From the NCBI RefSeq assembly GCF_900156535.1, contig NZ_FTNV01000002.1, positions 186,001 to 250,000 of the forward strand: DNA of 64,000 nucleotides, given 5' to 3'. Source of the stretch: Roseovarius nanhaiticus. GTDB taxonomy: Bacteria; Pseudomonadota; Alphaproteobacteria; Rhodobacterales; Rhodobacteraceae. Positions 1 to 64,000 of this stretch are shown one piece after another (position 1 is the first letter of the stretch; each line of letters begins with the position of its first letter). The translations under genes and the position numbers were made by a program. The notes beneath the pieces were generated by a model. The model saw only the letters and a list, made by a program, of their open reading frames with translations. It searched no databases and was not told the DNA's origin.

Positions 1-371
1 AGCGTCTCGACCGGCAGGTCGGGGCCAAACCAGGGCTCCAAAAGGGCGCGCTGCTCTTCGTCCGTCAGCGCACGGGCCGATGCGATGCCGGGCGTCGTGC
101 CCAGAACGCGCAGCGCCGCCTCGGTCTGGGCTAGCATCTGCCCCTCGGGGGCCGATATGCGCAAGGTCGAGCTGCGCGCCAGCGCATCGCCCCAGCGATC
201 CGCCAGCCGGGCCGTGGCGAGCGACAGCGCCAGCGCGAAAACCGCGAGGAAGGCCATCGCCCCTGCCGCGAATAGCGTTAGGGACGCCGTAAATCCGGTG
301 GGCGGCACAACGCGGTCCGCGCCCGCATCCCCGGCAAAAAGGCCACGCAAACGGTCGAGGTCCAGTTTCAC
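1..371 (-). CDS. ftsX: Cell division protein FtsX, N-terminal part (cut by window edge)
   Basis: Inner-membrane partner of the FtsE ATPase; FtsEX controls peptidoglycan hydrolases at the division septum. About 123 N-terminal residues are visible. They begin at a GTG that overlaps the ftsE stop (GTGA). A short cytoplasmic head is followed by one clear membrane segment at about residues 30-55, then the start of the periplasmic domain, matching FtsX topology. The remaining three membrane segments lie beyond base 1. Identification rests on the tight coupling to ftsE and the topology, because the FtsX domain itself is mostly outside the window. Confidence 0.85.
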   Translation of the reverse strand, partial: MKLDLDRLRGLFAGDAGADRVVPPTGFTASLTLFAAGAMAFLAVFALALSLATARLADRWGDALARSSTLRISAPEGQMLAQTEAALRVLGTTPGIASARALTDEEQRALLEPWFGPDLPVET

Positions 372-1045
372 AAGTCCGCCCCCGCCAGTTGCAAACGCCG
401 GTTCGAGATGCGCAGCACGCGGGCCTGGACCTGGCTTTTGGCGGCACGGATAAGGGCCAGATCATGGGTCGCAATCATAATCGTCTTGCCCATGCGGTTC
501 AGCTCGACAAGCAGGCGCATAAGACGCTGGGACATCTCCCAATCGACGTTGCCCGTCGGCTCATCCGCCAGGATCACGTCAGGCGACATGATGATCGCCC
601 GCGCCAACGCCGCACGCTGACGCTCGCCCCCCGAAAGCTCGGGCGGCAGGGCATTCGCACGCTGGCTGAGGCCGACCCAGCCGGTCAATTCGCGCAGGTT
701 AGCGTCCTCGGCCAGCATGTCGCGGTCCGATACCATCAGCGGCAGCGCGATATTCTCGGCCACCGAAAGGTGGTTGAGAAACTGGCAGTCCTGATGGACA
801 ACCCCGATGCGCCGCCGCGCCAGCGCGATATCATCGCGCGTCAACTCGCGCACGTCGGCGTCGAAAAGGCGCACGAAGCCCGCCGTCGGCATCAATGCCC
901 CATAGAGCAGTTTGAGCAGCGTCGTCTTGCCCGCGCCCGATGGCCCTGTGAGAAAATGGAACGAGCCGGGCTGCAGCCGCAGCGTGATATCGCTGAGCAA
1001 CTCGCCACCGCCATAGGAATAGGCCACATTTTCCAGCTCGATCAC
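368..1045 (-). CDS. ftsE: Cell division ATP-binding protein FtsE
   Basis: ABC ATPase that pairs with FtsX at the divisome. The 225-residue product is close to the usual ~222. Visible motifs are Walker A GPSGAGKTT at 34-42, signature LSGGE at 137-141, Walker B VILADE at 157-162 and the H-loop histidine at 194. I chose the GTG at 1045 because an AGGGG ribosome site lies just upstream and the protein then begins with the family-typical MIELENV; a longer frame to 1117 adds 24 unrelated residues. The stop overlaps the ftsX GTG start, so the two are translationally coupled. Confidence 0.95.
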   Translation of the reverse strand: MIELENVAYSYGGGELLSDITLRLQPGSFHFLTGPSGAGKTTLLKLLYGALMPTAGFVRLFDADVRELTRDDIALARRRIGVVHQDCQFLNHLSVAENIALPLMVSDRDMLAEDANLRELTGWVGLSQRANALPPELSGGERQRAALARAIIMSPDVILADEPTGNVDWEMSQRLMRLLVELNRMGKTIMIATHDLALIRAAKSQVQARVLRISNRRLQLAGADL

Positions 1046-1207
1046 CGGCTGCCCCTCATGCCCGTACTGCCACTTCAATGCCTCACTGCGCGGGCCGTTG
1101 CAATCACGGGGGTGCAATTCCTTTGCTCTTTTCGATCTGTCCTATACAGCTTAACGTAAGCGCAAACAGGAAAAGTCCGGATAACGGGACAGGTGACAGG
1201 TGCATAA

Positions 1208-2167
1208 ATGAGGCTGACTTGCCCAAATTGTGGCGCGCAATATGAAGTCCCCGATGAGGTGATCCCGGAAACCGGCCGCGACGTTCAATGCTCGAACTGC
1301 GGCGATACCTGGTTTCAGAACCACAAGGATCACGCTGCCGAAGATGAAGGGGAGACGCCGGACGACACCGGCCCGCAAGACACCGACTGGGAAGATGTCG
1401 ATCCGCCCGCGCGCGAGACCCCGCCACCCGCCGCAGAAGATTTTGCGCCGCCGCCGCCCCCGAACGATGAGGATGATAGCGCTGAGGTAGATGCGCCGCC
1501 GCCGCTGCGCCGCTCGGCAGATACCAAAGCCGACGCCCCAGAGCGTCCGGCGCGCCCCGAGCGGCGCGAGATTGACCCAGCCGTCACATCCGTGCTGCGA
1601 GAGGAGGCCGAGCGAGAGGCCCGTGCACGCGCTGCCGCGCAAGGCGGCCTCGAGACGCAGCCCGATCTAAATCTGCCCGATGACGAAGCCCGCCGCGCAC
1701 GCGAGTCGCGCCAGCGCATGGCGCGTATGCGGGGCCTCGACCCCGATGATCCGCCCACGCCCAAGCGTGCGGCCGAGGATGAAGATGACGGCTACGACAT
1801 CGATCCGAAATCCCGGCGCAGCCTGTTTCCGGATATCGAGGAAATCAACTCATCCCTCGGTCCAGAGCCTCCAGCCTTCGGCACCTCCGAAGATGAGACT
1901 GACGCCTATCCCGAGGCCGAACCGCATCCACGCGGTGGGTTTGGTCGTGGTTTCTTCGTCGCCGTGCTTGTCGCTTTGGTTGCGCTGCTGGTCTATCTCT
2001 TTGCCGCTGACCTAACTAATGCGCTGCCCGCGCTGCGCGACGTTCTGGCCGATTACGTCACATGGGTCGATGGCCTGCGCGGATGGCTCGACGGGCAAAT
2101 TGCTGCATTGATGCTATGGCTTGACGTGATGATCGGCGGCGCACCTGCGGCCGATACGGGCGGCTAG
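1208..2167 (+). CDS. Zinc-ribbon (MJ0042-type) membrane-anchored protein
   Basis: 319-residue protein opening with a small zinc ribbon, CPNC at 5-8 and CSNC at 28-31, of the MJ0042/zinc-ribbon type common in alphaproteobacteria. Residues 40-245 are acidic, proline-rich and apparently disordered. One hydrophobic segment at about 250-272 should be a membrane anchor, followed by a short tail. It is transcribed divergently from ftsEX. The architecture suggests a cytoplasmic zinc-binding head tethered by a long linker. The function is unknown and I infer none from the neighbourhood. Confidence 0.85.
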   Translation: MRLTCPNCGAQYEVPDEVIPETGRDVQCSNCGDTWFQNHKDHAAEDEGETPDDTGPQDTDWEDVDPPARETPPPAAEDFAPPPPPNDEDDSAEVDAPPPLRRSADTKADAPERPARPERREIDPAVTSVLREEAEREARARAAAQGGLETQPDLNLPDDEARRARESRQRMARMRGLDPDDPPTPKRAAEDEDDGYDIDPKSRRSLFPDIEEINSSLGPEPPAFGTSEDETDAYPEAEPHPRGGFGRGFFVAVLVALVALLVYLFAADLTNALPALRDVLADYVTWVDGLRGWLDGQIAALMLWLDVMIGGAPAADTGG

Positions 2168-2366
2168 GGCCGAAGACGGGCGAGACGTCATCTCGGCCAC
2201 GACGAAGCCCGCCCGGATAGCTCCTTGGTTTTCCGCGTGATGTTAGGTGCCCTGATAGGACCGGCTGACCTCTTGGATTTTTTGCATCGCCGCAGTCTGA
2301 CTTGGCAGGGCATCGCGGTGCTGGCGCAGGCAGCCCATCACCCCGGCACCAACCTGAGGATGCGCC

Positions 2367-4988
2367 TCAGAACCGCTCCAGCAGCCGCTCCAGATAGTCG
2401 CGCTCGACCTCGGGCCGCGCGCCCTCGCCCGAGCGACGGCGCAGCTCGTCGAGTAGCTCGCGGGCGCGACGATAGACATCGTCGCCCTGCAAAAGATTGC
2501 CTTCCGTGCCCGCGCGATCGCCCTGACCGGGCGTGCGGCCCAGCGGATCGGATTGCTGGCCGCCGGTGGCGCCGCTGGCCTGCCCTTGCCCGCCCTGCCG
2601 CTGGCCCGACTCCTCGGCCATCGCCTCGCCCAGGTTGCGCATGCCGTCGCGTAGTGCGTCCATCGCCTCGGCCTGTCGGTCGATCGCACCGGCCAGATCA
2701 TTCTGGCGCAGCGCCTCCTCGGCCCCGTCCATCGCCTCACCCGCGCGGTCGAGCGCGCCGCGCGCGGCGTCCGCCGCCTCGCCACTGCCGGGCAGGCTGC
2801 CGCGCTGGCGCTCCAGCTCCTGGCGCAGCGCCTCTTGGCGCGCGGCCAGATCGCCGGGCTGGCCGCCGCCCTGCCCGCTTTGCTCCTGCTGGCCCTCGCC
2901 ACCATTGCTCTCGCCGTCGCCGCTCTGGCTTTGGCCTTGACCGCCCTGGCCCTCGTGGCTCTCGCCCCGGCCCTGACCGCCGTTGCGACCCTCATTGCCC
3001 TGGCTCTGACCCGCCTGCGCGCCGGGATTGAACTGCTCCTGCAGATCGCGGAACGCCTGGTCCGACAGGCCCTGCTGCTCGCGCAGCGTATCGGCCAGCC
3101 CCTCCATGGCCTGCTGGCCGGGGCTGCCCTCGCCCTGACCGGGCTGGCCCTCGGTCACGCGCAGGTTCTCCATCATCTCCTGAAACTGGCGCAGCGCCTC
3201 TTCGGCCTCGGCCATGCGGCCTTCCTGCATCAGCTCTTGGATGCGGTCCATCATGTCCTGCAAGTCTTGCTGGCTGAGCATGGTCATGTTCTGATCGCCT
3301 TGGTCAGGCTGATCCGTGCCGTTCTCACGCTGTGCCTGCTGGGATTTCTGGCGCAGGTAATCATCGGTCGCATCGCGCAATTCCTGCATGAGGCGCGCGA
3401 CCTCATCCTCGCTCGCGCCGTTGCGCATCGCCTCGCTCAGCCGCTCCTGCGCCTCGCGCATCCGCTCGAGCGCGTCGCCGATATCGCCATCCTCCAGCGC
3501 CACGGCCAGATCCCACAGCGCCTGCGCCAACGCGTCCCGCGTCTCGGGCGTCAGGCCATCCGCATCCAGCGATGCCTCCAGACGGCGCAGAATGGTCCGC
3601 AACTTCAGGAAGTCGGCAGGATCGCGAAAGAGCTTTTCCTCGGGCTGGTACGACACCGCCCGGATCACCTGCGCCACGCGGCGCCCGTTCTCGCGGCTCC
3701 ACAGCAGGTCGCGCCGCTGCTCGATGATGGCTGCCGCCAGCGGATCAAAGAAACGCCGCGCGGGCAGCTCCATCGGCATTGGCGCGCTGCTGCCCGTCTG
3801 TCCCGCCGCATCCTCGGCGGTGATGGTCAGCGTGACGGGCAGATGCGCCCAAGGGTGCTCGGACAGGTTCTCGACCAGCGCCTCGGTGAAATCGGTCCGG
3901 TCGCCGGTAATGGGCAGCGGAAGGTCCAGCGCGATCGGCTCGCGCGGCTCGGGCGCGGGGGCAAGGCCATAGCGCCGGTCGACTGCATTCAGATCCAGCG
4001 CGAAAGTCGCGCTGCCGCCGACAACGCCGTAATCATCCGTGGCCGCATAGGGCTGGCTCATCTGCCCGTCGAACGTGGTCTTGGCCCCCTCGGCCAGCAC
4101 CTGCGCCGTCGGCGCAGCATCCTCGACCGCGCGCACATCCCAGCTGCGCCCGCCCGGCCCGTCGATGGTCAGGACGCCGTCCTGCACCACGTCAAAGCCC
4201 TGCGCCGCATCCGTCGCCGCGTCCAGATCATCGGTCCGCCCCGAAACCGTCTCGGTCAGGGTCAACGCGCCCAGCTCGCCATATAGGCGGATCATCACAC
4301 GGCTGCCCTCGGGCACCGCGATCTCGGTGCCTTGATCGGCCAGGTAGAGGGTCGGCAGGCCCGTATAGACCGGCGGCTCGATCCAGCCCTCCCATGTCGG
4401 CCCGCTGGCCAGAGCAGCGCCCGAAGGTCCCAGCGGCACGGGCGAGGCCAGGCGCAGGACCGAGCCGAAAAGCATGGCAACGACCAGCCCCAAAAGGGCG
4501 ATGTAGCGCAGCCCAAACGGATCGAGCCGCGCGACCTTGAGATCAGGCGACGGCGCGCGTGCCTTGGCGGCAGCCTGCTCCATCCGGCTGCGATGCGCGG
4601 CCCAGAGCGCCTCGGAGGCGGCATCGCCGCGCCCGATGGCCTGCGCGTCGCCCAGTGCCTGAAGCGGGCGTCCGGGCAGTGCGGCATCCAGCCGCGCCAG
4701 CGCCTCGCCCCGGCGGGGCCAGCGGAACCGTGCGAGCCCGACGACCAGTAGCGCAAGCGCCCCAAGGCCCACCGCAATGGCCGAACCGATGATCAGCTCA
4801 TAGGACAGAAAGTCCGGCAAGCCCATCATCAGCGCCCCCGCAACCGCGATCAGCAGCGTCCAGAGCGGCCAGAAGGCGCGCACCAGACGCTCGGCCAGAA
4901 GTCCGGCCCATGTCAGGGTCAGCGGCCTGCGCAGACGCGCGGCCAATGGTCCTGTCAGCTTGGACGCCTGATGGGGGTTCTGGGCCAT
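2367..4988 (-). CDS. TIGR02302-type (DUF4175) low-complexity membrane protein
   Basis: 873-residue protein of a family seen in alphaproteobacteria. Two or three hydrophobic segments lie in the first ~190 residues (about 35-90 and 160-185), followed by a large domain and a C-terminal half rich in Gln, Gly, Glu and Arg with coiled-coil character (about 480-840). A GGAGAGG ribosome site precedes the ATG at 4988. It sits 28 bases downstream of lysA and probably ends the argH-lysA operon. The biochemical role is not established. The repetitive composition creates long antisense frames, which I treat as shadows. Confidence 0.85.
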   Translation of the reverse strand: MAQNPHQASKLTGPLAARLRRPLTLTWAGLLAERLVRAFWPLWTLLIAVAGALMMGLPDFLSYELIIGSAIAVGLGALALLVVGLARFRWPRRGEALARLDAALPGRPLQALGDAQAIGRGDAASEALWAAHRSRMEQAAAKARAPSPDLKVARLDPFGLRYIALLGLVVAMLFGSVLRLASPVPLGPSGAALASGPTWEGWIEPPVYTGLPTLYLADQGTEIAVPEGSRVMIRLYGELGALTLTETVSGRTDDLDAATDAAQGFDVVQDGVLTIDGPGGRSWDVRAVEDAAPTAQVLAEGAKTTFDGQMSQPYAATDDYGVVGGSATFALDLNAVDRRYGLAPAPEPREPIALDLPLPITGDRTDFTEALVENLSEHPWAHLPVTLTITAEDAAGQTGSSAPMPMELPARRFFDPLAAAIIEQRRDLLWSRENGRRVAQVIRAVSYQPEEKLFRDPADFLKLRTILRRLEASLDADGLTPETRDALAQALWDLAVALEDGDIGDALERMREAQERLSEAMRNGASEDEVARLMQELRDATDDYLRQKSQQAQRENGTDQPDQGDQNMTMLSQQDLQDMMDRIQELMQEGRMAEAEEALRQFQEMMENLRVTEGQPGQGEGSPGQQAMEGLADTLREQQGLSDQAFRDLQEQFNPGAQAGQSQGNEGRNGGQGRGESHEGQGGQGQSQSGDGESNGGEGQQEQSGQGGGQPGDLAARQEALRQELERQRGSLPGSGEAADAARGALDRAGEAMDGAEEALRQNDLAGAIDRQAEAMDALRDGMRNLGEAMAEESGQRQGGQGQASGATGGQQSDPLGRTPGQGDRAGTEGNLLQGDDVYRRARELLDELRRRSGEGARPEVERDYLERLLERF

Positions 4989-5016
4989 TCACCTCTCCGG
5001 ATGGGACCGCAGCGCG

Positions 5017-6282
5017 CTACAGCCATTCGGGGATGGTATCGCGATTTATCATCTCGTCAAAGGTTGGCCGCGCCCGGATCACGGCAAAGTCATGCCCATT
5101 CACCAGCACCTCCGGAATGAGCGGGCGGGTGTTGTATTCGCTGGACATTACGGCGCCATACGCGCCCGCGCTGCGAAACGCGACCAGATCACCGGCGGAA
5201 AGCCGCGGCATCATGCGCTGCTTGGCAAAGGTATCGCCGCTTTCGCAGACCGGGCCGACGATGTCATAGGGCTGCTGCTCAGCGCCTGCCTCAGGCTCGA
5301 TCACCGGCACGATATCGTGCCATGCGTCATACATGGCGGGCCGGATCAGATCGTTCATGGCGCCGTCGAGGATCAGGAAATCGCGGCCCTCGCCGGATTT
5401 GACGTAGATGACCTCGCTCACCATCAGCCCCGCGTTTCCCGCAATCAGGCGCCCCGGCTCGATCTCGATCTCGCAGCCCAGATGGCCCAGCGTTTCGCGC
5501 ACCAGCGCGCCGTATTCCGTGGGCAGCGGCGGCGCCTCGTTCCCGCGCGTGTAGGGGATGCCAAGGCCGCCGCCCAAATCGAGGCGGCGGATGTCATGGC
5601 CGTCCGCACGAAGCGTTTCGGTCAGCTCGGCCACCTTCTGATAGGCCAGGCGAAACGGCTCGAGTTCGGTCAGCTGGCTGCCGATATGCACGTCGATGCC
5701 GATCGCCTCAAGGCCGGGAAGGTCCGCCGCCAGTTGGTAGACCTCGCGCGCCCGCGCGATCGGGATGCCGAACTTGTTCTCGCTCTTGCCGGTGGCGATC
5801 TTGGCATGGGTCTTGGCGTCCACGTCGGGATTGACGCGCACCGTGATCGGCGCGACGACGCCCAGCTCGACCGCGACGGCACTCAGCACTTCCATCTCGG
5901 GCTCGCTCTCGACATTGAACTGCCGAATGCCCCCCGTCAGCGCCAGGCGCATCTCATCCCGGGTCTTGCCGACACCGGAAAAGACGATGCGCTCGCCCGG
6001 TACACCCGCCGCCTTGGCGCGCATGTACTCGCCGCCAGATACCACATCCATCCCCGCGCCCAGCCGCGCCAGCGTCTTGAGGATGGCGACATTGCTGGCC
6101 GCCTTCATCGCGTAGCAGACAAGGTGATCCATGCCCGCCAGCGCCTCGTCGAAGAGGCGGAAATGCCGCTCGAGCGTGGCGGTCGAATAGACGTAGAACG
6201 GCGTGCCGACCGCTGCCGCGATTTCGGCCACGGGCACATCCTCGGCATGCAGCACGCCGTCCTTGTAGAGAAAATGATCCAA
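5017..6282 (-). CDS. lysA: Diaminopimelate decarboxylase
   Basis: PLP enzyme converting meso-diaminopimelate to lysine, the last step of lysine synthesis, in the cytoplasm. The 421-residue length is typical. The cofactor lysine is K60 in CYAMK, and the active-site CESGD motif begins at C346. A glycine-rich phosphate-binding loop and the HIGSQ motif are also present. The start is a TTG at 6282 with GGGAAGG 7-8 bases upstream; the longer frame to 6444 runs back through intergenic sequence that holds a dispersed repeat. It follows argH, a lipoprotein and a DUF2834 gene on the same strand. Confidence 0.95.
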   Translation of the reverse strand: MDHFLYKDGVLHAEDVPVAEIAAAVGTPFYVYSTATLERHFRLFDEALAGMDHLVCYAMKAASNVAILKTLARLGAGMDVVSGGEYMRAKAAGVPGERIVFSGVGKTRDEMRLALTGGIRQFNVESEPEMEVLSAVAVELGVVAPITVRVNPDVDAKTHAKIATGKSENKFGIPIARAREVYQLAADLPGLEAIGIDVHIGSQLTELEPFRLAYQKVAELTETLRADGHDIRRLDLGGGLGIPYTRGNEAPPLPTEYGALVRETLGHLGCEIEIEPGRLIAGNAGLMVSEVIYVKSGEGRDFLILDGAMNDLIRPAMYDAWHDIVPVIEPEAGAEQQPYDIVGPVCESGDTFAKQRMMPRLSAGDLVAFRSAGAYGAVMSSEYNTRPLIPEVLVNGHDFAVIRARPTFDEMINRDTIPEWL

Positions 6283-6312
6283 ACTGCGCCTTCCCGCACC
6301 GCCCGTTGCGGC

Positions 6313-6335
6313 TTCATCTTGGCAAAAATACTCGA
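6313..6335 (+). repeat. Copy of dispersed ATACTC repeat (partial)
   Basis: Short intergenic element reading TTCATCTTGGC-AAAAATACTC, lying between the lysA start and the DUF2834 stop. It matches the heads of the copies at 17511, 25768, 48319 and 59208, but the CGCC-GNN-GGCG hairpin tail is degenerate here. Confidence 0.6.
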
Positions 6336-6346
6336 AAATCCGGCGC

Positions 6347-6652
6347 TCAGCCCTTGCGCAGGCGGAGGTACAAATAGAGCGGCAATCCGCAACTGACCCC
6401 GATGCAGAAAGTCGCAGGCACTGCCAGAAGGCGCATCCAGTCACGACTCCGCCACGTCTCGACCAGCACCCAGAGAGTCAGAGCAACTGCGGCGATGGTC
6501 AGATCCCAGACCAGCCCGCTGGTGGCGGCGTTGGCGTGCCATGCGTCGACCATGCCGCCCAGATCGAAGCCGTTCTCCATGAACCAGCGCAGGAAATAGG
6601 TCATCGGATGGATGGTGCCCCAGACGGCGAGGGCCAGGAAAACGTATCTCAC
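6347..6652 (-). CDS. DUF2834 family small membrane protein
   Basis: 101-residue integral membrane protein with three hydrophobic stretches (about 1-22, 45-65 and 72-95). The N-terminal pattern with a proline at the end of the first helix and the FMENGFD loop fits DUF2834. The start ATG overlaps the stop of the upstream lipoprotein gene (ATGA), so they are co-translated. The function is unknown. It sits between argH and lysA without an obvious metabolic link. Confidence 0.8.
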   Translation of the reverse strand: MRYVFLALAVWGTIHPMTYFLRWFMENGFDLGGMVDAWHANAATSGLVWDLTIAAVALTLWVLVETWRSRDWMRLLAVPATFCIGVSCGLPLYLYLRLRKG

Positions 6653-6825
6653 AGCACCGCCCCCGCATGGACGCTGGAAAAGCCGCCGATGGGGCCGCTG
6701 CCGGTGCCGGGTGTCTCATTCTTGGCCGGGGCCAGTTCATCCTGACTGCCGGGCCGGATCGGCGCGCCATCGACACCGCAGGCGGCCAGCAGGGTCAGCG
6801 CGATCATCGCGGTGCAGAGCCTCAT
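6649..6825 (-). CDS. Small putative lipoprotein
   Basis: 58-residue product starting MRLCTAM, with a short signal peptide ending in the lipobox LAAC (lipidated cysteine at about residue 16). The mature part of about 42 residues is Gly/Pro/Ser-rich and without recognisable domain. The start lies inside the last codons of argH and the stop overlaps the DUF2834 start, so expression depends on the argH transcript. It may be a short envelope lipoprotein of unknown role. The ATG at 6843 is less likely because it would place charged residues ahead of the signal peptide. Confidence 0.7.
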
Positions 6826-8213
6826 TTCAAAATCTCCTGCCAACGCGCCAATTGCGCGCGCACATTATCGGGCGCCGTGCCGCCATAGCTGACACGGCTC
6901 GCGACGGAATTATGCACGCCCAGCACGCCGAATACATCCCCCGTGATCGCCGCATGCACGCCTTGCATATCCTCAAGGCTCAGATCCGGCAGATCGCACC
7001 CCTTCTTCTCGGCCAGCGCCACCAGCGATCCGGTAACATGATGCGCGTCGCGGAAGGGCATGTTCAGCACCCGCACCAGCCAGTCGGCGAGGTCGGTTGC
7101 GGTTGAAAATCCGGTCGCGGCGGCGGCCTCCAGAACCTCGCGGTTCGCGCTCATGTCGCGCACCATGCCCTCCATCGCGGCCAGTGCCAGCATCAGGTTG
7201 TCGGCGGCGTCGAAAACCTGCTCCTTGTCCTCCTGCATGTCCTTGGAATAGGCCAGCGGCAAGCCCTTCATCACAAGCGTCAGCGCAACATTGGCGCCAA
7301 AGATGCGTCCGATCTTGGCGCGGATCAGCTCGGCGGCGTCGGGGTTCTTCTTTTGCGGCATGATGCTGGAGCCGGTCGAGAAACGGTCCGACAGGGCCAC
7401 GAAACGGAATTGCGCCGAGGACCAGATCACCAGCTCTTCGGCCATGCGGCTGAGGTGCATGGCGCAGATGCTGGCCATCCCGAGGAACTCCAGCGCGAAA
7501 TCCCGGTCGCTGACCGCATCCAGAGAGTTGGCCGCGGGCCGGTCAAAGCCCAGCGCCTGCGCCGTCATGTCGCGGTCGATGGGAAAACTGGTCCCCGCCA
7601 ATGCCGCCGCCCCGAGCGGGCATTCGTTCATCCGCGCCCGCGCATCGCGCACCCGGCTGAGGTCGCGGGCGAACATCTCGACATAGGCCAGCATGTGATG
7701 ACCCCATGTGACCGGCTGCGCGACCTGCAGATGGGTAAAGCCCGGCATGACCCAATCCGCGCCCGCCTCGGCCTGCGCGACAAGTGCGCGCATCAACGCC
7801 TCCAGCGCCGTCTCGCAGGCATCCAGCTGATCGCGCGTCCAGAGACGGAAATCCGTCGCCACCTGATCGTTGCGCGAGCGGCCCGTATGCAGGCGCCCCG
7901 CAGGCTCGCCCACGATTTCCTTTAGGCGGGCCTCGACATTCATGTGAATATCCTCAAGCGCGGCGGAAAATGCGAAATCTCCGGCCTCGATCTCGGCCAG
8001 AACGGCATCCAGCCCTTCCGTCATCGCCTTGGCGTCGCTATCTGTAACGATGCCCGTTGCTGCCAACATGGCGGCATGGGCCTTCGATCCTGCGATGTCC
8101 TGAGCCGCCATCCGCTTGTCGAACCCGATCGAGGCGTTAATTGCCTCCATAATCGCATCGGGTCCGGCGGCGAAACGGCCGCCCCACATCTGGTTCGAAG
8201 TCTTGTCTGCCAT
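6822..8213 (-). CDS. argH: Argininosuccinate lyase
   Basis: Cytoplasmic enzyme splitting argininosuccinate into arginine and fumarate, the last step of arginine synthesis. The 463-residue length is normal. The fumarase/aspartase-superfamily signature [12 protein letters not shown] sits at about residue 280-291, with the catalytic serine in its flexible loop. [11 protein letters not shown] and the conserved TAATDLADW-like region are also present. It is the first gene of a minus-strand run that continues with a lipoprotein, DUF2834 and lysA. Its start is only 22 bases from the divergent tlpA start. Confidence 0.97.
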
Positions 8214-8235
8214 GCCCGTATCCTTCGGAGGAAAT

Positions 8236-8847
8236 ATGCGCCTGTCACGTTCCGCTCTGCTTTATCCCGCCGCTGCCTTGGGTGCAATCGCGGTGGGGGC
8301 TTTCGTCCTCTTCGGCGGTGCGCCGGGGGCGGCGACGGATGCCCAGTTGCGCGATTATTCCGCGCTTCAGGCCCAGCTTGATGGCGACATGAAGAAGCTC
8401 AACTTCCACGCCGAGCCCAAGGCGATCTCGGCCAGCAGCTTCATCATGGAGGACGGCAGCGAGGCGACCCTGGCGCAGTACGAGGGCAAATATGTCCTGC
8501 TGAACTTCTGGGCCACGTGGTGCGCGCCCTGCCGCAAGGAGATGCCGATGCTGTCCGAGCTTCAGACCGAATTCGGCGGCGGGGATTTCGAGGTGGTCAC
8601 ATTGGCCACGGGGCGCAATGCGGTGCCGGCGATCGAGGATTTCTTTGCCGAGATCGGCGTCGAGAACCTGCCGATGCACCGCGACCCCAATCAGCGCGTC
8701 GCACGCGACATGGGGGTTCTGGGCCTGCCCATCACGGTGATCATCGACCCCGAGGGCCGCGAGGTGGCGCGCCTGCAGGGCGATGCACATTGGAGCAGCG
8801 ATAGCGCCAAGGCGCTGATCGCGGGGTTGGGCGATAAGGACCAGTAG
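8236..8847 (+). CDS. TlpA-type thiol:disulfide interchange protein
   Basis: Membrane-anchored periplasmic thioredoxin-like reductase of the TlpA/ResA type. Residues 1-30 form an uncleaved or cleaved signal anchor. The thioredoxin fold follows from about residue 65, with FWATWCAPC giving the redox pair C96/C99 and a cis-proline (GLPIT) near 172. The ATG at 8236 has an excellent GGAGGAA ribosome site, so the longer frame from 8116 inside argH is rejected. Such proteins reduce apo-cytochromes or copper-site cysteines; the target here cannot be read from context. A hairpin terminator follows. Confidence 0.9.
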
Positions 8848-8874
8848 CGCAGCGCGCCGCGTGCCGGGAAGCTT

Positions 8875-8922
8875 GACGAGGGGCCTGTCACCTGCCCTTA
8901 TGGTGGCAGGCTCCTCGTTTAT
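8875..8922 (+). terminator. Rho-independent terminator after tlpA
   Basis: Long imperfect hairpin: GACGAGGGGCCTGTCACC pairs with GGTGGCAGGCTCCTCGTT across a 9-base loop, followed by TTTATTT. It lies 28 bases after the tlpA stop. Confidence 0.85.
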
Positions 8923-9095
8923 TTCGGGCCGGGCGCGCGGCTTGCAGCGCGCCTCTCATTTGCATGACGTTCAAACGGCCCACCGCGTCCGAACACAGCG
9001 CCCGTTCCTCGGCCGTGACCCATCATCCGGTCCGGCCGGACGCGGAAAACCAGCGGCCATTCAGATCTCCGGGCGCGCACCGAAAGGTTTGGCCC

Positions 9096-10574
9096 ATGGA
9101 TATCGCCCTGATCCAGACGCACCCCTGTGATCTGATCCAGCTTCTCAAGACATTGCGCACCAAACTGCCGCGCGCCCTTGTTGATCGCGTCAGCGATCTG
9201 GACCTCACTCCAGATGCCGATCTGCCCCGGCAAATCGGACATCTGCCGGATGCGACCGAGGAAGAGGAGGCGCGGCTGATCGCCGCGCTCGATGCGCTGG
9301 GAGAGAAGGCGCTGCAAGTGCAGCGCGGGACACTTGTCGTCCAGATCGCGCCCGCCGAGGTCCGGATGGAGACACGGATGGATATCGGGGCCATCGTCGA
9401 TCTGCTCCGCCCCGATCTGGCGCATGTCGGCGCCCTGCCGCGCGGCGCGGCCGAGGATATCTGGAAAACGGTTCTCGAGCGCACCGCCAGCGGCGTCCCT
9501 TTTCCACAGGAAGGCTACGAGGGCGAGCACGCCAAGGCCTATGCCAGCATCATTCAGCAGTTCGACGGCTTCGTGCCGCATGAGGATGGCGGCCGCCATC
9601 TCAAGCCTTCGGACATGGATCGCCTCAAGCGCCATAGGATCAAACGACATGTGTGGACTGAGGTTACAGCCGATCTGCACGAGATCCTGACCCATTTTGT
9701 GGTCGCGCGCGAATGGCTGGATTCAGGCGGCAAGCTGCGCAACTACACGCGCGACCAGATGTTCGCCAAGTTGGGTTTCATGGTGGATCTGAACAATAAA
9801 TACGGGCTCTGCAAAGAGAGCGCGAAAGTGCCGTTATCCCTCGACATCGCAGCTGCCATAACCGGCAAATTGCTGATGGTGGCCAACCCGTCCGTCGGCT
9901 TTGCGTTCGGCATGCTCTGGAAGGTCGTCGCGGCTCAGAGGCCCGGGGGCGGCGAGGTCAAGGCAAAGATCGCCGAGATGCATGCGGCGCTGTTCGAGGT
10001 ATTCGAACAGACCATCCAGACGCTAGAGCAAGCGCTGATCGCGTTGGTCGCCGATTGGGGAAACCTTATCACTTTTGTTGCCGCAACCCAGAGCGGCGCG
10101 ATAGACTGGCCAGACGATGCCATGCCGTTGCGGCGTGCGCATGCCGTCGGCTATCACACCGCCTGCCTGATGACCCTGATGAAGCTGAAATCGGATACCG
10201 AAACCTATAAATCCAGCCTCGACAGTCACATGTGGGGGGTCGTGCAATACAGCCAGCAGTGCAGCGCCACAAAGCGGCATTACGAAGAAGGCAAGGGCAT
10301 ATTACGTGGCAAATCGACCGAGCCGGACTGTCTTGGCGGGCGGTGGAATTACAGTTGGTTCTTCGGCAACGTCCACACATCCCCCGGCAGCGGCTACGGC
10401 CCGCCCCCGCCCAAGATCAAACTGGCCCCGGCGGCGCTGGCCAACAAGCTGTTCCTCGATGGCACGGATAGCGATCCGGGACTGGGGCTCTCGACGCATT
10501 TCTTCGACAAGCCGGACACGCGCGCAGCGTGGCAGCTCCATTCGGTGCGCACCAAACTGGCCGGCACGATCTGA
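9096..10574 (+). CDS. Unrecognised 492-residue protein
   Basis: I do not recognise this family. Starting at the ATG at 9096 (AAAGG about 10 bases upstream), the product is 492 residues, without signal peptide. Residues 1-245 are largely helical and charged. One weakly hydrophobic stretch at about 248-280 is flanked by predicted helices (to about 330). The last third contains scattered cysteines (C357, C389, C412), an aromatic WNYSWFF motif near 417 and a Pro-run at 436-439. It is a single-gene unit between the tlpA terminator and lldD. A soluble protein able to insert a helical hairpin is conceivable but unproven. Confidence 0.6.
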   Translation: MDIALIQTHPCDLIQLLKTLRTKLPRALVDRVSDLDLTPDADLPRQIGHLPDATEEEEARLIAALDALGEKALQVQRGTLVVQIAPAEVRMETRMDIGAIVDLLRPDLAHVGALPRGAAEDIWKTVLERTASGVPFPQEGYEGEHAKAYASIIQQFDGFVPHEDGGRHLKPSDMDRLKRHRIKRHVWTEVTADLHEILTHFVVAREWLDSGGKLRNYTRDQMFAKLGFMVDLNNKYGLCKESAKVPLSLDIAAAITGKLLMVANPSVGFAFGMLWKVVAAQRPGGGEVKAKIAEMHAALFEVFEQTIQTLEQALIALVADWGNLITFVAATQSGAIDWPDDAMPLRRAHAVGYHTACLMTLMKLKSDTETYKSSLDSHMWGVVQYSQQCSATKRHYEEGKGILRGKSTEPDCLGGRWNYSWFFGNVHTSPGSGYGPPPPKIKLAPAALANKLFLDGTDSDPGLGLSTHFFDKPDTRAAWQLHSVRTKLAGTI

Positions 10575-10645
10575 GCCATCTCTTGCCCCCGCTGCATTGC
10601 TGCGGGATAGATGGGCGCGTCTGCCATCCAGCCGGAGCGCCCGCC

Positions 10646-11809
10646 ATGCCCGTGATCACGAATATCCAGGACCTCAAGGACATCTACCGCCGTCGCGTGC
10701 CGCGCATGTTCTACGACTATTGCGAATCGGGCAGCTGGACCGAGCAGACCTTTCGCGCCAACACCTCCGACTTCAGCGAGATCCTTTTGCGCCAGCGCGT
10801 CGCCATCGACATGGCGGGCCGCTCGACCGCCAGCCAGATGATCGGGCAGGACGTCGCGATGCCCGTCGCCCTCGCGCCCGTGGGCCTGACCGGCATGCAA
10901 AGCGCCGATGGCGAGATCAAGGCCGCCCGCGCCGCCGAGAAATTCGGCGTGCCCTTCACGCTCAGCACCATGTCCATCTGCTCGATCGAGGACGTGGCCG
11001 AGAACACCACCAAGCCGTTCTGGCTACAGGTCTATACTCTGCTCGACGATGACTACATGCAGCGCCTCTTTGACCGCGCGAAGGCAGCGAAATGCAGCGC
11101 GGCGGTGATCACCGTCGATCTGCAAATGCTGGGCCAACGGCACAAGGACATCAAAAACGGCCTTTCGGCCCCGCCCAAGCTGACCCCAAGCAGCATCGCC
11201 AACATGGCGACCAAGGCGCGCTGGGGGCTTGAGATGTTGGGGACCAAGCGACGCAGCTTCGGCAATATCGTGGGTCATGTGAAAGCGGTCAAAGACCCCT
11301 CAGATCTGGCAAACTGGACGAACGAGGCCTTCGATCAATCGCTTGACTGGGATCGCATCCGCCAGTTCCGCAAGATGTGGGACGGCCCATTGATCATCAA
11401 GGGCATCATCGATCCGCGTGATTCGGTCGAAGCGCTGAACGTGGGCGCCGATGCCATTATCGTCAGCAACCATGGCGGGCGCCAACTCGACGGCGCGCTT
11501 AGCTCGATCCGGGCGCTGCCGCAGATCCTCGATGCGGTGGGTGGCAAGATCGAGGTGCATCTCGACAGCGGCATCCGCTCGGGCCAGGACGTGCTCAAGG
11601 CGCTCGCCATGGGCGCCACCGGCACCTATATCGGGCGCGCCTATATCTACGGCCTCGGCGCGATGGGCGAGGCCGGCGTGACCCGCGCGCTCGAGGTGAT
11701 CCACAAGGAGCTGGACGTCTCGATGGCCTTTTGCGGGCACCGCGATATCCGGGGCGTCGACCGCGATATCCTGATGATCCCCAAGGGTTTCTCGGACGGC
11801 TGGCAGTAA
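10646..11809 (+). CDS. lldD: FMN-dependent L-lactate dehydrogenase / alpha-hydroxy acid oxidase
   Basis: FMN enzyme that oxidises L-lactate (or a related 2-hydroxy acid) to the keto acid, feeding electrons to the respiratory chain. The 387-residue product carries the family active-site motif SNHGGRQLDGA with catalytic His276 and Arg279, matching His275 of E. coli LldD. The N-terminal FYDYCESG-SWTE region and the FMN phosphate loop (HLDSGIRSG) are also present. The start at 10646 has GGAG about 10 bases upstream; the earlier ATG at 10529 lies in the preceding gene. No lactate permease or regulator is adjacent, so substrate specificity is inferred. Confidence 0.88.
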   Translation: MPVITNIQDLKDIYRRRVPRMFYDYCESGSWTEQTFRANTSDFSEILLRQRVAIDMAGRSTASQMIGQDVAMPVALAPVGLTGMQSADGEIKAARAAEKFGVPFTLSTMSICSIEDVAENTTKPFWLQVYTLLDDDYMQRLFDRAKAAKCSAAVITVDLQMLGQRHKDIKNGLSAPPKLTPSSIANMATKARWGLEMLGTKRRSFGNIVGHVKAVKDPSDLANWTNEAFDQSLDWDRIRQFRKMWDGPLIIKGIIDPRDSVEALNVGADAIIVSNHGGRQLDGALSSIRALPQILDAVGGKIEVHLDSGIRSGQDVLKALAMGATGTYIGRAYIYGLGAMGEAGVTRALEVIHKELDVSMAFCGHRDIRGVDRDILMIPKGFSDGWQ

Positions 11810-11886
11810 GCCCCGCCCAGACGCGCCGGAACGATAGCCCCCGCCCCGCGTTGCATCTTATCGTCAGTCAACAGGGAGACACGATC

Positions 11887-12549
11887 ATGCCGGCAAAAGG
11901 CAAGACGGGCAGCCGCAACCGAGTCGCGCAGGCGGCAGAGCGGCCATGGCTCCTGATCGTGTGCGGCGTGCTGGGCCTTGGCGGCTGCGCGGCCCTCATC
12001 ATCGGCACGCTGGTCGCTCCGATCTATGTGCCGAACCATGATTGGGTCGCCGATACGATCAGCGATCTGGCCGCAGGCCGTTGGGAGATCCTGATGGATG
12101 TCGCGCTCTACGGCTTTGCCGCCGGGCTGATGGGCACCTCCATCGCCGCCGCGCACGCGCATCTGGGCAAAACGGGCTGGAGCGTCGGTGTGATGTCCCT
12201 GGCCTTTCTGGCCGCCATCGTCGTCATCATCGGGGCGCGGAATGAGTATGGCGATAACGACAATGAGGGTGTCGTCATCCATATCTACCTCGTCTACGCG
12301 ATGGGCGCGCTCTTCGCGCTGCTCAGCGCCGTGATGCAAGCGGGTCTGCGCGCCTCGGGACATCAACGGGCGAGCTGGTGGATCATCGCGCTCGGCATCG
12401 GATGGGCGATCATGTCGCCGGTCTTTCTGATGTCGTCCACCTCCATAGACGGGCTGCTGGAGCGAATTCTCGGCCTCTTCGCGTGCGGAATGATCGTGGT
12501 GCTCTCGCTCGTCTTCCTGCGGCGCGGCTTGGATTGCAGGGAGGGCTGA
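11887..12549 (+). CDS. DUF998-like integral membrane protein
   Basis: 220-residue protein with six or so hydrophobic segments (about 22-45, 75-95, 102-120, 138-158, 168-188 and 193-212), resembling the DUF998 family. The motif NHDWVADTISDLAAG after the first helix is typical. A GGGAG ribosome site precedes the ATG at 11887; the frame upstream to 11731 overlaps lldD and is rejected. It is followed by a DUF421 gene after three bases and they probably share a transcript. The function is unknown. Confidence 0.7.
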   Translation: MPAKGKTGSRNRVAQAAERPWLLIVCGVLGLGGCAALIIGTLVAPIYVPNHDWVADTISDLAAGRWEILMDVALYGFAAGLMGTSIAAAHAHLGKTGWSVGVMSLAFLAAIVVIIGARNEYGDNDNEGVVIHIYLVYAMGALFALLSAVMQAGLRASGHQRASWWIIALGIGWAIMSPVFLMSSTSIDGLLERILGLFACGMIVVLSLVFLRRGLDCREG

Positions 12550-12552
12550 CGC

Positions 12553-13083
12553 ATGGACTACATCATCATCGCGGGCCAGACCCTTCTGGCCATCGTCGCG
12601 GTCATCGTACTGGCACGGCTCAATGGGCTGCGCTCCTTCTCCAAGATGTCGAGTTTCGATTTCGCGCTCACCGTCGCTGCCGGCTCGGTCCTTGCCACGA
12701 TGATGACCAGCGCCGAGACACCTTGGCCCGGCCTGGTGGCGCTGACGGTTCTCTTTGCCGCGCGCTACGTGATTTCAGCGGCGCGCCGGCACTGGATGTG
12801 GGCGCAGAAACTGACCGACAACAAGCCCTTGATGCTCTACTACGAGGGCGAATTGCTGGAGGATAACCTCACCATCGCCCGCGTCACCCGCGCCGATCTG
12901 CGCGCCAAGCTGCGCGAGGCGAACGCCATCAGCGAAGGCTGCGTGCGCGCGGTGGTGATGGAGGCGACCGGCGATGTCAGCGTCCTGCATGGCGAGACGC
13001 TGGACCCGGACCTGCTGAAAGGGGTCTCGTGGGGGCGCGCCGCGCCGCCCGCCGCCCTTCGCGAGCAGTTGAAAGGGCACTGA
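12553..13083 (+). CDS. DUF421 (YetF-like) membrane protein
   Basis: 176-residue protein. Three N-terminal membrane segments (about 3-22, 32-50 and 55-75) contain the family hallmark R-x-x-G-L-R-S-F-S-K-M-S-S-F-D-F. A small cytoplasmic domain with KPLMLYYEG and the repeated-turn motif of YetF-type proteins follows. It starts three bases after the DUF998-like gene. YetF-like proteins are linked in other bacteria to envelope stress and spore germination, but no biochemical role can be assigned here. Confidence 0.85.
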   Translation: MDYIIIAGQTLLAIVAVIVLARLNGLRSFSKMSSFDFALTVAAGSVLATMMTSAETPWPGLVALTVLFAARYVISAARRHWMWAQKLTDNKPLMLYYEGELLEDNLTIARVTRADLRAKLREANAISEGCVRAVVMEATGDVSVLHGETLDPDLLKGVSWGRAAPPAALREQLKGH

Positions 13084-13217
13084 CCCAGTCTGCGCCCGGC
13101 GCCGTGCCCGCACGCACCATTCCCTCTTTCCATCCCGGTATAAATCCTCTATGCGGGCGGCTTCACGCGGGGCTACAGCCTTGGAGGAGCCCCGCCCTTA
13201 TCTGATGGAGACTACAC

Positions 13218-13889
13218 ATGGCTGGAGAAATTCCTGATCTTCACGCCCAGGAACGCACGGGGACAGGCAAGGGCGCCGCTCGTGCAGCGCGCCGCGCTGG
13301 CATGGTTCCGGGTATCGTTTTTGGTGGCGACAAAGATCCGCTCCCGATCAACATCCCCTTCAACGTGCTGCTCAAGCGGCTCAAGCAGGGCCGTTTCAAG
13401 TCGACCCTGTTCAACCTGAAGGTCGAAGGCCAGGAAGACGTCCGCGTCATCTGCCGCGACGTTCAGCGCGACGTGGTCAAGGACCTGCCGACGCACCTGG
13501 ACCTGATGCGCCTGCGCCGCACGACCAAGATCAACCTCTTCATCCCGATCGATTTCCAGCACGAAGACGAGTGCCCGGCCATCGACAAGGGCGGCGTGCT
13601 GACGACGATTCGCGGCGAAGTCGAGCTGCTGGTGACGGCAGGCGACATCCCCGAGACGCTGACGGTCGATCTGCGCAAGCTTGAGAATATCGGTGACACG
13701 ATCACGATCTCTGACATCACCCTGCCCGACGGCGCAGAGCTGGTGATCAAGGACCGTGACTTCATGATCTGCAACGTCTCGGCCCCGTCGGCCCTGAAAT
13801 CCGATGCCGAGGAAGAGGACGAGGCAGCCGCCGACGAAGTCCCGACCATCGAGCAGGAAGACGACATCCCGCCCGCCGACAGCGAGTGA
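13218..13889 (+). CDS. rplY: Ribosomal protein L25 / general stress protein Ctc
   Basis: 5S rRNA-binding protein of the large ribosomal subunit, in the long Ctc form. At 223 residues it has an N-terminal L25 domain (about 5-95, with the [17 protein letters not shown] start) and a C-terminal TL5 beta domain (about 100-190). A strongly acidic tail rich in Asp and Glu ends the protein. GGAG lies in the leader about 20 bases upstream. A strong terminator follows the stop, so it is probably transcribed separately from pth, which usually neighbours it in alphaproteobacteria. Confidence 0.95.
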
Positions 13890-13915
13890 TCTCGGATCCC
13901 TTTCGAAGACCAAGG

Positions 13916-13941
13916 AACGCGGCCCCGGTGGCCGCGTTTTT
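13916..13941 (+). terminator. Rho-independent terminator after rplY
   Basis: Perfect 9-bp stem AACGCGGCC / GGCCGCGTT with loop CCGGT and a run of five T, starting 26 bases after the rplY stop. Confidence 0.92.
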
Positions 13942-14028
13942 CGTTTTGCGCGCGGCGCGCTGCGATGTTCCATTCAAATCGGCGCCCGAACCTTGTAGGT
14001 AGGACGCGAACTTGGCAGGAGGCGTCCC

Positions 14029-14736
14029 ATGCTGATCTTTGCGGGGCTGGGGAATCCCGGCGCGAAATATGCGGGCAACCGGCACAATATCGGCTTCATG
14101 GCGCTGGACCAGATCGCGTCAGATCATGGGTTTGGTCCGTGGAAATCCCGGTTTCAGGGTCTTGCCTCGGAAGGCACGCTGGCCGGCGAAAAGGTGCTGC
14201 TGCTCAAGCCCGCGACCTTCATGAACCTCAGCGGTCAATCGGTGGGCGAGGCGATGCGCTTTTTCAAGCTGGAGGCGCCCGATATCACCGTCTTTCATGA
14301 CGAGATCGACCTCGCCCCCGGCAAGGTCCGCGTCAAGGATGGCGGCGGTCACGCGGGCCATAACGGCCTGCGCTCGCTACATCAGCATATCGGCCCCCAT
14401 TACACCCGCGTGCGCATGGGCGTCGGTCATCCGGGCCACAAGGATGCGGTGCCGGGCTATGTCTTGAACGATTTTGCCAAGGCCGACCAAGGCTGGCTGG
14501 ACGACGTGCTGCGCGGATGCTCGGATGGGGCACCGCATCTGGCCGCAGGCGATGGCGGCAAGTTCCAGAACGCCGTCGCCCTGCGCACCGCGCCGCCGCG
14601 CTCTTCCGGCGGGCAAAAGGGTGCGCCCAAACCGCAAGCCGCGCCGAAGATCGCGGCAGACCCGACGCCGAGCGCACCTGAGCCTCAGAGCGACACCCGT
14701 ACTGCGCTCCAACGGCTGGCGGACAAATTTCGTTAG
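14029..14736 (+). CDS. pth: Peptidyl-tRNA hydrolase
   Basis: Recycles tRNA by hydrolysing peptidyl-tRNA that drops off ribosomes. Active-site residues equivalent to E. coli Asn10, His20 and Asp93 are seen as N9, H19 and D91 (the GNPGAKYAGNRHN and FHDEIDL motifs), plus the GGHAGHNGL loop. The first ~185 residues are the catalytic domain. The ~50-residue tail rich in Pro, Ala and Lys is an extension often seen in alphaproteobacteria and is probably disordered. The pairing with rplY is a conserved arrangement. Confidence 0.96.
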   Translation: MLIFAGLGNPGAKYAGNRHNIGFMALDQIASDHGFGPWKSRFQGLASEGTLAGEKVLLLKPATFMNLSGQSVGEAMRFFKLEAPDITVFHDEIDLAPGKVRVKDGGGHAGHNGLRSLHQHIGPHYTRVRMGVGHPGHKDAVPGYVLNDFAKADQGWLDDVLRGCSDGAPHLAAGDGGKFQNAVALRTAPPRSSGGQKGAPKPQAAPKIAADPTPSAPEPQSDTRTALQRLADKFR

Positions 14737-14805
14737 GGGCCAGTGCGCTTGTCGCAGCAGCGCCGGGCGCTAATTTCTGAAGCAGACAAGGGAAGGCAGA
14801 CCGCC

Positions 14806-15192
14806 ATGGAAAAAGACGCCCCGATCAACGTGCTCGGCACGCCGCTCATGCCCTGCTCGACCGCCGATCCGGTCACCGGGTTCTTCCGCGATGGCCATTG
14901 CAACACCTGCGCCGAGGACCGCGGCAGCCATACCGTCTGCGCCGAGATGACGGCCGAATTCCTGGCGTTTTCCAAGTATGTCGGTAACGATCTCAGCACA
15001 CCGCGCCCCGAATTCGGCTTTGCCGGGCTGAAGCCCGGCGATCACTGGTGCCTCTGCGCCGGGCGTTTCGCCCAAGCCCATGACGAAGGCTGCGCCCCGC
15101 GCGTCAACCTCGACGCCACGCACCAGCGCGCCCTCGATGTCGTGCCGCTGGACGTGCTGCGCGCCCATGCGGGCAACCCGCCGGACGCGTAG
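14806..15192 (+). CDS. DUF2237 family protein
   Basis: 128-residue soluble protein of the DUF2237 family, recognised by NVLGTPLMPCS at the start, TGFFRDGHCNTCAEDRGSHTVC in the middle (broken here by family-conserved cysteines) and the closing LKPGDHWCLCAGRF. The cysteine/histidine content suggests metal binding, but this is inference. The ATG at 14806 has GGGAAGG upstream; the frame back to 14743 starts in the pth-proximal gap and is less likely. It converges with a minus-strand gene 9 bases on. Confidence 0.85.
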   Translation: MEKDAPINVLGTPLMPCSTADPVTGFFRDGHCNTCAEDRGSHTVCAEMTAEFLAFSKYVGNDLSTPRPEFGFAGLKPGDHWCLCAGRFAQAHDEGCAPRVNLDATHQRALDVVPLDVLRAHAGNPPDA

Positions 15193-15201
15193 GGCCGCGC
15201 G

Positions 15202-15567
15202 TCAGTAGCGCGGGATATTTTGCATCACAGGCGCCGGCACCCAGACGCTGTAAGCGCCCACCATCATCCACCGCCCTCCGGACGCCATCGCATTGCTACG
15301 GGCGGCGGACATGAGGGCCATGCGCGCCCTCTGGCGGGCGGCGAGTGCCTGCCGTTGCCGCGCGGCGCGGTCAACCCTCAAGGCATGGACGGCAGGGCTC
15401 AAACCAGTCATCCGCACGGCGCCCGAGCCTTGCGAGGATCGTGAAGGCGCTATGGGTCTGGCGCCAGGGAATTCCGCTTCCATCCCCGGCTCGACGCCGT
15501 TCTCGCCAGCGAAGGCACCGCCCGAAAGGACAAACAGCGCCGCGGCAATCATCATGGCTTTTTTCAT
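15202..15567 (-). CDS. Secreted protein of unknown function
   Basis: 121 residues starting MKKAMMIAAAL, with a clear signal peptide cleaved about residue 20 (AFA). The mature part is rich in Ala, Arg and Met and has a central basic helix (about 60-90). No family recognised. It lies 15 bases downstream of the envelope-protein gene at 15583-16431 on the same strand, so the pair is probably one transcript and both products are exported. Confidence 0.65.
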   Translation of the reverse strand: MKKAMMIAAALFVLSGGAFAGENGVEPGMEAEFPGARPIAPSRSSQGSGAVRMTGLSPAVHALRVDRAARQRQALAARQRARMALMSAARSNAMASGGRWMMVGAYSVWVPAPVMQNIPRY

Positions 15568-15582
15568 TTGATGTCTTCCTGC

Positions 15583-16431
15583 TCAGAACAAATCGGTGAT
15601 CGTATAGGACACGGTAAAGATCGCCCGTCGCTCGGGGTGATCCTCGAGCGCGCCGTTGATCCCCATCGACAGGTTCAGCCCGTCCAACTCCGGCACGACG
15701 CGGCTCAGTCCAATGACCGACTCGCGCCCGTTATAGCCCAGCGATCCGCTGAAATTCGGGGTGAACCCGATGCCCAGCCCGCCGAACGCGCCCGTCTTTT
15801 CATTCTCTGTCACGTCGCTGCCGACGCCGAAACTGACAATCACCGGAAAGGCGGGCGCTGCTTCGGGCACCACATGCGTGGCCCAGCTGCCGGTCAGCGA
15901 GGCCGCCGGATCGCCCCGCTCGGCATCACCCCACCCGGCAAGGCCGGTCACGCCGAGGCCGAGGGCAAACGTGCCGAAATCATGATCGCGCCGATGCGAC
16001 AGCTTTAGCGCGAACGAACCGGAATCTCCGAAATCCTCGCTCGAGGTCGAGGTGATATTGGCGATGACATGCGCGTCAAAAGCGTCGCTGCCCGTAGGCA
16101 GGCCCAGCCCCGCAAAGAGCGAGCCGTCGACACTGTCCGCATTGCTTTCCTGCGTCTTGGTCGATCCGCCGACACCAAAGAAAAGCGCGCCGCGCGGTGC
16201 GGCAAAACCCGAGGGGATGCCGGGATGCGCCGCGAACTGCCGCGCCGCATCGACCATGCGGATCTTCTTGATGACGCGGGCCTGCATGGTCGGCGAAAGG
16301 TCTTCGTAATGGACAATATCCGCGCCGACCCCCGGCGCAGTTTGCGCTATGGCGCCCATCGCGCTGACACCAAGTAGGCCCAATGCCAGACCCGAAAGGG
16401 CGGTCCAGCCCCAAACTTTCAGAACGCTCAT
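15583..16431 (-). CDS. Putative outer-membrane beta-barrel protein
   Basis: 282 residues with a signal peptide (about 1-29, ending AIAQ-T). A helical stretch (35-70) is followed by alternating polar/hydrophobic, glycine-rich strands typical of a beta barrel, and a C-terminal phenylalanine (TDLF), which fits outer-membrane assembly. No named family recognised. A weak GAGG precedes the start. It lies downstream of tRNA-Arg and upstream of another secreted protein. A soluble beta-rich periplasmic protein is an alternative. Confidence 0.6.
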   Translation of the reverse strand: MSVLKVWGWTALSGLALGLLGVSAMGAIAQTAPGVGADIVHYEDLSPTMQARVIKKIRMVDAARQFAAHPGIPSGFAAPRGALFFGVGGSTKTQESNADSVDGSLFAGLGLPTGSDAFDAHVIANITSTSSEDFGDSGSFALKLSHRRDHDFGTFALGLGVTGLAGWGDAERGDPAASLTGSWATHVVPEAAPAFPVIVSFGVGSDVTENEKTGAFGGLGIGFTPNFSGSLGYNGRESVIGLSRVVPELDGLNLSMGINGALEDHPERRAIFTVSYTITDLF

Positions 16432-16555
16432 ACTGCCTCGTTTCGCTTTTTCGGCAGTCTAAGCATCAACATCTGGTTGCGGTGAAGCCGCGCAGGCCCA
16501 GTTCTTGGCCACTGTGGCGTCCCCGCAACGCGATTTGGTCAAAGCAAGTGCGATC

Positions 16556-16632
16556 TGGCGATCCCTCGAGGACTCGAACCCCGAACCTGCTGATTAGAAG
16601 TCAGCTGCTCTATCCAGTTGAGCTAAGGGACC
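16556..16632 (-). tRNA. tRNA-Arg (anticodon UCU)
   Basis: Reading the minus strand, the acceptor GGTCCCT pairs with AGGGATC (one G-U pair). A D-arm GCTC/GAGC and an anticodon stem GCTGA/TCAGC with loop CTTCTAA give anticodon TCT, for AGA/AGG arginine codons. The T-arm CGGGG-TTCGAGT-CCTCG follows. The discriminator is G at 16559 and the 3' CCA (16558-16556) is encoded. No integrase or duplicated 3' end is seen next to it. Confidence 0.95.
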
Positions 16633-16674
16633 GCGCGCGCCTTCTCTAGCGCCGGTGCGCGCGCGGCGCAAAGC

Positions 16675-17448
16675 CTAATCCGCACCGAAAGGGTCTTCGG
16701 GGTAGCCCACCCCTTCCAGATAAAGCCCCTGCGGAGGGCAGACCGGCCCGCAGGCCGCGCGATCCGCGGCCTTCAAAGCCGCGCGCACATGCTCGGGCGT
16801 CCACGCGCCCCGCCCCACGCGCTCCAAGCTGCCGACGATACTGCGGACCTGGTTGTGCAGAAAGGACCGCGCGCGCAGGCGAAACTGAAGCTCCGCGCCG
16901 CCCGGCCCCTCGACCCGGTCGATGTCGATCGCGTCCAGCGTCTTGACCGGGCTGGCGGACTGGCACATCGCGGATCGAAACGTGGTGAAGTCATGCAGGC
17001 CGATCAGATGCGCCGCCCCCGCGCGCATCGCGTCCTCGTCCAGATCGTGCGGCACTTGCCAGACCAGCCCCTTGTCATGCGTCACCGGCGCGCGCCGCAT
17101 CGCGAGGCGAAAGAAATAGCGCCGCTCCTGCGCAGAAAACCGTGCGTGCCAATCGCCTGCCACCTGCGCGCAATCGACAATCGCAACCGGCGCGGGCTTA
17201 AGGTGGTAATTCAGCGCCTCCATCAGCCGGAACGGCGCCCAAGGCTTGGCCAGATCGCAATGCGCCACCTGCCCCAGCGCGTGCACGCCCGCATCCGTGC
17301 GTCCGGCGGCGGCGATAGTGTGCGCCCCCGGCTCCAGCCGCGCCAGCGCGGCCTCGACGGCGCCTTGCACCGACGGCTGATCACGCTGGCGCTGCCAGCC
17401 CGCGAAGGGGCCCCCGTGATACTCGACTTTCAGTGCAAATCTCGGCAT
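16675..17448 (-). CDS. truA: tRNA pseudouridine(38-40) synthase
   Basis: Converts uridines 38-40 in the anticodon arm of several tRNAs to pseudouridine. The 257-residue product is typical. The catalytic aspartate is D52 in [14 protein letters not shown]. The N-terminal [18 protein letters not shown] and C-terminal [12 protein letters not shown] motifs fit TruA. It lies immediately upstream of tRNA-Arg on the same strand. Confidence 0.96.
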
Positions 17449-17510
17449 GGCGCCGCCTTACTCCAAATGCCGCCCCTGTAAAAGCATCCTGACCAACGCC
17501 GGCACGTGCT

Positions 17511-17543
17511 TTCATTGTTCTTCAAATACTCTCGCCGAAGGCG
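17511..17543 (+). repeat. Copy of dispersed ATACTC repeat
   Basis: Reads TTCATTGTTC-TTC-AAATACTC followed by the mini-hairpin CGCC-GAA-GGCG. It lies between the truA and ycjX starts. It is almost identical to 25768-25800 and 59208-59240. Confidence 0.75.
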
Positions 17544-17621
17544 ATCCCGCCCCCTGCCACTGGAATCCGGCGCATGCCGCCGTTATCTATGGTCGCAAGG
17601 CATCACGGAAAGGGCCGCGCA

Positions 17622-19049
17622 TTGGGCATATCGAACCTGGCAGATGGCCTCACCCGCGGGGCCGAGCGGATTTCCGGCACCGTGTCCGAGACATTCTTCG
17701 AGCCCGTGATCCGGATCGGCGTGACCGGACTGGCGCGCGCGGGCAAGACCGTGTTCATCACCTCGCTCGTCGCCAACCTGCTGGAGCGGGGGCGCATGCC
17801 CGGCCTTGCCGCCGCAGCCGAGGGGCGCATCACTGCAGCCTTCCTGCAGCCGCAGCCTGACGATACCGTGCCGCGCTTTGATTTCGAACATCACCTGAAT
17901 GCCTTGACGGCGCCCATCCCGCATTGGCCCGAAAGCACCCGCACCATTTCCGAGTTGCGCCTCAGCTTGCGTGTGCGGCCCACCGGCCTTCTGGCGGGCC
18001 TCTCGGGGCCGCGCACGGTTCATGTCGATATCGTCGACTATCCCGGCGAATGGCTGCTGGATCTGGCGCTGATGGACAAATCCTACGCCGATTGGAGCGA
18101 AGCCACGCTTTACCTCATGAAGCGGCGCGAGATCGCCGCGCCCTATCTCGCGCAGATGGGCGAGGCGGATGGTGCGGGCACCTGGGACGAGCCGCAGATC
18201 AAGGTGCTGGCCGAAGGCTTCACGTCCTATCTGCAGGCGGCGCGCGAGCGGGGCCTGAGCGGCATCGCACCGGGGCGCTTCTTGCTGCCCGGCGATATGG
18301 CAGGCTCGCCCGCCCTGACATTTGCGCCGATGGCAAAGCCTGACAGCCCCGCCCGCCGCAGCCTCTGGCGCGAGATGGAGCGGCGCTATGACGCCTACAA
18401 ATCCCAGATCGTCGCGCCCTTCTTTCGCGATCATTTCTCCAAGATCGACCGCCAGATCGTGCTGGTCGACGCGCTGGGAGCCATCCATGCGGGCCCGCCT
18501 GCCGTAGCCGATCTGCAAGATACGATGGCCGAAATCCTGGGCGCGTTCCGCCCCGGTCGCAACGCATTCCTCAGCCGGATCCTCTTTGGCCGCAGGGTGG
18601 AAAAGATCCTCTTTGCCGCTACCAAGGCCGACCACCTGCATCATTCGCAGCACGCCCGCCTGACGGCCTTCATGGAGGCGTTGACCGCCGGCGCGCGCAG
18701 CCGCGCCGACTTTCAGGGCGCCGAGACGTCATCGCTGGCGCTGGCATCCCTGCGCGCCACGGTCGAGGAAGAGCGCAGCCACGAGGGCGAAACACTCGAT
18801 TGCGTGCGCGGCACGCTGCAGAACCCCGACGGCTCGCGCGGCAAGGAGGCGGCATTCTATCCCGGCGCGCTGCCCGAAAGTCCCGCCAGCCTGATCGCCT
18901 CGGCCCGGCAGGGGGACGAGACATGGCTGGGCGCCGACTACCAGATCATGAAATTCGCCCCAGCGACGCTGCAGCTGAAGCCCGGCATGGGCCCGCCGCA
19001 TATCCGGCTAGACCGGGCCGCACAGTTCCTGATCGGTGATCGGCTGTGA
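17622..19049 (+). CDS. ycjX: YcjX family GTP-binding protein (DUF463)
   Basis: 475-residue P-loop NTPase of the YcjX family, which acts with the membrane protein YcjF in envelope stress in other proteobacteria. Walker A GLARAGKT lies at about 36-43, a switch-like DIVDYPGEW region at about 150, and a VDALGAIHAG region near 285. The start is taken as the TTG at 17622 because GGAAAGGG lies 8 bases upstream; an ATG at 17574 would add 16 residues without a better ribosome site. The stop overlaps the GTG of the GNAT gene, and ycjF follows that, forming a three-gene unit. Confidence 0.9.
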   Translation: MGISNLADGLTRGAERISGTVSETFFEPVIRIGVTGLARAGKTVFITSLVANLLERGRMPGLAAAAEGRITAAFLQPQPDDTVPRFDFEHHLNALTAPIPHWPESTRTISELRLSLRVRPTGLLAGLSGPRTVHVDIVDYPGEWLLDLALMDKSYADWSEATLYLMKRREIAAPYLAQMGEADGAGTWDEPQIKVLAEGFTSYLQAARERGLSGIAPGRFLLPGDMAGSPALTFAPMAKPDSPARRSLWREMERRYDAYKSQIVAPFFRDHFSKIDRQIVLVDALGAIHAGPPAVADLQDTMAEILGAFRPGRNAFLSRILFGRRVEKILFAATKADHLHHSQHARLTAFMEALTAGARSRADFQGAETSSLALASLRATVEEERSHEGETLDCVRGTLQNPDGSRGKEAAFYPGALPESPASLIASARQGDETWLGADYQIMKFAPATLQLKPGMGPPHIRLDRAAQFLIGDRL

Positions 19050-19501
19050 CCCCGTCCCGGCCGCTCCGCGCCCGCATGTGGCACGTGCCGCAGATGGCCG
19101 CGATTCTTTGGGATTTCGGGCGCCGTACGCCTTGGTTGCCGCGCGTGCGGCCGTACCGCACGGATCTGCGCGTGATGACGCGGATCACGCGCGCGGGATG
19201 GGTACGCGTCCTGCATGACGCGCGCGGCCCCGCCGCCTTCATCGCGCGTGATGGTGCCCGGATTCATGCGCTATACGTGCATCCGCGCGCGCAAGGACGC
19301 GGGCTGGGCCGCACGCTTCTTGACGATGCCAAGCACGCCGCGCCCCGGCTGGAGCTGTGGGTGGCCGAGGCCAACCGCGAGGCCCGCGCCTTTTACGATG
19401 CCCAGGGCTTTGCCGAGGGGCAACGCAGCGATGGCACCGGAAATGACGAGCGTTTGCCCGATATCCAGATGATCTGGCAGGATGAAAGGTGCGCGCCATG
19501 A
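19046..19501 (+). CDS. GNAT family N-acetyltransferase
   Basis: 151 residues with the acetyl-CoA-binding core of GNAT enzymes: beta-strand IHALYVHPRAQGRGLGRTLLDDA, where the Q/R-x-x-G-x-G/A motif binds the pyrophosphate. The closing VAEANREARAFYDAQGF strand is also typical. The start GTG overlaps the ycjX stop and its own stop overlaps the ycjF start, so it is embedded in the ycjX-ycjF unit. The substrate is unknown. Its insertion between ycjX and ycjF suggests, but does not prove, a shared function. Confidence 0.85.
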   Translation: MTPSRPLRARMWHVPQMAAILWDFGRRTPWLPRVRPYRTDLRVMTRITRAGWVRVLHDARGPAAFIARDGARIHALYVHPRAQGRGLGRTLLDDAKHAAPRLELWVAEANREARAFYDAQGFAEGQRSDGTGNDERLPDIQMIWQDERCAP

Positions 19502-20499
19502 CCCGCCCCAAAGGCCCGGTTCTGTTTGATCTCGATGACAGCGCGCCCCGCGCGACCCCGTCCGAGGCGCCCCCGGTGCCAGAGCCGGACATGCCGGATG
19601 CACCTCGGGGCGCCGCGATGCAGACCGCCGCCGCGCTGGCCGCGCGCCGCCCCTCGCGGCTGGCGCGGGTCTTCTGGGGGCTGGTCGGCACGCTCTTGGG
19701 TGTCGCGATCTCGCTGGCGGCTTGGGATTTCGCGACGGGCCTCGTCGCGCGGGTGCCGATGCTGGGCTATGCGGTCACCGCGCTCATCGCTGCGCTGCTC
19801 CTCGTCCTCATCGTCATCGCGATCCGCGAAATGGCCGCCTTCGCCCGGCTGGGCCGGATCGATGCGCTGCACCGCCGCGCCGATGCGGCGCTGGCCGGAG
19901 ATGATCTGCCCGCCGCGCGCGCGCTGACGGATGATCTGGTAGCGCTCTACAAGGGGCGCGAGGATACCCGATGGGGCCGCACGCGGCTGGCCGAGCAGCG
20001 CGGCGATCAGTTCGACGCAAGCACGCTTCTGGCCCTGACCGAGGCCGAACTGCTGACGCCCCTCGACGCCGCCGCATTGCGCCAGGTCGAGGGCGCGGCG
20101 CGGCAGGTGGCCGCCGTCACCGCGCTGGTGCCTCTGGCGCTGGCCGATGTGATCGTCGCGCTCAGCGCCAATATCCGAATGATCCGGCGGATTGCTGAAA
20201 TCTATGGCGGCCGGTCGGGCACGCTGGGCAGTCTGCGCCTGACGCGCGCCGTGATGACCCATCTGGTCGCCACGGGCGCCGTTGCCGTGGGCGATGATGT
20301 GATCAGCTCCGTCGCGGGCGGCAGCCTGCTCAGCAAGGTCTCACGCCGTTTCGGCGAGGGTGTGGTCAACGGCGCGCTGACGGCGCGTGTCGGCGTGGCC
20401 GCGATGGAGGTCTGCCGCCCCCTGCCCTTTTCGGCGGGCAAGCGGCCGAAGGTCCGCCGCATCATCACCACGGCGCTCAGCGGGCTTTTTCCCAGCTAG
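19498..20499 (+). CDS. ycjF: YcjF-type membrane protein (TIGR01620/DUF697)
   Basis: 333 residues from the ATG at 19498. A Pro-rich cytoplasmic head of ~50 residues precedes two membrane segments (about 60-80 and 88-108). A helical domain with a hydrophobic C-terminal part (DUF697-like, about 200-320) follows. This is the usual layout of YcjF, the partner of the YcjX GTPase. AAGG lies about 12 bases upstream. The gene overlaps the GNAT gene by 4 bases (ATGA). Confidence 0.88.
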   Translation: MTRPKGPVLFDLDDSAPRATPSEAPPVPEPDMPDAPRGAAMQTAAALAARRPSRLARVFWGLVGTLLGVAISLAAWDFATGLVARVPMLGYAVTALIAALLLVLIVIAIREMAAFARLGRIDALHRRADAALAGDDLPAARALTDDLVALYKGREDTRWGRTRLAEQRGDQFDASTLLALTEAELLTPLDAAALRQVEGAARQVAAVTALVPLALADVIVALSANIRMIRRIAEIYGGRSGTLGSLRLTRAVMTHLVATGAVAVGDDVISSVAGGSLLSKVSRRFGEGVVNGALTARVGVAAMEVCRPLPFSAGKRPKVRRIITTALSGLFPS

Positions 20500-20555
20500 T
20501 GCCCCTATGCTGCTAGCATCTGCCGCAAGGGCAGCCCGCTGAAAGGACAACACCG

Positions 20556-22172
20556 ATGGAATCATTCGCCGCCGATCTGGCCACGATGGTGCGCACGCCG
20601 CTGGGCGATGACCATGTCGCTGCCATGCGCGCCAGGGGATCCGAGCACGATTTTGCAAAGGGAGATGTCATCGTCGCCCCCGGCGCCCCGATGGGTGAGT
20701 TTCACTATCTGCTGGACGGCGAGATCGAGGCCTTCGATCCCACAACAGATCAGCGCTATGGCGGCGCTGTTCTGGGCCGTGGGCAGTTCACCGGCGATCT
20801 GGGTTTCCTGACCGGGGCCAACGCGATCCTGGGCAATCGCGCGATTTCTTCCGGGCGTCTCCTCTCGGTTCCGCGCGGCGATATGCTGCGGCTCATGTCG
20901 GACATGCCCGAGATGTCGGACATTGTCGTGACGGTATTTGCCGCACGTCGCCGCCGCATGGTCGAAACCGAGAGGGCTGGCATCGCATTGATCGGCGTCG
21001 AGGACAGCCGCGAGCTGCGGGCGCTGGCGGCTTTTGCTGGTCGCAACCGCCTGCCTTGCCGCGAAATCGCGCTGAATACGGAAGAGGCGCGCGAATTGGC
21101 CCAGGCCTGCGGCGCCGAGCCGGGCAAGCCCATGGCGATGCTGGGCAGGGGTCAGCTGATCGAGCCTGCGACGCCCAAGCGTCTTGCGCAGCTGTTGGGG
21201 ATCGATCTGGCGCTGCCCAAGGACGAGGTGCTGGATGTGCTGATCGTCGGCGCGGGGCCTGCGGGCGTCGCCGCCGCCGTCTATGCCGGCGCCGAGGGGC
21301 TGAGCGCCCTGGTGCTGGAGGATACCGCCATCGGCGGACAGGCCGGCACGTCAAGCCGGATCGAGAATTATATGGGGTTCCCCACTGGCATTTCGGGCGC
21401 GGACCTTGTGGGGCGCGGCGAAATACAGGCGATGAAATTCGGCACCCGCTTTGCGATGCCGCGCGGGGCCGTGTCCCTGGCGCAATGCAGCAAGCGGCTC
21501 TTTCACGTCACGCTGGATGACAACCGGCAGGTCAGCGCCCGCGCGCTGGTGATCGCGACGGGCGTGCAGTATCGCCGCCTTCCGTGGGATCGGCTGGACG
21601 AGTTCGAAGGCGCGGGCGTCTACTACGCGGCGACGAAAAGCGAGGCGCGCTTTTGCCAGGGGCGCGAAGTGGTGGTCATCGGGGGCGGCAATTCGGCGGG
21701 GCAAGCCGCCATGTTCCTGTCGCGCACCGCCAGCCACGTGCATGTGTTGATCCGCGGCGATAGCTTGGCCTCATCGATGTCCGATTACCTGTCGAGCCGC
21801 CTCGAGGCGACAAGCAACATCACGCTCCACCGCCGGACCGAGGTGACCCGGTTGCATGGCGGCGATACGCTGGAGGCGATCACGGTGGACGCCGATGGCA
21901 CCGAGCAGCGCATGGACGTCTGCGGCATGTTCGTGATGGTCGGCGCCGCGCCCAACACCGATTGGCTTTCGGACCTCGTCTCGCTCGATGAAAAGGGTTT
22001 TGTAAGGACCGGCGAGGCGGCGGGCCAGGATTTTCCCTATGCCACCTCCTGCCCCGGCGTCTTTGCCGTGGGCGATGTGCGCGCCGGATCGGTCAAACGG
22101 GTGGCCAGCGCCGTGGGCGAAGGGTCGGTCGTGATCGGGCGCGTCTGGGATCACGTGAACACAGGCGGATAA
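20556..22172 (+). CDS. Cyclic-nucleotide-binding-domain / FAD-NADPH oxidoreductase fusion
   Basis: 538 residues. Residues ~1-130 resemble a cNMP-binding (Crp-type) beta barrel with a GRGQFTGDLGF core. Residues ~140-215 resemble a glutaredoxin/thioredoxin-like fold without CxxC. From ~225 to the end is a thioredoxin-reductase-like flavoprotein: FAD motif VGAGPAG near 230, GGQAGTSS, NADPH motif GGGNSAG near 372 and the closing FAVGDVR. The redox CxxC of true TrxB (after the NADPH domain start) is absent: only a single cysteine in ARFCQGR is seen. So it should reduce something other than thioredoxin, possibly gated by a nucleotide. Stand-alone gene. Confidence 0.85.
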   Translation: MESFAADLATMVRTPLGDDHVAAMRARGSEHDFAKGDVIVAPGAPMGEFHYLLDGEIEAFDPTTDQRYGGAVLGRGQFTGDLGFLTGANAILGNRAISSGRLLSVPRGDMLRLMSDMPEMSDIVVTVFAARRRRMVETERAGIALIGVEDSRELRALAAFAGRNRLPCREIALNTEEARELAQACGAEPGKPMAMLGRGQLIEPATPKRLAQLLGIDLALPKDEVLDVLIVGAGPAGVAAAVYAGAEGLSALVLEDTAIGGQAGTSSRIENYMGFPTGISGADLVGRGEIQAMKFGTRFAMPRGAVSLAQCSKRLFHVTLDDNRQVSARALVIATGVQYRRLPWDRLDEFEGAGVYYAATKSEARFCQGREVVVIGGGNSAGQAAMFLSRTASHVHVLIRGDSLASSMSDYLSSRLEATSNITLHRRTEVTRLHGGDTLEAITVDADGTEQRMDVCGMFVMVGAAPNTDWLSDLVSLDEKGFVRTGEAAGQDFPYATSCPGVFAVGDVRAGSVKRVASAVGEGSVVIGRVWDHVNTGG

Positions 22173-22180
22173 AACGACCG

Positions 22181-22585
22181 CTAGCGCAGGTTCGGCACGG
22201 CCCCCTGAGGTGCGCGCATCTCCAGTCCCATTTTCAGGGCGCGCCCGATCCGGTGCGCCAGCGCGGACCAGCGGCGCGACGTCTCGTCCGGCAGCTCCTG
22301 GGCAAGAACCTTGTCGAAGAGGTCCAGCCAGATGGCGAAATGCGCGCTAGTCACATCCCCCGCCCGTTTATGCACCATCATCGGATTGCCGTCATACTCA
22401 CGCTCACGCAGGATCGCATTGGCCCAAAAGCGCACGATCTTTTCCTCATGTGCGGGCCAATCGTCCACATGCGCCGCAAAAACCGGCCCCAAGACCGCAT
22501 CGCGCCGCACCTGAGCATAGAACCGGCTGACCACGCGCGCGATATCATCGCGGCTGACCTCGAATTGTGCCAACGGATTCGTCAT
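22181..22585 (-). CDS. Group III truncated hemoglobin
   Basis: 134-residue heme protein of the truncated (2-on-2) globin superfamily, group III type. Visible features are the FYAQVRRDAVLGPVF opening, the FW after the E helix, and the H in MMVHK / SAHFAIWLDLFD where the proximal histidine region lies. Such globins bind O2 or NO. It converges with the FAD oxidoreductase (9-base gap) and diverges from ileS. Confidence 0.85.
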   Translation of the reverse strand: MTNPLAQFEVSRDDIARVVSRFYAQVRRDAVLGPVFAAHVDDWPAHEEKIVRFWANAILREREYDGNPMMVHKRAGDVTSAHFAIWLDLFDKVLAQELPDETSRRWSALAHRIGRALKMGLEMRAPQGAVPNLR

Positions 22586-22780
22586 CTGCCGCCTCTCCTT
22601 TCGCCCTCTGGACGCCGGACGCCACCGCCCCTATAACGCCCTCATGATGCGTTTCATTGCGATCATCATTCGAATTACATGCCCGGCGCTCTGATATCCG
22701 AGCCGCCGGGACAAGGCGTTCGAGCCATTCGCGCCGCCCCCTCATATCCAAGCCAAGACCCGAGATAAAGGACGCCCGAA

Positions 22781-25729
22781 ATGTGCGCCGACACCACCGA
22801 CACCGCTCCTGAGTACAAACACACGCTTAACCTGCCGCAGACGGATTTCCCGATGCGCGCGGGCCTGCCCAAGCGCGAGCCGGAATGGCTGGCGCGCTGG
22901 GAAGAGATCGGCATCTATGATCGCCTGCGAGAGAAGGCTGGAAACCGTCAGCCCTTCACCCTGCATGACGGCCCTCCCTACGCCAACGGGCACCTCCATA
23001 TCGGCCACGCGCTGAACAAGATCCTCAAGGACATGGTGGTGCGCAGCCAGCAGATGATGGGCAAGGACGCCCGCTACATCCCCGGCTGGGACTGCCACGG
23101 CCTGCCCATCGAGTGGAAGATCGAAGAGCAATATCGCGCCAAGGGCCTGAACAAGGACGAGGTCGATATCGTCGATTTCCGGCAGGAATGCCGCAAGTTC
23201 GCCGATGGCTGGATCGACGTGCAGCGGGACGAGTTCAAGCGCCTCGGCGTGACCGGCAAATGGGAAAAGCCGTATCTCACGATGGATTACCGCGCCGAGC
23301 GGATCATCGCGGAGGAATTCCAGAAATTCCTGATGACCGGCACGCTTTATCAAGGGTCCAAGCCCGTGATGTGGTCGCCGGTCGAGAAAACCGCGCTGGC
23401 CGAGGCCGAGGTCGAGTATCACGACAAGGAGAGCTTCACGATCTGGGTGAAGTTCGAGGTAGTTGATCCCGTGGCGGGTTCAGGCGACGCGCTGGAGAAT
23501 CGAGATCTGGTTGGCGCAAACGTTGTCATCTGGACGACGACCCCTTGGACGATCCCATCGAACAAGGCGGTCGTCTACGGCGCGAATTACGACTACGGCC
23601 TCTACGAGGTCACTGACACGCCCGAGGAATGCTGGGCCGCCCCCGGCGATCGCTTCCTGCTGGCTGACAAGCTGGCGGGCGAGGTGTTCAAGCGCGCCCG
23701 CCTCGAGGAAGGCATGTGGAAACGCGTGCGCGGTGTTCCAGCGGATGAGCTCGCGGGCCTCTCGCTCAAGCACCCTCTCGCCGGCGCCGAAGGCTCCCAA
23801 GGCGAATGGGACCAGCCCCGCGATTTCCGCGCGGCGGATTTCGTCACCGACGAGGAAGGCACCGGCTTCGTCCACTGCGCGCCCAGCCACGGCATGGAGG
23901 AGTTCGAGCTTTACCGCGATCTCGGCCGCCTGCAGGAGGTCATCACCTATAACGTGATGGACGATGGCGGCTTCCGCGAAGATCTGCCCTTCTTCGGCGG
24001 GACTTTTATCCTCGACCGCAAGGGCAAGGAGGGCAACGCGAACAAGGCCATCATCGACAAGCTGACCGAGGTCGGCGGCCTGCTGGCGCGCGGCAAGATC
24101 AAGCACAGCTATCCGCATAGCTGGCGCTCGAAGGCGCCGATCATCTACCGCAACACGCCGCAATGGTTCGCCGCCATCGACCGCCCCGTGGGCGACGGGC
24201 AGGACACCTACGGCAAGACGATCCGCGAGCGCGCGCTGACCTCCATCGACGAGCTGGTGACATGGACCCCGCAAAAGGGCCGCAACCGCCTTCATGCGAT
24301 GATCGAACAGCGCCCCGACTGGGTGCTCTCGCGCCAGCGCGCCTGGGGCGTGCCGCTCACCTGCTTTACCCGCAAGGGCGCGAAACCCACTGATGAGGGC
24401 TTCCTGCTGCAGAACGAGGAGGTGAACGCCCGCATCCTCGAGGCCTTCGAGGCCGAGGGCGCCGATGCGTGGTACAAGGAGGGCGCCAAGGAGCGGTTCC
24501 TTGGTGGCATCGTGAACCCCGAGGAGTGGGACAAGGTCGACGACATTCTCGACGTGTGGTTCGATAGCGGCTCCACCCACGCGTTCGTGCTGCGCGACCG
24601 CGAGGACGGCTCGGAGGACGGACTGGCAGATCTCTACCTCGAAGGCACCGACCAGCATCGCGGCTGGTTCCATTCCTCCATGCTGCAAGCCTGCGGTACG
24701 ATGGGCCGCGCGCCCTATCGCGGCGTGCTGACCCACGGCTTCACGCTGGACGAGAAGGGCAACAAGATGTCCAAATCGGTCGGCAATACGGTCAGCCCCG
24801 AGGACGTCACCAAGCAGTACGGCGCCGACATCCTGCGCCTTTGGGTCGCGCAATCCGACTACACCGGCGATCTGCGCATCGGGCAGGAGATCCTCAAGGG
24901 CGTGTCGGACAGCTATCGCCGCATGCGCAACACCATGCGCTATCTCATCGGCGCGCTGGCACATTTCGAAGACTCGGACCGGATCGAGCCTGCCGAGATG
25001 CCCGAGCTGGAGCAGTTCATCCTCCACCGGCTAGCCGAGCTGGATACGCGCGTGCGCGAGGGCTATGCCGCCTATGACTTCCAGGGCGTCACCCAGGCGC
25101 TCTTCAACTTCTGCACGCTCGATCTCAGCGCCTTCTATTTCGACGTGCGCAAGGACGTGCTCTATTGCGACGGCGACACCACCCGCCGCCGGGCTGCGCG
25201 CACCGTGCTGGACCTCTTGTTCCACCGCCTTACCACCTGGCTGGCACCCGTCATGGTGTTTACCATGGAGGAAGTCTGGCTCGAGCGGTTCCCCGGCAAG
25301 GACTCGTCCCTGCACCTGCAGGACATCCCCGAAACGCCGCAGGACTGGCTGAACCCCGATCTGGCGTCAAAATGGGCCGGCATCCGCCAGGCCCGCCGCG
25401 CGGTGACTGCCGCGCTGGAGGTCGAGCGCACGAACAAGGTCATCGGCTCCTCGCTCGAGGCGGCGCCGCAGGTCTTCGTGGCCGATGCCTCCATCGCAAA
25501 GGCGCTGAACTCGGTGCCTTTCGACGATGTCTGCATCACTTCCTCTATCGAAGTCACGGCGGGCGATGCACCGGACAATGCATTCACACTGCCCGAGTCG
25601 GACGGCATCGGCGTCCTCTTCCAAAAAGCCCCCGGCGATAAATGTCTGCGCTGCTGGAAAATCCTGCCCGATGTCGGCACACACCAGCACCCCGGCACCT
25701 GCCAGCGCTGCTCGGACGCGCTGAGCTGA
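22781..25729 (+). CDS. ileS: Isoleucine--tRNA ligase
   Basis: Class I aminoacyl-tRNA synthetase charging tRNA-Ile. At 982 residues it is full length. The HIGH motif appears as HLHIGH at 71-76 and KMSKS at 662-666. The editing domain (CP1) lies between, with the TTPWTIPSN motif near 250. The C-terminal zinc finger has CxxC pairs (CLRCWK and CQRC) in the last 40 residues, so it is the zinc-bearing bacterial type. A terminator-like hairpin follows. Confidence 0.98.
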   Translation: MCADTTDTAPEYKHTLNLPQTDFPMRAGLPKREPEWLARWEEIGIYDRLREKAGNRQPFTLHDGPPYANGHLHIGHALNKILKDMVVRSQQMMGKDARYIPGWDCHGLPIEWKIEEQYRAKGLNKDEVDIVDFRQECRKFADGWIDVQRDEFKRLGVTGKWEKPYLTMDYRAERIIAEEFQKFLMTGTLYQGSKPVMWSPVEKTALAEAEVEYHDKESFTIWVKFEVVDPVAGSGDALENRDLVGANVVIWTTTPWTIPSNKAVVYGANYDYGLYEVTDTPEECWAAPGDRFLLADKLAGEVFKRARLEEGMWKRVRGVPADELAGLSLKHPLAGAEGSQGEWDQPRDFRAADFVTDEEGTGFVHCAPSHGMEEFELYRDLGRLQEVITYNVMDDGGFREDLPFFGGTFILDRKGKEGNANKAIIDKLTEVGGLLARGKIKHSYPHSWRSKAPIIYRNTPQWFAAIDRPVGDGQDTYGKTIRERALTSIDELVTWTPQKGRNRLHAMIEQRPDWVLSRQRAWGVPLTCFTRKGAKPTDEGFLLQNEEVNARILEAFEAEGADAWYKEGAKERFLGGIVNPEEWDKVDDILDVWFDSGSTHAFVLRDREDGSEDGLADLYLEGTDQHRGWFHSSMLQACGTMGRAPYRGVLTHGFTLDEKGNKMSKSVGNTVSPEDVTKQYGADILRLWVAQSDYTGDLRIGQEILKGVSDSYRRMRNTMRYLIGALAHFEDSDRIEPAEMPELEQFILHRLAELDTRVREGYAAYDFQGVTQALFNFCTLDLSAFYFDVRKDVLYCDGDTTRRRAARTVLDLLFHRLTTWLAPVMVFTMEEVWLERFPGKDSSLHLQDIPETPQDWLNPDLASKWAGIRQARRAVTAALEVERTNKVIGSSLEAAPQVFVADASIAKALNSVPFDDVCITSSIEVTAGDAPDNAFTLPESDGIGVLFQKAPGDKCLRCWKILPDVGTHQHPGTCQRCSDALS

Positions 25730-25735
25730 ACCCAT

Positions 25736-25770
25736 CCGGGCGCGGGACCACTCTCTCGCGCCCGGCTTTC
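25736..25770 (+). terminator. Hairpin terminator after ileS
   Basis: 9-bp stem CCGGGCGCG / CGCGCCCGG with a 12-base loop, followed by CTTTC. The T-tract is short, so strength is uncertain. The tail runs into a dispersed repeat copy. Confidence 0.65.
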
Positions 25771-25800
25771 ATTGTTCCAAAAGTACTCTCGCCGAAGGCG
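25768..25800 (+). repeat. Copy of dispersed ATACTC repeat
   Basis: Reads TTCATTGTTCC-AAAAGTACTC then CGCC-GAA-GGCG. It sits directly after the ileS hairpin and before the Cys/Met lyase gene. Confidence 0.75.
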
Positions 25801-25833
25801 TTTGCGCCCGGCCATGCATCCAAAGGCCTGCCC

Positions 25834-26997
25834 ATGACCCAAGACCGCCGCAACGCGCCCCTCTCCCCGGCGACCCGCCTCGCGCAGGCGCTCCATCATA
25901 TCGAAGAGCAAACCGGCGCCGTTACCCCCGCGATCCAGCTTTCGGCCACCTACGCGCGCGGTGCGGATTACGCCCCGCGCCAATCCTACATCTACCGCCG
26001 CGACGGCAACGAGACGACCGAACTGGCCGAGACAATCATCAACGATATCGAAGGCGCCGCCTCGACCATGCTTTTTGCGTCGGGCATGTCGGCGGCCAAT
26101 GCCGTGCTCGAGGCGCTGCCGATGGGCGCGCATGTGGTGGCGCCCGGCGTCATGTATCACGGCGTTCTGCACCAGTTGCGCAAGCATCACGCCAGCGGAC
26201 GCCTGACAGTTGATTTCCACCCCGTCGGCGATCTGGACGCGATGCGCAGCCTCATGCGGCCGGGCGTCACCGCGCTCGTCTGGGTCGAAACGCCCAGCAA
26301 TCCGGACTGGACCGTCACCGACATCGCGGCCGCCGCCGAGATCGCCCATGCGGCGGGCGCCAAACTGATCACCGATTGCACCGCCACGCCGCCGCCCTAC
26401 TGCCGCGCGCTGGACCATGGCGCGGACATCTCGTTCCATTCGGCGACCAAGTATCTGAACGGCCATTCCGACGTCACCGCCGGATCGCTCGCCACGCGCG
26501 AAGCGGGCGAGATGTGGGACGAGATCGCGTCGATCCGCACCCTGCACGGCACGGTCCTGCACAGTTTCGACGCCTGGCTTCTGATCCGCGGCATGCGCAC
26601 GCTTGCGCTGCGGGTGGAGCGTCAGACCACCAGCGCCAGCCGTATCGCGCAGCAACTGCTCAGTCATCCGCAGGTCGAAAAGGTGCTCTACCCCGGCCTG
26701 GCGGAGCATCCCGGCCACGACATCGCCCGCCGCCAATGCGAAGGCTTCTTCGGCGGCATGCTGTCGATCATTACCAAAGGGACCGAGCAGACGGCCATCG
26801 ACACCGCGCGCCATTGCCGGCTTTTCTACCCCGCCACATCGCTCGGCGGCGTCGAGAGCCTGATCGAGCACCGCAAGACAGTGTCGGGGCCCGGTTTCGA
26901 CGTGCATCCGAATCTGCTGCGCCTGTCGATCGGAATCGAGTCTCCGATGGATCTGATGGTTGATCTGGATGCGGCTTTGATGCGCGCAGCCCAGTAA
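25834..26997 (+). CDS. metC: Cys/Met metabolism PLP enzyme, probably cystathionine beta-lyase
   Basis: 387-residue fold-type I PLP enzyme. The cofactor lysine is K206 in HSATKYLNGHSDV. The start AxTP-like opening (LSPATRLAQALHH) and the phosphate loop FASGMSAAN also match the family. It belongs to the MetC/MetB/MetZ group; the ORF order and length fit cystathionine beta-lyase, but gamma-synthase or methionine gamma-lyase cannot be excluded. The ATG at 25834 is preferred over the upstream frame to 25642, which runs back through ileS and the terminator. No SAM riboswitch was recognised upstream. Confidence 0.82.
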   Translation: MTQDRRNAPLSPATRLAQALHHIEEQTGAVTPAIQLSATYARGADYAPRQSYIYRRDGNETTELAETIINDIEGAASTMLFASGMSAANAVLEALPMGAHVVAPGVMYHGVLHQLRKHHASGRLTVDFHPVGDLDAMRSLMRPGVTALVWVETPSNPDWTVTDIAAAAEIAHAAGAKLITDCTATPPPYCRALDHGADISFHSATKYLNGHSDVTAGSLATREAGEMWDEIASIRTLHGTVLHSFDAWLLIRGMRTLALRVERQTTSASRIAQQLLSHPQVEKVLYPGLAEHPGHDIARRQCEGFFGGMLSIITKGTEQTAIDTARHCRLFYPATSLGGVESLIEHRKTVSGPGFDVHPNLLRLSIGIESPMDLMVDLDAALMRAAQ

Positions 26998-27109
26998 AAG
27001 TTCATGATTGAGGCCCCGCGCGGCATGGAACAAATGGCGCACGGGCCTTGTCCGCCCCGGATTGGCAGAATATATATTGGGATCTTGACCCTGATCAGGT
27101 ACGGTTTCT

Positions 27110-28117
27110 ATGTCACTAGATCTCAAAGACGCTGTGTCGCTGTCCCATGACACGATCCGCGAAAATGACGTATTCGCGCATGCGATCAGGCACAGCCGCT
27201 TGCCGCTTTGCATCACCGATCCGACAAAGCCGGACGAGCCGATCGTCTTTGCCAATCAGGCGTTTTGCGATCTGACGGGCTATGATGAGGCCGATTTCAT
27301 AGGCAAGAATTGCCGCTTCCTGCAAGGCGAAGAGACCAGCCGCGAAAGCGTGCAGCAGATCCGCGACGCCATGGACGCGCGCGAGGTGACGATGGTCGAG
27401 ATCATCAACTACCGCAAGAATGGCGAGAAATTCCTGAACGCGCTGCAGATCGGGCCGATCTACGACGAGGACGGCGAGCTGATCTTTCGATTCGGCTCGC
27501 AGCTCGACATCTCGTCGCACCGCGAGAAAGAGCGCAAGGCGGCCGAATTACGGACTGCCGAATTGCTCCACCGGCTCAAGAATATCGTCAACGTCATGAG
27601 CGTTGTGATCAAGATGACGGGCCGGGACGAGACCGATCCGCAGGAATACAGCGAAAAGGTGATCGAGCGTCTCGTGGCCCTCGGTCAGACCCATTTCGAC
27701 ACCCTGACAAGCGAGCGGCCACGCGCGCTCAACTTCGATCATCTGGCGCGTACGCTCCTTTTGGCCTACGCGCCCTTGGGCGAACGTCAGGTCACATTCA
27801 CCGGCCCCGAGGTTGAGCTGACCGGCGACATGGTCACTTCGCTCACGCTTTTGCTGCACGAACTGGCGACGAATTCGGTCAAGCACGGAAGCCTTGGCAG
27901 CGAAACAGGCCGGGTCGAGCTATCTTGGAACAAAAGCGACACGGGCGATTTCAACATGATCTGGCGCGAGCTTGGCGGCCCCGTGGTTGCCGCGCCCGAC
28001 AAGGAAAGCGGCGCCGACATCGTGGGCAAGCTGATTGCAGCGTCGCAGGGCGCCTTGAATTTCGATTGGCAGCCCACGGGCCTGATCGTCACACTCAACC
28101 TGCCGATGGACGACTGA
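27110..28117 (+). CDS. LOV-domain blue-light sensor histidine kinase (HWE/HisKA_2 type)
   Basis: 335-residue soluble kinase. The N-terminal PAS/LOV domain (about 22-135) contains GKNCRFLQG, in which C68 would form the flavin adduct on blue-light absorption. The dimerisation/phosphoacceptor helix follows with H153 in LLHRLKN. The ATPase domain has HELATNSVKHG (N-box, about 250) and W-x-E in IWRELGGP, typical of the HWE family. No membrane segment is seen. No response regulator lies next to it, so its partner must be elsewhere. In alphaproteobacteria this type often feeds into the general stress response, which is inference here. Confidence 0.9.
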   Translation: MSLDLKDAVSLSHDTIRENDVFAHAIRHSRLPLCITDPTKPDEPIVFANQAFCDLTGYDEADFIGKNCRFLQGEETSRESVQQIRDAMDAREVTMVEIINYRKNGEKFLNALQIGPIYDEDGELIFRFGSQLDISSHREKERKAAELRTAELLHRLKNIVNVMSVVIKMTGRDETDPQEYSEKVIERLVALGQTHFDTLTSERPRALNFDHLARTLLLAYAPLGERQVTFTGPEVELTGDMVTSLTLLLHELATNSVKHGSLGSETGRVELSWNKSDTGDFNMIWRELGGPVVAAPDKESGADIVGKLIAASQGALNFDWQPTGLIVTLNLPMDD

Positions 28118-28145
28118 TTGCCAGCTCTTGGCGCTGGGGGCCATG

Positions 28146-28175
28146 TTTTTTCTTGAAAAAATACCCATGCGGCCG
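28146..28175 (+). repeat. Divergent copy of dispersed repeat
   Basis: TTTTTTCTTG-AAAAAATAC then a GC-rich stretch, after the LOV kinase stop. It resembles the CTTGGCAAAAATAC form of the dispersed element. The T-run following a GC-rich stem (CCAGC/GCTGG upstream) may also act as terminator. Confidence 0.4.
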
Positions 28176-28314
28176 GACAGCCATCATCACGATTTCACGA
28201 TGGCGGATGCGCCGCGCGCTTGAGGCGCCGGCGCCCATCGGGTAGCCATGGCAGCGAAGACTTAGGCAAGGCGCGTCAAACCGGGGCGCGCGCGGGCAAA
28301 GGGCGGACCAGGCC

Positions 28315-28938
28315 ATGGCATTCACGATCGCGATCGACGGGCCTGCAGCGGCGGGCAAGGGTACGGTCGGGCGGCAGCTGGCCGCGCATTTCGGTTATGC
28401 ACATCTCGATACCGGCCTTCTTTACCGTGCCACCGGACGCCGGATGCTGAACGGCGAAGGCGCCGTCGAGGCGGCGATGAATTTGCGCCCCGAAGACCTC
28501 GGCGCGCCGGATCTGCGTACGCCCGAGGTGGGCCAGGCCGCCAGCCGTGTCGCCGCCATCCCCGAAGTACGCGAGGCGCTGATCGACTTTCAGCGCGCCT
28601 TTGCCACCCGCGCGGGCGGCGCCGTTCTGGACGGGCGCGATATCGGCACTGTCATCTGTCCGGACGCGGATGTGAAACTATACGTCACCGCCGGTGACGA
28701 AGTGCGCGCCGCACGCCGCCTCGCCGAGCTGACCAGCACGGGACATGACATCGATTTTCAGACGGTCCTGGCCGATTTGCGTCAACGCGATGCCCGCGAC
28801 AGCGCCCGCGCCGACGCCCCACTGAAACCCGCCGAGGATGCGATCCTGCTGGACACCTCGCAGTTGACCATCGACGAGGCCGTTGCAACCGCCATCGCCG
28901 AGGTCGAGCGCGTGCAGGCCGCGCGCGCGCCCGGCTGA
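28315..28938 (+). CDS. cmk: Cytidylate kinase
   Basis: Phosphorylates CMP/dCMP to the diphosphate. 207 residues, slightly shorter than the usual ~220. The P-loop GPAAAGKGT lies at 9-17, followed by HLDTGLLYR for base recognition and the [11 protein letters not shown] motif near 108. AGGGCGG precedes the ATG. It is followed by rpsA, an arrangement conserved in many proteobacteria. Confidence 0.95.
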
Positions 28939-29181
28939 TGCCCGCACGCGTCTGGCCCTTGCCATTCGCGCCCTTTCCCCATATACGCGCGCCTGTCACC
29001 AGGGCGATACATATCGCAATTGCGAAAGTCATCGAGCAGGGTCCGGATACTCCCGTGCCCTCTTTCTGCATTTTGCTCATCGCCTGACCAATGAAACCCG
29101 TCTCACTTCAAGTGGACGTCACCCAGACCGGCGGAGACAACCGCACGGCCCGTAAAAACCGAAAAAGGAACCCGAGACCAC

Positions 29182-30864
29182 ATGGCTCAAGATACATCTA
29201 TGGAGGAATTCGAAGCCCTCCTGAACGAAAGCTTCGAAATGGACACGCCCGATGAGGGCACAGTCGTCAAGGGCAAGGTTATCGCTGTCGAAGCGGGCCA
29301 GGCCATCATCGACGTCGGCTACAAGATGGAAGGCCGCGTTGATCTGAAAGAATTCGCAGATCCCGGCGAGCAGCCGAACATCAATGTCGGCGACGAGGTC
29401 GAAGTCTTCCTGCGCTCGGCCGAAAACGCCAAGGGCGAGGCTGTCATCAGCCGTGAAATGGCCCGCCGCGAAGAAGCTTGGGATCGCCTCGAGAAGGCAT
29501 ATGCCGCAGAAGAGCGCGTCGAAGGCGCCATCTTTGGCCGCGTCAAGGGCGGCTTTACCGTCGATCTCGGCGGCGCCGTGGCCTTCCTGCCCGGCTCCCA
29601 GGTCGATGTGCGCCCCGTGCGCGATGCCGGCCCCCTCATGGGCCTCAAGCAGCCGTTCCAGATCCTCAAGATGGACCGCCGCCGTGGCAATATCGTGGTC
29701 TCGCGCCGTGCGATCCTCGAAGAGAGCCGCGCCGAGCAGCGCGCCGAAGTCATTGGCAAGCTGACCGAGGGTGACAATGTCGACGGCGTCGTCAAGAACA
29801 TCACCGAGTACGGCGCATTCGTCGACCTGGGCGGTGTGGACGGCCTGCTGCACGTCACCGACATGGCATGGCGCCGCGTCAATCACCCCTCCGAGATCCT
29901 CGCCATCGGCGAGACGGTCAAGGTGCAGGTGATCAAGATCAACAAGGAAACGCACCGCATTTCCCTGGGCATGAAGCAGCTGCAGGAAGATCCGTGGGAC
30001 ATGGTCGCCGCCAAGTACCCGCTGGAATCGACCCATACGGGCCGCGTGACCAACATCACCGATTACGGCGCCTTCGTGGAGCTGGAGCCGGGTGTCGAAG
30101 GTCTCGTTCACGTCTCGGAAATGTCCTGGACCAAGAAGAACGTGCATCCCGGCAAGATCGTGTCGACCTCGCAAGAGGTTGAGGTCATGGTCCTCGAGAT
30201 CGACCAGGCCAAGCGCCGCGTTTCGCTCGGTCTCAAGCAGACCATGCGCAACCCGTGGGAAGTCTTTGCCGAGACGCATCCCGAGGGCACCGAGGTCGAG
30301 GGCGAGGTCAAGAACATCACCGAATTCGGTCTGTTCATCGGCCTCGAAGGCGAGATCGACGGCATGGTTCACCTCAGCGACATCAGCTGGGACGAGCGTG
30401 GCGAGGATGCGATCCAGAACTACCGCAAGGGCGACATGGTCCAGGCGGTCGTTTCCGAAGTCGACACCGACAAGGAGCGCATTTCGCTTTCGATCAAGAA
30501 CCTCGGCGGCGACAAGTTCGCCGAAGCGGTCGGCGGCGTGAAGCGTGGCTCGATCATCACCGTCACGGTGACCTCGATCGAGGATGGCGGCATCGAAGTG
30601 GAATATGAGGGCATGAAATCCTTCATCCGCCGCTCGGACCTGAGCCGCGACCGTGCCGAGCAGCGCCCGGATCGTTTCTCGGTCGGTGACAAGGTCGACG
30701 TGCGCGTGACCAACGTGGATTCGAAATCGCACCGCCTGGGTCTGTCGATCAAGGCACGCGAGATCGCCGAAGAGAAAGAGGCCGTGCAGCAGTATGGCTC
30801 GTCCGACTCGGGCGCGTCGCTGGGCGACATTCTTGGCGCGGCACTCAAGTCCGACAACGACTGA
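29182..30864 (+). CDS. rpsA: 30S ribosomal protein S1
   Basis: mRNA-binding ribosomal protein needed for initiation. At 560 residues it has six S1 (OB-fold) repeats: the first two diverged and ribosome-binding, the next four with the ITEYGAFVDLG-type cores repeated at about 200, 290, 380 and 460. The leader of ~240 bases after cmk holds no other gene I can see. AAAAGGAA lies about 12 bases upstream. A strong terminator follows. Confidence 0.98.
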   Translation: MAQDTSMEEFEALLNESFEMDTPDEGTVVKGKVIAVEAGQAIIDVGYKMEGRVDLKEFADPGEQPNINVGDEVEVFLRSAENAKGEAVISREMARREEAWDRLEKAYAAEERVEGAIFGRVKGGFTVDLGGAVAFLPGSQVDVRPVRDAGPLMGLKQPFQILKMDRRRGNIVVSRRAILEESRAEQRAEVIGKLTEGDNVDGVVKNITEYGAFVDLGGVDGLLHVTDMAWRRVNHPSEILAIGETVKVQVIKINKETHRISLGMKQLQEDPWDMVAAKYPLESTHTGRVTNITDYGAFVELEPGVEGLVHVSEMSWTKKNVHPGKIVSTSQEVEVMVLEIDQAKRRVSLGLKQTMRNPWEVFAETHPEGTEVEGEVKNITEFGLFIGLEGEIDGMVHLSDISWDERGEDAIQNYRKGDMVQAVVSEVDTDKERISLSIKNLGGDKFAEAVGGVKRGSIITVTVTSIEDGGIEVEYEGMKSFIRRSDLSRDRAEQRPDRFSVGDKVDVRVTNVDSKSHRLGLSIKAREIAEEKEAVQQYGSSDSGASLGDILGAALKSDND

Positions 30865-30887
30865 TCCCGCCGGGATAATGGTTAAGG

Positions 30888-30920
30888 AAAGGCCCCGCAG
30901 GCGACTGCGGGGCCTTTTTT
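30888..30920 (+). terminator. Rho-independent terminator after rpsA
   Basis: 13-bp stem AAAGGCCCCGCAG / CTGCGGGGCCTTT with loop GCGA and a T-tract of six, starting 24 bases after the rpsA stop. The convergent antiporter gene ends five bases beyond. Confidence 0.95.
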
Positions 30921-30925
30921 GTGGA

Positions 30926-31846
30926 TCAGCCCTGCGCAGAAAGGATATAGGCGATATAGGCGATCAGCATCAGCGCGCCGAGCACACGCCCGATGGCCGG
31001 GCGCAACAGCAACAGCCCGGTCAGGAGCAGCGAGGCTGCTATCATGATCGGCAGATCGAAAACCAGGAAGCGGGGCGCCACGGGGATGGGCGATATGATC
31101 GCCGTTACCCCCAGAATCCCCAGCACGTTAAAGATATTCGAGCCGATCACATTGCCTATGGCGATGGCAGACTGGCGGCGTAGGGCCGCCACCACGGATG
31201 TCGCCAGCTCGGGCAACGACGTGCCGACGGCGACAATCGTAAGGCCGATGAAGGCTTCGGACAGGCCGAAATCCTCCGCGATGGCGACCGCGCCATCCAC
31301 CAGAAACCGTGCACCCAGCATCAGCGCAACCAGTCCGCCGACCAGCCACAGCGCCGCCCGCGGCGCGGGCATGGGCGGCGGTAGGTCCGCCTCATCCGGC
31401 ACATCATCTCCGGGCGCGAGATAGGCCCAAACCAGATATCCGGCCAGCGCCGTGACAAGGGCCAAGCCCGCCGCGCGCCCCACCTCGCCGAGCGCGAATA
31501 TCGGGATAAGCGCCAGTGCGGCGGCCACCATCACGCCGGTGTCACGCCTGAGCGTCGCGCCCGACACAGCGATCGGCCAGATCAGCGCGGTCGCACCAAT
31601 GATCAGCAGCACGTTGGCGATGTTCGAGCCGACCACGTTGCCCAAGGCGACGTCAGGCACGCCGCCAAGGGCGGCCTCGACCGAGACCAGAAGCTCGGGT
31701 GTCGAGGTGCCGAAGCCCACCACCGTGAGGCCGATCAACAGAGGCGAAATCGCCATCCGGCGCGCGAGTCCCACGCTGCCCCGCACCAGCGCGTCACCGC
31801 CCAGAAAGAGGCCGACAAGGCCGAGGGCGACGAAAAGGTAATCCAT
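30926..31846 (-). CDS. CaCA family Na+/Ca2+-type antiporter (YrbG-like)
   Basis: 306-residue integral membrane protein with about ten helices and the two alpha-repeat signatures of the CaCA superfamily: GFGTSTPELLVS at 44-55 and AVGTSLPELATS at about 208-219. These line the ion path. It resembles YrbG-type calcium/sodium antiporters; the exported cation is not certain. The ATG at 31846 begins with the hydrophobic MDYLFVALG; the upstream extension to 32089 has no membrane-protein character. The gene lies downstream of soeC, separated by a dispersed repeat. Confidence 0.9.
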   Translation of the reverse strand: MDYLFVALGLVGLFLGGDALVRGSVGLARRMAISPLLIGLTVVGFGTSTPELLVSVEAALGGVPDVALGNVVGSNIANVLLIIGATALIWPIAVSGATLRRDTGVMVAAALALIPIFALGEVGRAAGLALVTALAGYLVWAYLAPGDDVPDEADLPPPMPAPRAALWLVGGLVALMLGARFLVDGAVAIAEDFGLSEAFIGLTIVAVGTSLPELATSVVAALRRQSAIAIGNVIGSNIFNVLGILGVTAIISPIPVAPRFLVFDLPIMIAASLLLTGLLLLRPAIGRVLGALMLIAYIAYILSAQG

Positions 31847-31954
31847 GATAGCTCCGGTTTGGTTCAGGTGATCACTGGCAGGTGAGACTGCTGCCGCCCG
31901 CCTGCAAGGTCCGGCGAAAAATAGATATCGCGCGCGGGGTTCGGGGCGGTTTTC

Positions 31955-31974
31955 GAGTATTTTTGGAACAATGA
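31955..31974 (-). repeat. Copy of dispersed ATACTC repeat (reverse)
   Basis: On the minus strand it reads TCATTGTTCC-AAAAATACTC, placed 12 bases after the soeC stop and in the direction of soeC transcription. There is no clear GC hairpin tail. Confidence 0.65.
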
Positions 31975-31985
31975 CGGCCTGGCAT

Positions 31986-32864
31986 TCAGGCGTGACGCTT
32001 GCCGTAATAAAGGCCGACGACATGCTCGGCCTCGGCGAAGAAAAGCCAGCGCGAGGCGGCGATGCCCAGAACGTGGCACAGCACCGCAAGCGCCGCCACG
32101 ATATGCCCTGCCGGCAGCCCCAGCAGCATCACGGGAAGGACGTAGCCCAGCGTGAGGGCGATCAGGCGCAATTTGAACGCGTGTCGGCGCCCCACGACAT
32201 GCACGAATTCGCGCAAGAGATAGTTGGTGCCGGTATGGGGCGGCTCGAACGCGCGGGGCGTGCCGATGGGGCCAAGGCCGGTGGCGGTTTTCAGATCCGT
32301 GCCCGAGCGGGCGAGCGCGCCGTCGCCGCGCCTCCACCAGACGATCTGGATCAATGCGGCGACGGGCAGAAGGAAAATCGCCAGCGTCACCTGCCCCGCC
32401 ATCAGCGCGCCACCCGCAAGCGACAGGGCCAAAAAGAGCGCAGGCGTCAGCCATGTGCGCCAGCGCGGCACTGTGCGCATCTGCGCGTAGATCATCGAGG
32501 TGGTGAAGATGACGCCAAGGCTGAGCGCGGCGCCCAGCCAGCCCAGCGGCGCCCAGCGCTGATCGAAAAAAACGAGGCCCGCGCCGTAGACTGCCATGAT
32601 GAGGAGCGCCGCCACCGCCGCCCAGCCTTCGCGGCTGAGCCAGCTTGTGCGCCACTGGCTGAACGCCTTGAGCGCGCGCTCGGGGTGGCCAAGGTGGAAC
32701 GTGGAGGCCGCAAGGCCGCACACCGCCAGCAGATAGGCGATGGCGAAGAAGACGAAGCCAACCCAGCCCGTGGGCGCGATGAGGCCGCCGCCGAGCCAGA
32801 AGAGCAGACCAAAGCCGAGACCCGAGAGGGTGGTGAAGATGATGACGGACGGGGCGGGATGCAT
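31986..32864 (-). CDS. soeC: Sulfite dehydrogenase membrane anchor SoeC (DmsC-like)
   Basis: 292-residue integral membrane protein with eight predicted helices, of the DMSO reductase anchor (DmsC) family. It would bind quinone and pass electrons from SoeB into the respiratory chain. The N-terminus MHPAPSVIIFTTLSG is typical. It follows soeB with a single base between, and the set soeA-small gene-soeB-soeC has the order of the sulfite dehydrogenase described in purple bacteria and Ruegeria. A DMSO or polysulfide reductase anchor is the alternative, weighed under soeA. Confidence 0.82.
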   Translation of the reverse strand: MHPAPSVIIFTTLSGLGFGLLFWLGGGLIAPTGWVGFVFFAIAYLLAVCGLAASTFHLGHPERALKAFSQWRTSWLSREGWAAVAALLIMAVYGAGLVFFDQRWAPLGWLGAALSLGVIFTTSMIYAQMRTVPRWRTWLTPALFLALSLAGGALMAGQVTLAIFLLPVAALIQIVWWRRGDGALARSGTDLKTATGLGPIGTPRAFEPPHTGTNYLLREFVHVVGRRHAFKLRLIALTLGYVLPVMLLGLPAGHIVAALAVLCHVLGIAASRWLFFAEAEHVVGLYYGKRHA

Positions 32865-32865
32865 C

Positions 32866-33621
32866 TCAGACCTTTGAAAGGGCGCGGTCGAGCCAGGCAA
32901 CGAAGCCCCTTTGCTCGGTCATGGGGGTGTCGAGGAAGGGCGCGAGGATATCTGTCTGCTCGCCCTGCCCGAGTGTGTCGCGCGGGCGCGGCGGCAGGTA
33001 TTTGTTGACCGGCTTCGTGCCCTGCTCGGGCATGAGGTCAAACCCGCCACGCTCGGCCGTCAATTGGCTGACATGGCTATCCGGATCGGCAAAATCGCCG
33101 AAATGCCGCGCACCGGCCGGACAGGTGCGCACGCAGGCGGGGACGCGGTCCACCTCGGGCAGGTTCTCGTTGTAGATGCGATCGACGCAGAGCGTGCATT
33201 TCTTCATGACACCTTCCTCGGCGTCCATCTCGCGCGCGCCATAGGGGCAGGCCCAGGCGCAAAGGCCGCAGCCGATGCAATCGCTCCCGTTCACCAGCAC
33301 GATCCCATCCTCGGCCCGTTTGTAGCTGGCCCCCGTGGGGCAGACGGTGACGCAGGGCGCGTCCTCGCAATGGAGGCAGGATTTCGGGAAATGGACGAGC
33401 TGCGCTGCGCCATCCTCGGGCTGGACCTCGTAGCTGTGGACGCGGTTGAGGAAGGTGCCACTGGGGTCAGGGCCGTAGGGGCGCTGATCGCTGAGCGGGG
33501 CGCCGTAATTCTCGGTATTCCAGCCCTTGCAGGAGATGACGCAGGCATGACAGCCGACGCAGGTGTCGAGATCGATGACGAGGCCAAGCTTGCGGGGAGT
33601 ATCGGGCGGGAGCGCGGTCAT
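32866..33621 (-). CDS. soeB: Sulfite dehydrogenase iron-sulfur subunit SoeB
   Basis: 251-residue electron-transfer subunit with four [4Fe-4S] cysteine sets: CVGCHACVISC (from C21), CLHCEDAPCVTVC, CIGCGLCAWAC and CTLC...CVRTC. No signal peptide, so it is cytoplasmic, as expected for SoeB. The ATG at 33621 overlaps the stop of the small gene upstream, and AAAGG precedes it. A GC hairpin belonging to a dispersed repeat lies just upstream inside that small gene. Confidence 0.85.
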   Translation of the reverse strand: MTALPPDTPRKLGLVIDLDTCVGCHACVISCKGWNTENYGAPLSDQRPYGPDPSGTFLNRVHSYEVQPEDGAAQLVHFPKSCLHCEDAPCVTVCPTGASYKRAEDGIVLVNGSDCIGCGLCAWACPYGAREMDAEEGVMKKCTLCVDRIYNENLPEVDRVPACVRTCPAGARHFGDFADPDSHVSQLTAERGGFDLMPEQGTKPVNKYLPPRPRDTLGQGEQTDILAPFLDTPMTEQRGFVAWLDRALSKV

Positions 33622-33809
33622 GCTGTTGTGCCTTTTGCCGCGCCCGACCGGGGCGCTGCCCCGGACCCCGGGATATTTGTCGCAAGAAGGATGGGGGTGG
33701 GCCGCGCCGCGGCCTCGTCGCCCCATGTGGCGATGAACCAGATGAATGAGCCGAGGACGAGGGCCACGAAGACGAGTATGGCCAGAAGGGTGCGCTGCGG
33801 TCCGCTCAT
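33618..33809 (-). CDS. Small single-span membrane protein of the soe operon
   Basis: 63 residues. A cytoplasmic MSGPQR start and one membrane helix (about 7-28, ending near WFIATW) are followed by a 35-residue tail rich in Ala, Gly and Pro. Both ends overlap neighbours by four bases (soeA stop and soeB start), so it is translated as part of the operon. The last ~20 residues are encoded by a dispersed repeat element (33648-33695), which probably explains the odd tail composition. The function is unknown; an assembly or anchoring role for SoeAB is a guess. Confidence 0.75.
   Translation of the reverse strand: MSGPQRTLLAILVFVALVLGSFIWFIATWGDEAAARPTPILLATNIPGSGAAPRSGAAKGTTA
33648..33695 (-). repeat. 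Dispersed repeat with GC hairpin, inside a coding gene
   Basis: Minus strand: CATCCTTCTTGCGACAAATA, then CCCGGGGT, then a perfect 7-bp hairpin CCGGGGC-AGC-GCCCCGG. The head resembles CATCTTGGCAAAAATA of the copy at 6313. The whole element lies within the 63-residue membrane gene and 27 bases before soeB. Confidence 0.65.
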
Positions 33810-36634
33810 TTGCCTACCTTCCATGCGAGTGTGTCTGGGCCGGTGCCGACCGGGGAGTTTTGAGCGGGCGTGATTGGATGCGCCTCGGCGGGGGCGGGCA
33901 CCTTTTCGAGCTTCACGCGCAGATCGAACCAGGCGGCTTGGCCGGTAATGGGATCGGAGTTGGACCATCGCAGCCCGTCGCCCTTGGGCGGGAGCAATTC
34001 GTGGATGAGATGATTGAGAAGAAAGCCTTTGGTGCTCTCGGGGGCGCCCTCCCTCAGCGCCCAGGCGCCCTTGCGCTTGCCGATGGCGTTCCATGTCCAG
34101 ACGGTATGCGGGTTGAGCGCGGCCATATGCGCGACGGGCACGGTGATTTCGCCATGGGCAGAGGTGACGTACGCCCAGTCGCCATCCTTGAACCCGTGCT
34201 TTTCGAATAGCTGCGTCGGCAGGTAGAGTGGGTTATGCCCGTGGATCTGGCGGAGCCACGCGTTCTGGCTGCCCCAGGAGTGGTACATCGCCATGGGGCG
34301 TTGGGTCAGCGCGTGGATCGGGTATTCGGCCTCATCGACGTGGCCGTCCTCGAGCGGGGCATACCAGATGGGCAGCGGATCCATCGTGGCCTTGATCCGC
34401 TCGCGCAGATCGTCCGGGGGCTGGCGGTCGCCGTGGCCCTCCGCGGCGCGTTGGAAGCGGCGCAGCGGCTCGGAATAGAGCTCGAATATATAGGGCTGTG
34501 GCGCGTCGAAGATGCCGATCTTCACCGCCCAGTCCTGATAGGCCATGTTCCATGGCTTGTAGTATTGCGCATCCTCAGGGATGTGCTGGACGCAGAAACC
34601 GCCGTTCCGGATATAGCTGTCCAGCTGCGCCTCATTGGGGGCGCCGCGCCCGTGGGTCAGGCCGTGTTCGCCCATGCGCCAGCCGGCAAGCGGGCCGATG
34701 CCGGGCTTGCGCTCGTGATGGGTGATGTAGTCGGCGTAATCGGCATATTTCTGGCCGCCATCTTCGGTGACGAAACCGGGCAGGTTCAGGCGCGCACCCA
34801 GATCGCACAACGTCGATTGAAAGCCGCGCACGTCGCGGTCGGGCGCGACTACGGGCCAACGGATGGCATCCGCGGCGCCGTTCGGCTCGCTGATCGGGCG
34901 GTCGAGGAGCGAGATGCAGTCGTAGCGCTCGAGATAGGTCGTGTCGGGCAGGATGAGGTCGGCATAGGCGACCATCTCGCTGCTATAGGCGTCGGAATAG
35001 ATGATGCGGGGGATGACATACTCGCCGTTCTCGTCCTTGTCCGTCAGCATCTGCATGACGCCTGACGTGTTCATCGACGAATTCCACGCCATGTTAGCCA
35101 TGTAGAGGAACAGGGTGTCGATCTTGTAGGGGTCCCCCGCATGCGCGTTCGAGATGACCATGTGCATCAGCCCATGCGCGCTCAGCGGGTTCTCCCATGT
35201 AAAGGCCTTGTCGATGCGCGCCGGGCTGCCATCGGATTTCAGGCAGAGATCCTCGGGGCCCATCGGATAGCCCAGATGCGGGCCATCGAGCGGCTTGCCG
35301 GGGCTAGTGTTGCTGTGCGGGCGCGGGTGGATATGCGCAGGCTTGGGGTATGGCGGCTTGAACCGCATGCCGCCGGGCACCTCGACCGTCCCGAGCAGGA
35401 TCTGCAGCATGTGCAGCGCGCGGCAGGTCTGGAACCCGTTGGAATGGGCCGAGATGCCGCGCATCGCGTGAAAGCTGACCGGGCGGCCCGTCATGGTCTG
35501 GTGCGTCTCGCCGCGGAAATCGGTCCATTCGCGGTCCAGCGTGATCGCCTCGTCGAAGGCGACGCGGGCCAGTTCGGCGGCGATCGCGCGGATCTTCAGC
35601 GCAGGTATGCCGCAGCGTTCGGCCACGGCCTCGGGAGCGTATTGCGGATCAAGGTATCGCTCGGCCATGAGATGCATCACGGGGCGATGCGTGACGCCTG
35701 CCGCGCGGTGGGTGCCATGCAGGTCCGGGCGGATGCCCTTTGCGTCGAACGCCGCGAGCTTGCCGGTGTTCCGGTCGATCACCTGTGGCTTGCCCTCGCC
35801 ATCCCGCAAGAACAATCCATGCTCGGGCGATTTCAGATCGCCGTTCACCAGCACCGGCGCGTTGGTGTAGCGCGCAAGGTAGTCGAGGTCGATCCGGCCC
35901 GTGCGCATCAGCTCGTGCACCAGCGCGAGGATGAAGAGGCCATCGGTGCCCGGCGTGATGCCGACCCAGTCATCGGCCACGGCATTATAGCCCGAGCGGA
36001 TCGGATTGACGCCGATGACACGCGCGCCGCGCGCCTTGATCTTGCCGATACCCATCTTGATCGGGTTGCTGTCGTGATCCTCGGCCACGCCGAAGAGCAT
36101 GAATAGCCTGGTATGCTCCCAATCGGGGCTGCCGAACTCCCAGAAGGCGCCGCCCATCGTGTATATGCCCGCCGCCGCCATGTTGACCGAGCAGAAGCCG
36201 CCATGCGCCGCGTAATTCGGGGTGCCGAAGTTTTGCGCCCAGTAGCTGGTAAAGCTTTGCGACTGGTCGCGCCCGGTAAAAAATGCCAGCTTCTCGGGTG
36301 CCTCGGCGCGCAGAGGCGCGAGCCAGTCCGTGGCGAGCGAGAGTGCCTCGTCCCAGCTGATTTCCTCGAACTCGCCCGATCCGCGCGGCCCCGTGCGTTT
36401 CAAGGGCGCGCGCAGCCGAGCGGGTGAATTGTGCTGCATGATCCCGGCACTGCCCTTGGCGCAGAGCACACCCTTGTTGATCGGGTGATCCCGGTTGCCC
36501 TCGATATAGGCAACCTTCCCATCCTTCATGTGCACATCGATCCCACAACGGCAGGCGCACATATAGCAGGTGGTCTTGCGCACCTCGTCCGAGACGGGCG
36601 GGCTGAGATCGAGATCGGGCTGGGGATGCATCAC
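33806..36634 (-). CDS. soeA: Sulfite dehydrogenase molybdoprotein SoeA
   Basis: 942-residue DMSO-reductase-family enzyme with bis-MGD. The [4Fe-4S] site is C23, C26, C30 and C58 (TCYMCACRCG ... GVLCAKG). C148 in GGFCSVN is a plausible molybdenum ligand. There is no twin-arginine signal, so the enzyme is cytoplasmic, which fits SoeA (sulfite to sulfate, electrons to quinone via SoeB and SoeC) and argues against periplasmic DMSO or polysulfide reductase. The N-terminal region also reads like Ruegeria-type SoeA as I remember it. An inverted repeat lies 72 bases upstream. The Moco genes mobA, mobB and moeA are at the far end of the window. Confidence 0.82.
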   Translation of the reverse strand: MMHPQPDLDLSPPVSDEVRKTTCYMCACRCGIDVHMKDGKVAYIEGNRDHPINKGVLCAKGSAGIMQHNSPARLRAPLKRTGPRGSGEFEEISWDEALSLATDWLAPLRAEAPEKLAFFTGRDQSQSFTSYWAQNFGTPNYAAHGGFCSVNMAAAGIYTMGGAFWEFGSPDWEHTRLFMLFGVAEDHDSNPIKMGIGKIKARGARVIGVNPIRSGYNAVADDWVGITPGTDGLFILALVHELMRTGRIDLDYLARYTNAPVLVNGDLKSPEHGLFLRDGEGKPQVIDRNTGKLAAFDAKGIRPDLHGTHRAAGVTHRPVMHLMAERYLDPQYAPEAVAERCGIPALKIRAIAAELARVAFDEAITLDREWTDFRGETHQTMTGRPVSFHAMRGISAHSNGFQTCRALHMLQILLGTVEVPGGMRFKPPYPKPAHIHPRPHSNTSPGKPLDGPHLGYPMGPEDLCLKSDGSPARIDKAFTWENPLSAHGLMHMVISNAHAGDPYKIDTLFLYMANMAWNSSMNTSGVMQMLTDKDENGEYVIPRIIYSDAYSSEMVAYADLILPDTTYLERYDCISLLDRPISEPNGAADAIRWPVVAPDRDVRGFQSTLCDLGARLNLPGFVTEDGGQKYADYADYITHHERKPGIGPLAGWRMGEHGLTHGRGAPNEAQLDSYIRNGGFCVQHIPEDAQYYKPWNMAYQDWAVKIGIFDAPQPYIFELYSEPLRRFQRAAEGHGDRQPPDDLRERIKATMDPLPIWYAPLEDGHVDEAEYPIHALTQRPMAMYHSWGSQNAWLRQIHGHNPLYLPTQLFEKHGFKDGDWAYVTSAHGEITVPVAHMAALNPHTVWTWNAIGKRKGAWALREGAPESTKGFLLNHLIHELLPPKGDGLRWSNSDPITGQAAWFDLRVKLEKVPAPAEAHPITPAQNSPVGTGPDTLAWKVGK

Positions 36635-36705
36635 TGCGATTTTCGGCCTATTGCTGGGGCGAGAGGCTGCGGTTTACTCGTGCTGCGGCGGCCTTTTTCA
36701 AGGCT

Positions 36706-36754
36706 GATCCAAGCATATGCGGCGCGCGTTTGTCACGGACCTTTTGCTTGGATC
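36706..36754. promoter_or_regulatory. Inverted repeat upstream of soeA
   Basis: Perfect 9-base arms GATCCAAGC and GCTTGGATC separated by 31 bases, centred about 95 bases before the soeA start. No T-tract follows in either direction, so an operator or looped site is more likely than a terminator. Chance cannot be excluded. Confidence 0.35.
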
Positions 36755-36780
36755 GATCGCTGCGCATTGACGCGGCCCGC

Positions 36781-37359
36781 TCAGCCCCAGCCTTCGGTCA
36801 GCTCATCGGATTTGCGCCGTTCGCGCCGGTTGCGGAATTTGCGCCAGCGCGCCCAGATGCCCCAGACGAACGCCGCCAGAACCGTCAGCAGAATGATGTT
36901 GAACCATGGGATAATGCGCACGTCCGGACCGGCGACCGGCTTGACGGAAACGGCGTTGGGATAAATCGACAGGAATTCGTTGCGCCATCCGTAATGCGTG
37001 ATCGACACCCATTGCGCGACGGCCGCGCTACGGGTCGAGACAAGGTCCGACGCCTCGGCCTGCAGATTGGCCGTGTCGAACTTGAAATAGGGCGGCCAGC
37101 CCCAGCCCGTATCCTCGTTGCGATAGATCATCGGCTTGCCGCTCTCCAGAAAGGTCTGGATGAAAAACACGTCCCGGTTGGTCGGCGCGCCCGTCTCGCT
37201 GCTTGGGGGATTGGCCCAGAAGAACGGATAGTCGAAATCCTCGCGCGTTTCGTAGGTGTCGGTGATGCGCACGATGTCGTGCTGCGGCAGCGTATAGTGC
37301 AGGAATGCCAGAACGACCGCCCAGAACGCGCCCCAGAAAACCCATTTCACATAGACCAT
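36781..37359 (-). CDS. DUF1523 family membrane protein
   Basis: 192 residues. An N-terminal membrane anchor (about 5-23) precedes a mostly polar domain containing RITDTYETRED and FFIQTFLESGKPMIYRNEDTGWGWPPYFKFD, patterns I associate with DUF1523. A second membrane helix (about 148-168) and a basic tail follow, so the central domain should be periplasmic. It lies downstream of a small membrane gene with a 13-base gap. The function is unknown. Confidence 0.8.
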   Translation of the reverse strand: MVYVKWVFWGAFWAVVLAFLHYTLPQHDIVRITDTYETREDFDYPFFWANPPSSETGAPTNRDVFFIQTFLESGKPMIYRNEDTGWGWPPYFKFDTANLQAEASDLVSTRSAAVAQWVSITHYGWRNEFLSIYPNAVSVKPVAGPDVRIIPWFNIILLTVLAAFVWGIWARWRKFRNRRERRKSDELTEGWG

Positions 37360-37372
37360 TCCGGGCCCCTTT

Positions 37373-37639
37373 TCAGTTGAAATTCGTCAGGTAAATGACC
37401 ACCGCCACCACCGTCACGGGGATAACGTAGACGCCGAAGATCAGTTTCCGGCGCAAGGAACTATCGTACTCCTTCAGTCCCGCCTCGACGAACTCCTCCT
37501 CGCTGCCGGGCTTGCCCTGGATCAGCCATTCGGCCTCCAGCTTGCCGCGGCGCACCTGCCGGGAATAGATCGACAGCACGGCATAGATCAGCGTCAGGAT
37601 AGCTCCGCCGAAGACGATCAGTTTCAAAAGTGCGGCCAT
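37373..37639 (-). CDS. Small two-helix membrane protein
   Basis: 88 residues with membrane segments at about 5-23 and 66-85 and an acidic loop between them. No family recognised. I start at the ATG at 37639 (MAALLKLIVFGG); the frame upstream to 37735 is Arg/Pro-rich and unlike the rest. It is probably co-transcribed with the DUF1523 gene downstream. Confidence 0.65.
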   Translation of the reverse strand: MAALLKLIVFGGAILTLIYAVLSIYSRQVRRGKLEAEWLIQGKPGSEEEFVEAGLKEYDSSLRRKLIFGVYVIPVTVVAVVIYLTNFN

Positions 37640-37800
37640 GATGCGTCCCCTCCGGATGCGCTGTCCCCTTGTAGGGCGGATCGGGGGGTTTGGAAACAGG
37701 ATGTGGTGGAAGGCGGATGGACAGCGTGCCGTCAATTGCCGTTGAGGGCGACGGGAGCTTGCTTCACCGTGGCTTCGGACGCCAGACAGGACGGCTTGCC

Positions 37801-38276
37801 ATGCGCGATGAATTCGAAGGGCAAAAGGCGGCGATCCGGATCGTAGCCCATGCGGCGGGGGTATGGATCGCGCTTCTGGCCCTGTATCAGCTTGCGACGA
37901 TCTTCCGCTTCAACATCTTGGCAGCATACACGATCCCCATCGCGTTGCTGCTACCACTGATCTTCGCGCCCAAGGTTGCGAGGGCGTGTCAGGCACGGCT
38001 GGGGCCGGGGGCGACAGATATTGCCGCGATGGTGTTGATGGCCGCGCCGGCTGCGCTTTGGCCGCGTTCATCATCGAGATTGGCATCATCGCCAGCCTGA
38101 TGTCCCGGCGCAGGGCCGTGGCCTTGCCGATGCTACTTGAGCGCATATTCAACCAAGGGACGACGATCATCATTTTCGGGCCGATCCGTTTCTGGATGAT
38201 GGGCGGTTTGGTCGGCGGACTCAGCGCTTTCGCCGTCGCCGCTCTCGCGCGGCGCATGGTCCCGAAACCAAGATAG
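37801..38276 (+). pseudogene. Membrane protein gene with a one-base frameshift
   Basis: An ATG at 37801 opens a frame encoding two membrane helices (residues about 12-35 and 40-58) and reads on as hydrophobic sequence to about 38055. It then turns into unlike Arg/Ser-rich residues and stops near 38100. The missing continuation (AAFIIEIGIIASLM ... RRMVPKPR, with further hydrophobic stretches) is in the frame shifted by one, ending at 38276. The break lies in GCGCTTTGG at 38053-38061 and is explained by loss of one T. Either an inactivated gene or a sequencing error. Intact, the product would be ~158 residues. Confidence 0.65.
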
Positions 38277-38339
38277 GAGGACCGCCTTATCAAGGCGCGT
38301 TCGTCTTGAAGTCGATGGGCAGCATCACGCGCGGAACGC

Positions 38340-38370
38340 AAAAAAGGCGGCCCATAACAGGCCGCCTTTC
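38340..38370 (-). terminator. Terminator after creatinase gene
   Basis: Hairpin GGCGGCC / GGCCGCC with flanking AAA/TTT pairs and a 7-base loop. On the minus strand it is followed by six T, so it ends creatinase transcription. It can partly serve the plus strand too. Confidence 0.88.
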
Positions 38371-38391
38371 TAGATTAAATGGCGTTCGGCC

Positions 38392-39600
38392 TTAGCCGAC
38401 GACGTTGAACTCCGGCCCGTAGGGATAGCCGGTGATATCCTCGTTGCCGTCCTCGGTGATGATCAACACGTCATGCTCGCGGTAGCCGCCTGCACCAGGC
38501 TGGTCGTCGGCGATGGTCAGCATCGGCTCCATCGAGATGACCATGCCGGGCTCGAGCACCGTGTCGATATCCTCGCGCAGCTCCAGGCCCGCCTCGCGGC
38601 CGTAGTAATGCGACAGGACACCAAAGCTGTGGCCGTAGCCGAAGGTGCGGTACTGCAGCAGCTGGCGCTCTTCGAGGAAATCGTTGATCTTGTGCGTGAT
38701 CTCCGAGCAGGACGCGCCGGGCTTGAGCAGGCTCATGCCATATTCATGCGCGGCCACGTTCGCCTCCCAGATCTTGAGCGACGCATCGTCGACCTCGCCC
38801 ACGAACATCGTGCGCTCCAGCGCGACGTAATAGGCGCTGATCATCGGGAAGGTGTTGAGCGACAGGATATCGCCATGTTCCAGCTTGCGCGCGGTGACGG
38901 GGTTGTGCGCGCCGTCGGTGTTGATGCCGGACTGGAACCAGACCCATGTGTCGCGGTATTCCGCATCGGGGAATTCCTTGGCGATCTCCAGCTCCATCGC
39001 GTCGCGGCCTGCCATGGCGACGTCGATCTCGCGGGTGCCGATCTTGACCGCGTCCTTGATCGCGTAGCCGCCCACGTCTGCCACCTTACAGCAGCGGCGG
39101 ATCAAATCCAGCTCGGCCTGGCTTTTCGCCATGCGCTGCACCATCGTGGTGGGGGCGATATCGACCGATTTCGACGGCTTGAGGAAGCTGTCCATCTTGG
39201 ACTTTTGCAGCAGCGTCAGGTGATCGGCCTCGTAGCCGACAACTTTGCCCTCGCCCGACACGGACAGGATCGCGCGCCAGTAATTGTCGCGCTGCCAGTC
39301 AGTATACGTGATATTGTCGCCATGGCAGCGGCGCCAGGGCTGGCCCGCGTCGATGCCGGCCGAAATGGTCACATCCTGATCGGCGGTGACGACAAGGCCG
39401 TAGGGACGGCCAAAGGCGCAATAGAGAAAGCCCGAATAGTAGGCGATGTTGTGCATTGAGGTGAAGACAGCCACATCGACCCCAAGGTCGTTCATGCGGG
39501 CGCGCAGACCTTTGAGACGGGCCTCATATTCGGCAGCCTCGAACTGGAGGGGTGCCTTTTCACCATTGTGAAAGCGATACATTTCAGGACGTGCAGTCAT
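38392..39600 (-). CDS. Creatinase (creatine amidinohydrolase)
   Basis: Hydrolyses creatine to sarcosine and urea. The 402-residue protein has the two-domain pita-bread fold and resembles Pseudomonas creatinase closely throughout. Catalytic/binding residues fall at the same numbers as in the Pseudomonas enzyme: H232 (GAHNP), E262, H324 (GYGHSFG), R335 and E358 (SMEPM). The metal ligands of true M24 peptidases are not all present, as expected for creatinase. A terminator follows. No sarcosine oxidase or urease is in view. The alternative, an ectoine hydrolase (DoeA), fits less well. Confidence 0.9.
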   Translation of the reverse strand: MTARPEMYRFHNGEKAPLQFEAAEYEARLKGLRARMNDLGVDVAVFTSMHNIAYYSGFLYCAFGRPYGLVVTADQDVTISAGIDAGQPWRRCHGDNITYTDWQRDNYWRAILSVSGEGKVVGYEADHLTLLQKSKMDSFLKPSKSVDIAPTTMVQRMAKSQAELDLIRRCCKVADVGGYAIKDAVKIGTREIDVAMAGRDAMELEIAKEFPDAEYRDTWVWFQSGINTDGAHNPVTARKLEHGDILSLNTFPMISAYYVALERTMFVGEVDDASLKIWEANVAAHEYGMSLLKPGASCSEITHKINDFLEERQLLQYRTFGYGHSFGVLSHYYGREAGLELREDIDTVLEPGMVISMEPMLTIADDQPGAGGYREHDVLIITEDGNEDITGYPYGPEFNVVG

Positions 39601-39705
39601 TTCGACCTTCCTTCTACAGAAAGATCCCGGCGTTCAGGACTGTTGATGTAAATGGCCTTGGCCCATAGATCCGGGCGAGCGGCGCCACCGCTCCGGCTGA
39701 CGCTA

Positions 39706-39736
39706 ATCTTGCCGATCTCGCGGATTCTGGCAAGAT
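39706..39736. promoter_or_regulatory. Inverted repeat between creatinase and peptidase genes
   Basis: Perfect 8-base arms ATCTTGCC and GGCAAGAT with 15 bases between, in the 143-base divergent intergenic region. The right arm touches the possible ATG at 39735. A candidate operator for one or both genes. Confidence 0.4.
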
Positions 39737-39743
39737 GTTTTGC

Positions 39744-40754
39744 ATGACCCAAGCGCATAAACGTAGCGGCGGCCCCGGCGCGCTGAACCTGATCACCGAT
39801 GTCGCGGGGCTCCGTGTCGGCAATGCAGCCGATGCGCGGATCAAGAGCGGCGTCACGGTTCTGTGCGCAGACACACCCTTCACCGCCGGCGTGCATGTGA
39901 TGGGCGGCGCGCCCGGCACGCGCGAGACGGACCTGCTCGCGCCGGACCGCACGGTGCAACAGGTCGATGCGCTGGTCCTATCGGGCGGCTCGGCATTTGG
40001 GCTGGATGCAGCGTCGGGTGTTGCGGACGCGCTGGCGGCGGAGGGGCGCGGCTTTGCGGTGGGCGCAGCGCGCGTGCCCATTGTGCCGGGCGCGATCCTT
40101 TTTGATCTGTTGAATGGCGGCGACAAGGATTGGGCCGAAAACCCGTATAAGCGGCTGGGGCGCGAGGCGTTCAAGGCGCAGGGTGCGCAGTTCGATCTGG
40201 GCAGCACGGGCGCGGGTGCGGGCGCGCTGACTGCAACTCTGAAAGGCGGGCTTGGGTCGGCGTCCTTTGTGCTGCCCTCGGGCCATACCGTTGGCGCACT
40301 GGTTGCGGTGAATGCGCTGGGGTCGGCGACCGTGGACTCGGGGCCACATTTCTGGGCCGCGCCGTTCGAAATCGCAGGCGAGTTCGGCGGATTGCGCGCG
40401 GCGCAGGAATTTGGGGAGGTTCACACGCCGCGCACCAAGATGGACGGCGGCAACACGACGATCGCCATCGTTGCCACCGATGCCGCGCTCGACCAATCGC
40501 AATGCACGCGTCTGGCCATCGCGGCGCATGATGGTATGGCGCGGGCGCTGATCCCGTCTCACACGCCGATGGATGGCGATCTGGTCTTTGGGGTCAGCAC
40601 TGGCGCGCGGCCTCTTGAGGATGCGTCCGGCGCTGTGCTGCTGGGCCATGCCGCGGCCACCTGCCTTGCCCGTGCCATCGCGCGGGCGGTCTATCTGGCG
40701 CGTCCCGCGCCCGGTGACGTCATGCCCTGCTGGCGCGACCAGTTTGGTCGCTGA
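39744..40754 (+). CDS. P1 (DmpA-type, S58) family aminopeptidase
   Basis: 336-residue N-terminal-nucleophile hydrolase of the DmpA/BapA group. These split themselves into two chains; the break is expected in MDGGNTTIAIV, before a threonine at about 238. LITDVAGLRVGNA at the start and VDALVLSGGSAFGLDAASGV near 75 are family signatures. An alternative ATG at 39735 adds three residues; neither has a strong ribosome site. The substrate (beta-peptides or N-terminal D/L amino acids) is open. It diverges from creatinase. Confidence 0.85.
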   Translation: MTQAHKRSGGPGALNLITDVAGLRVGNAADARIKSGVTVLCADTPFTAGVHVMGGAPGTRETDLLAPDRTVQQVDALVLSGGSAFGLDAASGVADALAAEGRGFAVGAARVPIVPGAILFDLLNGGDKDWAENPYKRLGREAFKAQGAQFDLGSTGAGAGALTATLKGGLGSASFVLPSGHTVGALVAVNALGSATVDSGPHFWAAPFEIAGEFGGLRAAQEFGEVHTPRTKMDGGNTTIAIVATDAALDQSQCTRLAIAAHDGMARALIPSHTPMDGDLVFGVSTGARPLEDASGAVLLGHAAATCLARAIARAVYLARPAPGDVMPCWRDQFGR

Positions 40755-40853
40755 GGGGCCGCGAAGATGCCTCGGAACGCGCCACACTTGCGCGCCGCGG
40801 CGTTAATCGGGATAAGACCACCGTCCGAACCCGCATAAAGGCCCGCATCGACC

Positions 40854-41966
40854 GTGTTCACCTCCCTGCCCCGCCTCGGCGCCCGCGTCATCGCCCTGCT
40901 CCTTCTGCTGCTGGCAACCCTGCCCGCCACCGCGCAGAACAGCGACGTGCCGATCCCCGAGATGGACATCCAAGGGCCGCTGGTCTTCTTGACCAAGGAA
41001 TCGCCGCCCTTTTCCTTTGTCGGCGCAAATGGCGCGTGGAGTGGGATCACCATCGACGCCGTGACCAATATCGCAAGCGATCTGGGCTATGAAGTCGAGT
41101 GGCGCGAGGACACGCTGCCCGGCATGCTGAGCCAGGTCGAGGCGGGCACGGTAGACGGCGCCGCCGCTGCGATCACCATCACCCCGGCGCGCGAGGCCGA
41201 GCTGGACTTTACCTTTCCCTTCTACACGACCGGCCTTGGCATCGCGATCGACCCCGATGCAGGTAGCGGATGGCTGCAAGTCGTCCGCAACATGTTCACA
41301 TGGCAATTCGCCGTTGCCATTGCCACGCTTTCGACCGTGCTCCTGATCGCGGGCGCGGCGATGTGGTTTTTCGAGCGCGGCCATAACGAAGAATTCCCTC
41401 GCGATCCGGTTCAGGGGCTCGGCGACGGCTTTTGGTGGGCGGCGGTGACGATGACCACCGTTGGCTATGGCGACAAGGCGCCGCGCACTCTGGGCGGACG
41501 CATCGTGGGGCTGATCTGGATGTTCACCGCGATGCTGATCGTCGCCAGCTTTACCGCTGCCATCGCCGCCTCGCTGACTGTGGGCAGCCTCGGCAATCCG
41601 ATCCAGGGCGTGACGGACCTGAAGAATTACCGCATCGGCGTCGTCGAGAACAGCACCGGCGCGGACGAGATGGTGGGCCGCGGCATCCGCATCAGCCGCT
41701 ATGACGGCCCGCGCGAAGCGCTCGACGCGCTGGTCGCGGGCGAGGTCAGTGCCTTTGTCTATGACCGGCCTTTGATGCAGTGGATCGTCACACAAGAATA
41801 CGAGAGTGACATCCGTATCCTTGAGGATGAAATCGGCCGCCAGGACTATGGCATCGCGCTGCCCACCGATTCCGAGCTGCGCGAGCCGATGAACCGCGCG
41901 CTGCTGAGTTATCTGCGCACCGATGCCTGGAGCCGGGTGCTCGACAGCTATGTACCGGGCCGCTGA
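40854..41966 (+). CDS. GluR0-like ligand-gated potassium channel
   Basis: 370 residues. A signal peptide (1-27) is followed by the first half of a periplasmic-binding domain (about 40-135, with ITPAREAELDFTFPFY including the ligand-binding Arg113). Then come a membrane helix (about 150-172), a re-entrant pore loop with the K+ filter TVGYGD at 202-207, a second helix (about 214-242), and the second half of the binding domain (about 245-368). This is the split layout of prokaryotic ionotropic glutamate receptors such as GluR0. It should be a tetrameric ligand-gated K+ channel; the ligand is unknown. No transporter partners are adjacent. Confidence 0.9.
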   Translation: MFTSLPRLGARVIALLLLLLATLPATAQNSDVPIPEMDIQGPLVFLTKESPPFSFVGANGAWSGITIDAVTNIASDLGYEVEWREDTLPGMLSQVEAGTVDGAAAAITITPAREAELDFTFPFYTTGLGIAIDPDAGSGWLQVVRNMFTWQFAVAIATLSTVLLIAGAAMWFFERGHNEEFPRDPVQGLGDGFWWAAVTMTTVGYGDKAPRTLGGRIVGLIWMFTAMLIVASFTAAIAASLTVGSLGNPIQGVTDLKNYRIGVVENSTGADEMVGRGIRISRYDGPREALDALVAGEVSAFVYDRPLMQWIVTQEYESDIRILEDEIGRQDYGIALPTDSELREPMNRALLSYLRTDAWSRVLDSYVPGR

Positions 41967-42038
41967 GGCGGTCCGGCTGGACAAGCCGACTGCAAGGTGC
42001 TTTGCCTTGCAGCAGAGACAATCGAAAGGATGCATGAC

Positions 42039-43508
42039 ATGAGCACGACAGATCTCAAATCTTTGCTCAAAGACCCCGGCCTGCTGGCCGACAAGGCCTA
42101 TGTGAATGGCAAATGGGTCAGCGGTGACAAGACCTTCGACGTGACGAATCCCGCGCGCGGCGACGTTATCGCGCAAATGGCCGACCTCAGCCGCGATCAG
42201 GTGGCCGAGGCGATCGCCGCAGCCGAGAAAGCCCAGAAAGACTGGGCCAAGTGGACCGGTAAGGAGCGGGCCGCCGTCCTGCGCAAATGGTTCGACCTGA
42301 TGATGGAGCATCAGGACGACCTGGGCACCATCATGACCGCCGAGCAGGGCAAGCCGCTGGCCGAGGCCAAGGGCGAAATCGCCTATGGCGCGTCCTTCGT
42401 CGAATTCTTTGGCGAAGAGGCCAAACGCGTCTATGGCGAGACGATCCCCGGCCACCAGCGCGACAAGCGCATTATGGTCATCAAGCAGCCCATCGGCGTT
42501 GCCGCCTCGATCACGCCCTGGAACTTCCCCAACGCGATGATCACCCGCAAGGCCGCGCCTGCGCTGGCCGCAGGCTGTGCCTTCGTGGGTCGCCCCGCTG
42601 CCGAGACACCGCTGAGCGCCACTGCCTTGGGTGTGCTGGCCGAGCGTGCGGGCATCCCCGCAGGCGTCTTTAACATCGTGACCTCATCGCGCTCCTCCGA
42701 CGTCGGCAAGGAATTCTGCGAGAACCCCGCCGTGCGCAAGTTGACGTTTACCGGGTCGACCGAAGTGGGCCGCATTCTGCTGAAGCAGGCCGCCGACCAG
42801 GTGATGAAATGCTCGATGGAACTGGGCGGCAACGCGCCCTTCATCGTGTTCGACGACGCCGATCTCGATGCCGCCGTCGAGGGCGCCATTATGTGCAAGT
42901 TCCGCAACAACGGCCAGACCTGCGTCTGCGCCAACCGGATCTATGTGCAGGCCGGCGTCTATGACGCCTTCGCGGAAAAGCTGAAGGCAGCCGTCGAAAA
43001 GCTGAAGATGGGCGACGGCATGGAAGAGGGCGTGAACCTCGGCCCGCTCATCAACAAGGACGCGATCACCAAGGTGCAGGAGCATGTCGCCGACGCCAAG
43101 TCCAAGGGCGGCAAGGTCATCCTGGGCGGCGGCGAACCGGCGCAGCGCGAGGGCAACTTCCTGCCGCCGACCATCATCACCGGCGCGACGCAAGAGATGC
43201 AGGTCGCCACGGACGAGACGTTCGGGCCTCTGGCGCCGCTCTTCAAGTTCGATGATGTGGACGATGTGATCGCGATGGCCAATGACACAATCTTCGGCCT
43301 TGCCAGCTATTTCTACGCCAAGGATCTGAGCCGCGTCTACAAGGTGGCCGAGGCGCTGGAATACGGCATCGTGGGCGTGAATACGGGGATCATCTCGACC
43401 GAGCTGGCGCCCTTCGGCGGCGTCAAGCAGTCGGGCCTTGGCCGCGAAGGCAGCCATCACGGCATCGAGGACTATCTCGAGATGAAATACATCTGCATGT
43501 CGGTCTGA
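42039..43508 (+). CDS. gabD: NAD(P)+-dependent succinate-semialdehyde dehydrogenase
   Basis: 489-residue aldehyde dehydrogenase. Catalytic Cys295 lies in GQTCVCANR and the general base Glu261 in MELGGNAPF. The cofactor loop and the C-terminal LGREGSHHGIEDYLEMKYICM ending fit GabD, converting succinate semialdehyde to succinate in GABA or polyamine breakdown. Other aldehyde substrates are possible. AAAGGA at 42025 decides the start at 42039. It follows the GluR0-like channel by 72 bases; a functional link to GABA/glutamate sensing is tempting but unproven. Confidence 0.88.
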   Translation: MSTTDLKSLLKDPGLLADKAYVNGKWVSGDKTFDVTNPARGDVIAQMADLSRDQVAEAIAAAEKAQKDWAKWTGKERAAVLRKWFDLMMEHQDDLGTIMTAEQGKPLAEAKGEIAYGASFVEFFGEEAKRVYGETIPGHQRDKRIMVIKQPIGVAASITPWNFPNAMITRKAAPALAAGCAFVGRPAAETPLSATALGVLAERAGIPAGVFNIVTSSRSSDVGKEFCENPAVRKLTFTGSTEVGRILLKQAADQVMKCSMELGGNAPFIVFDDADLDAAVEGAIMCKFRNNGQTCVCANRIYVQAGVYDAFAEKLKAAVEKLKMGDGMEEGVNLGPLINKDAITKVQEHVADAKSKGGKVILGGGEPAQREGNFLPPTIITGATQEMQVATDETFGPLAPLFKFDDVDDVIAMANDTIFGLASYFYAKDLSRVYKVAEALEYGIVGVNTGIISTELAPFGGVKQSGLGREGSHHGIEDYLEMKYICMSV

Positions 43509-43536
43509 TTTCGGACCGATCTTCGCCAGAACACAA

Positions 43537-43570
43537 AGCGCCCCGCCGGTCCTCCGGCGGGGCGTCATTC
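43537..43570. terminator. Terminator between gabD and hsp20 (convergent)
   Basis: Hairpin with an 8-bp core CCCGCCGG / CCGGCGGG, loop TCCT, extended by weaker pairs around a bulged C, followed by a broken T-rich tail. It lies between convergent stops of gabD and hsp20 and may serve gabD mainly. Confidence 0.6.
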
Positions 43571-43573
43571 GTT

Positions 43574-44041
43574 TTAGTTCACCGACTTGGCGTCGACGAC
43601 ATCCTCGTCACCGCTCTTGCGGCTCTCGATCGCAATGCGGCGAGGCTTGAGCGCCTCAGGCACTTCGCGCACCAGGTCGATATGCAGCATGCCATCCGCA
43701 TGGGTCGCGGCGGTCGCGCGGACATGATCTGCCAGTTGGAAGCGCCGCTCGAACGCGCGGGTGGCGATGCCGCGATGCAGATAGGTGCGTTCCTGCCCGT
43801 CATCGGCCTTGCGGGCCGAGACGATCAGCGCGCCCTCGCGCAGCTCGACCGACAGGTCGTCCTCGGCAAAGCCGGCAACGGCGACGGAAATGCGCCAGGC
43901 ATCCTCGCCAGTCTTCTCGATATTATAGGGGGGATAGGTCGGCTGCGGGGTATCCGCGGTCAGCACGCGGTCCATCATGTCCGCGATCTGGTCAAACCCG
44001 ACAGTGGCCCGATAGAGCGGGGCCAAATCAAAGTTTCGCAT
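43574..44041 (-). CDS. Small heat shock protein (Hsp20/IbpA type)
   Basis: 155-residue ATP-independent chaperone that holds unfolding proteins. The alpha-crystallin domain spans about 38-130 with YNIEKTGEDAWRISVAVAGF and the closing G-x-L-type motif (GMLHIDLV). The N-terminal opening MRNFDLAPLYRATVGFD is typical of IbpA-type proteins. GGAGG lies 7 bases before the ATG, but is locked in a hairpin (see ROSE-like element). A CTTGAAA heat-shock promoter lies about 120 bases upstream. Confidence 0.95.
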   Translation of the reverse strand: MRNFDLAPLYRATVGFDQIADMMDRVLTADTPQPTYPPYNIEKTGEDAWRISVAVAGFAEDDLSVELREGALIVSARKADDGQERTYLHRGIATRAFERRFQLADHVRATAATHADGMLHIDLVREVPEALKPRRIAIESRKSGDEDVVDAKSVN

Positions 44042-44042
44042 G

Positions 44043-44127
44043 GGTCATCCTCCATTGAGCGATACCATTATGATATGCCTTCCCCTAAGGGACAGGCGGT
44101 CGTAGCGCGGACCCTTGCGGCGTCCGC
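44043..44127 (-). promoter_or_regulatory. ROSE-like RNA thermometer in hsp20 leader
   Basis: Three successive hairpins in the leader, read 5' to 3' on the minus strand. (1) 44127-44107: GCGGAC / GUCCGC. (2) 44097-44077: GCCU(G)UCCC / GGGAAGGC with loop UUAG. (3) 44066-44043: GGUAUC(G)CUC / GAGGAU(G)ACC with loop AAUG. Hairpin 3 hides the GGAGG ribosome site. It contains UCGCU pairing with AGGA around one unpaired G, which is the ROSE signature U(U/C)GCU. On heating, hairpin 3 should melt and free translation. Confidence 0.75.
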
Positions 44128-44134
44128 CTATTAT

Positions 44135-44164
44135 AATTTGGGAGGTGGGCAGCCCCGTTTCAAG
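44135..44164 (-). promoter_or_regulatory. Sigma32 (RpoH)-type promoter of hsp20
   Basis: CTTGAAA (44164-44158), 15-base spacer, CCCAAATT (44142-44135). The -35 is identical to the heat-shock consensus and the -10 is close to CCCATNT. Transcription should start near 44128, giving a leader of ~87 bases that begins with the first hairpin of the thermometer. Confidence 0.75.
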
Positions 44165-44178
44165 AGCTGCCTGGCGCC

Positions 44179-44982
44179 TCACGGCTTGGCGAATTTTGCA
44201 CCGCTGGCCGAGCCACCAAAGCCCAGGTTGTTACTGCGCGGAATGGCACCGGCCGCGCGCGGCGCGGTGCGTAGCGCGCGTTTCAGATCCTCGACGAGGC
44301 CCGGCAATTCCATTCCATAGGCCGTATCCTGATCACCCGCCGAAATCACCGAGACGATGCGCGCGCGCTGCCCCCTGCCGCGCGCGAAAACCGGCGCGCC
44401 CGAGCTGCCGAAGGTCACGTCGCAGTCGAAGGCCATCAGGCCCTGCCCCGCCGCCGTGACCCCGCATTCGCGCTGCCAAGACAGGGCAGCATCGCGCCCC
44501 TGCCCGTAGCTGACGACACTCACATTCAAGCCCGCTTGGGCCTCGGCGCTGGACAGAACGAAGGGGCTGGCCACTGCGGCCAAGATCGGCTCTGCAAGCT
44601 TCAGCAGGGCCACATCGTGGCGGATCATCTGGGCGGTCATCCGTCGTCCGGGGATATATCCATCATGCGCCGCAATGCGCGCCACGCCGGTTTGCGAGAT
44701 AAACTGACCATCGCGCAGCCCCGCACTGAACGTGATAAGATCAGGCGCAATCAGCGCGCCTGCATCGTCATAGACGCAATGCGCCGCCGTCAGCACCAGA
44801 TCGGGCGCAATCAGCGCCCCGCTGCAATAGCCCTTGCCCTCGAGGTCCAGTCGCCCAACGGCCTCCCAGCCGAAAAGGTCTTCACGATCCGTCAGCCGGA
44901 TCAGACTGCTGCCCGCGCCCAGCGGTGCAGCCAGGGCAACAAGCGCGGCAGTGGCCGCGAGGATATCCCGCAGCCGCATCAT
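44179..44982 (-). CDS. Trypsin-like serine protease (tandem copy A)
   Basis: 267-residue exported protease of the chymotrypsin/trypsin fold. A signal peptide (about 1-23) is followed by the catalytic triad: H68 in LTAAHC, D123 in RHDVALL and S194 in GSSGAP. The serine motif GSSGAP instead of GDSGGP is typical of bacterial Glu-type or V8-like members. The stop is at 44179 and the C-terminus reads GAKFAKP, as in copy B. The start overlaps the copy B stop by four bases. Confidence 0.9.
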   Translation of the reverse strand: MMRLRDILAATAALVALAAPLGAGSSLIRLTDREDLFGWEAVGRLDLEGKGYCSGALIAPDLVLTAAHCVYDDAGALIAPDLITFSAGLRDGQFISQTGVARIAAHDGYIPGRRMTAQMIRHDVALLKLAEPILAAVASPFVLSSAEAQAGLNVSVVSYGQGRDAALSWQRECGVTAAGQGLMAFDCDVTFGSSGAPVFARGRGQRARIVSVISAGDQDTAYGMELPGLVEDLKRALRTAPRAAGAIPRSNNLGFGGSASGAKFAKP

Positions 44983-45791
44983 GGCTTGGCAAATTTTGCG
45001 CCGGTCTCGCGCACTTGGCCCACCTCGGCCATGAACGGTCCGTCACCCGCCGTGCCGCCCCCGCCGGAGGCCAGCTCGGCTCGCAACACTTCGAGCGGCA
45101 GTTGCAATTGCGTGCCCAGCGATACCTTGCGACCGTCCACTTCGGCCATGGCCGAGACAACCGAGACGACGCGGGGCACGTCGCCGTCAAAGGTGAAGAT
45201 CGGCGCGCCGGAGCTGCCGTAATCCACATCGCAGGACATGACCAGAACGCCCTCCTGCTTGGCGATCACCTCGCACACCTCCTCCAGCGACGGCGCATCG
45301 GCGCGTCCGCGCGCGTAGCTGACGACCCCCACGCGCTGCCCCGGCTCGGGGCGCACATCGGTCGCAAAGGGCGCGACACGCGCGTTGCGGATGGGATGGC
45401 GCAGCTCCAGAAGGGCCACATCGTTGCGCACCCGCTCGGGCGCGACGGCGCCATCCTGCACGTAACTGGGATGTACGACCGCGCGCCGCACAAAGCGGTA
45501 AGCCGAGGCCCGCCCGTTGCGCCAACCGGCTAAGAATTCGATCTTCTGATGGTCCAGCCGCGCGCCCGTATCGCTGTCATAGAGGCAATGCGCCGCTGTC
45601 AGCACCAGATCGGGCGCAATCAGCGCGCCGGTGCAAAAGCCCCGCCCCGCCAGCTCCAGACGGCCCACCGCCTCCCAGCCGCGCCCGTCATCGCCCGTAT
45701 CCAGCCGTTTAAGCGGCGCCTCCTGAGCGAGCGCCGGCTGCGCAACGCCGCCAAGGCATAGGGCGAGGATGATGAGCGAAATGCGCGACAT
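44979..45791 (-). CDS. Trypsin-like serine protease (tandem copy B)
   Basis: 270-residue paralogue of copy A with a signal peptide (about 1-22), H68 in LTAAHC, D124 in RNDVALL and S194 in GSSGAP. Similarity to copy A extends over the whole domain and the last seven residues GAKFAKP are identical, while the linker before them differs. The upstream neighbour is glcF at 45853 on the same strand (61-base gap). Confidence 0.9.
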   Translation of the reverse strand: MSRISLIILALCLGGVAQPALAQEAPLKRLDTGDDGRGWEAVGRLELAGRGFCTGALIAPDLVLTAAHCLYDSDTGARLDHQKIEFLAGWRNGRASAYRFVRRAVVHPSYVQDGAVAPERVRNDVALLELRHPIRNARVAPFATDVRPEPGQRVGVVSYARGRADAPSLEEVCEVIAKQEGVLVMSCDVDYGSSGAPIFTFDGDVPRVVSVVSAMAEVDGRKVSLGTQLQLPLEVLRAELASGGGGTAGDGPFMAEVGQVRETGAKFAKP

Positions 45792-45852
45792 GAAGATCCT
45801 CGGCAGTCAGGAAAGGCATGATCAATCGAGTAGCAACGGTTTGAGGCGAAAT

Positions 45853-47181
45853 TTAGGCGCCTGCCGCCGCGAAACGCAAATTCGGCACACGCTCGCCGCC
45901 CTCCATGGCGGGTGGCATCGGCCCGCCCGTCGCCCAATCCAGAAGCTCGGCAGTATGCACCATCGGAATGTCGGTGCCCCCGGCGATCTGCATCATGCAG
46001 CCGATATTGCCCGCAGCAATCACATCGGGCTTTTTCGCCTCCAGCGTTTCGACTTTGCGCGCTTTCAGCTGCTTGGAGATCTCGGGTTGCATCAGGTTAT
46101 ACGTTCCCGCGGACCCGCAGCAAAGATGGCTATCGGCAGGCTCGACCACGTCAAAACCGACCCGGCGCAACAGATCCTTGGGATAGGTCTTGATCTGCTG
46201 ACCATGCTGGAGCGAGCAGGCGGCATGATAGGCCACTGTCAGCCCCTTTGGTGCGCCCTCTGGCAGGCCCAGCTGCATCAGAAGTTCGCTGATATCCATC
46301 GTGATGCCGGACACGCGCGCGGCCTCCTCGGCCAGTGCATCATTTCGGAACATATGCCCGTAATCCTTGACCGTCGTGCCGCAGCCCGACGTATTGATCA
46401 CGATCGCATCGAGGCCACCGCCCTCCATTTCCGCGCTCCAGGCGCGGATGTTCCTGGCCGCGGTCTCATGGCTTTCGCCGGTCTTGCCCATGTGATGCAC
46501 CAGCGCCCCGCAACAGCCCGCGCCCTTGGCCACCACCACGTCGCAGCCCAGCCGCGTCAGCAGGCGAATGGTGGCGTCGTTGATATCGGTGTTCAGCGCC
46601 TTTTGCGCGCAGCCCGTCATCAGCGCGACGCGCTTGCGCCGCGGCGCGCGGGCGGCATGGGTTTGCGGATCGTCATTGCGGCTGACCGGCGGGATCGTCT
46701 TCGGCGCCATTTCCAGCATCGCGCGCAGCCGCGGATCCGGCATCAGCCGCGCAAAAGGTCGGCCCATCTTGGCGCCCAGCAGAGCCAGCCGAAAGCGCCC
46801 GGGATAGGGCAGGATGCGCGCCAGGATCCAGCGCAGCGCGCGATCCGACAGGGGCCGTTTGTAATTCTCGTTGATATAGGCGCGGGCATGGTCGACCAGA
46901 TGCATGTAATGCACACCCGATGGGCAGGTGGTCATGCAAGCCAGGCAGGACAGACAGCGGTCGATATGCTTGACCGTCTTTGCATCGGGGATCCGCTCGT
47001 TCTCCAGCATGTCCTTGATCAGGTAGATCCGCCCGCGCGGGCTATCCAATTCGTCCCCGAGGATCTGGTAGGTTGGGCAAGTGGCCGTGCAAAAGCCGCA
47101 ATGCACACAGGCGCGGAGGATCTCGTTCGATCGCGCGATCTCGGGGTCGGCCAGCTGTTCGTCGGTGAAGTGGGTCTGCAT
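45853..47181 (-). CDS. glcF: Glycolate oxidase iron-sulfur subunit
   Basis: 442-residue subunit carrying two [4Fe-4S] ferredoxin sites (CVHCGFCTATCP and CLSCLACMTTCPSG) in the first ~80 residues. Two CCG-type domains (GCCGALVHHMG and CCGSAGTYN) follow. It completes the GlcDEF glycolate dehydrogenase, which oxidises glycolate to glyoxylate with electrons to the membrane. The start ATG shares a base with the glcE stop. Confidence 0.95.
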   Translation of the reverse strand: MQTHFTDEQLADPEIARSNEILRACVHCGFCTATCPTYQILGDELDSPRGRIYLIKDMLENERIPDAKTVKHIDRCLSCLACMTTCPSGVHYMHLVDHARAYINENYKRPLSDRALRWILARILPYPGRFRLALLGAKMGRPFARLMPDPRLRAMLEMAPKTIPPVSRNDDPQTHAARAPRRKRVALMTGCAQKALNTDINDATIRLLTRLGCDVVVAKGAGCCGALVHHMGKTGESHETAARNIRAWSAEMEGGGLDAIVINTSGCGTTVKDYGHMFRNDALAEEAARVSGITMDISELLMQLGLPEGAPKGLTVAYHAACSLQHGQQIKTYPKDLLRRVGFDVVEPADSHLCCGSAGTYNLMQPEISKQLKARKVETLEAKKPDVIAAGNIGCMMQIAGGTDIPMVHTAELLDWATGGPMPPAMEGGERVPNLRFAAAGA

Positions 47182-48323
47182 CAGGCAGCTCCTGCGCCGT
47201 AGGATTGAACGGGCGCCATCAGCCCCGGATTGAACAGGCCGCGTGGATCGAACTTGGCGCGCAGCCCAGCCTCAAGCGCGGCGACAGGGGCCGCACCGGG
47301 GTGAAAGGCGCCCAGCCGGGCCTTGGTCTCGGGCGCCGCGCGCACCAGTGTGGCATGCCCACCGAACATGCCCAGCCGGGCGCGGACGTCCGTGCCCTCC
47401 GGCACGCACAGCCAGATCAGACCGCCGCCCCAGTCGAAAACGACCTCCGCCTCGGGAACCCGCGCCGCCAGCGCCGGGCCTTCGGTCGGGCGGGCCGAAA
47501 TGCGCCAGACATCACCGTCGGGGCCGAAATGCGTGACGTCACGGATGTCGCGCCAGACCTCAGCCGCGTCCTCGACCGTCTCCCATGCGCCGAACTCGGC
47601 CAAGAGGCGCCGCATCTCGTCGGCACGGTAGGCGACAGAGGCCTCGAATCCTTCCAGGCGGATCAGGGTGCGCCCTGCATCCGCCGCCACATGCGCGGCC
47701 CCCGACACCTCGAAGGGCGAGCCCAGCGCGCGGCTAAGCGCAGCGACAGCGCGCTCTGGCTCCATCCCCTCCACCGCCAGCGTCGCCGAGGCGCGCGGCG
47801 CGGGCAGCACCTTCAGCGCGACCTCCGTAAGAACGCCCAAGGTTCCAAAACTGCCCGTCATCAACCGGACCAGATCGTATCCGGTCACGTTCTTCATCAC
47901 GCGCCCGCCATTCTTCAGAACGCGTCCTGATCCATCGACGAACCGCACACCCAGCATGAAATCACGGCACGCACCCGACGCGATGCGGCGCGGCCCCGAC
48001 ACGTTGCAGGCCACGACCCCGCCGATCGTCGGAACGCCGGTGGTGCCCATCAGGGCGCGATGATCCATTGGCTCGAATGGCAGGCTCTGCCCTTCAGCGG
48101 CCAGCGCGGCTTCGATCTCGGCCAGCGGCGTGCCCGCCTTGACCACCAGCGTCAATGCGCCCGGCTCATAAAGCGTGACGCCGCTCAGACCCGCGGTCGA
48201 CAGCGCCTCGCCCACACCAGTGCCAATGCCGCGCGTGCCGCCGCCAATGATGCGCAACGGACTATTCGCCTGCACGATCGCCTGCGCAAGATCGGCTTCG
48301 GTTTCAGGTGTCAGGACTTTCAT
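47181..48323 (-). CDS. glcE: Glycolate oxidase FAD-binding subunit
   Basis: 380 residues of the FAD_binding_4 (PCMH) type, shorter than GlcD. The core includes IIGGGTRGIG and MGTTGVPTIGGVVACNVSGPRR, with the linker RFVDGSGRVLKNGGRVMKNVTGYD. Unusually, its ATG and ribosome site (TTTGAGGAACA-ATG) are formed by a copy of the dispersed ATACTC repeat in reverse. It follows glcD with a 50-base gap. Confidence 0.93.
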   Translation of the reverse strand: MKVLTPETEADLAQAIVQANSPLRIIGGGTRGIGTGVGEALSTAGLSGVTLYEPGALTLVVKAGTPLAEIEAALAAEGQSLPFEPMDHRALMGTTGVPTIGGVVACNVSGPRRIASGACRDFMLGVRFVDGSGRVLKNGGRVMKNVTGYDLVRLMTGSFGTLGVLTEVALKVLPAPRASATLAVEGMEPERAVAALSRALGSPFEVSGAAHVAADAGRTLIRLEGFEASVAYRADEMRRLLAEFGAWETVEDAAEVWRDIRDVTHFGPDGDVWRISARPTEGPALAARVPEAEVVFDWGGGLIWLCVPEGTDVRARLGMFGGHATLVRAAPETKARLGAFHPGAAPVAALEAGLRAKFDPRGLFNPGLMAPVQSYGAGAA

Positions 48324-48339
48324 TGTTCCTCAAATACTC
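48319..48339 (+). repeat. Copy of dispersed repeat overlapping glcE start
   Basis: Plus strand TTCATTGTTCC-TCAAATACTC. The minus strand reading gives GAGTATTTGAGGAACAATGA, supplying the glcE ribosome site and start codon. The CGCC hairpin part is not conserved. Confidence 0.7.
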
Positions 48340-48373
48340 AATCGACCGAAAATGCCGGATTCAATCGCCCGGC

Positions 48374-49813
48374 TCATTCCGCCGCCATCCGCCGCGCGCC
48401 GCTAACGTCCAGCGGGAATACTTTGGCCGGATTCAGCAGCCAGCCGGGATCGAACACATCCTTGACCGCCATCTGGATCTCCAGATCCTCGGGCGCATAT
48501 TGATAGCTCATCAGATCGCGTTTCTCGATGCCGACGCCATGCTCGCCGGTCAGGCAGCCGCCCGCCTCGACGCATAGTTTCAGGATCTCGGCCCCCAGCG
48601 CCTCGCACAAATCCTGTTGGCCGGGCGTGTTGGCATCATAAAGGATGAGCGGGTGCATATTGCCGTCGCCCGCGTGAAAGACGTTGCCGACCATGAGGCC
48701 AAATTCCTCGCTCAGCTCGCCGATGCGGCGCAGTACGAAGGGCAGCTGGCTGACCGGGATCGTGCCGTCGAGGCACATGTAATCGCCCATCTGCCCCATC
48801 GCCCCGAAGGCCGACTTGCGGCCCAGCCAGATGCGCGCGCTCTCGTCGGTCGAGGCACTCTGGCGCAGCTCGACCGGATCGTGGCGGCGCGCGATCTCCA
48901 GAATGATCTCCAGCTGTTCGTCAATCTCGGCGGGGCTGCCCTCGACCTCGACGATCAAAAGTGCCTCGCAATCAGGATAGCCGGCATGGGCATATTCTTC
49001 GGTCGCGCGAATGATGGGCCGATCCATGAATTCGATGGCCACGGGCAAGACACCCGCCTTGATGATGTCCGACACGCAAGCGCCCGCGACCTCGTTGCTG
49101 TCATAGCCGATCAGCACGGGGCGCGCGCCCTCGGGCTTGCGCAGGATCCGCAAGGTCGCTTCGGTCACGACGCCCAGCTGGCCCTCGCTCCCGCAGATCA
49201 GCCCCAGTAGGTCGAGGCCACCCGCATCCAGATGCGCGCCGCCGATCTCGGTCACGGTGCCGTCCATCAGCACCATCGTGACGCCCAGCAGATTGTTCGT
49301 GGTGACGCCGTATTTCAGGCAATGCGCCCCGCCCGAATTCATCGCGATATTGCCCGAAATGGCGCAGGCCAACTGGCTGGACGGGTCGGGCGCGTAGAAA
49401 AACCCGTGCTCTTCCACCGCGCCGGTGACGGCCAGATTGGTGCGCCCGGCGCCGACGCGGATGATGCGACTGTCCAGATCTGTCTCGATCACCTCTGTCA
49501 GGCGCGCAGTGCCGAGGATCACGCAATCGGCGGTGGGCAATGCGCCCCCGGCCAGCGATGTGCCCGCGCCGCGGGGCACGACGGGCACGCCCATCTCGTG
49601 GCACACCTTGAGGGTCGCCGCGACTTCCTCGGTGCTGCGGGGCAGGACAGCGGCCAGCGGCGCGCAGCGATAGGCGGCCAGCGCGTCGCATTCGTAGGCG
49701 CGCGTTTCGGCAGGGTCCGAAATCACGGCATCCTGCGGCAGAACAGCGCGCAGACGCGCGACGATGCGGTCCTTGCCCGCGACGATGGATGCATTGGGGG
49801 CTGGCATTTCCAT
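48374..49813 (-). CDS. glcD: Glycolate oxidase catalytic subunit
   Basis: 479-residue FAD enzyme of the GlcD/D-lactate dehydrogenase family. The FAD-binding motif PRGAGTSLAGGAL lies near 70, followed by SGNIAMNSGGAHCLKYGVT and the C-terminal TGEHGVGIEKR. It is the first gene of glcD-glcE-glcF. The start at 49813 has a strong GAGGAGG site; the longer frame to 50416 crosses a divergent gene and is rejected. Confidence 0.95.
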   Translation of the reverse strand: MEMPAPNASIVAGKDRIVARLRAVLPQDAVISDPAETRAYECDALAAYRCAPLAAVLPRSTEEVAATLKVCHEMGVPVVPRGAGTSLAGGALPTADCVILGTARLTEVIETDLDSRIIRVGAGRTNLAVTGAVEEHGFFYAPDPSSQLACAISGNIAMNSGGAHCLKYGVTTNNLLGVTMVLMDGTVTEIGGAHLDAGGLDLLGLICGSEGQLGVVTEATLRILRKPEGARPVLIGYDSNEVAGACVSDIIKAGVLPVAIEFMDRPIIRATEEYAHAGYPDCEALLIVEVEGSPAEIDEQLEIILEIARRHDPVELRQSASTDESARIWLGRKSAFGAMGQMGDYMCLDGTIPVSQLPFVLRRIGELSEEFGLMVGNVFHAGDGNMHPLILYDANTPGQQDLCEALGAEILKLCVEAGGCLTGEHGVGIEKRDLMSYQYAPEDLEIQMAVKDVFDPGWLLNPAKVFPLDVSGARRMAAE

Positions 49814-49924
49814 GGGAATTCCTCCTCGGGCGAGGTTAAGCGCCGACCGACCCGGACGCAAGTTCGGCGGCTCCCAATGGGGCGGGACGTGCGGATGGGT
49901 CGCAGATCGTATATCACGGGTTTC

Positions 49925-50284
49925 ATGAAAATGATTCTCGCTTGCGCCCTTGCCATCCTCACGCCTCTGGCAGCCCTCGCCCAGCCGCCGAAAGTGACCG
50001 ATGTTGCCGTTCAGCGCGACGATATGGGGTGGGAATTCAAGGTCACCGTCCAGCATCCCGATACCGGATGGGATCACTATGCCGATGCGTGGGAGATTCT
50101 GTCCGAGGACGGCACCGTTCTGGCCACACGCATTCTGCATCACCCCCATGTGGAAGAGCAGCCCTTCACGCGCAGCCTGCATCAGATCGTGCTGCCCGAT
50201 GGCACGCGCCGGGTCTTCATCCGTGCCCGCTGCTCGACCGGCGATGTCTCGGCGCCGCTGACACCGGTCGATCTTCCGTTCTAG
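49925..50284 (+). CDS. Small secreted protein of unknown function
   Basis: 119 residues from the ATG at 49925, with a signal peptide of about 20 residues ending ALA-Q. The mature domain is beta-rich, with GWDHYADAWEIL, HHPHVEEQPFTRS and RVFIRARCSTGD. No family recognised. The stop TAG is shared in a CTAG palindrome with the stop of the convergent gene at 50281. The longer frame from 49232 overlaps glcD and is rejected. Confidence 0.7.
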   Translation: MKMILACALAILTPLAALAQPPKVTDVAVQRDDMGWEFKVTVQHPDTGWDHYADAWEILSEDGTVLATRILHHPHVEEQPFTRSLHQIVLPDGTRRVFIRARCSTGDVSAPLTPVDLPF

Positions 50285-52323
50285 CGGCGCCCCTCGCGCA
50301 GCCAGGCACCCGTTATCAAGGCAGCGATCAGCGCCAAGACAAGCCACGCAGGCAAAAGGGGCGTCAGCGTCACCGATTGCGTCACATAGGCGCCGCGTGG
50401 CGTGATTCCCAGCCATCCTCGCCCGGCGGCCGGGCGCCCCTCGCGTACCGCGCGGATATTCGGGACGCCCTCCTCAATCGCACGGATCCCGCCGCCCGTG
50501 CCGTCGATCAGAGGCTCCAGCGCATCGCCCGTGGCGATCGTCTGCTCAAATTCCAGAGGAGCGGCGGGGCCGAGGCCGATCACAGCCGTCTGGTCGCCAC
50601 TGGCAAGCCGATAAAGACCGATCATCGGCCCCTCAAAGATCGCCTCGAATCGGCCCGGCGACACCTCGTCGAGCGGCATCGTCACCTCGGCCCCGTCCGG
50701 CCCGGTGATGGTCACGTCATCCACATCATCGCCCAGCGACCGGCGGATGATGCGCATGGTCTGGCCCGTCGCCTCGGCCCAGAGCGCCTCTTCCTCCAGC
50801 TCCGGCTCCTTCATCATCCAATGAGCGAGACGGCGCAGCAATTCCAGCTGCGGACCGCCCCCCTCATAGCCACGATTCCAGAGCCAGGCGTGATCGGACG
50901 CCAGAAGCGACACGCGCCCCTCACCGACGCGGTTCAGCATCAACAGGGGCGCATCCTCGGCCCCCGACATCAGCACGTCGCCCGAAGGCGCGCCCACCTC
51001 GATCTGGCGCAGCCAGCGGCCCCACGGCCCGTCATGCATCGCGCGCAGGCCTGCGGTAACGGGATGACGCTCGCCCAGATCGGTGATCTCTGGGCGGTAC
51101 GCCTCGCTCATCACGCGGGCCGTCGGTGCGGCGGGCACAATCGCCTCCAGGGGCGAGCGGTAAAGGCTGTTTGCCCCCGCGAAATCCGGCCCGGCGGCAA
51201 AGAGCACCGCACCACCGCCCCGCACATAATCGGCGACATTTTCCAGATAGAGCGCGGGCAGGATGCCGCGCCGCTTGTAGCGGTCAAAGATGATCAGATC
51301 GAAATCGTCGATCTTTTCGAGGAACAGCTCGCGCGTGGGAAAGGCGATCAGGCTCAGCTCGTCCACCGGCACGCCGTCCTGCTTTTCGGGCGGGCGAAGG
51401 ATGGTGAAATGCACCAGATCGACCGAGCTGTCGGATTTCAGGAGATTGCGCCATGTGCGCCCGCCGGCATGAGGCTCGCCCGAGACGAGCAGGACACGCA
51501 GGCGGTCCCGCACGCCGTTGATCTGCACCAGCGCGGTATTGTTGCGCGCGGTCAACTCGCCCTCGCCCTCGGGCGTGACGAATTCGAGCACGTTGCGCCC
51601 GCCATGGGGCAAGGCGAGGGGTAATTCGATAGGACGGCCCACCGGCACGGTAAAGCGTTGGGGACGCTCCCCATCGACGGAGATATCCAGCGGCACCTCG
51701 GCATCATCGGGGGCCGCGCCGCTATCCTCGATCCGCAGGGTCAGCGTAATTTCCTCATCCAGAATGGCAAAGGCCGGCGCGCCCTCTACAATCAGGCGCC
51801 TGTCCCAGTCCGTCTCGCGGCCGGTATGCAACAGGTGCAGCGGCGCGGGTAGGCCGGGGGCGCGCTCCAGATCATGAAGGCGCCCGTCGCTGAGCAGGAA
51901 CATGCCCGCGATACGGCCCTGCGGCTCGCTTGCCAGCGCGTCGCCCAGCGCGGTCATCAACTGCGTGCCGCTATTGTCGGCGCCGTCGGCAACCTGCACG
52001 CGCCGCACCTCCACGCCTTCCGCTGCCAGCCGCGCCTCCAGCGTCTCCGCAGCCTCTGTCGTCATGGCGGCGCGATCCCCCAGTTGCTGGCTGGCGCTGC
52101 CATCCTCGACGATGACGGCGATATCGGTCAGATCCTCGCGATCCTCGCGGCTGAGGCCCGGCCCCATGAGTGCAGCAAGGATCAGGGCCGCCCCCGCCCC
52201 GCGCAGCGCCCAGCCGGACAGGCCCCGCCACACCGCCAGCGCCAGCGCGGTCAGGGCCATTCCTGCCAGCGCGGCGATCAGCCAGATCGGCAGAACCGGA
52301 TGGAAAACGATGACACTGGTCAT
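50281..52323 (-). CDS. Membrane protein with GATase-like domain, Bat-type operon
   Basis: 680 residues with two N-terminal helices (about 10-32 and 38-55), a VWA-like or Rossmann-like section (about 65-160), a beta-sandwich region, and a class I glutamine amidotransferase-like fold (about 275-400, including VADYVRGGGAVLFAAGPDFAG). A membrane helix (about 655-675) ends the protein. It is the last gene of moxR-DUF58-DUF4159 and overlaps the preceding gene by four bases. It probably acts in the envelope with its neighbours; the substrate is unknown. Confidence 0.75.
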   Translation of the reverse strand: MTSVIVFHPVLPIWLIAALAGMALTALALAVWRGLSGWALRGAGAALILAALMGPGLSREDREDLTDIAVIVEDGSASQQLGDRAAMTTEAAETLEARLAAEGVEVRRVQVADGADNSGTQLMTALGDALASEPQGRIAGMFLLSDGRLHDLERAPGLPAPLHLLHTGRETDWDRRLIVEGAPAFAILDEEITLTLRIEDSGAAPDDAEVPLDISVDGERPQRFTVPVGRPIELPLALPHGGRNVLEFVTPEGEGELTARNNTALVQINGVRDRLRVLLVSGEPHAGGRTWRNLLKSDSSVDLVHFTILRPPEKQDGVPVDELSLIAFPTRELFLEKIDDFDLIIFDRYKRRGILPALYLENVADYVRGGGAVLFAAGPDFAGANSLYRSPLEAIVPAAPTARVMSEAYRPEITDLGERHPVTAGLRAMHDGPWGRWLRQIEVGAPSGDVLMSGAEDAPLLMLNRVGEGRVSLLASDHAWLWNRGYEGGGPQLELLRRLAHWMMKEPELEEEALWAEATGQTMRIIRRSLGDDVDDVTITGPDGAEVTMPLDEVSPGRFEAIFEGPMIGLYRLASGDQTAVIGLGPAAPLEFEQTIATGDALEPLIDGTGGGIRAIEEGVPNIRAVREGRPAAGRGWLGITPRGAYVTQSVTLTPLLPAWLVLALIAALITGAWLREGRR

Positions 52324-55067
52324 TGGCCCAGCCTGTCGAGCAGCGCAGGCACATGGACCTGGTCGGATTTATAGTTGCCGGTCAGCACATGCATCACCAG
52401 ATTGACGCCGAAGCGGTAGGCCATTTCGCGCTGCCGCTCGCCCGCATAACCGCGCCCCACGGGCAATTGCGCGTTTCCGTTGGCGTCGATGGCCCAGGCG
52501 GCGGCCCAGTCATTCCCGCCGATCACCACGGGCGTTACCCCGTCATTGAGGTTGCGGAAGGGCATGCCCGGCGCCGCCTCGGCATCCTCGGGCGCGGCCT
52601 CGACCCAGACGGGACGGCCCGAATAGCGGCCGGGGAAGTCCTGCAGGAGGTAAAAGCCACGAGTCAGAACATGATCGTTCGGCACCGGCTCCAGCGGGGG
52701 GATATCCAGCGGCTGCGCCAGCCGCTGCAGCATCGCGCCATTGGGCGAGGACGCGCCGAAGCCCGCCACATCCGCGTCGCGCGTGTCGAAAAGGATCATG
52801 CCCCCGCTACGCAGATAGGCATTGAGCTTGGCATAGGCGGCGTCCGAGGGGATCGCCTGCGCGGGGCTGATGGGCCAGTAGAGAAGCGGAAAGAAGGCCA
52901 GCTCGTCCGTCTCCAGATCGACGCCCTGCGGCGCGGCGGGCTCTACCGTGGTGCGGAAGAAAAGCGTCTGGCCCAGCCCCTCGAGGCCCGCCTCAGACAG
53001 ATCGTCGAGCGGCGCGTCACCGGTCAGCACGTAGGCCAGCGTTACCTCGTCGGCGAGGGCGGCAGGCACGCGGTCCTGCGCCGTGCCGGGATCGGGCAGC
53101 ATCAGCAGGGCCGCGACCACAGCGGCGGCACGTGCGGGCAAGAGCCGCCCCGAGAGGCCCAGTGAGGCCAGGATATCCACGCTGAGCAGCAACAGTGCCG
53201 CCGCCAGCAGCCAGCCCATCAGCGGCGTCTCCTCGGCCCGGTCCAGCCCGATCACATTGGCGCGGGCGGGCCATGCGGCGGGCTCCAGCGCCGCGCCCGC
53301 GGCCATGATGTTGCGCGCGATGCGCCGCTCTTCGCCCTTGTAAAGGCCGGGGCGCAGGTCAGGGCCAAGATCATCCTCGAGCAGACGCTCGCCCGCGACG
53401 CCCGGCATGGTATCGCCGCTGCGCAGGATTCCGTAGCCGTCCAGAACCTCGGCGGGTTGCCACGTGGTCCCGGCGAGTTCCTCGGCGGCGGGCACGCCAT
53501 CGGTATCGGCGATGGCCAGCCGCTCCAGCATCTGCACGAAGAGGCCGGATAGGGGCAGGCTGCTCCATTCCGCGTTGGCGGTGACATGGAAGAGCACGAC
53601 CTGTCCCTGCCCGATGCGCTTGCGCGTGACCAGCGGCGTGCCGTCGCCCAACTGGGCGATTACCCGCTCGGCCAATGTGGGATCGGGCTGTGCCATGACC
53701 TGCGATGTCACGGTCACGTCATCGGGAATGGCGAGGCCCGCAAAGGGGCTGTCCTCGGCGAAGGGCGCCAGTGATTTGGGCGCGCCCCAGCTCATCGCGC
53801 CGCCCACGCTGCGGCCACCGGCACGCAGGCGGACGGGCATCAGCGGATCCTCGGCGCGGCGCGACACGTCGCTTGCGGCAAGGCGCGGACCGGCAAAGCG
53901 CACCAGCGTGCCGCCCTCCTCGGCCCAATCGCGCAGACCCTCCGCCTCACCGGGCGAGAGGGTGGCCACATCGGCCAGCACGATGGCGTCCGGGTTGGCA
54001 GGCAGGACATCCATCAGATTGCCGGTCAGCAGATCGGCGGTCGGCGCCAGCGCGCGGCTGAGGTAGTGGAGCGGCGACAAAAGCTCCAGCCCCTCACGAT
54101 CCTCACGCCCTGCGATCAACGCCACCTCCCGCCGGCCCAGCGCATCGCCCACCAGTTGCACGGCGCCCGCATGCCCCTGCCCCGCGATCTCGAAGCGTGT
54201 GACGCGGGCACGCAGCTCGGCCGGCAGGCTGAGCGCGCCGGTCCCTTCGCGCGCGCCCTCTTCAAGGGTGATCGGCAGGGTCGCCAAAACGCGCGGCGCA
54301 CCCGCCGGGTCGCGTCCATGGGCCAGAACATCGATCTGCCGCGCGGCGCCCGGCGCCAGCCGCTGCACGGTCAACTCCAGCGCGCCGCCCTCGCTCTGCG
54401 GCGGGGCCAGCGTCAGGAGCGGTGCCGTGCCCTCGCGGATCGTGACGTTGCCGCGCGCCTCCAAGGCGCTCAGCAGCGCCTCGCGCCCATCCCGCGCCAG
54501 CCCGTCAGACAGCCAGAGCGTGTCGAACGGACCCTCGGGCAGCAGCGTGCCGGCGCGCTCCATCGTCTCGGGCATCGGAGCCCAAGGCGCGGGGGCCATC
54601 CCGGTCAGCCGGGTGCGCCAGGCGCTTGCCGCCTGAAATTCCGGCGCCTCGGGCGCGCTCAGCTCGATCATCGCGGCAGTGCGCCCGTCGCGCCCCGCCT
54701 CGGCCAGCACACCGTTCAGAAGCGCGCGCGCCGCGCGATCATCGCGGGCCGACGCCCAACTGGCATCAAGCGCGATCAGCAGCGGGCGGTTGCCCGGCGC
54801 ATCGCCCTCATCGCGCGGGTTCAGGACCGGACCGGCCAGCCCAATAATGACCGCCGCCAGCGCCAGCATCCTAAGCAGAAGGAGCCACCACGGCGTGCGA
54901 TCCGCCGCGCTATCCTCGTCGCGCAGGCCCAAGAGCAGGGCAACACCGGGAAAGCGCCGCCGCACCGGCGCGGGCGGCACGGCGCGCAGCAGCACCCACA
55001 AAATAGGCAAAAGCGCCAGCGCGATCAGCAGCCAAGGCGCGGCGAAACCGATGGCCCCGATGGTCAT
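52320..55067 (-). CDS. BatA-like / DUF4159 membrane protein
   Basis: 915 residues. The N-terminus (about 1-90) matches the BatA-type opening with two membrane helices around RRRFPGVALLLGLR, followed by a VWA-like part (VWA metal site not complete). The C-terminal third is DUF4159, with LAYVLTGDAPLDDLSEAGLEGL and FPLLYWPI. One or two further membrane helices lie near 640-680. The start at 55067 overlaps the DUF58 stop (ATGA). Such large proteins accompany MoxR ATPases in alphaproteobacteria; the function is not established. Confidence 0.82.
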   Translation of the reverse strand: MTIGAIGFAAPWLLIALALLPILWVLLRAVPPAPVRRRFPGVALLLGLRDEDSAADRTPWWLLLLRMLALAAVIIGLAGPVLNPRDEGDAPGNRPLLIALDASWASARDDRAARALLNGVLAEAGRDGRTAAMIELSAPEAPEFQAASAWRTRLTGMAPAPWAPMPETMERAGTLLPEGPFDTLWLSDGLARDGREALLSALEARGNVTIREGTAPLLTLAPPQSEGGALELTVQRLAPGAARQIDVLAHGRDPAGAPRVLATLPITLEEGAREGTGALSLPAELRARVTRFEIAGQGHAGAVQLVGDALGRREVALIAGREDREGLELLSPLHYLSRALAPTADLLTGNLMDVLPANPDAIVLADVATLSPGEAEGLRDWAEEGGTLVRFAGPRLAASDVSRRAEDPLMPVRLRAGGRSVGGAMSWGAPKSLAPFAEDSPFAGLAIPDDVTVTSQVMAQPDPTLAERVIAQLGDGTPLVTRKRIGQGQVVLFHVTANAEWSSLPLSGLFVQMLERLAIADTDGVPAAEELAGTTWQPAEVLDGYGILRSGDTMPGVAGERLLEDDLGPDLRPGLYKGEERRIARNIMAAGAALEPAAWPARANVIGLDRAEETPLMGWLLAAALLLLSVDILASLGLSGRLLPARAAAVVAALLMLPDPGTAQDRVPAALADEVTLAYVLTGDAPLDDLSEAGLEGLGQTLFFRTTVEPAAPQGVDLETDELAFFPLLYWPISPAQAIPSDAAYAKLNAYLRSGGMILFDTRDADVAGFGASSPNGAMLQRLAQPLDIPPLEPVPNDHVLTRGFYLLQDFPGRYSGRPVWVEAAPEDAEAAPGMPFRNLNDGVTPVVIGGNDWAAAWAIDANGNAQLPVGRGYAGERQREMAYRFGVNLVMHVLTGNYKSDQVHVPALLDRLGQ

Positions 55068-55953
55068 CGCGCCCCCTCGCCCAGAAGGCGGTAAAGCTGC
55101 ATCAGCGCGGCCTGTGGGCTGGCATCCGTGTGATGGCAGAGATACTCCCACCCGGTCCGGCGGCAGAGCATGCGCAGCGCGTCCTTGCGCGCGGCCAGAC
55201 GCTCCAGATAGCGCGCGCGCAGGTCGCTGGCCTTTAGCGTCTCATGCGCCAGCGTGCCGCCGATGGATTCGAAAATCGCGCGGCCGCGATAGGGAAACGC
55301 CTCTTCTGCTGGATCAAGAATTTGCAGCAGGACACCGCCCACACCGCGATCGGCAGCCTCGCCCACGGCGCGCTCAATAGCCGCCATATCGCCGAAGAAA
55401 TCCGACAGGAAAAGCGCGCGCGCCTTCGGCGGCATGCCGCGCGCGTCAGGCGCGGCGTAGTCATCCGCGCCGCCGGGCGCGATCAGCATGGCCGCCAATC
55501 GCGTGATCTGGGCCGCGCCGCGCCGGGGCGGCAGCGCATGGCCCGAGAGGCCCACACGCTCGCCGCCCCGGTCCAGAACAATGGCTGCCGCCAGCGCCAG
55601 CAGCTGCGCGCGATCCGCCTTTTGTGGCAGGGCGGTATCGCTGGCAAAGCGCATCGAGGCCGCCGGATCGACCCAGAGCATGACGGTCTGCGCGATCTGC
55701 CATTCGCGCTCGCGCACGAACTCGGCGTCCGACCGCGCCGAACGGCGCCAGTCTATCTGGCGGCGCTGATCGCCCTCCTGAACCGGTCGGTATTGCCAAA
55801 AGTCATCACCCAGCCCGGCGCGCCGACGTCCATGCTGCCCCATAAGGACCGCCCCCGCCAAACGCTGCGCGCGCGCCAAGAGCGCGGGCAGGCGCGCCGC
55901 CTCGGCCTCGGCGCGGTTGCGCAGATTTGCGGCAGGAAGGGCGGCGGGCTCCA

Positions 55954-55954
<1 letters not shown>
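55064..55954 (-). CDS. DUF58 domain protein
   Basis: 296-residue soluble protein. DUF58 core at about 45-130, with GDDFWQYRPVQEGDQRRQIDWRRSARSD split across residues 47-76, followed by a VWA-like domain with DPAASMRF where the metal-binding Ser-x-Ser is reduced. In MoxR operons DUF58 proteins are thought to be clients or adaptors. The start shares the A of TGATG with the moxR stop. Confidence 0.9.
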
Positions 55955-56991
<1,037 letters not shown>

Positions 56992-57010
56992 GGAAATTCT
57001 CCGGATTGGG

Positions 57011-57035
57011 CTATACTGTGACCTTGAGTGTATAG
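57011..57035. promoter_or_regulatory. Imperfect palindrome in moxR / DUF1285 intergenic region
   Basis: CTATAC at the left and GTATAG at the right enclose 13 bases with partial further symmetry, centred at 57023. It supplies TATACT or TATACA as a -10-like hexamer in either direction, so it may serve as promoter or operator for both genes. Confidence 0.4.
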
Positions 57036-57059
57036 CGCGAAGCGGAAATGGCAAAAGCA

Positions 57060-57638
57060 ATGAGCGACCATCCGATCACGACCCCGTCAGCGGACGGCAT
57101 CGCCGCCTCGGCGCAGGCCGCCACCAAGGGGCGCAAGATTCCCCCGGTGCATGACTGGAACCCGCCCTTTTGCGGCGATCTGGACATGCGCATCGCCCGC
57201 GACGGGACGTGGTTCTACCAAGGCACGCCCATTGGCAGACCCGGCCTCGTGCGGCTTTTCTCAACCATCCTGCGGCGCGACGAGGGCAAGTATTTCCTGG
57301 TGACCCCCGTCGAAAAGGTGGGGATCACCGTCGAGGATGCGCCATTCGTCGCCGTCGATTTCGACGTCCATGGCACGGGCCGCGATCAGCGCCTGACCTT
57401 TCACACCAACGTGGATGACAGCGTCACCGCCGGCCCGGACAATTCGATTCGCGTGGTGCGCGACAACGACACGGGCGAGCCGTCGCCCTATGTGCTGGTG
57501 CGCCATGATCTCGAGGCGCTGATCGACCGCAAGTCCTTCTACCGGCTGGTGGATATCGGCGTGCATCACGAGGGTTGGTTCGGCCTTTGGTCGCAGGGCG
57601 AATTCTTCGGCTTCATCCCCTCGGACGAGCTGCCCTGA
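57060..57638 (+). CDS. DUF1285 family protein
   Basis: 192-residue soluble protein of the DUF1285 family. Features are PPVHDWNPPFCGDLDMRIARDG and the repeated beta core GTPIGRPGLVRLFSTILRRDEGKYFLVTPVEKV. The fold is probably of the PH-like or UCP type. An alternative ATG at 57048 adds four residues; the ribosome site is weak for both. The function is unknown. It precedes tpa with a 116-base gap. Confidence 0.85.
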   Translation: MSDHPITTPSADGIAASAQAATKGRKIPPVHDWNPPFCGDLDMRIARDGTWFYQGTPIGRPGLVRLFSTILRRDEGKYFLVTPVEKVGITVEDAPFVAVDFDVHGTGRDQRLTFHTNVDDSVTAGPDNSIRVVRDNDTGEPSPYVLVRHDLEALIDRKSFYRLVDIGVHHEGWFGLWSQGEFFGFIPSDELP

Positions 57639-57754
57639 GCCCCGGCGCAACGCCGCTCTGGACTTATCGCCGAATCGCGGTTCAAGGTGCTAGGATATGG
57701 AATTGCACCGCGCCTGGCCCTTTTGCCGGGCCTGGACCAGGTGGAGGACACATG

Positions 57755-59152
57755 ATGGACGGCAAATTTCTGGACAACGATATCGACAAGGTCGTCGCAG
57801 CCGACCGCGCCCATGTGTGGCACCACCTCAGCCAGCACAAACCTTACGAGACATCCGATCCGCGTGTGATCGTCGAAGGCAAGGGCATGCGCGTCTGGGA
57901 CCAGAACGGCAAGGAGCATCTCGATGGCGTCTCGGGCGGCGTCTGGACGGTGAACGTGGGCTATGGCCGCGAGCGGATCGCCAACGCCGTGCGCGACCAG
58001 CTGATCAAGCTGAACTATTTTGCGGGCTCCGCAGGCTCGATCCCCGGCGCGGTCTTCTCCGAGCGTATTATCTCCAAGATGCCGGGTCTGACCCGTGTCT
58101 ACTTCACCAATTCCGGATCCGAGGCGAATGAGAAGGCGTTCAAGATGGTGCGCCAGATCGCGCACAAGCGGTATGGCGGCAAGAAGCACAAGATTCTCTT
58201 CCGCGAGCGCGACTACCACGGCACCACAATTGCCTGCCTGTCGGCGGGCGGTCAGCCCGAACGCAACGCGCAATACGGGCCCTACACGCCCGGTTTCGTT
58301 CCCGTGCCCCATTGCCTTGAATACCGCGCGCATGAACAGGGCTGGGGCGATCTGAGCGGCGAAGCCTATGGCGAGGCCGCGGCAAATGCCATCGAGGAGG
58401 TCATCCTGCGCGAAGGCCCCGACACCGTCGGCGCCATCTGCCTCGAGCCGGTGACAGCCGGCGGCGGCGTGATCGTCCCGCCCGAAGGGTACTGGCCCCG
58501 CGTGCAGGAAATCTGCCGCAAATACGACGTGCTGCTGCATATCGACGAGGTCGTCTGCGGCCTCGGGCGCACCGGTACGTGGTTCGGCTATCAGCATTAC
58601 GGCATCGAGCCTGATTTCGTGACCATGGCCAAGGGCGTCGCCAGTGGCTATGCCGCCATTGCCTGCTGCGTCACCTCCGAGCGGGTCTTTGACATGTTCA
58701 AGGACGACGCCAGTGATCCGATGAACTATTTCCGCGACATCTCCACTTTCGGTGGCTGCACGGCCGGTCCGGCAGCCGCGCTGGAGAACATGAACATCAT
58801 CGAAGAAGAGGGCCTGCTGGAAAATACCATCCAGATGGGCGATTACATGCTTGATCAGCTGCATGCCCTGAAGGACAAGCACGAGGTCATCGGCGATGTG
58901 CGCGGCAAGGGCCTCTTCCTGGGGGCCGAGCTGGTCAAGGACCGCACGACGCGCGAGCCGATGGAGGAAAAATCCGTCGCAGCCGTCACCGGCGATTGCA
59001 TGGCCCAGGGCGTGATCATCGGCATGACCAACCGCTCACTGCCGGGCTACAACAATACACTTTGCTACTCGCCCGCGCTTATCGCCACGAAAAGCGATAT
59101 CGACGAGCTGATAGAGGCCACAGACAAGGCTCTGACCAAAGTCTTTGGCTGA
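57755..59152 (+). CDS. tpa: Taurine--pyruvate aminotransferase
   Basis: 465-residue class III PLP aminotransferase. K293 in VTMAKGV binds the cofactor, and GSEANEKA and the RDYHGTT motif are present. The N-terminal DNDIDKVVAADRAHVWHHLSQH and the near-constant GKGMRVWD match Tpa as I recall it from roseobacters. It would move the amino group of taurine to pyruvate, giving alanine and sulfoacetaldehyde, which releases sulfite later. Other omega-aminotransferases are possible. GGAGG lies 8 bases before the ATG at 57755; the ATG at 57752 is nearly equivalent. Confidence 0.78.
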   Translation: MDGKFLDNDIDKVVAADRAHVWHHLSQHKPYETSDPRVIVEGKGMRVWDQNGKEHLDGVSGGVWTVNVGYGRERIANAVRDQLIKLNYFAGSAGSIPGAVFSERIISKMPGLTRVYFTNSGSEANEKAFKMVRQIAHKRYGGKKHKILFRERDYHGTTIACLSAGGQPERNAQYGPYTPGFVPVPHCLEYRAHEQGWGDLSGEAYGEAAANAIEEVILREGPDTVGAICLEPVTAGGGVIVPPEGYWPRVQEICRKYDVLLHIDEVVCGLGRTGTWFGYQHYGIEPDFVTMAKGVASGYAAIACCVTSERVFDMFKDDASDPMNYFRDISTFGGCTAGPAAALENMNIIEEEGLLENTIQMGDYMLDQLHALKDKHEVIGDVRGKGLFLGAELVKDRTTREPMEEKSVAAVTGDCMAQGVIIGMTNRSLPGYNNTLCYSPALIATKSDIDELIEATDKALTKVFG

Positions 59153-59164
59153 CAGGAATACCGT

Positions 59165-59200
59165 GTCTCTGCCGCGCGGGCCTTGGCCTGCGGCAGAGAC
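59165..59200 (+). terminator. Hairpin after tpa
   Basis: Perfect 11-bp stem GTCTCTGCCGC / GCGGCAGAGAC with a 14-base loop, 12 bases after the tpa stop. The T-tract is weak (AAGCTGTTT). Confidence 0.7.
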
Positions 59201-59207
59201 AAGCTGT

Positions 59208-59240
59208 TTCACTGTTCCGAAAATACTCCCGCCGGAGGCG
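59208..59240 (+). repeat. Copy of dispersed ATACTC repeat
   Basis: TTCACTGTTCC-GAAAATACTC followed by CGCC-GGA-GGCG. It lies between the tpa hairpin and the azlD stop, in the same orientation as the copies after ileS and upstream of ycjX. Confidence 0.75.
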
Positions 59241-59262
59241 TCCGCAGATCGCGACAGGGCGC

Positions 59263-59595
59263 CTAGCCCAAAAGGTAGAGCATGCCGTAAAGCGTCGCTG
59301 CGCCGGCCAGGATGGCCGCCACGACATTGCGCGTGGCGAGGCCGACAAGGATCGTGGCACAGGCCGCAGTCATGCGCGGCGCGTCCAGCGCGCCACCCGT
59401 CGCGGGCGGCCAGACCACCATGGGCGCAACGAGGCCGGGCAGCACCGCGACGGCGGTATAGCGCAGATGGCGCAGCACCCAGGCCGGCAGCGGACGATCC
59501 CCGATCAGTCCCAGAAAGACGAAGCGCAAGCCAAAGCTGCCCAGGCCGAGGCAGGCGATGGTGATCCACACGTCGAGTGCAGCGATATCCTTCAT
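59263..59595 (-). CDS. azlD: AzlD family branched-chain amino acid exporter subunit
   Basis: 110 residues with four hydrophobic segments, the small partner of AzlC. The opening LDVWITIACLGLGSFGLRFVF and the closing short GATLYG are typical. It starts on the azlC stop (ATGA). Together they would export branched-chain or related amino acids across the inner membrane. Confidence 0.85.
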   Translation of the reverse strand: MKDIAALDVWITIACLGLGSFGLRFVFLGLIGDRPLPAWVLRHLRYTAVAVLPGLVAPMVVWPPATGGALDAPRMTAACATILVGLATRNVVAAILAGAATLYGMLYLLG

Positions 59596-60308
59596 GGCGC
59601 GCGCTCCTTACGGGTCATCACCCATTCGGTCTGCGCGCCCGCCATCATGCCGGCCAATCCTGCCACCAGCAGCCCCATGCTGTAGGGGACGAAGGCCAAC
59701 ATCAGGGCCACCGCGATCGACACCAGCGCCGCGACCACATGCGCCGCCGTGCGCAGCATCGGCGCAATCATCGCAAGGAAGGTGATCGGCACCGCGAAAT
59801 CCAGCGCGAATTCGGGCGGGATGCGCCCGCCCACCAGCGAGCCAACGAGCGTGAATAGCAGCCAAAGCGGCATCAGCGGCGTCACGGCACCGAAATAGAA
59901 GGCGACCTTCTGCCGCGTGGTCCAATCCGGATGCTTCTCAAAGGCAAGGATGGAGCTGGCATAGGCCTGATCGACCATGCAATAGGCCACCAGCGCCCGC
60001 GTCCCCAGCGGCGCCTGCCCCAGATGCGGCGTCAGCGAGGCCGAATACATCGCCATGCGCAGATTGACGGCCAGCGCCGTGATCACCACGATGATCGTCG
60101 GCGCATGTTCCGACAAAAGCTGCACGGCGGTGAACTGCGCCGCGCCCGCCACGACCAGCACCGAGAACGCGAAAGTCTGCACGATGTCCAGCCCCGCCTC
60201 ACTGGCCACCACGCCAAAGAGGAGGGCGAAGGGCACGATGACGAGGATGAAGGGCGCGCCCGCGCCCACGCCTTGCCAGTAGGTGGATTTGGTGCTTTGT
60301 GGTGTCAT
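59592..60308 (-). CDS. azlC: AzlC family permease
   Basis: 238 residues with five to seven membrane segments. The AzlC hallmarks GAPFILVIVPFALLFGVVASEAGLD and GAAQFTAVQLL are present, with NLRMAMYSAS. It pairs with AzlD downstream. It diverges from fdhD; 82 bases separate the starts if fdhD begins at 60391. Confidence 0.92.
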   Translation of the reverse strand: MTPQSTKSTYWQGVGAGAPFILVIVPFALLFGVVASEAGLDIVQTFAFSVLVVAGAAQFTAVQLLSEHAPTIIVVITALAVNLRMAMYSASLTPHLGQAPLGTRALVAYCMVDQAYASSILAFEKHPDWTTRQKVAFYFGAVTPLMPLWLLFTLVGSLVGGRIPPEFALDFAVPITFLAMIAPMLRTAAHVVAALVSIAVALMLAFVPYSMGLLVAGLAGMMAGAQTEWVMTRKERAP

Positions 60309-60390
60309 GACGGCTGCCCCCGCGCGGCTGACGGCGCTGCGCCCGGCGCGCCGTTTGCGTGGGCTTAGCCGCCCGGCACAGGAGATGCAA

Positions 60391-61284
60391 TTGTCCGCGC
60401 AAGGTGACAGCCCCTACCTCATTGCCCCCGCCCCCGGCGCGCCGGGCCTGACACGCGCCGTCACCGGCACGGATCACGAGGGGCGCGCGCAGACCATCAA
60501 CGTGGTCGAAGAGCGCCCCCTGACGATCTTCCTCAATGCGCAGGAGATCGTGACCGCCATGACCATCGGGGATTACCCCGAATACCTGGCGTTGGGGTTC
60601 CTGCGCAACCAAGGCATGCTGAAGGATGGCGAGGCTGTCTTGCGCGTCGATTACGACGACGAGCTGGAGACGGTCGTGGTACGCACCGACGGGCGCACCA
60701 CCTACGAGGACAAGCTGAAGAAAAAGACGCGCACCAGCGGCTGCGCGGTCGGCACCGTTTTCGGTGACATGATGGAGGGGCTGGAGGGCGTGACGCTGCC
60801 CGACGCGACCGTGCGCACATCCCATCTCTACACGCTCGCCCATGTCATCAACACCACGCCCTCGCTCTATCTCGAGGCGGGGGCGATCCATGGCACGGTC
60901 CTATGCGAAGGCGACCGCCCGCTGGTCTACATGGAGGATGTCGGGCGCCATAACGCCGTCGACAAGATCGCGGGCTGGATGCTTTCCGAAGGCGTCAGGC
61001 CGTACGGCAAGATGCTCTACACCACTGGGCGGCTGACCTCCGAGATGGTGATTAAGACCGCGCTCATGGGCATTCCCGTGCTGGCCTCGCGCTCAGGCTT
61101 CACCGCCTGGGGGGTCGAGATTGCGCGGCAGGTTGGCCTCACGCTGATCGGGCGGATGCGCGGGCGGCGCTTTGTCTGCCTTGCGGGCGAAGAGCGCCTG
61201 CTGCGCGACGCGGACCCGGACAGCGTGGCCGAAGAAGACGCCAAGCACCGCCGCAAATCGGCCCGCAAGGAGGAAAACCCATGA
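60391..61284 (+). CDS. fdhD: Formate dehydrogenase accessory sulfurtransferase
   Basis: FdhD passes sulfur to bis-MGD cofactor for formate dehydrogenase and relatives. About 297 residues from TTG at 60391, chosen because AGGAG lies six bases before it; the ATG at 60385 is only adjacent to AGGAG and the ATG/GTG at 60283 overlaps azlC. The C118 in TSGCAVGT matches the essential first cysteine (E. coli C121); the second cysteine of CxxC is absent here, as in some relatives. The closing HNAVDKIAG and SGFTAWGVEIA motifs are typical. It overlaps mobA. Confidence 0.9.
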   Translation: MSAQGDSPYLIAPAPGAPGLTRAVTGTDHEGRAQTINVVEERPLTIFLNAQEIVTAMTIGDYPEYLALGFLRNQGMLKDGEAVLRVDYDDELETVVVRTDGRTTYEDKLKKKTRTSGCAVGTVFGDMMEGLEGVTLPDATVRTSHLYTLAHVINTTPSLYLEAGAIHGTVLCEGDRPLVYMEDVGRHNAVDKIAGWMLSEGVRPYGKMLYTTGRLTSEMVIKTALMGIPVLASRSGFTAWGVEIARQVGLTLIGRMRGRRFVCLAGEERLLRDADPDSVAEEDAKHRRKSARKEENP

Positions 61285-61874
61285 AACAGCCCCATGCGAT
61301 CATCCTCGCCGGAGGCCGCGCCACGCGTATGGGCGGCGGCGACAAGGGGCTGTTGCCGCTGGGCGATACCACCCTCCTCGATCATGTGATCGACCGGATC
61401 GCCCCGCAGGTGGCAGGCGCCGCGCTCAACGCCAATGGTGATCCGGCGCGGTTGGCGCGCTTTGGCCTGCCGGTGCTGGCCGATCCGGTCGAAGGCTTCG
61501 TCGGCCCCTTGGCGGGCGTTCTGGCGGGCATGGACTGGGGCGCGCAGCAGGGCGCGGAAACGGTCGTTTCCGTCGCCGCCGATACGCCGTTCTTTCCGTG
61601 CGATCTGGTGCCGCAGCTGGTGCTGGCCGCCGAGGGGATGGACACGCCCCTGGCGCTGGCCGCCACGCCCGACGGACGCCATCCCACCTTCGGCCTTTGG
61701 CCCGTTGCGCTGCGCGATGATCTGCGCGCGGCCCTTACGGGCGGTCTGCGCAAGGTCGTGCAGTGGACGGACGCGCACGGCGCGCGAATGGCCATGTTCC
61801 CGGCAGAGGGCGATCCCTTTTTCAACGTGAACACGCCCGAGGATCTGGCCCAGGCACAGGCGCGCGCCCGATGA
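61281..61874 (+). CDS. mobA: Molybdenum cofactor guanylyltransferase
   Basis: 197 residues. The nucleotide-binding LAGGRATRMGGGDKG lies at 9-23. It attaches GMP to molybdopterin to make (bis-)MGD. The ATG overlaps the fdhD stop (ATGA) and its own stop overlaps mobB. It would serve the molybdoenzymes of the cell, including the SoeA-type enzyme in this window. Confidence 0.95.
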   Translation: MKQPHAIILAGGRATRMGGGDKGLLPLGDTTLLDHVIDRIAPQVAGAALNANGDPARLARFGLPVLADPVEGFVGPLAGVLAGMDWGAQQGAETVVSVAADTPFFPCDLVPQLVLAAEGMDTPLALAATPDGRHPTFGLWPVALRDDLRAALTGGLRKVVQWTDAHGARMAMFPAEGDPFFNVNTPEDLAQAQARAR

Positions 61875-62362
61875 AGATCTACGGCGTCACCGGCTGGAAG
61901 AATGCGGGCAAGACCGGGCTGATGGAGCGGCTCGTCACCGAGATCACCGCGCGCGGGCTGAGCGTCTCGACGATCAAGCACGCACATCACAGTTTCGACG
62001 TGGACCAGCCGGGGCGCGACAGCTATCGCCACCGCGCTGCGGGCGCGCGCGAGGTGCTGCTGGCCTCGGGCACGCGCGTTGCGATCATGCAGGAACTGCG
62101 CGGCGCGCCCGAGCCGGAGTTGGACACGCTGCTCGCCCGCCTCTCGCCCGTCGATCTGGTGCTGATCGAGGGTTACAAGCGCGCGGGCCACCCCAAGATC
62201 GAGGCGTGGCGCGCGGCGGCAGGCCATGCGCTGATCGCGCCGAGCGATCCCAGCATTCGCGCCGTGGCCGCCGACAGCCCCATCGAGGCGCCCTGCCTTG
62301 TCATGGACCTCGACGACACGCCCGCCATCGCAGACTTCATCCTGCGCGAGGTGGGATTGTGA
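61871..62362 (+). CDS. mobB: Molybdopterin-guanine dinucleotide biosynthesis protein
   Basis: 163-residue GTP-binding protein. The P-loop GWKNAGKTG lies at 8-16, and KHAHHSFDVDQPGRDS and VDLVLIEGYK follow. It helps MobA. The start overlaps the mobA stop (ATGA) and the stop overlaps the next GTG (GTGA). Confidence 0.94.
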   Translation: MKIYGVTGWKNAGKTGLMERLVTEITARGLSVSTIKHAHHSFDVDQPGRDSYRHRAAGAREVLLASGTRVAIMQELRGAPEPELDTLLARLSPVDLVLIEGYKRAGHPKIEAWRAAAGHALIAPSDPSIRAVAADSPIEAPCLVMDLDDTPAIADFILREVGL

Positions 62363-64000
62363 GCGGCTTCGACAGCATCCTCATCGTGGACTGGTCCGCC
62401 GCGAACAAGCGCGCGCCCGCGCGCCCCTCGAAGGACGCGATATGGTTGGGTCTGGTTCAGGACGGCACAGCGCAAGACCCGATCTATTGCCGCACCCGGA
62501 TCGACGCAGAGGCGCGCATCGCCGAGATCATCGCAGCCGAGCGCGCAGCCGGGCGGCGCCTTCTGGCTGGCTTCGATTTCCCCTTCGGTTATCCGCGCGG
62601 CTTTGCGCGGCGTGTGACCGGCGGGGACGATCCGCTGGCGCTGTGGGATTGGCTCGCCGAACGTATCACCGATAGCGAGACGGGAGCCAATAACCGCTTC
62701 GACGTGGCCGAGGCGCTGAACGCGCTCTTTGACGGCGCCGGCCCCTTCTGGGGCAAGACGCATCGCGACCGCTGGCCGGGCATTCCCTATCGCAAGGAGG
62801 GGATCGCCTATGACGAAGTGGCCGAGAAACGCGCCTGCGATCTGGCGTCACAGGCCGCCAGCAGCTGTTTTCAGCTTTGCTACAACCCCACCGTCGGTAG
62901 CCAGATCCTGATGGGCCTGCCCATGCTCTCGCGTCTGCGGCGCCTGCCCGGTGTGGCGGTCTGGCCGTTTCAGCCGTGGCGAGAGGCGGATGTCGTGCTG
63001 GCCGAGATTTGGCCCGGCCTCATCGAGCCTGCGGTGCGCGCCGCCGTAGCTGAGCGGCCAGAGCGTATCCGCGATGCCGTGCAGGTTGATCTTCTGTCGC
63101 GCGCGCTGTCGCAGATACCGGGCGCAGAGCTCGATACGCTGATGTCGGACCTTCCGCCCGAGGCGCGGGAGGAGGCGTGGATCCTGGGCGCTGGCCATGC
63201 CGCCGAATTGACCGCGCTCGCCATGGGCCGCGCCAGCGCACCGCCAGCACCGCCGCCCCTGCGCGATGATTGTTTCGCCATGCCAGCGGGCACGCATTGG
63301 ACGCCCGTCGATGACGCACTGGCCGCGCTCGAGCGGGGGCTCCACCCGGTCGTGCGCAGTGGCCTTCGCCCGTTGGCCGAGGCCGCGGGCCGCGTTCTGG
63401 CCGCGCCCGTCGCAGCGCAGCGCGCCAGCCCGCCGCACGCAAATTCGGCAGTCGACGGCTATGGCTTTGCCCATGCCTCCCTCCCGCCTGGCGATCCGGT
63501 GATGCCGCTGGCACCGGGCCGGGCGGCGGCAGGCGCGCCCTACGCGGGCCGTCTGCCCGCCGGACAGGCGCTGCGCGTTCTCACGGGCGCAATCCTGCCA
63601 TGCGGTGTCGATACCGTCATACTCGAAGAGGACACGCGCCAGGCCGCGGGCCAGCTCGCCTTTCGTGCCGGGATCAAGCCGGGCGCGAATACCCGCCGCG
63701 CGGGCGAGGACATGATGCAGGGCGCCGAGGTGCTGCCGGAGGGCCGCGTTCTGACGCCCGCCGATCTGGCGCTGCTGGCCTCGGTCGGTCTGGGCGAAGT
63801 CCGCGTGTACGATCCGCTGCGCGTTGCCGTCATCTCGACCGGGGACGAGGTGATTGAAGCCGGCGAAGAGGCGAAACCCGGCCAGATTTTCGACGCGAAC
63901 CGCCCGATGCTGCTGGCGCAGATCGCGCGCTGGGGGATGAACCCGATTGACATGGGCCGCATCCCGGATGACCGCGCCGCGTTGCGCCGCGCGCTTGATG
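62359..64000 (+). CDS. moeA: MoeA molybdotransferase fused to an uncharacterised N-terminal domain (cut by window edge)
   Basis: From the GTG at 62359 (overlapping the mobB stop) one frame stays open to the end, 547 residues. Residues 1 to about 300 are an extra domain: SILIVDWSAAN, GFDFPFGYPRGF and FQLCYNPTVGSQ suggest a ribonuclease-H-like, DUF429-type fold, which I cannot name further. From about 308, MoeA begins: THWTPVDDALAALERG, SAVDGYGF, LTGAILP, PGANTRRAGED and VISTGDEV. MoeA inserts molybdate into molybdopterin. The C-terminal end of MoeA lies outside. An internal ATG at 63280 would give a normal MoeA start. Confidence 0.8.
   Translation, partial: MSGFDSILIVDWSAANKRAPARPSKDAIWLGLVQDGTAQDPIYCRTRIDAEARIAEIIAAERAAGRRLLAGFDFPFGYPRGFARRVTGGDDPLALWDWLAERITDSETGANNRFDVAEALNALFDGAGPFWGKTHRDRWPGIPYRKEGIAYDEVAEKRACDLASQAASSCFQLCYNPTVGSQILMGLPMLSRLRRLPGVAVWPFQPWREADVVLAEIWPGLIEPAVRAAVAERPERIRDAVQVDLLSRALSQIPGAELDTLMSDLPPEAREEAWILGAGHAAELTALAMGRASAPPAPPPLRDDCFAMPAGTHWTPVDDALAALERGLHPVVRSGLRPLAEAAGRVLAAPVAAQRASPPHANSAVDGYGFAHASLPPGDPVMPLAPGRAAAGAPYAGRLPAGQALRVLTGAILPCGVDTVILEEDTRQAAGQLAFRAGIKPGANTRRAGEDMMQGAEVLPEGRVLTPADLALLASVGLGEVRVYDPLRVAVISTGDEVIEAGEEAKPGQIFDANRPMLLAQIARWGMNPIDMGRIPDDRAALRRALD

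Follow-up and report, generated by a model that had tools for sequence, protein, structure and literature searches.

Channels that couple a bacterial ligand-binding domain to a K+ pore are of modular origin, combining a binding protein with an inverted K+ pore, according to one account (PMC6385376). According to Zhang et al. 2026 (PMC13099474), GluR0 of Synechocystis allows E. coli deficient in K+ uptake to grow again, exposes both halves of its ligand-binding domain outside the cell, depends on these halves, and slows shrinkage 70-150 ms after a KCl upshock, with an effect of glutamate. Ger et al. 2010 (PMC2950845) state that L-glutamate is contacted at its alpha-carboxyl group by an Arg in the first half of this domain (S1) and at its alpha-amino group by an Asp in the second half (S2), and that neither residue varies in Groups 1 and 2 of the prokaryotic ionotropic glutamate receptors (iGluRs). 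A search of an open-access library for such a channel in Roseovarius retrieved no publication.

We analyzed a gene in a stretch of 64,000 nucleotides from Roseovarius nanhaiticus (hereafter, the window), which a first-pass annotation had read as a GluR0-like ligand-gated K+ channel with a split binding domain, two helices and a TVGYGD pore loop. Pfam searches and a structural model confirm this layout, and the predicted function is supported by the domains, the K+ filter, the Arg/Asp pair, the fold and the similarity of the gate motif. The gene (40854-41966, plus strand) is a single intact frame of 370 aa without internal stops, starting at GTG 40854, the first start after the in-frame stop (the stop-to-stop frame is 375 aa). 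Along the protein, a hydrophobic leader, by eye a probable signal peptide, is followed by S1, M1, the TVGYGD pore loop, M2 and S2, as listed below in full-length numbering (residue numbers of the model refer to the mature protein and were shifted by +27).

40854..41966, plus strand: whole gene, prokaryotic iGluR with a K+-type pore, 370 aa (ORF, Pfam, model, fold match)
40854..40934, plus strand: hydrophobic leader at the N terminus, residues 1-27, a probable signal peptide (by eye from the sequence)
40968..41273, plus strand: S1, first half of the ligand-binding domain, about residues 39-140 (Pfam SBP_bac_3, 2pyy alignment, model)
41190..41192, plus strand: R113, predicted alpha-carboxylate-binding Arg (aligned with an Arg of 2pyy and GluA2; R in 96/96 rows)
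41301..41375, plus strand: first transmembrane helix, M1, residues 150-174 (helix H123-147 of the mature-protein model)
41406..41474, plus strand: pore helix and selectivity filter, residues 185-207 (sequence; Ion_trans_2; TxGYGD in 89/96 rows)
41457-41474, plus strand: TVGYGD filter, residues 202-207 (sequence)
41490..41585, plus strand: second transmembrane helix, M2, residues 213-244, which contains the gate-like motif SFTAAIAASLTV (model; profile alignment)
41586..41954, plus strand: S2, second half of the ligand-binding domain, about residues 245-367 (Pfam, alignment, model)
41763..41765, plus strand: D304, predicted alpha-amino-binding Asp (D in 96/96 rows; aligned with an Asp of 2pyy and a Glu of GluA2)

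Five Pfam families match the protein above their curated cut-offs, namely, SBP_bac_3 (E 2e-21; a split domain over residues 47-367, flanking Lig_chan/Ion_trans_2), Lig_chan (E 1.9e-17), Ion_trans_2 (E 8.9e-15), Lig_chan-Glu_bd (E 4e-8) and Ion_trans (E 2.2e-8), so that the domain assignment is far beyond chance. Lig_chan had no match in 14 well-known control genomes, and the channel, which is single-copy, is its sole match in the host genome. At the protein level, five further hits in this genome have only weak scores (E 3.7e-8 and higher); none extends over more than one half of the binding domain, which is the pattern that ordinary binding proteins should give. Scans of 40650-42120 identified no sigma-70-like sites and three terminator-like sites, all of these within the channel gene.

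The AlphaFold2 model, built from alignment A1 (63 sequences, the window protein first, with the leader removed), has a mean pLDDT of 92.5 and a pTM of 0.78, and consists of two alpha/beta lobes separated by M1 (150-174), the pore helix (185-201) and M2 (213-244). Judging by the model helices and the protein length, there are two membrane helices with an intervening pore loop, and neither an M4 helix nor an N-terminal domain. The pore loop carries a K+ channel selectivity filter, TVGYGD at residues 202-207, with Ion_trans_2 over its cut-off, and 89 of the 96 aligned rows retain TxGYGD (87 T[VI]GYGD and two TTGYGD). In Foldseek searches with the model, AMPA-receptor chains rank first (E 2.5e-22). 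For a profile of the 63 relatives, the best PDB match (E 4.5e-58) is the ligand core of a bacterial iGluR, 2pyy. The profile also covers the S1-M1-P-M2-S2 portion of the AMPA receptor GluA2 in a single alignment, in which SFTAAIAASLTV at the end of M2 is paired with SYTANLATFLTV, the gate motif of the animal receptors.

The comparison of the predicted structure with GluR0 that the first-pass annotation had suggested bears out its reading, with the ligand-core fold matching those of Nostoc (2pyy, Z 27.5, rmsd 2.2 over 212 residues) and Synechocystis (1ii5, Z 27.1, rmsd 2.3 over 218 residues) in VIA-align, both solved with L-glutamate bound; 1ii5 was compared by structural score only, and the residue register was read against 2pyy. 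The GluR0-type identity of the channel is strongly supported: the architecture and fold agree, the K+ filter is present, the Arg and Asp for the ligand are conserved, and the gate motif is similar. Its assignment as a further member of the known Group 1 of prokaryotic iGluRs, those with a K+ filter, is well supported, and the kind itself is not new, having been described in cyanobacteria and in many bacteria besides. The full explanation, namely, a GluR0-type channel of the inner membrane that is gated by an alpha-amino acid and conducts K+, is very probably correct.

The alpha-carboxylate-binding Arg, on whose presence the first-pass annotation had staked this reading, was looked for and is present: both R113 and D304 are invariant in all 96 aligned rows. 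In the profile alignment, these residues are in register with an Arg and an Asp in 2pyy; in GluA2, their counterparts are an Arg and a Glu, the latter of which binds the ligand amino group. Most likely, therefore, the ligand is an alpha-amino acid, and glutamate is a plausible and leading candidate. The engineered glutamine-binding protein 8eyz, of the amino-acid ABC-transporter type, scores as well (Z 27.6) as the two GluR0 cores, all three being tied within 1 Z unit, which assigns the ligand part to the amino-acid-binding type, with the fold alone equally compatible with glutamate and glutamine. Given this tie, glutamine or some other amino acid may be the ligand. A K+ channel tuned to a non-glutamate amino acid, such as glutamine, serine or alanine, is a reasonable possibility, if one that we lean against: the first S2 loop positions (residues 265-270) vary within the family, which, like the fold tie, favors such tuning, but 2pyy, the nearest solved relative by profile, holds L-glutamate. 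GluR0 itself reportedly takes several amino acids, and its complex with serine is said to have been solved.

A pattern scan of GTDB contigs, with one genome per species, yielded 238 stretches, of which 221 encode a relative; 80 were kept, and these come from many proteobacterial families and several other phyla. The first-pass description of such receptors as rare in characterised proteobacteria is thus true of functional studies but not of their occurrence. In a tree of 91 rows, the window protein groups with eight orthologues from its genus (support 100/100), followed outward by Tranquillimonas (100/95) and then by Palleronia and other roseobacters (15 rows, 100/100); further out are other Pseudomonadota, Balneolota, Ignavibacteriota, Acidobacteriota, Chlorobiota and others. 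The channel is uncommon in the class to which the window belongs, where, in an even draw, 9 of 385 genomes have a match at E<=1e-40. At E<=1e-20, a search of 72,556 plasmid records also detected relatives on 18, all below 60% identity. Among the 15 plasmid rows listed, 11 are annotated as "transporter substrate-binding domain-containing protein", a name under which such channels are easily missed; two have no gene listed and two belong to unannotated records.

Within the genus, represented by 84 genomes (all among the 146 searched, as judged from genus counts), a K+-type orthologue is encoded in 10, and therefore the channel is dispensable; a distant receptor with 31-35% identity is found in 5. 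Seven of the 96 aligned rows, all from the same taxonomic family as the window, read NGGFEER in place of the filter. A pore that no longer works, leaving an amino-acid sensor that does not conduct, is accordingly worth weighing for the window protein, the more so as we found no functional data for any close relative; nevertheless, this is very improbable because the frame is open, neither the filter nor the pore helix nor the gate motif is damaged, all three are conserved across phyla, and identity to the genus orthologues is 65-76%. The preferred reading remains a K+-conducting channel.

The distant receptors with NGGFEER for TVGYGD (L016, L018-L022 and L024, from the genus and the family) keep the ligand Arg and Asp, and probably belong to the non-K+ "Group 2" type. 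One further protein, L017, clusters with them on a long branch but keeps TVGYGD. On a single MAG contig of the genus (L015/L023/L040), the channel frame is broken near residues 203-217 and the contig ends soon after, reflecting either an assembly error or a decaying gene. Another variation is seen in L146 (G222:C64), from a 1.9 Mb alphaproteobacterial genome, where four clustered genes, all on the minus strand (3939-5099, 5257-6471, 7481-8713 and 8747-9931), have the glutamate-receptor layout, with SBP_bac_3 and Lig_chan over the Pfam cut-offs. None of these has TVGYGD; the R113 column reads K, K, E and D, and the D304 column Y, S, N and S. The cluster also includes a thyX-type gene. Two genomes of the same family, G473 and G474, have 4 and 5 matches, respectively, and one of the same order, G323, has one. 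We consider these receptors an expanded, non-canonical set.

The gene next to the channel encodes, as the first-pass annotation had stated, a succinate-semialdehyde dehydrogenase (SSADH), with a TIGR01780 score of 708 bits over a cut-off of 646; against PRK11241, it scores 768 bits, below the 828 cut-off of that equivalog model. The dehydrogenase ORF is listed as 41997-43508, and the GTG start at 41997 is probably too early. The sequence suggests ATG 42039, after a purine-rich stretch, as the likely start, which leaves a gap of 72 bases to the channel. From this adjacency, GABA or glutamate had been proposed as the ligand, so that channel and gabD-type dehydrogenase would form a sensing-and-breakdown unit gated by either compound. 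Direct adjacency is indeed found in the window and in seven other genomes of the genus (L007-L013), that is, in 8 of the 10 that bear the channel. In another (L014/L026), the SSADH gene is 0.9 kb away and an opposite-strand ORF separates it from the channel; in the tenth (L015/L023/L040), the contig ends and the neighborhood is unreadable. Furthermore, SSADH is a core gene of the genus, present in 81 of the 84 genomes (72 of the 72 good ones), against 10 with the channel.

The gene order in the genus, kept where the contig is long enough, is M24 peptidase, DmpA-type peptidase, channel, SSADH and small heat-shock protein. Among 30 SSADH loci that were read, the channel is present in 9 and absent from 21, and these flanking genes persist in channel-less genomes: a DmpA-type gene is upstream in 13 of the 21, directly so in three (L113, L118 and L124), and the other 8 have none within the 1.5 kb examined. 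Outside the genus, a close SSADH copy is present within the examined flanks of none of 74 channel loci (61 of them with at least 3 kb on both sides), so the channel-gabD adjacency is not conserved there. When the 607 ORFs that lie up to about 4.5 kb from the channel in 80 loci (L025-L104) were clustered, there was no partner family in more than 9 of the 80, and the larger clusters look lineage-bound. Because SSADH is a core gene and channel-less genomes keep the flanks, the adjacency is inherited synteny around a core gene and is no evidence for a GABA ligand; in addition, the Arg/Asp pair would read an alpha-amino acid, which GABA is not. A sensing-and-breakdown unit is, accordingly, highly unlikely. 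The functional link between the channel and the dehydrogenase is unsupported, and we rejected it on the neighbor search (80 loci), the SSADH distribution (84 genus genomes) and the empty sites.

Several of the DmpA-SSADH intervals are occupied by a different gene. Inspection covered 12 intervals (L113, L118, L124, eight longer channel-less ones and L117, but not L122 and L128, two more channel-less loci that have the DmpA-type gene), and each of the nine longer intervals contains an opposite-strand ORF of 262-296 aa, which, by its motif, we take to have an alpha/beta-hydrolase look. This ORF is present at L026:7110-7950 and in the intervals of L115, L116, L119, L120, L127, L129, L133 and L134, and takes the place that in other species is either empty or occupied by the channel. 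In one locus outside the genus, L031, an aldehyde dehydrogenase that is 26% identical lies about 3.9 kb from the channel.

For the GluR0-type channel itself, we infer export, topology, assembly into a tetramer, K+ selectivity, the ligand and the physiological role. The inverted K+ pore would be built from four subunits, with the pore loop entering from the cytoplasm. R113 and D304 would hold a periplasmic alpha-amino acid, for which glutamate is the leading candidate; upon binding, the two-lobed domain would close and pull on M1 and M2, opening the pore to K+. The cell would thereby acquire a fast passive K+ conductance coupled to an external amino acid. The likely role, our best guess carried over by analogy from Synechocystis GluR0, would be fast adjustment of membrane potential or volume after an ionic or osmotic change. 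A receptor for an amino acid released by neighboring cells or algae, setting K+ flux and membrane potential directly, seems unlikely; if true, bacteria of this Roseovarius-like lineage would respond electrically to a molecule that acts like a transmitter. Overall, that this is a little studied but ordinary channel is well supported. Still, the genus offers a clean, single-copy GluR0-type channel, with flanking genes shared between channel-bearing and channel-less species, and hence a good natural setting for finding what bacterial glutamate-receptor channels do.

Compared with known systems, the window protein shares its layout with GluR0 of Synechocystis sp. PCC 6803 (slr1257), which likewise has a split SBP-type ligand domain, two helices and a GYG pore loop, and whose ligand core (1ii5) has a similar fold (Z 27.1) at 24% identity. 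It differs from that channel in coming from an alphaproteobacterial host and in that its ligand and role are predicted by analogy. The Nostoc punctiforme GluR0 core (2pyy) is the best PDB profile match, with Arg and Asp in register and Z 27.5 at 29% identity, the solved entry being the ligand core alone. The AMPA receptor GluA2 resembles the window protein in the S1-M1-P-M2-S2 order and in the gate motif; the differences are the K+ filter of the window protein and the absence from it of an N-terminal domain and of M4. With Group 1, as delineated by Ger et al. 2010 (PMC2950845), the window protein shares the ligand halves around two helices, the K+ filter, and the Arg and Asp; to the 12 Group 1 proteins in their table, it adds an extra one, from a Roseovarius-like bacterium.

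Follow-up and report, generated by a model that had tools for sequence, protein, structure and literature searches.

A ROSE-type leader on an ibpA-type small heat-shock gene of Roseovarius nanhaiticus and its conservation in the Rhodobacteraceae

In a 64,000-nucleotide stretch of the Roseovarius nanhaiticus genome (hereafter the window), a small heat-shock gene, hsp20, is preceded by a promoter-like sequence and by a leader that can fold into three hairpins, the last of which encloses the ribosome site. This arrangement raises the question of whether the gene is controlled twice, at transcription by the heat-shock sigma factor RpoH and at translation by an RNA thermometer of the ROSE family. 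The analysis presented here indicates that the leader is very probably a ROSE-family thermometer of an ibpA-type gene under RpoH transcription.

The leader and its promoter

The features of the locus are the following.

44159 to 44164, minus strand: -35 element CTTGAA of an RpoH (sigma32)-type promoter (sequence, conservation in orthologues)
44135 to 44142, minus strand: -10 element CCCAAATT (sequence, recomputed spacing, promoter conservation)
44042 to 44129, minus strand: 5' leader of about 88 nt, ROSE-type RNA element (full-length RF00435 match, our covariance models R1 and R2)
44107 to 44127, minus strand: hairpin I, unpaired G at 44121 (sequence, covariation)
44077 to 44097, minus strand: hairpin II, unpaired G at 44093 (sequence, covariation)
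44043 to 44066, minus strand: hairpin III, putative thermosensor hairpin, unpaired G at 44060 and 44046 (sequence, alignment)
44049 to 44053, minus strand: Shine-Dalgarno sequence GGAGG, inside hairpin III (sequence, alignment)
43574 to 44041, minus strand: hsp20 gene, IbpA type, 155 aa (PF00011, NCBIfam, identity to E. coli IbpA)

The ATG of hsp20 stands at 44041 and the product is an Hsp20 protein (Pfam PF00011, E 4e-17), which is 48% identical to E. coli IbpA over 138 aa. IbpA is also its best NCBIfam match, but under the equivalog cut-off. When the minus strand is read directly, CTTGAAA (44164-44158) is followed by 15 bases and then by CCCAAATT (44142-44135). From the position of this promoter, transcription would be expected to start at about 44129, just before hairpin I.

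Hairpin I has the sequence GCGGAC-G-CC/GCAAG/GG-GUCCGC and hairpin II the sequence GCCU-G-UCCC/UUAG/GGGA-AGGC. Hairpin III (GGU AUC-G-CUC/AAUG/GAG GAU-G-ACC) comprises nine pairs with a single unpaired G on each side, and in it UCGCU (44062-44058) faces AGGA. An earlier note, made from the sequence alone, had described the promoter, the three hairpins and the GGAGG in the last of them; on the minus strand this description was found to be correct to the base, and so was its account of the nine pairs, the two unpaired G residues and the UCGCU/AGGA pairing of hairpin III.

In order to evaluate the promoter, sequences were scored against CTTGAA-N15-18-CCCANAT (maximum 12, threshold at least 10). 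The window promoter obtained 12/12. At least 10/12 was reached at about -120 in 88 of 106 leaders, versus one of 318 control stretches. Since hairpin I is preceded by the promoter in these 88 leaders, a transcript start downstream of hairpin III, which the earlier note had named as an observation that would contradict it, is unlikely. An RpoH-type promoter accompanies the leader, and its sequence suggests that RpoH is used. In R. sphaeroides, RSP_1572, a member of the Hsp20 family (PMC3413700), is among the listed members of the RpoH regulon (PMC3441632).

The region upstream of hsp20 (44179-45791) is occupied by two tandem genes whose translations, judged by eye, resemble trypsin-like serine proteases. 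Between the end of the first of them and the -35 element there are about 15 bases, and the hsp20 promoter thus almost abuts the protease stop codon.

Conservation, covariation and distribution

The window was first compared with Rfam, and no ROSE match above the gathering cut-off was obtained in the whole 64 kb. RF00435 nevertheless aligned with the leader over its full length (model positions 1-94; 29.9 bits, E 0.01 in 401 bases), under its gathering cut-off of 45 bits, and the leader was the top RF00435 match in the 3.7 Mb genome (E 0.023). ROSE_2 (RF01832) gave 13.9 bits on the window versus a cut-off of 65. Thus the covariance search that the earlier note had proposed was successful as regards the alignment and the rank, and fell short as regards the score. 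As the RF00435 cut-off is a detection threshold, the leader is filed as ROSE-type and not as a curated RF00435 member. Two more RF00435 matches in the genome (24.4 and 17.3 bits) had neither an adjacent hsp20 nor an R2 match and were judged to be due to chance.

Eighty named ibpA/hsp20 orthologue loci were then picked by protein alone, the leader not being consulted. All are from Rhodobacterales where they are named to that level, Roseovarius being nearest. U(U/C)GCU was found shortly 5' of the ribosome site in 80/80 of them. A covariance model, R1, built from 21 leaders recovered 98/98 leaders, and 91/91 in an overlapping earlier run, with E <= 0.0013; in that earlier run, the best match outside the leaders had 15.4 bits. 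The window leader is itself part of the training sets of R1 and of the refined model R2.

In the alignment of the 98 leaders, which was fitted to the covariance model and hence leans towards the structure of that model, 94.8% of the pair cells were standard pairs; the corresponding value was 82.9% for shuffles and did not exceed 61% for slid versions. Cells with double changes numbered 281, versus 87 in shuffles. This covariation signal is carried by hairpins I and II: changes on both sides were seen in 6 of the 8 pairs of the former (98.6% of cells paired) and in 7 of the 8 pairs of the latter (96.5%), that is, in 13/16 pairs. The compensatory changes that the earlier note had suggested looking for among Rhodobacterales leaders are therefore abundant in these two hairpins. 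An alignment of 36 leaders by MAFFT followed by RNAalifold missed hairpin I because loop lengths vary, and covariance-model alignment was used instead.

Hairpin III behaves in another way. Its inner six pairs were formed in 99.5% of cells and its outer three, GGU/ACC, in 68%. The inner AUC-G-CUC/GAG-GAU hardly varies, so that its conservation is one of sequence and it offers little covariation; the outer pairs are lineage-specific. The conservation on which the earlier note had made its proposal depend consequently holds for the inner stem, in which the UCGCU/AGGA core is invariant, and not for the outer one. An unpaired G was present on the 5' arm of hairpins I, II and III in 98, 92 and 98 of the 98 leaders, respectively, and in 32, 28 and 32 of 32 leaders of a wider set.

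The family was searched by using 198 genomes, one per genus. At E <= 1, RF00435 had a match in 56 of them, only one of which was above the cut-off. Twenty-nine non-window loci were retrieved from this search; 28 of them sit directly on an hsp20 orthologue, the exception being L004. R2, built from 98 Rhodobacteraceae leaders, matched 183/198 genera, with one match per genome. Among the 15 negative genera, 11 lack the orthologue and three that possess it do have the leader (20-39 bits); in the last one, the orthologue match begins only at query residue 11. The Rfam cut-off thus misses nearly all ROSE elements of the Rhodobacteraceae.

The sole RF00435 match of the family above the cut-off (L004:1501-1592, genome G101) is associated with a different Hsp20-like protein, MRTSSDITLYAPADWW, whose gene was possibly acquired from another order. 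Two further RF00435 matches, L153:1501-1573 and L147:1501-1578 (32.6 and 35.2 bits), have no recognised IbpA-type hsp20 downstream and represent either truncated genes, other ROSE-controlled genes or chance.

At the same E-value, R2 matched 70 of 289 genomes across the class, versus 18 for RF00435. All the R2 loci examined outside the family stand at the start of an hsp20 of the ibpA type, and covariation is present in the class-wide set too. Furthermore, R2 picked up the leader of E. coli ibpA, an experimentally established ROSE-like thermometer, over its full length (39.9 bits, E 2e-7), and it also matched the Rfam-positive locus L136. These matches point to a common ancestry of the window leader with proven ROSE members. 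Together with the full-length RF00435 alignment and the motif in all 80 orthologues, the E. coli match bears out the ROSE-like identity put forward in the earlier note.

Could the hairpins have arisen by chance in a GC-rich leader? Such an explanation can invoke the score under the Rfam cut-off and the folding of the leader, which was better than that of dinucleotide shuffles by a z of only -2.5, 2/200 shuffles being equally good. It is already refuted by covariation, with compensatory changes across 98/98 leaders and a match in 183/198 genera. In an independent scan in which the identity of the unpaired base was ignored, 94% of the real leaders had hairpin I and 59% had hairpin II, compared with 25% and 4%, respectively, of the shuffled ones. 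We consider the probability of chance hairpins to be negligible.

The genome contains a second hsp20, whose leader is a short form with two hairpins (loci L033 and L198).

G000:C2:560915-560984, minus strand: short ROSE-like leader of the paralogous hsp20 (model R3 match)

This short form consists of CTTG-N18-CCCATAT, one hairpin with the equivalent unpaired G, and then GUC-G-CUU/AAG-GAC. The ROSE motif was present in 30/30 paralogue leaders from 30 genera, as was the promoter, and covariation was detected in their hairpin I. The short-form model R3 matched 167/198 family genera, this genome included. Most genera therefore carry two ROSE elements per genome, one of the three-hairpin and one of the two-hairpin form.

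An unpaired G (44121, 44093 and 44060 in the window) followed by CC/CU opposite GG/AG recurs in all hairpins of both forms. This unit shows little or no variation between roseobacters and E. coli ibpA, and occupies the same positions in A5, A6 and A7.

Proposed action of the leader

The thermometer reading builds on the promoter sequence, the three hairpins with their conservation and covariation, and the homology to known ROSE elements, E. coli ibpA included; opening on warming and translational control are predicted from these. An RpoH-type sigma factor would transcribe hsp20 from CTTGAA-N16-CCCAAAT, and the mRNA would start with the three hairpins. In hairpin III, UCGCU and the AGGA of the ribosome site would form an imperfect pairing around the unpaired G. 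At growth temperature this hairpin would block ribosomes; upon warming, the weak hairpin III would melt and translation would proceed, while hairpins I and II would remain folded as a stable scaffold.

Nearest-neighbour calculations (ViennaRNA) gave a flat accessibility of the Shine-Dalgarno sequence from 15 to 55 C. The same calculations also miss the opening of E. coli ibpA, so that the flat profile decides nothing here. When the first codons were included, a rival fold in which codon 2 pairs with CGC of UCGCU was about equal in stability. As a competitor of hairpin III, this predicted fold could affect the mechanism.

Hairpins I and II combine stability with strong covariation, and a 5' hairpin of Pseudomonas ibpA has been proposed as stabilising (PMC3669281). 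It might thus be supposed that the hairpins merely give stability to a heat-shock mRNA at its 5' end, without temperature sensing. However, conservation is highest in the motif facing the ribosome site, with its invariant unpaired G, which would not be needed for stability, and we regard a purely stabilising role as very improbable.

The leader might also act, mainly or additionally, as an operator for IbpA: the chaperone would bind its own 5' UTR and repress translation until titrated by denatured proteins, so that the leader would sense protein aggregation besides, or in place of, temperature, as the E. coli precedent illustrates. In E. coli and other gamma-proteobacterial IbpA proteins, self-repression occurs via R93, aided by R97, K98 and Y34, and R93 and Y34 have been noted as conserved in alphaproteobacteria (PMC10474464). 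The equivalents of E. coli Y34, R93, R97 and K98 in the window protein are Y36, R95, R99 and R100. Those of Y34 and R93 were found in 109/109 family proteins, in which the R97 and K98 positions are always R or K. One covariance model spans the E. coli and window leaders, and in hairpins I and II more than the pairing is preserved, since the unpaired G and CC opposite GG form an invariant motif. Nevertheless, the known binding is limited to gamma-proteobacteria, the paralogue keeps the R93 equivalent as well, and the conservation of the arginine may serve the structure of the oligomer. An operator role is thus conceivable, but we hold it to be rather unlikely. It would leave the thermometer possible, because both work in E. 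coli.

By analogy, the leader could be a double sensor in alphaproteobacteria as in E. coli, being both a thermometer and a binding site of the encoded chaperone. Free chaperone would then hold translation off, and aggregated protein would lift the repression. We advance this combination tentatively and consider it doubtful. As a speculation, the recurring hairpin unit (stem, unpaired G, CC/CU opposite GG/AG) may be a repeated site for oligomeric IbpA. Marine roseobacters offer a place to probe IbpA self-repression outside the gamma-proteobacteria.

Comparison with known ROSE elements

For the thermometer reading, the window leader was compared with ROSE elements as a known kind. It stands 5' of a small heat-shock gene (PF00011, IbpA-like), and U(U/C)GCU of its last hairpin pairs with the Shine-Dalgarno sequence. 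This hairpin is imperfect, with unpaired G44060, a G being found there in 98/98 leaders, and it is preceded by further 5' hairpins, to give three in total where classical elements have three to four. The usual companion of ROSE, an RpoH-type promoter, is represented by a conserved promoter sequence.

With RF00435, the leader shares a full-length alignment, three hairpins in matching order, the RpoH promoter, an unpaired G in both hairpin I and the Shine-Dalgarno hairpin, and UUGCU/UCGCU opposite AGGA. It differs in that the basal stem of the RF00435 Shine-Dalgarno hairpin, which includes the start codon, does not form, in its shorter hairpin II with an unpaired G, and in its outer stem GGU/ACC, which is CCA/UGG in RF00435.

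E. coli is among the classical ROSE-type elements (PMC3669281). Its ibpA leader (ROSE_2, RF01832) resembles the window leader in gene type, in the unpaired G of all three hairpins and in hairpin II, CCUGUCC/GGAAGG, which is nearly the window sequence; the E. coli protein begins MRNFDL, another likeness. In contrast, its Shine-Dalgarno sequence is AGGAG and lies farther from the AUG. The short ROSE-like ibpA leaders of Pseudomonas share U(U/C)GCU, the sigma32 promoter and the core-flanking G-C pairs, but have two hairpins only (PMC3669281), a form found here on the paralogous hsp20 and not in the window.

ROSE elements are not mainly rhizobial, as the earlier note had assumed: they occur in Caulobacter, E. 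coli, Salmonella and Pseudomonas (PMC3669281), one has been annotated in Gluconobacter (PMC5756330), and a roseobacter case dates from 2011 (PMC3230580). In the literature searched, the roseobacter clade is mentioned this one time before. ROSE-like motifs of ibpA and hspD were found by inspection in Nautella sp. R11 (PMC3230580), which shares clade and gene family with the window; the report covers one strain in one main-text sentence, without structure or comparative analysis. The short form on the paralogous hsp20 agrees with that remark on two genes. What the present analysis adds is the evidence from covariation, the occurrence in almost all genera of the family, the arrangement in two forms, a single model that spans roseobacters and E. 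coli ibpA, and the recognition that the Rfam cut-off overlooks nearly all of these elements. With these elements, marine roseobacters constitute a natural series, over many growth temperatures, in which the tuning of the Shine-Dalgarno hairpin could be followed. In the Rhodobacteraceae, where ROSE had been remarked on in a single strain, it is now supported by covariation as a near-universal feature.
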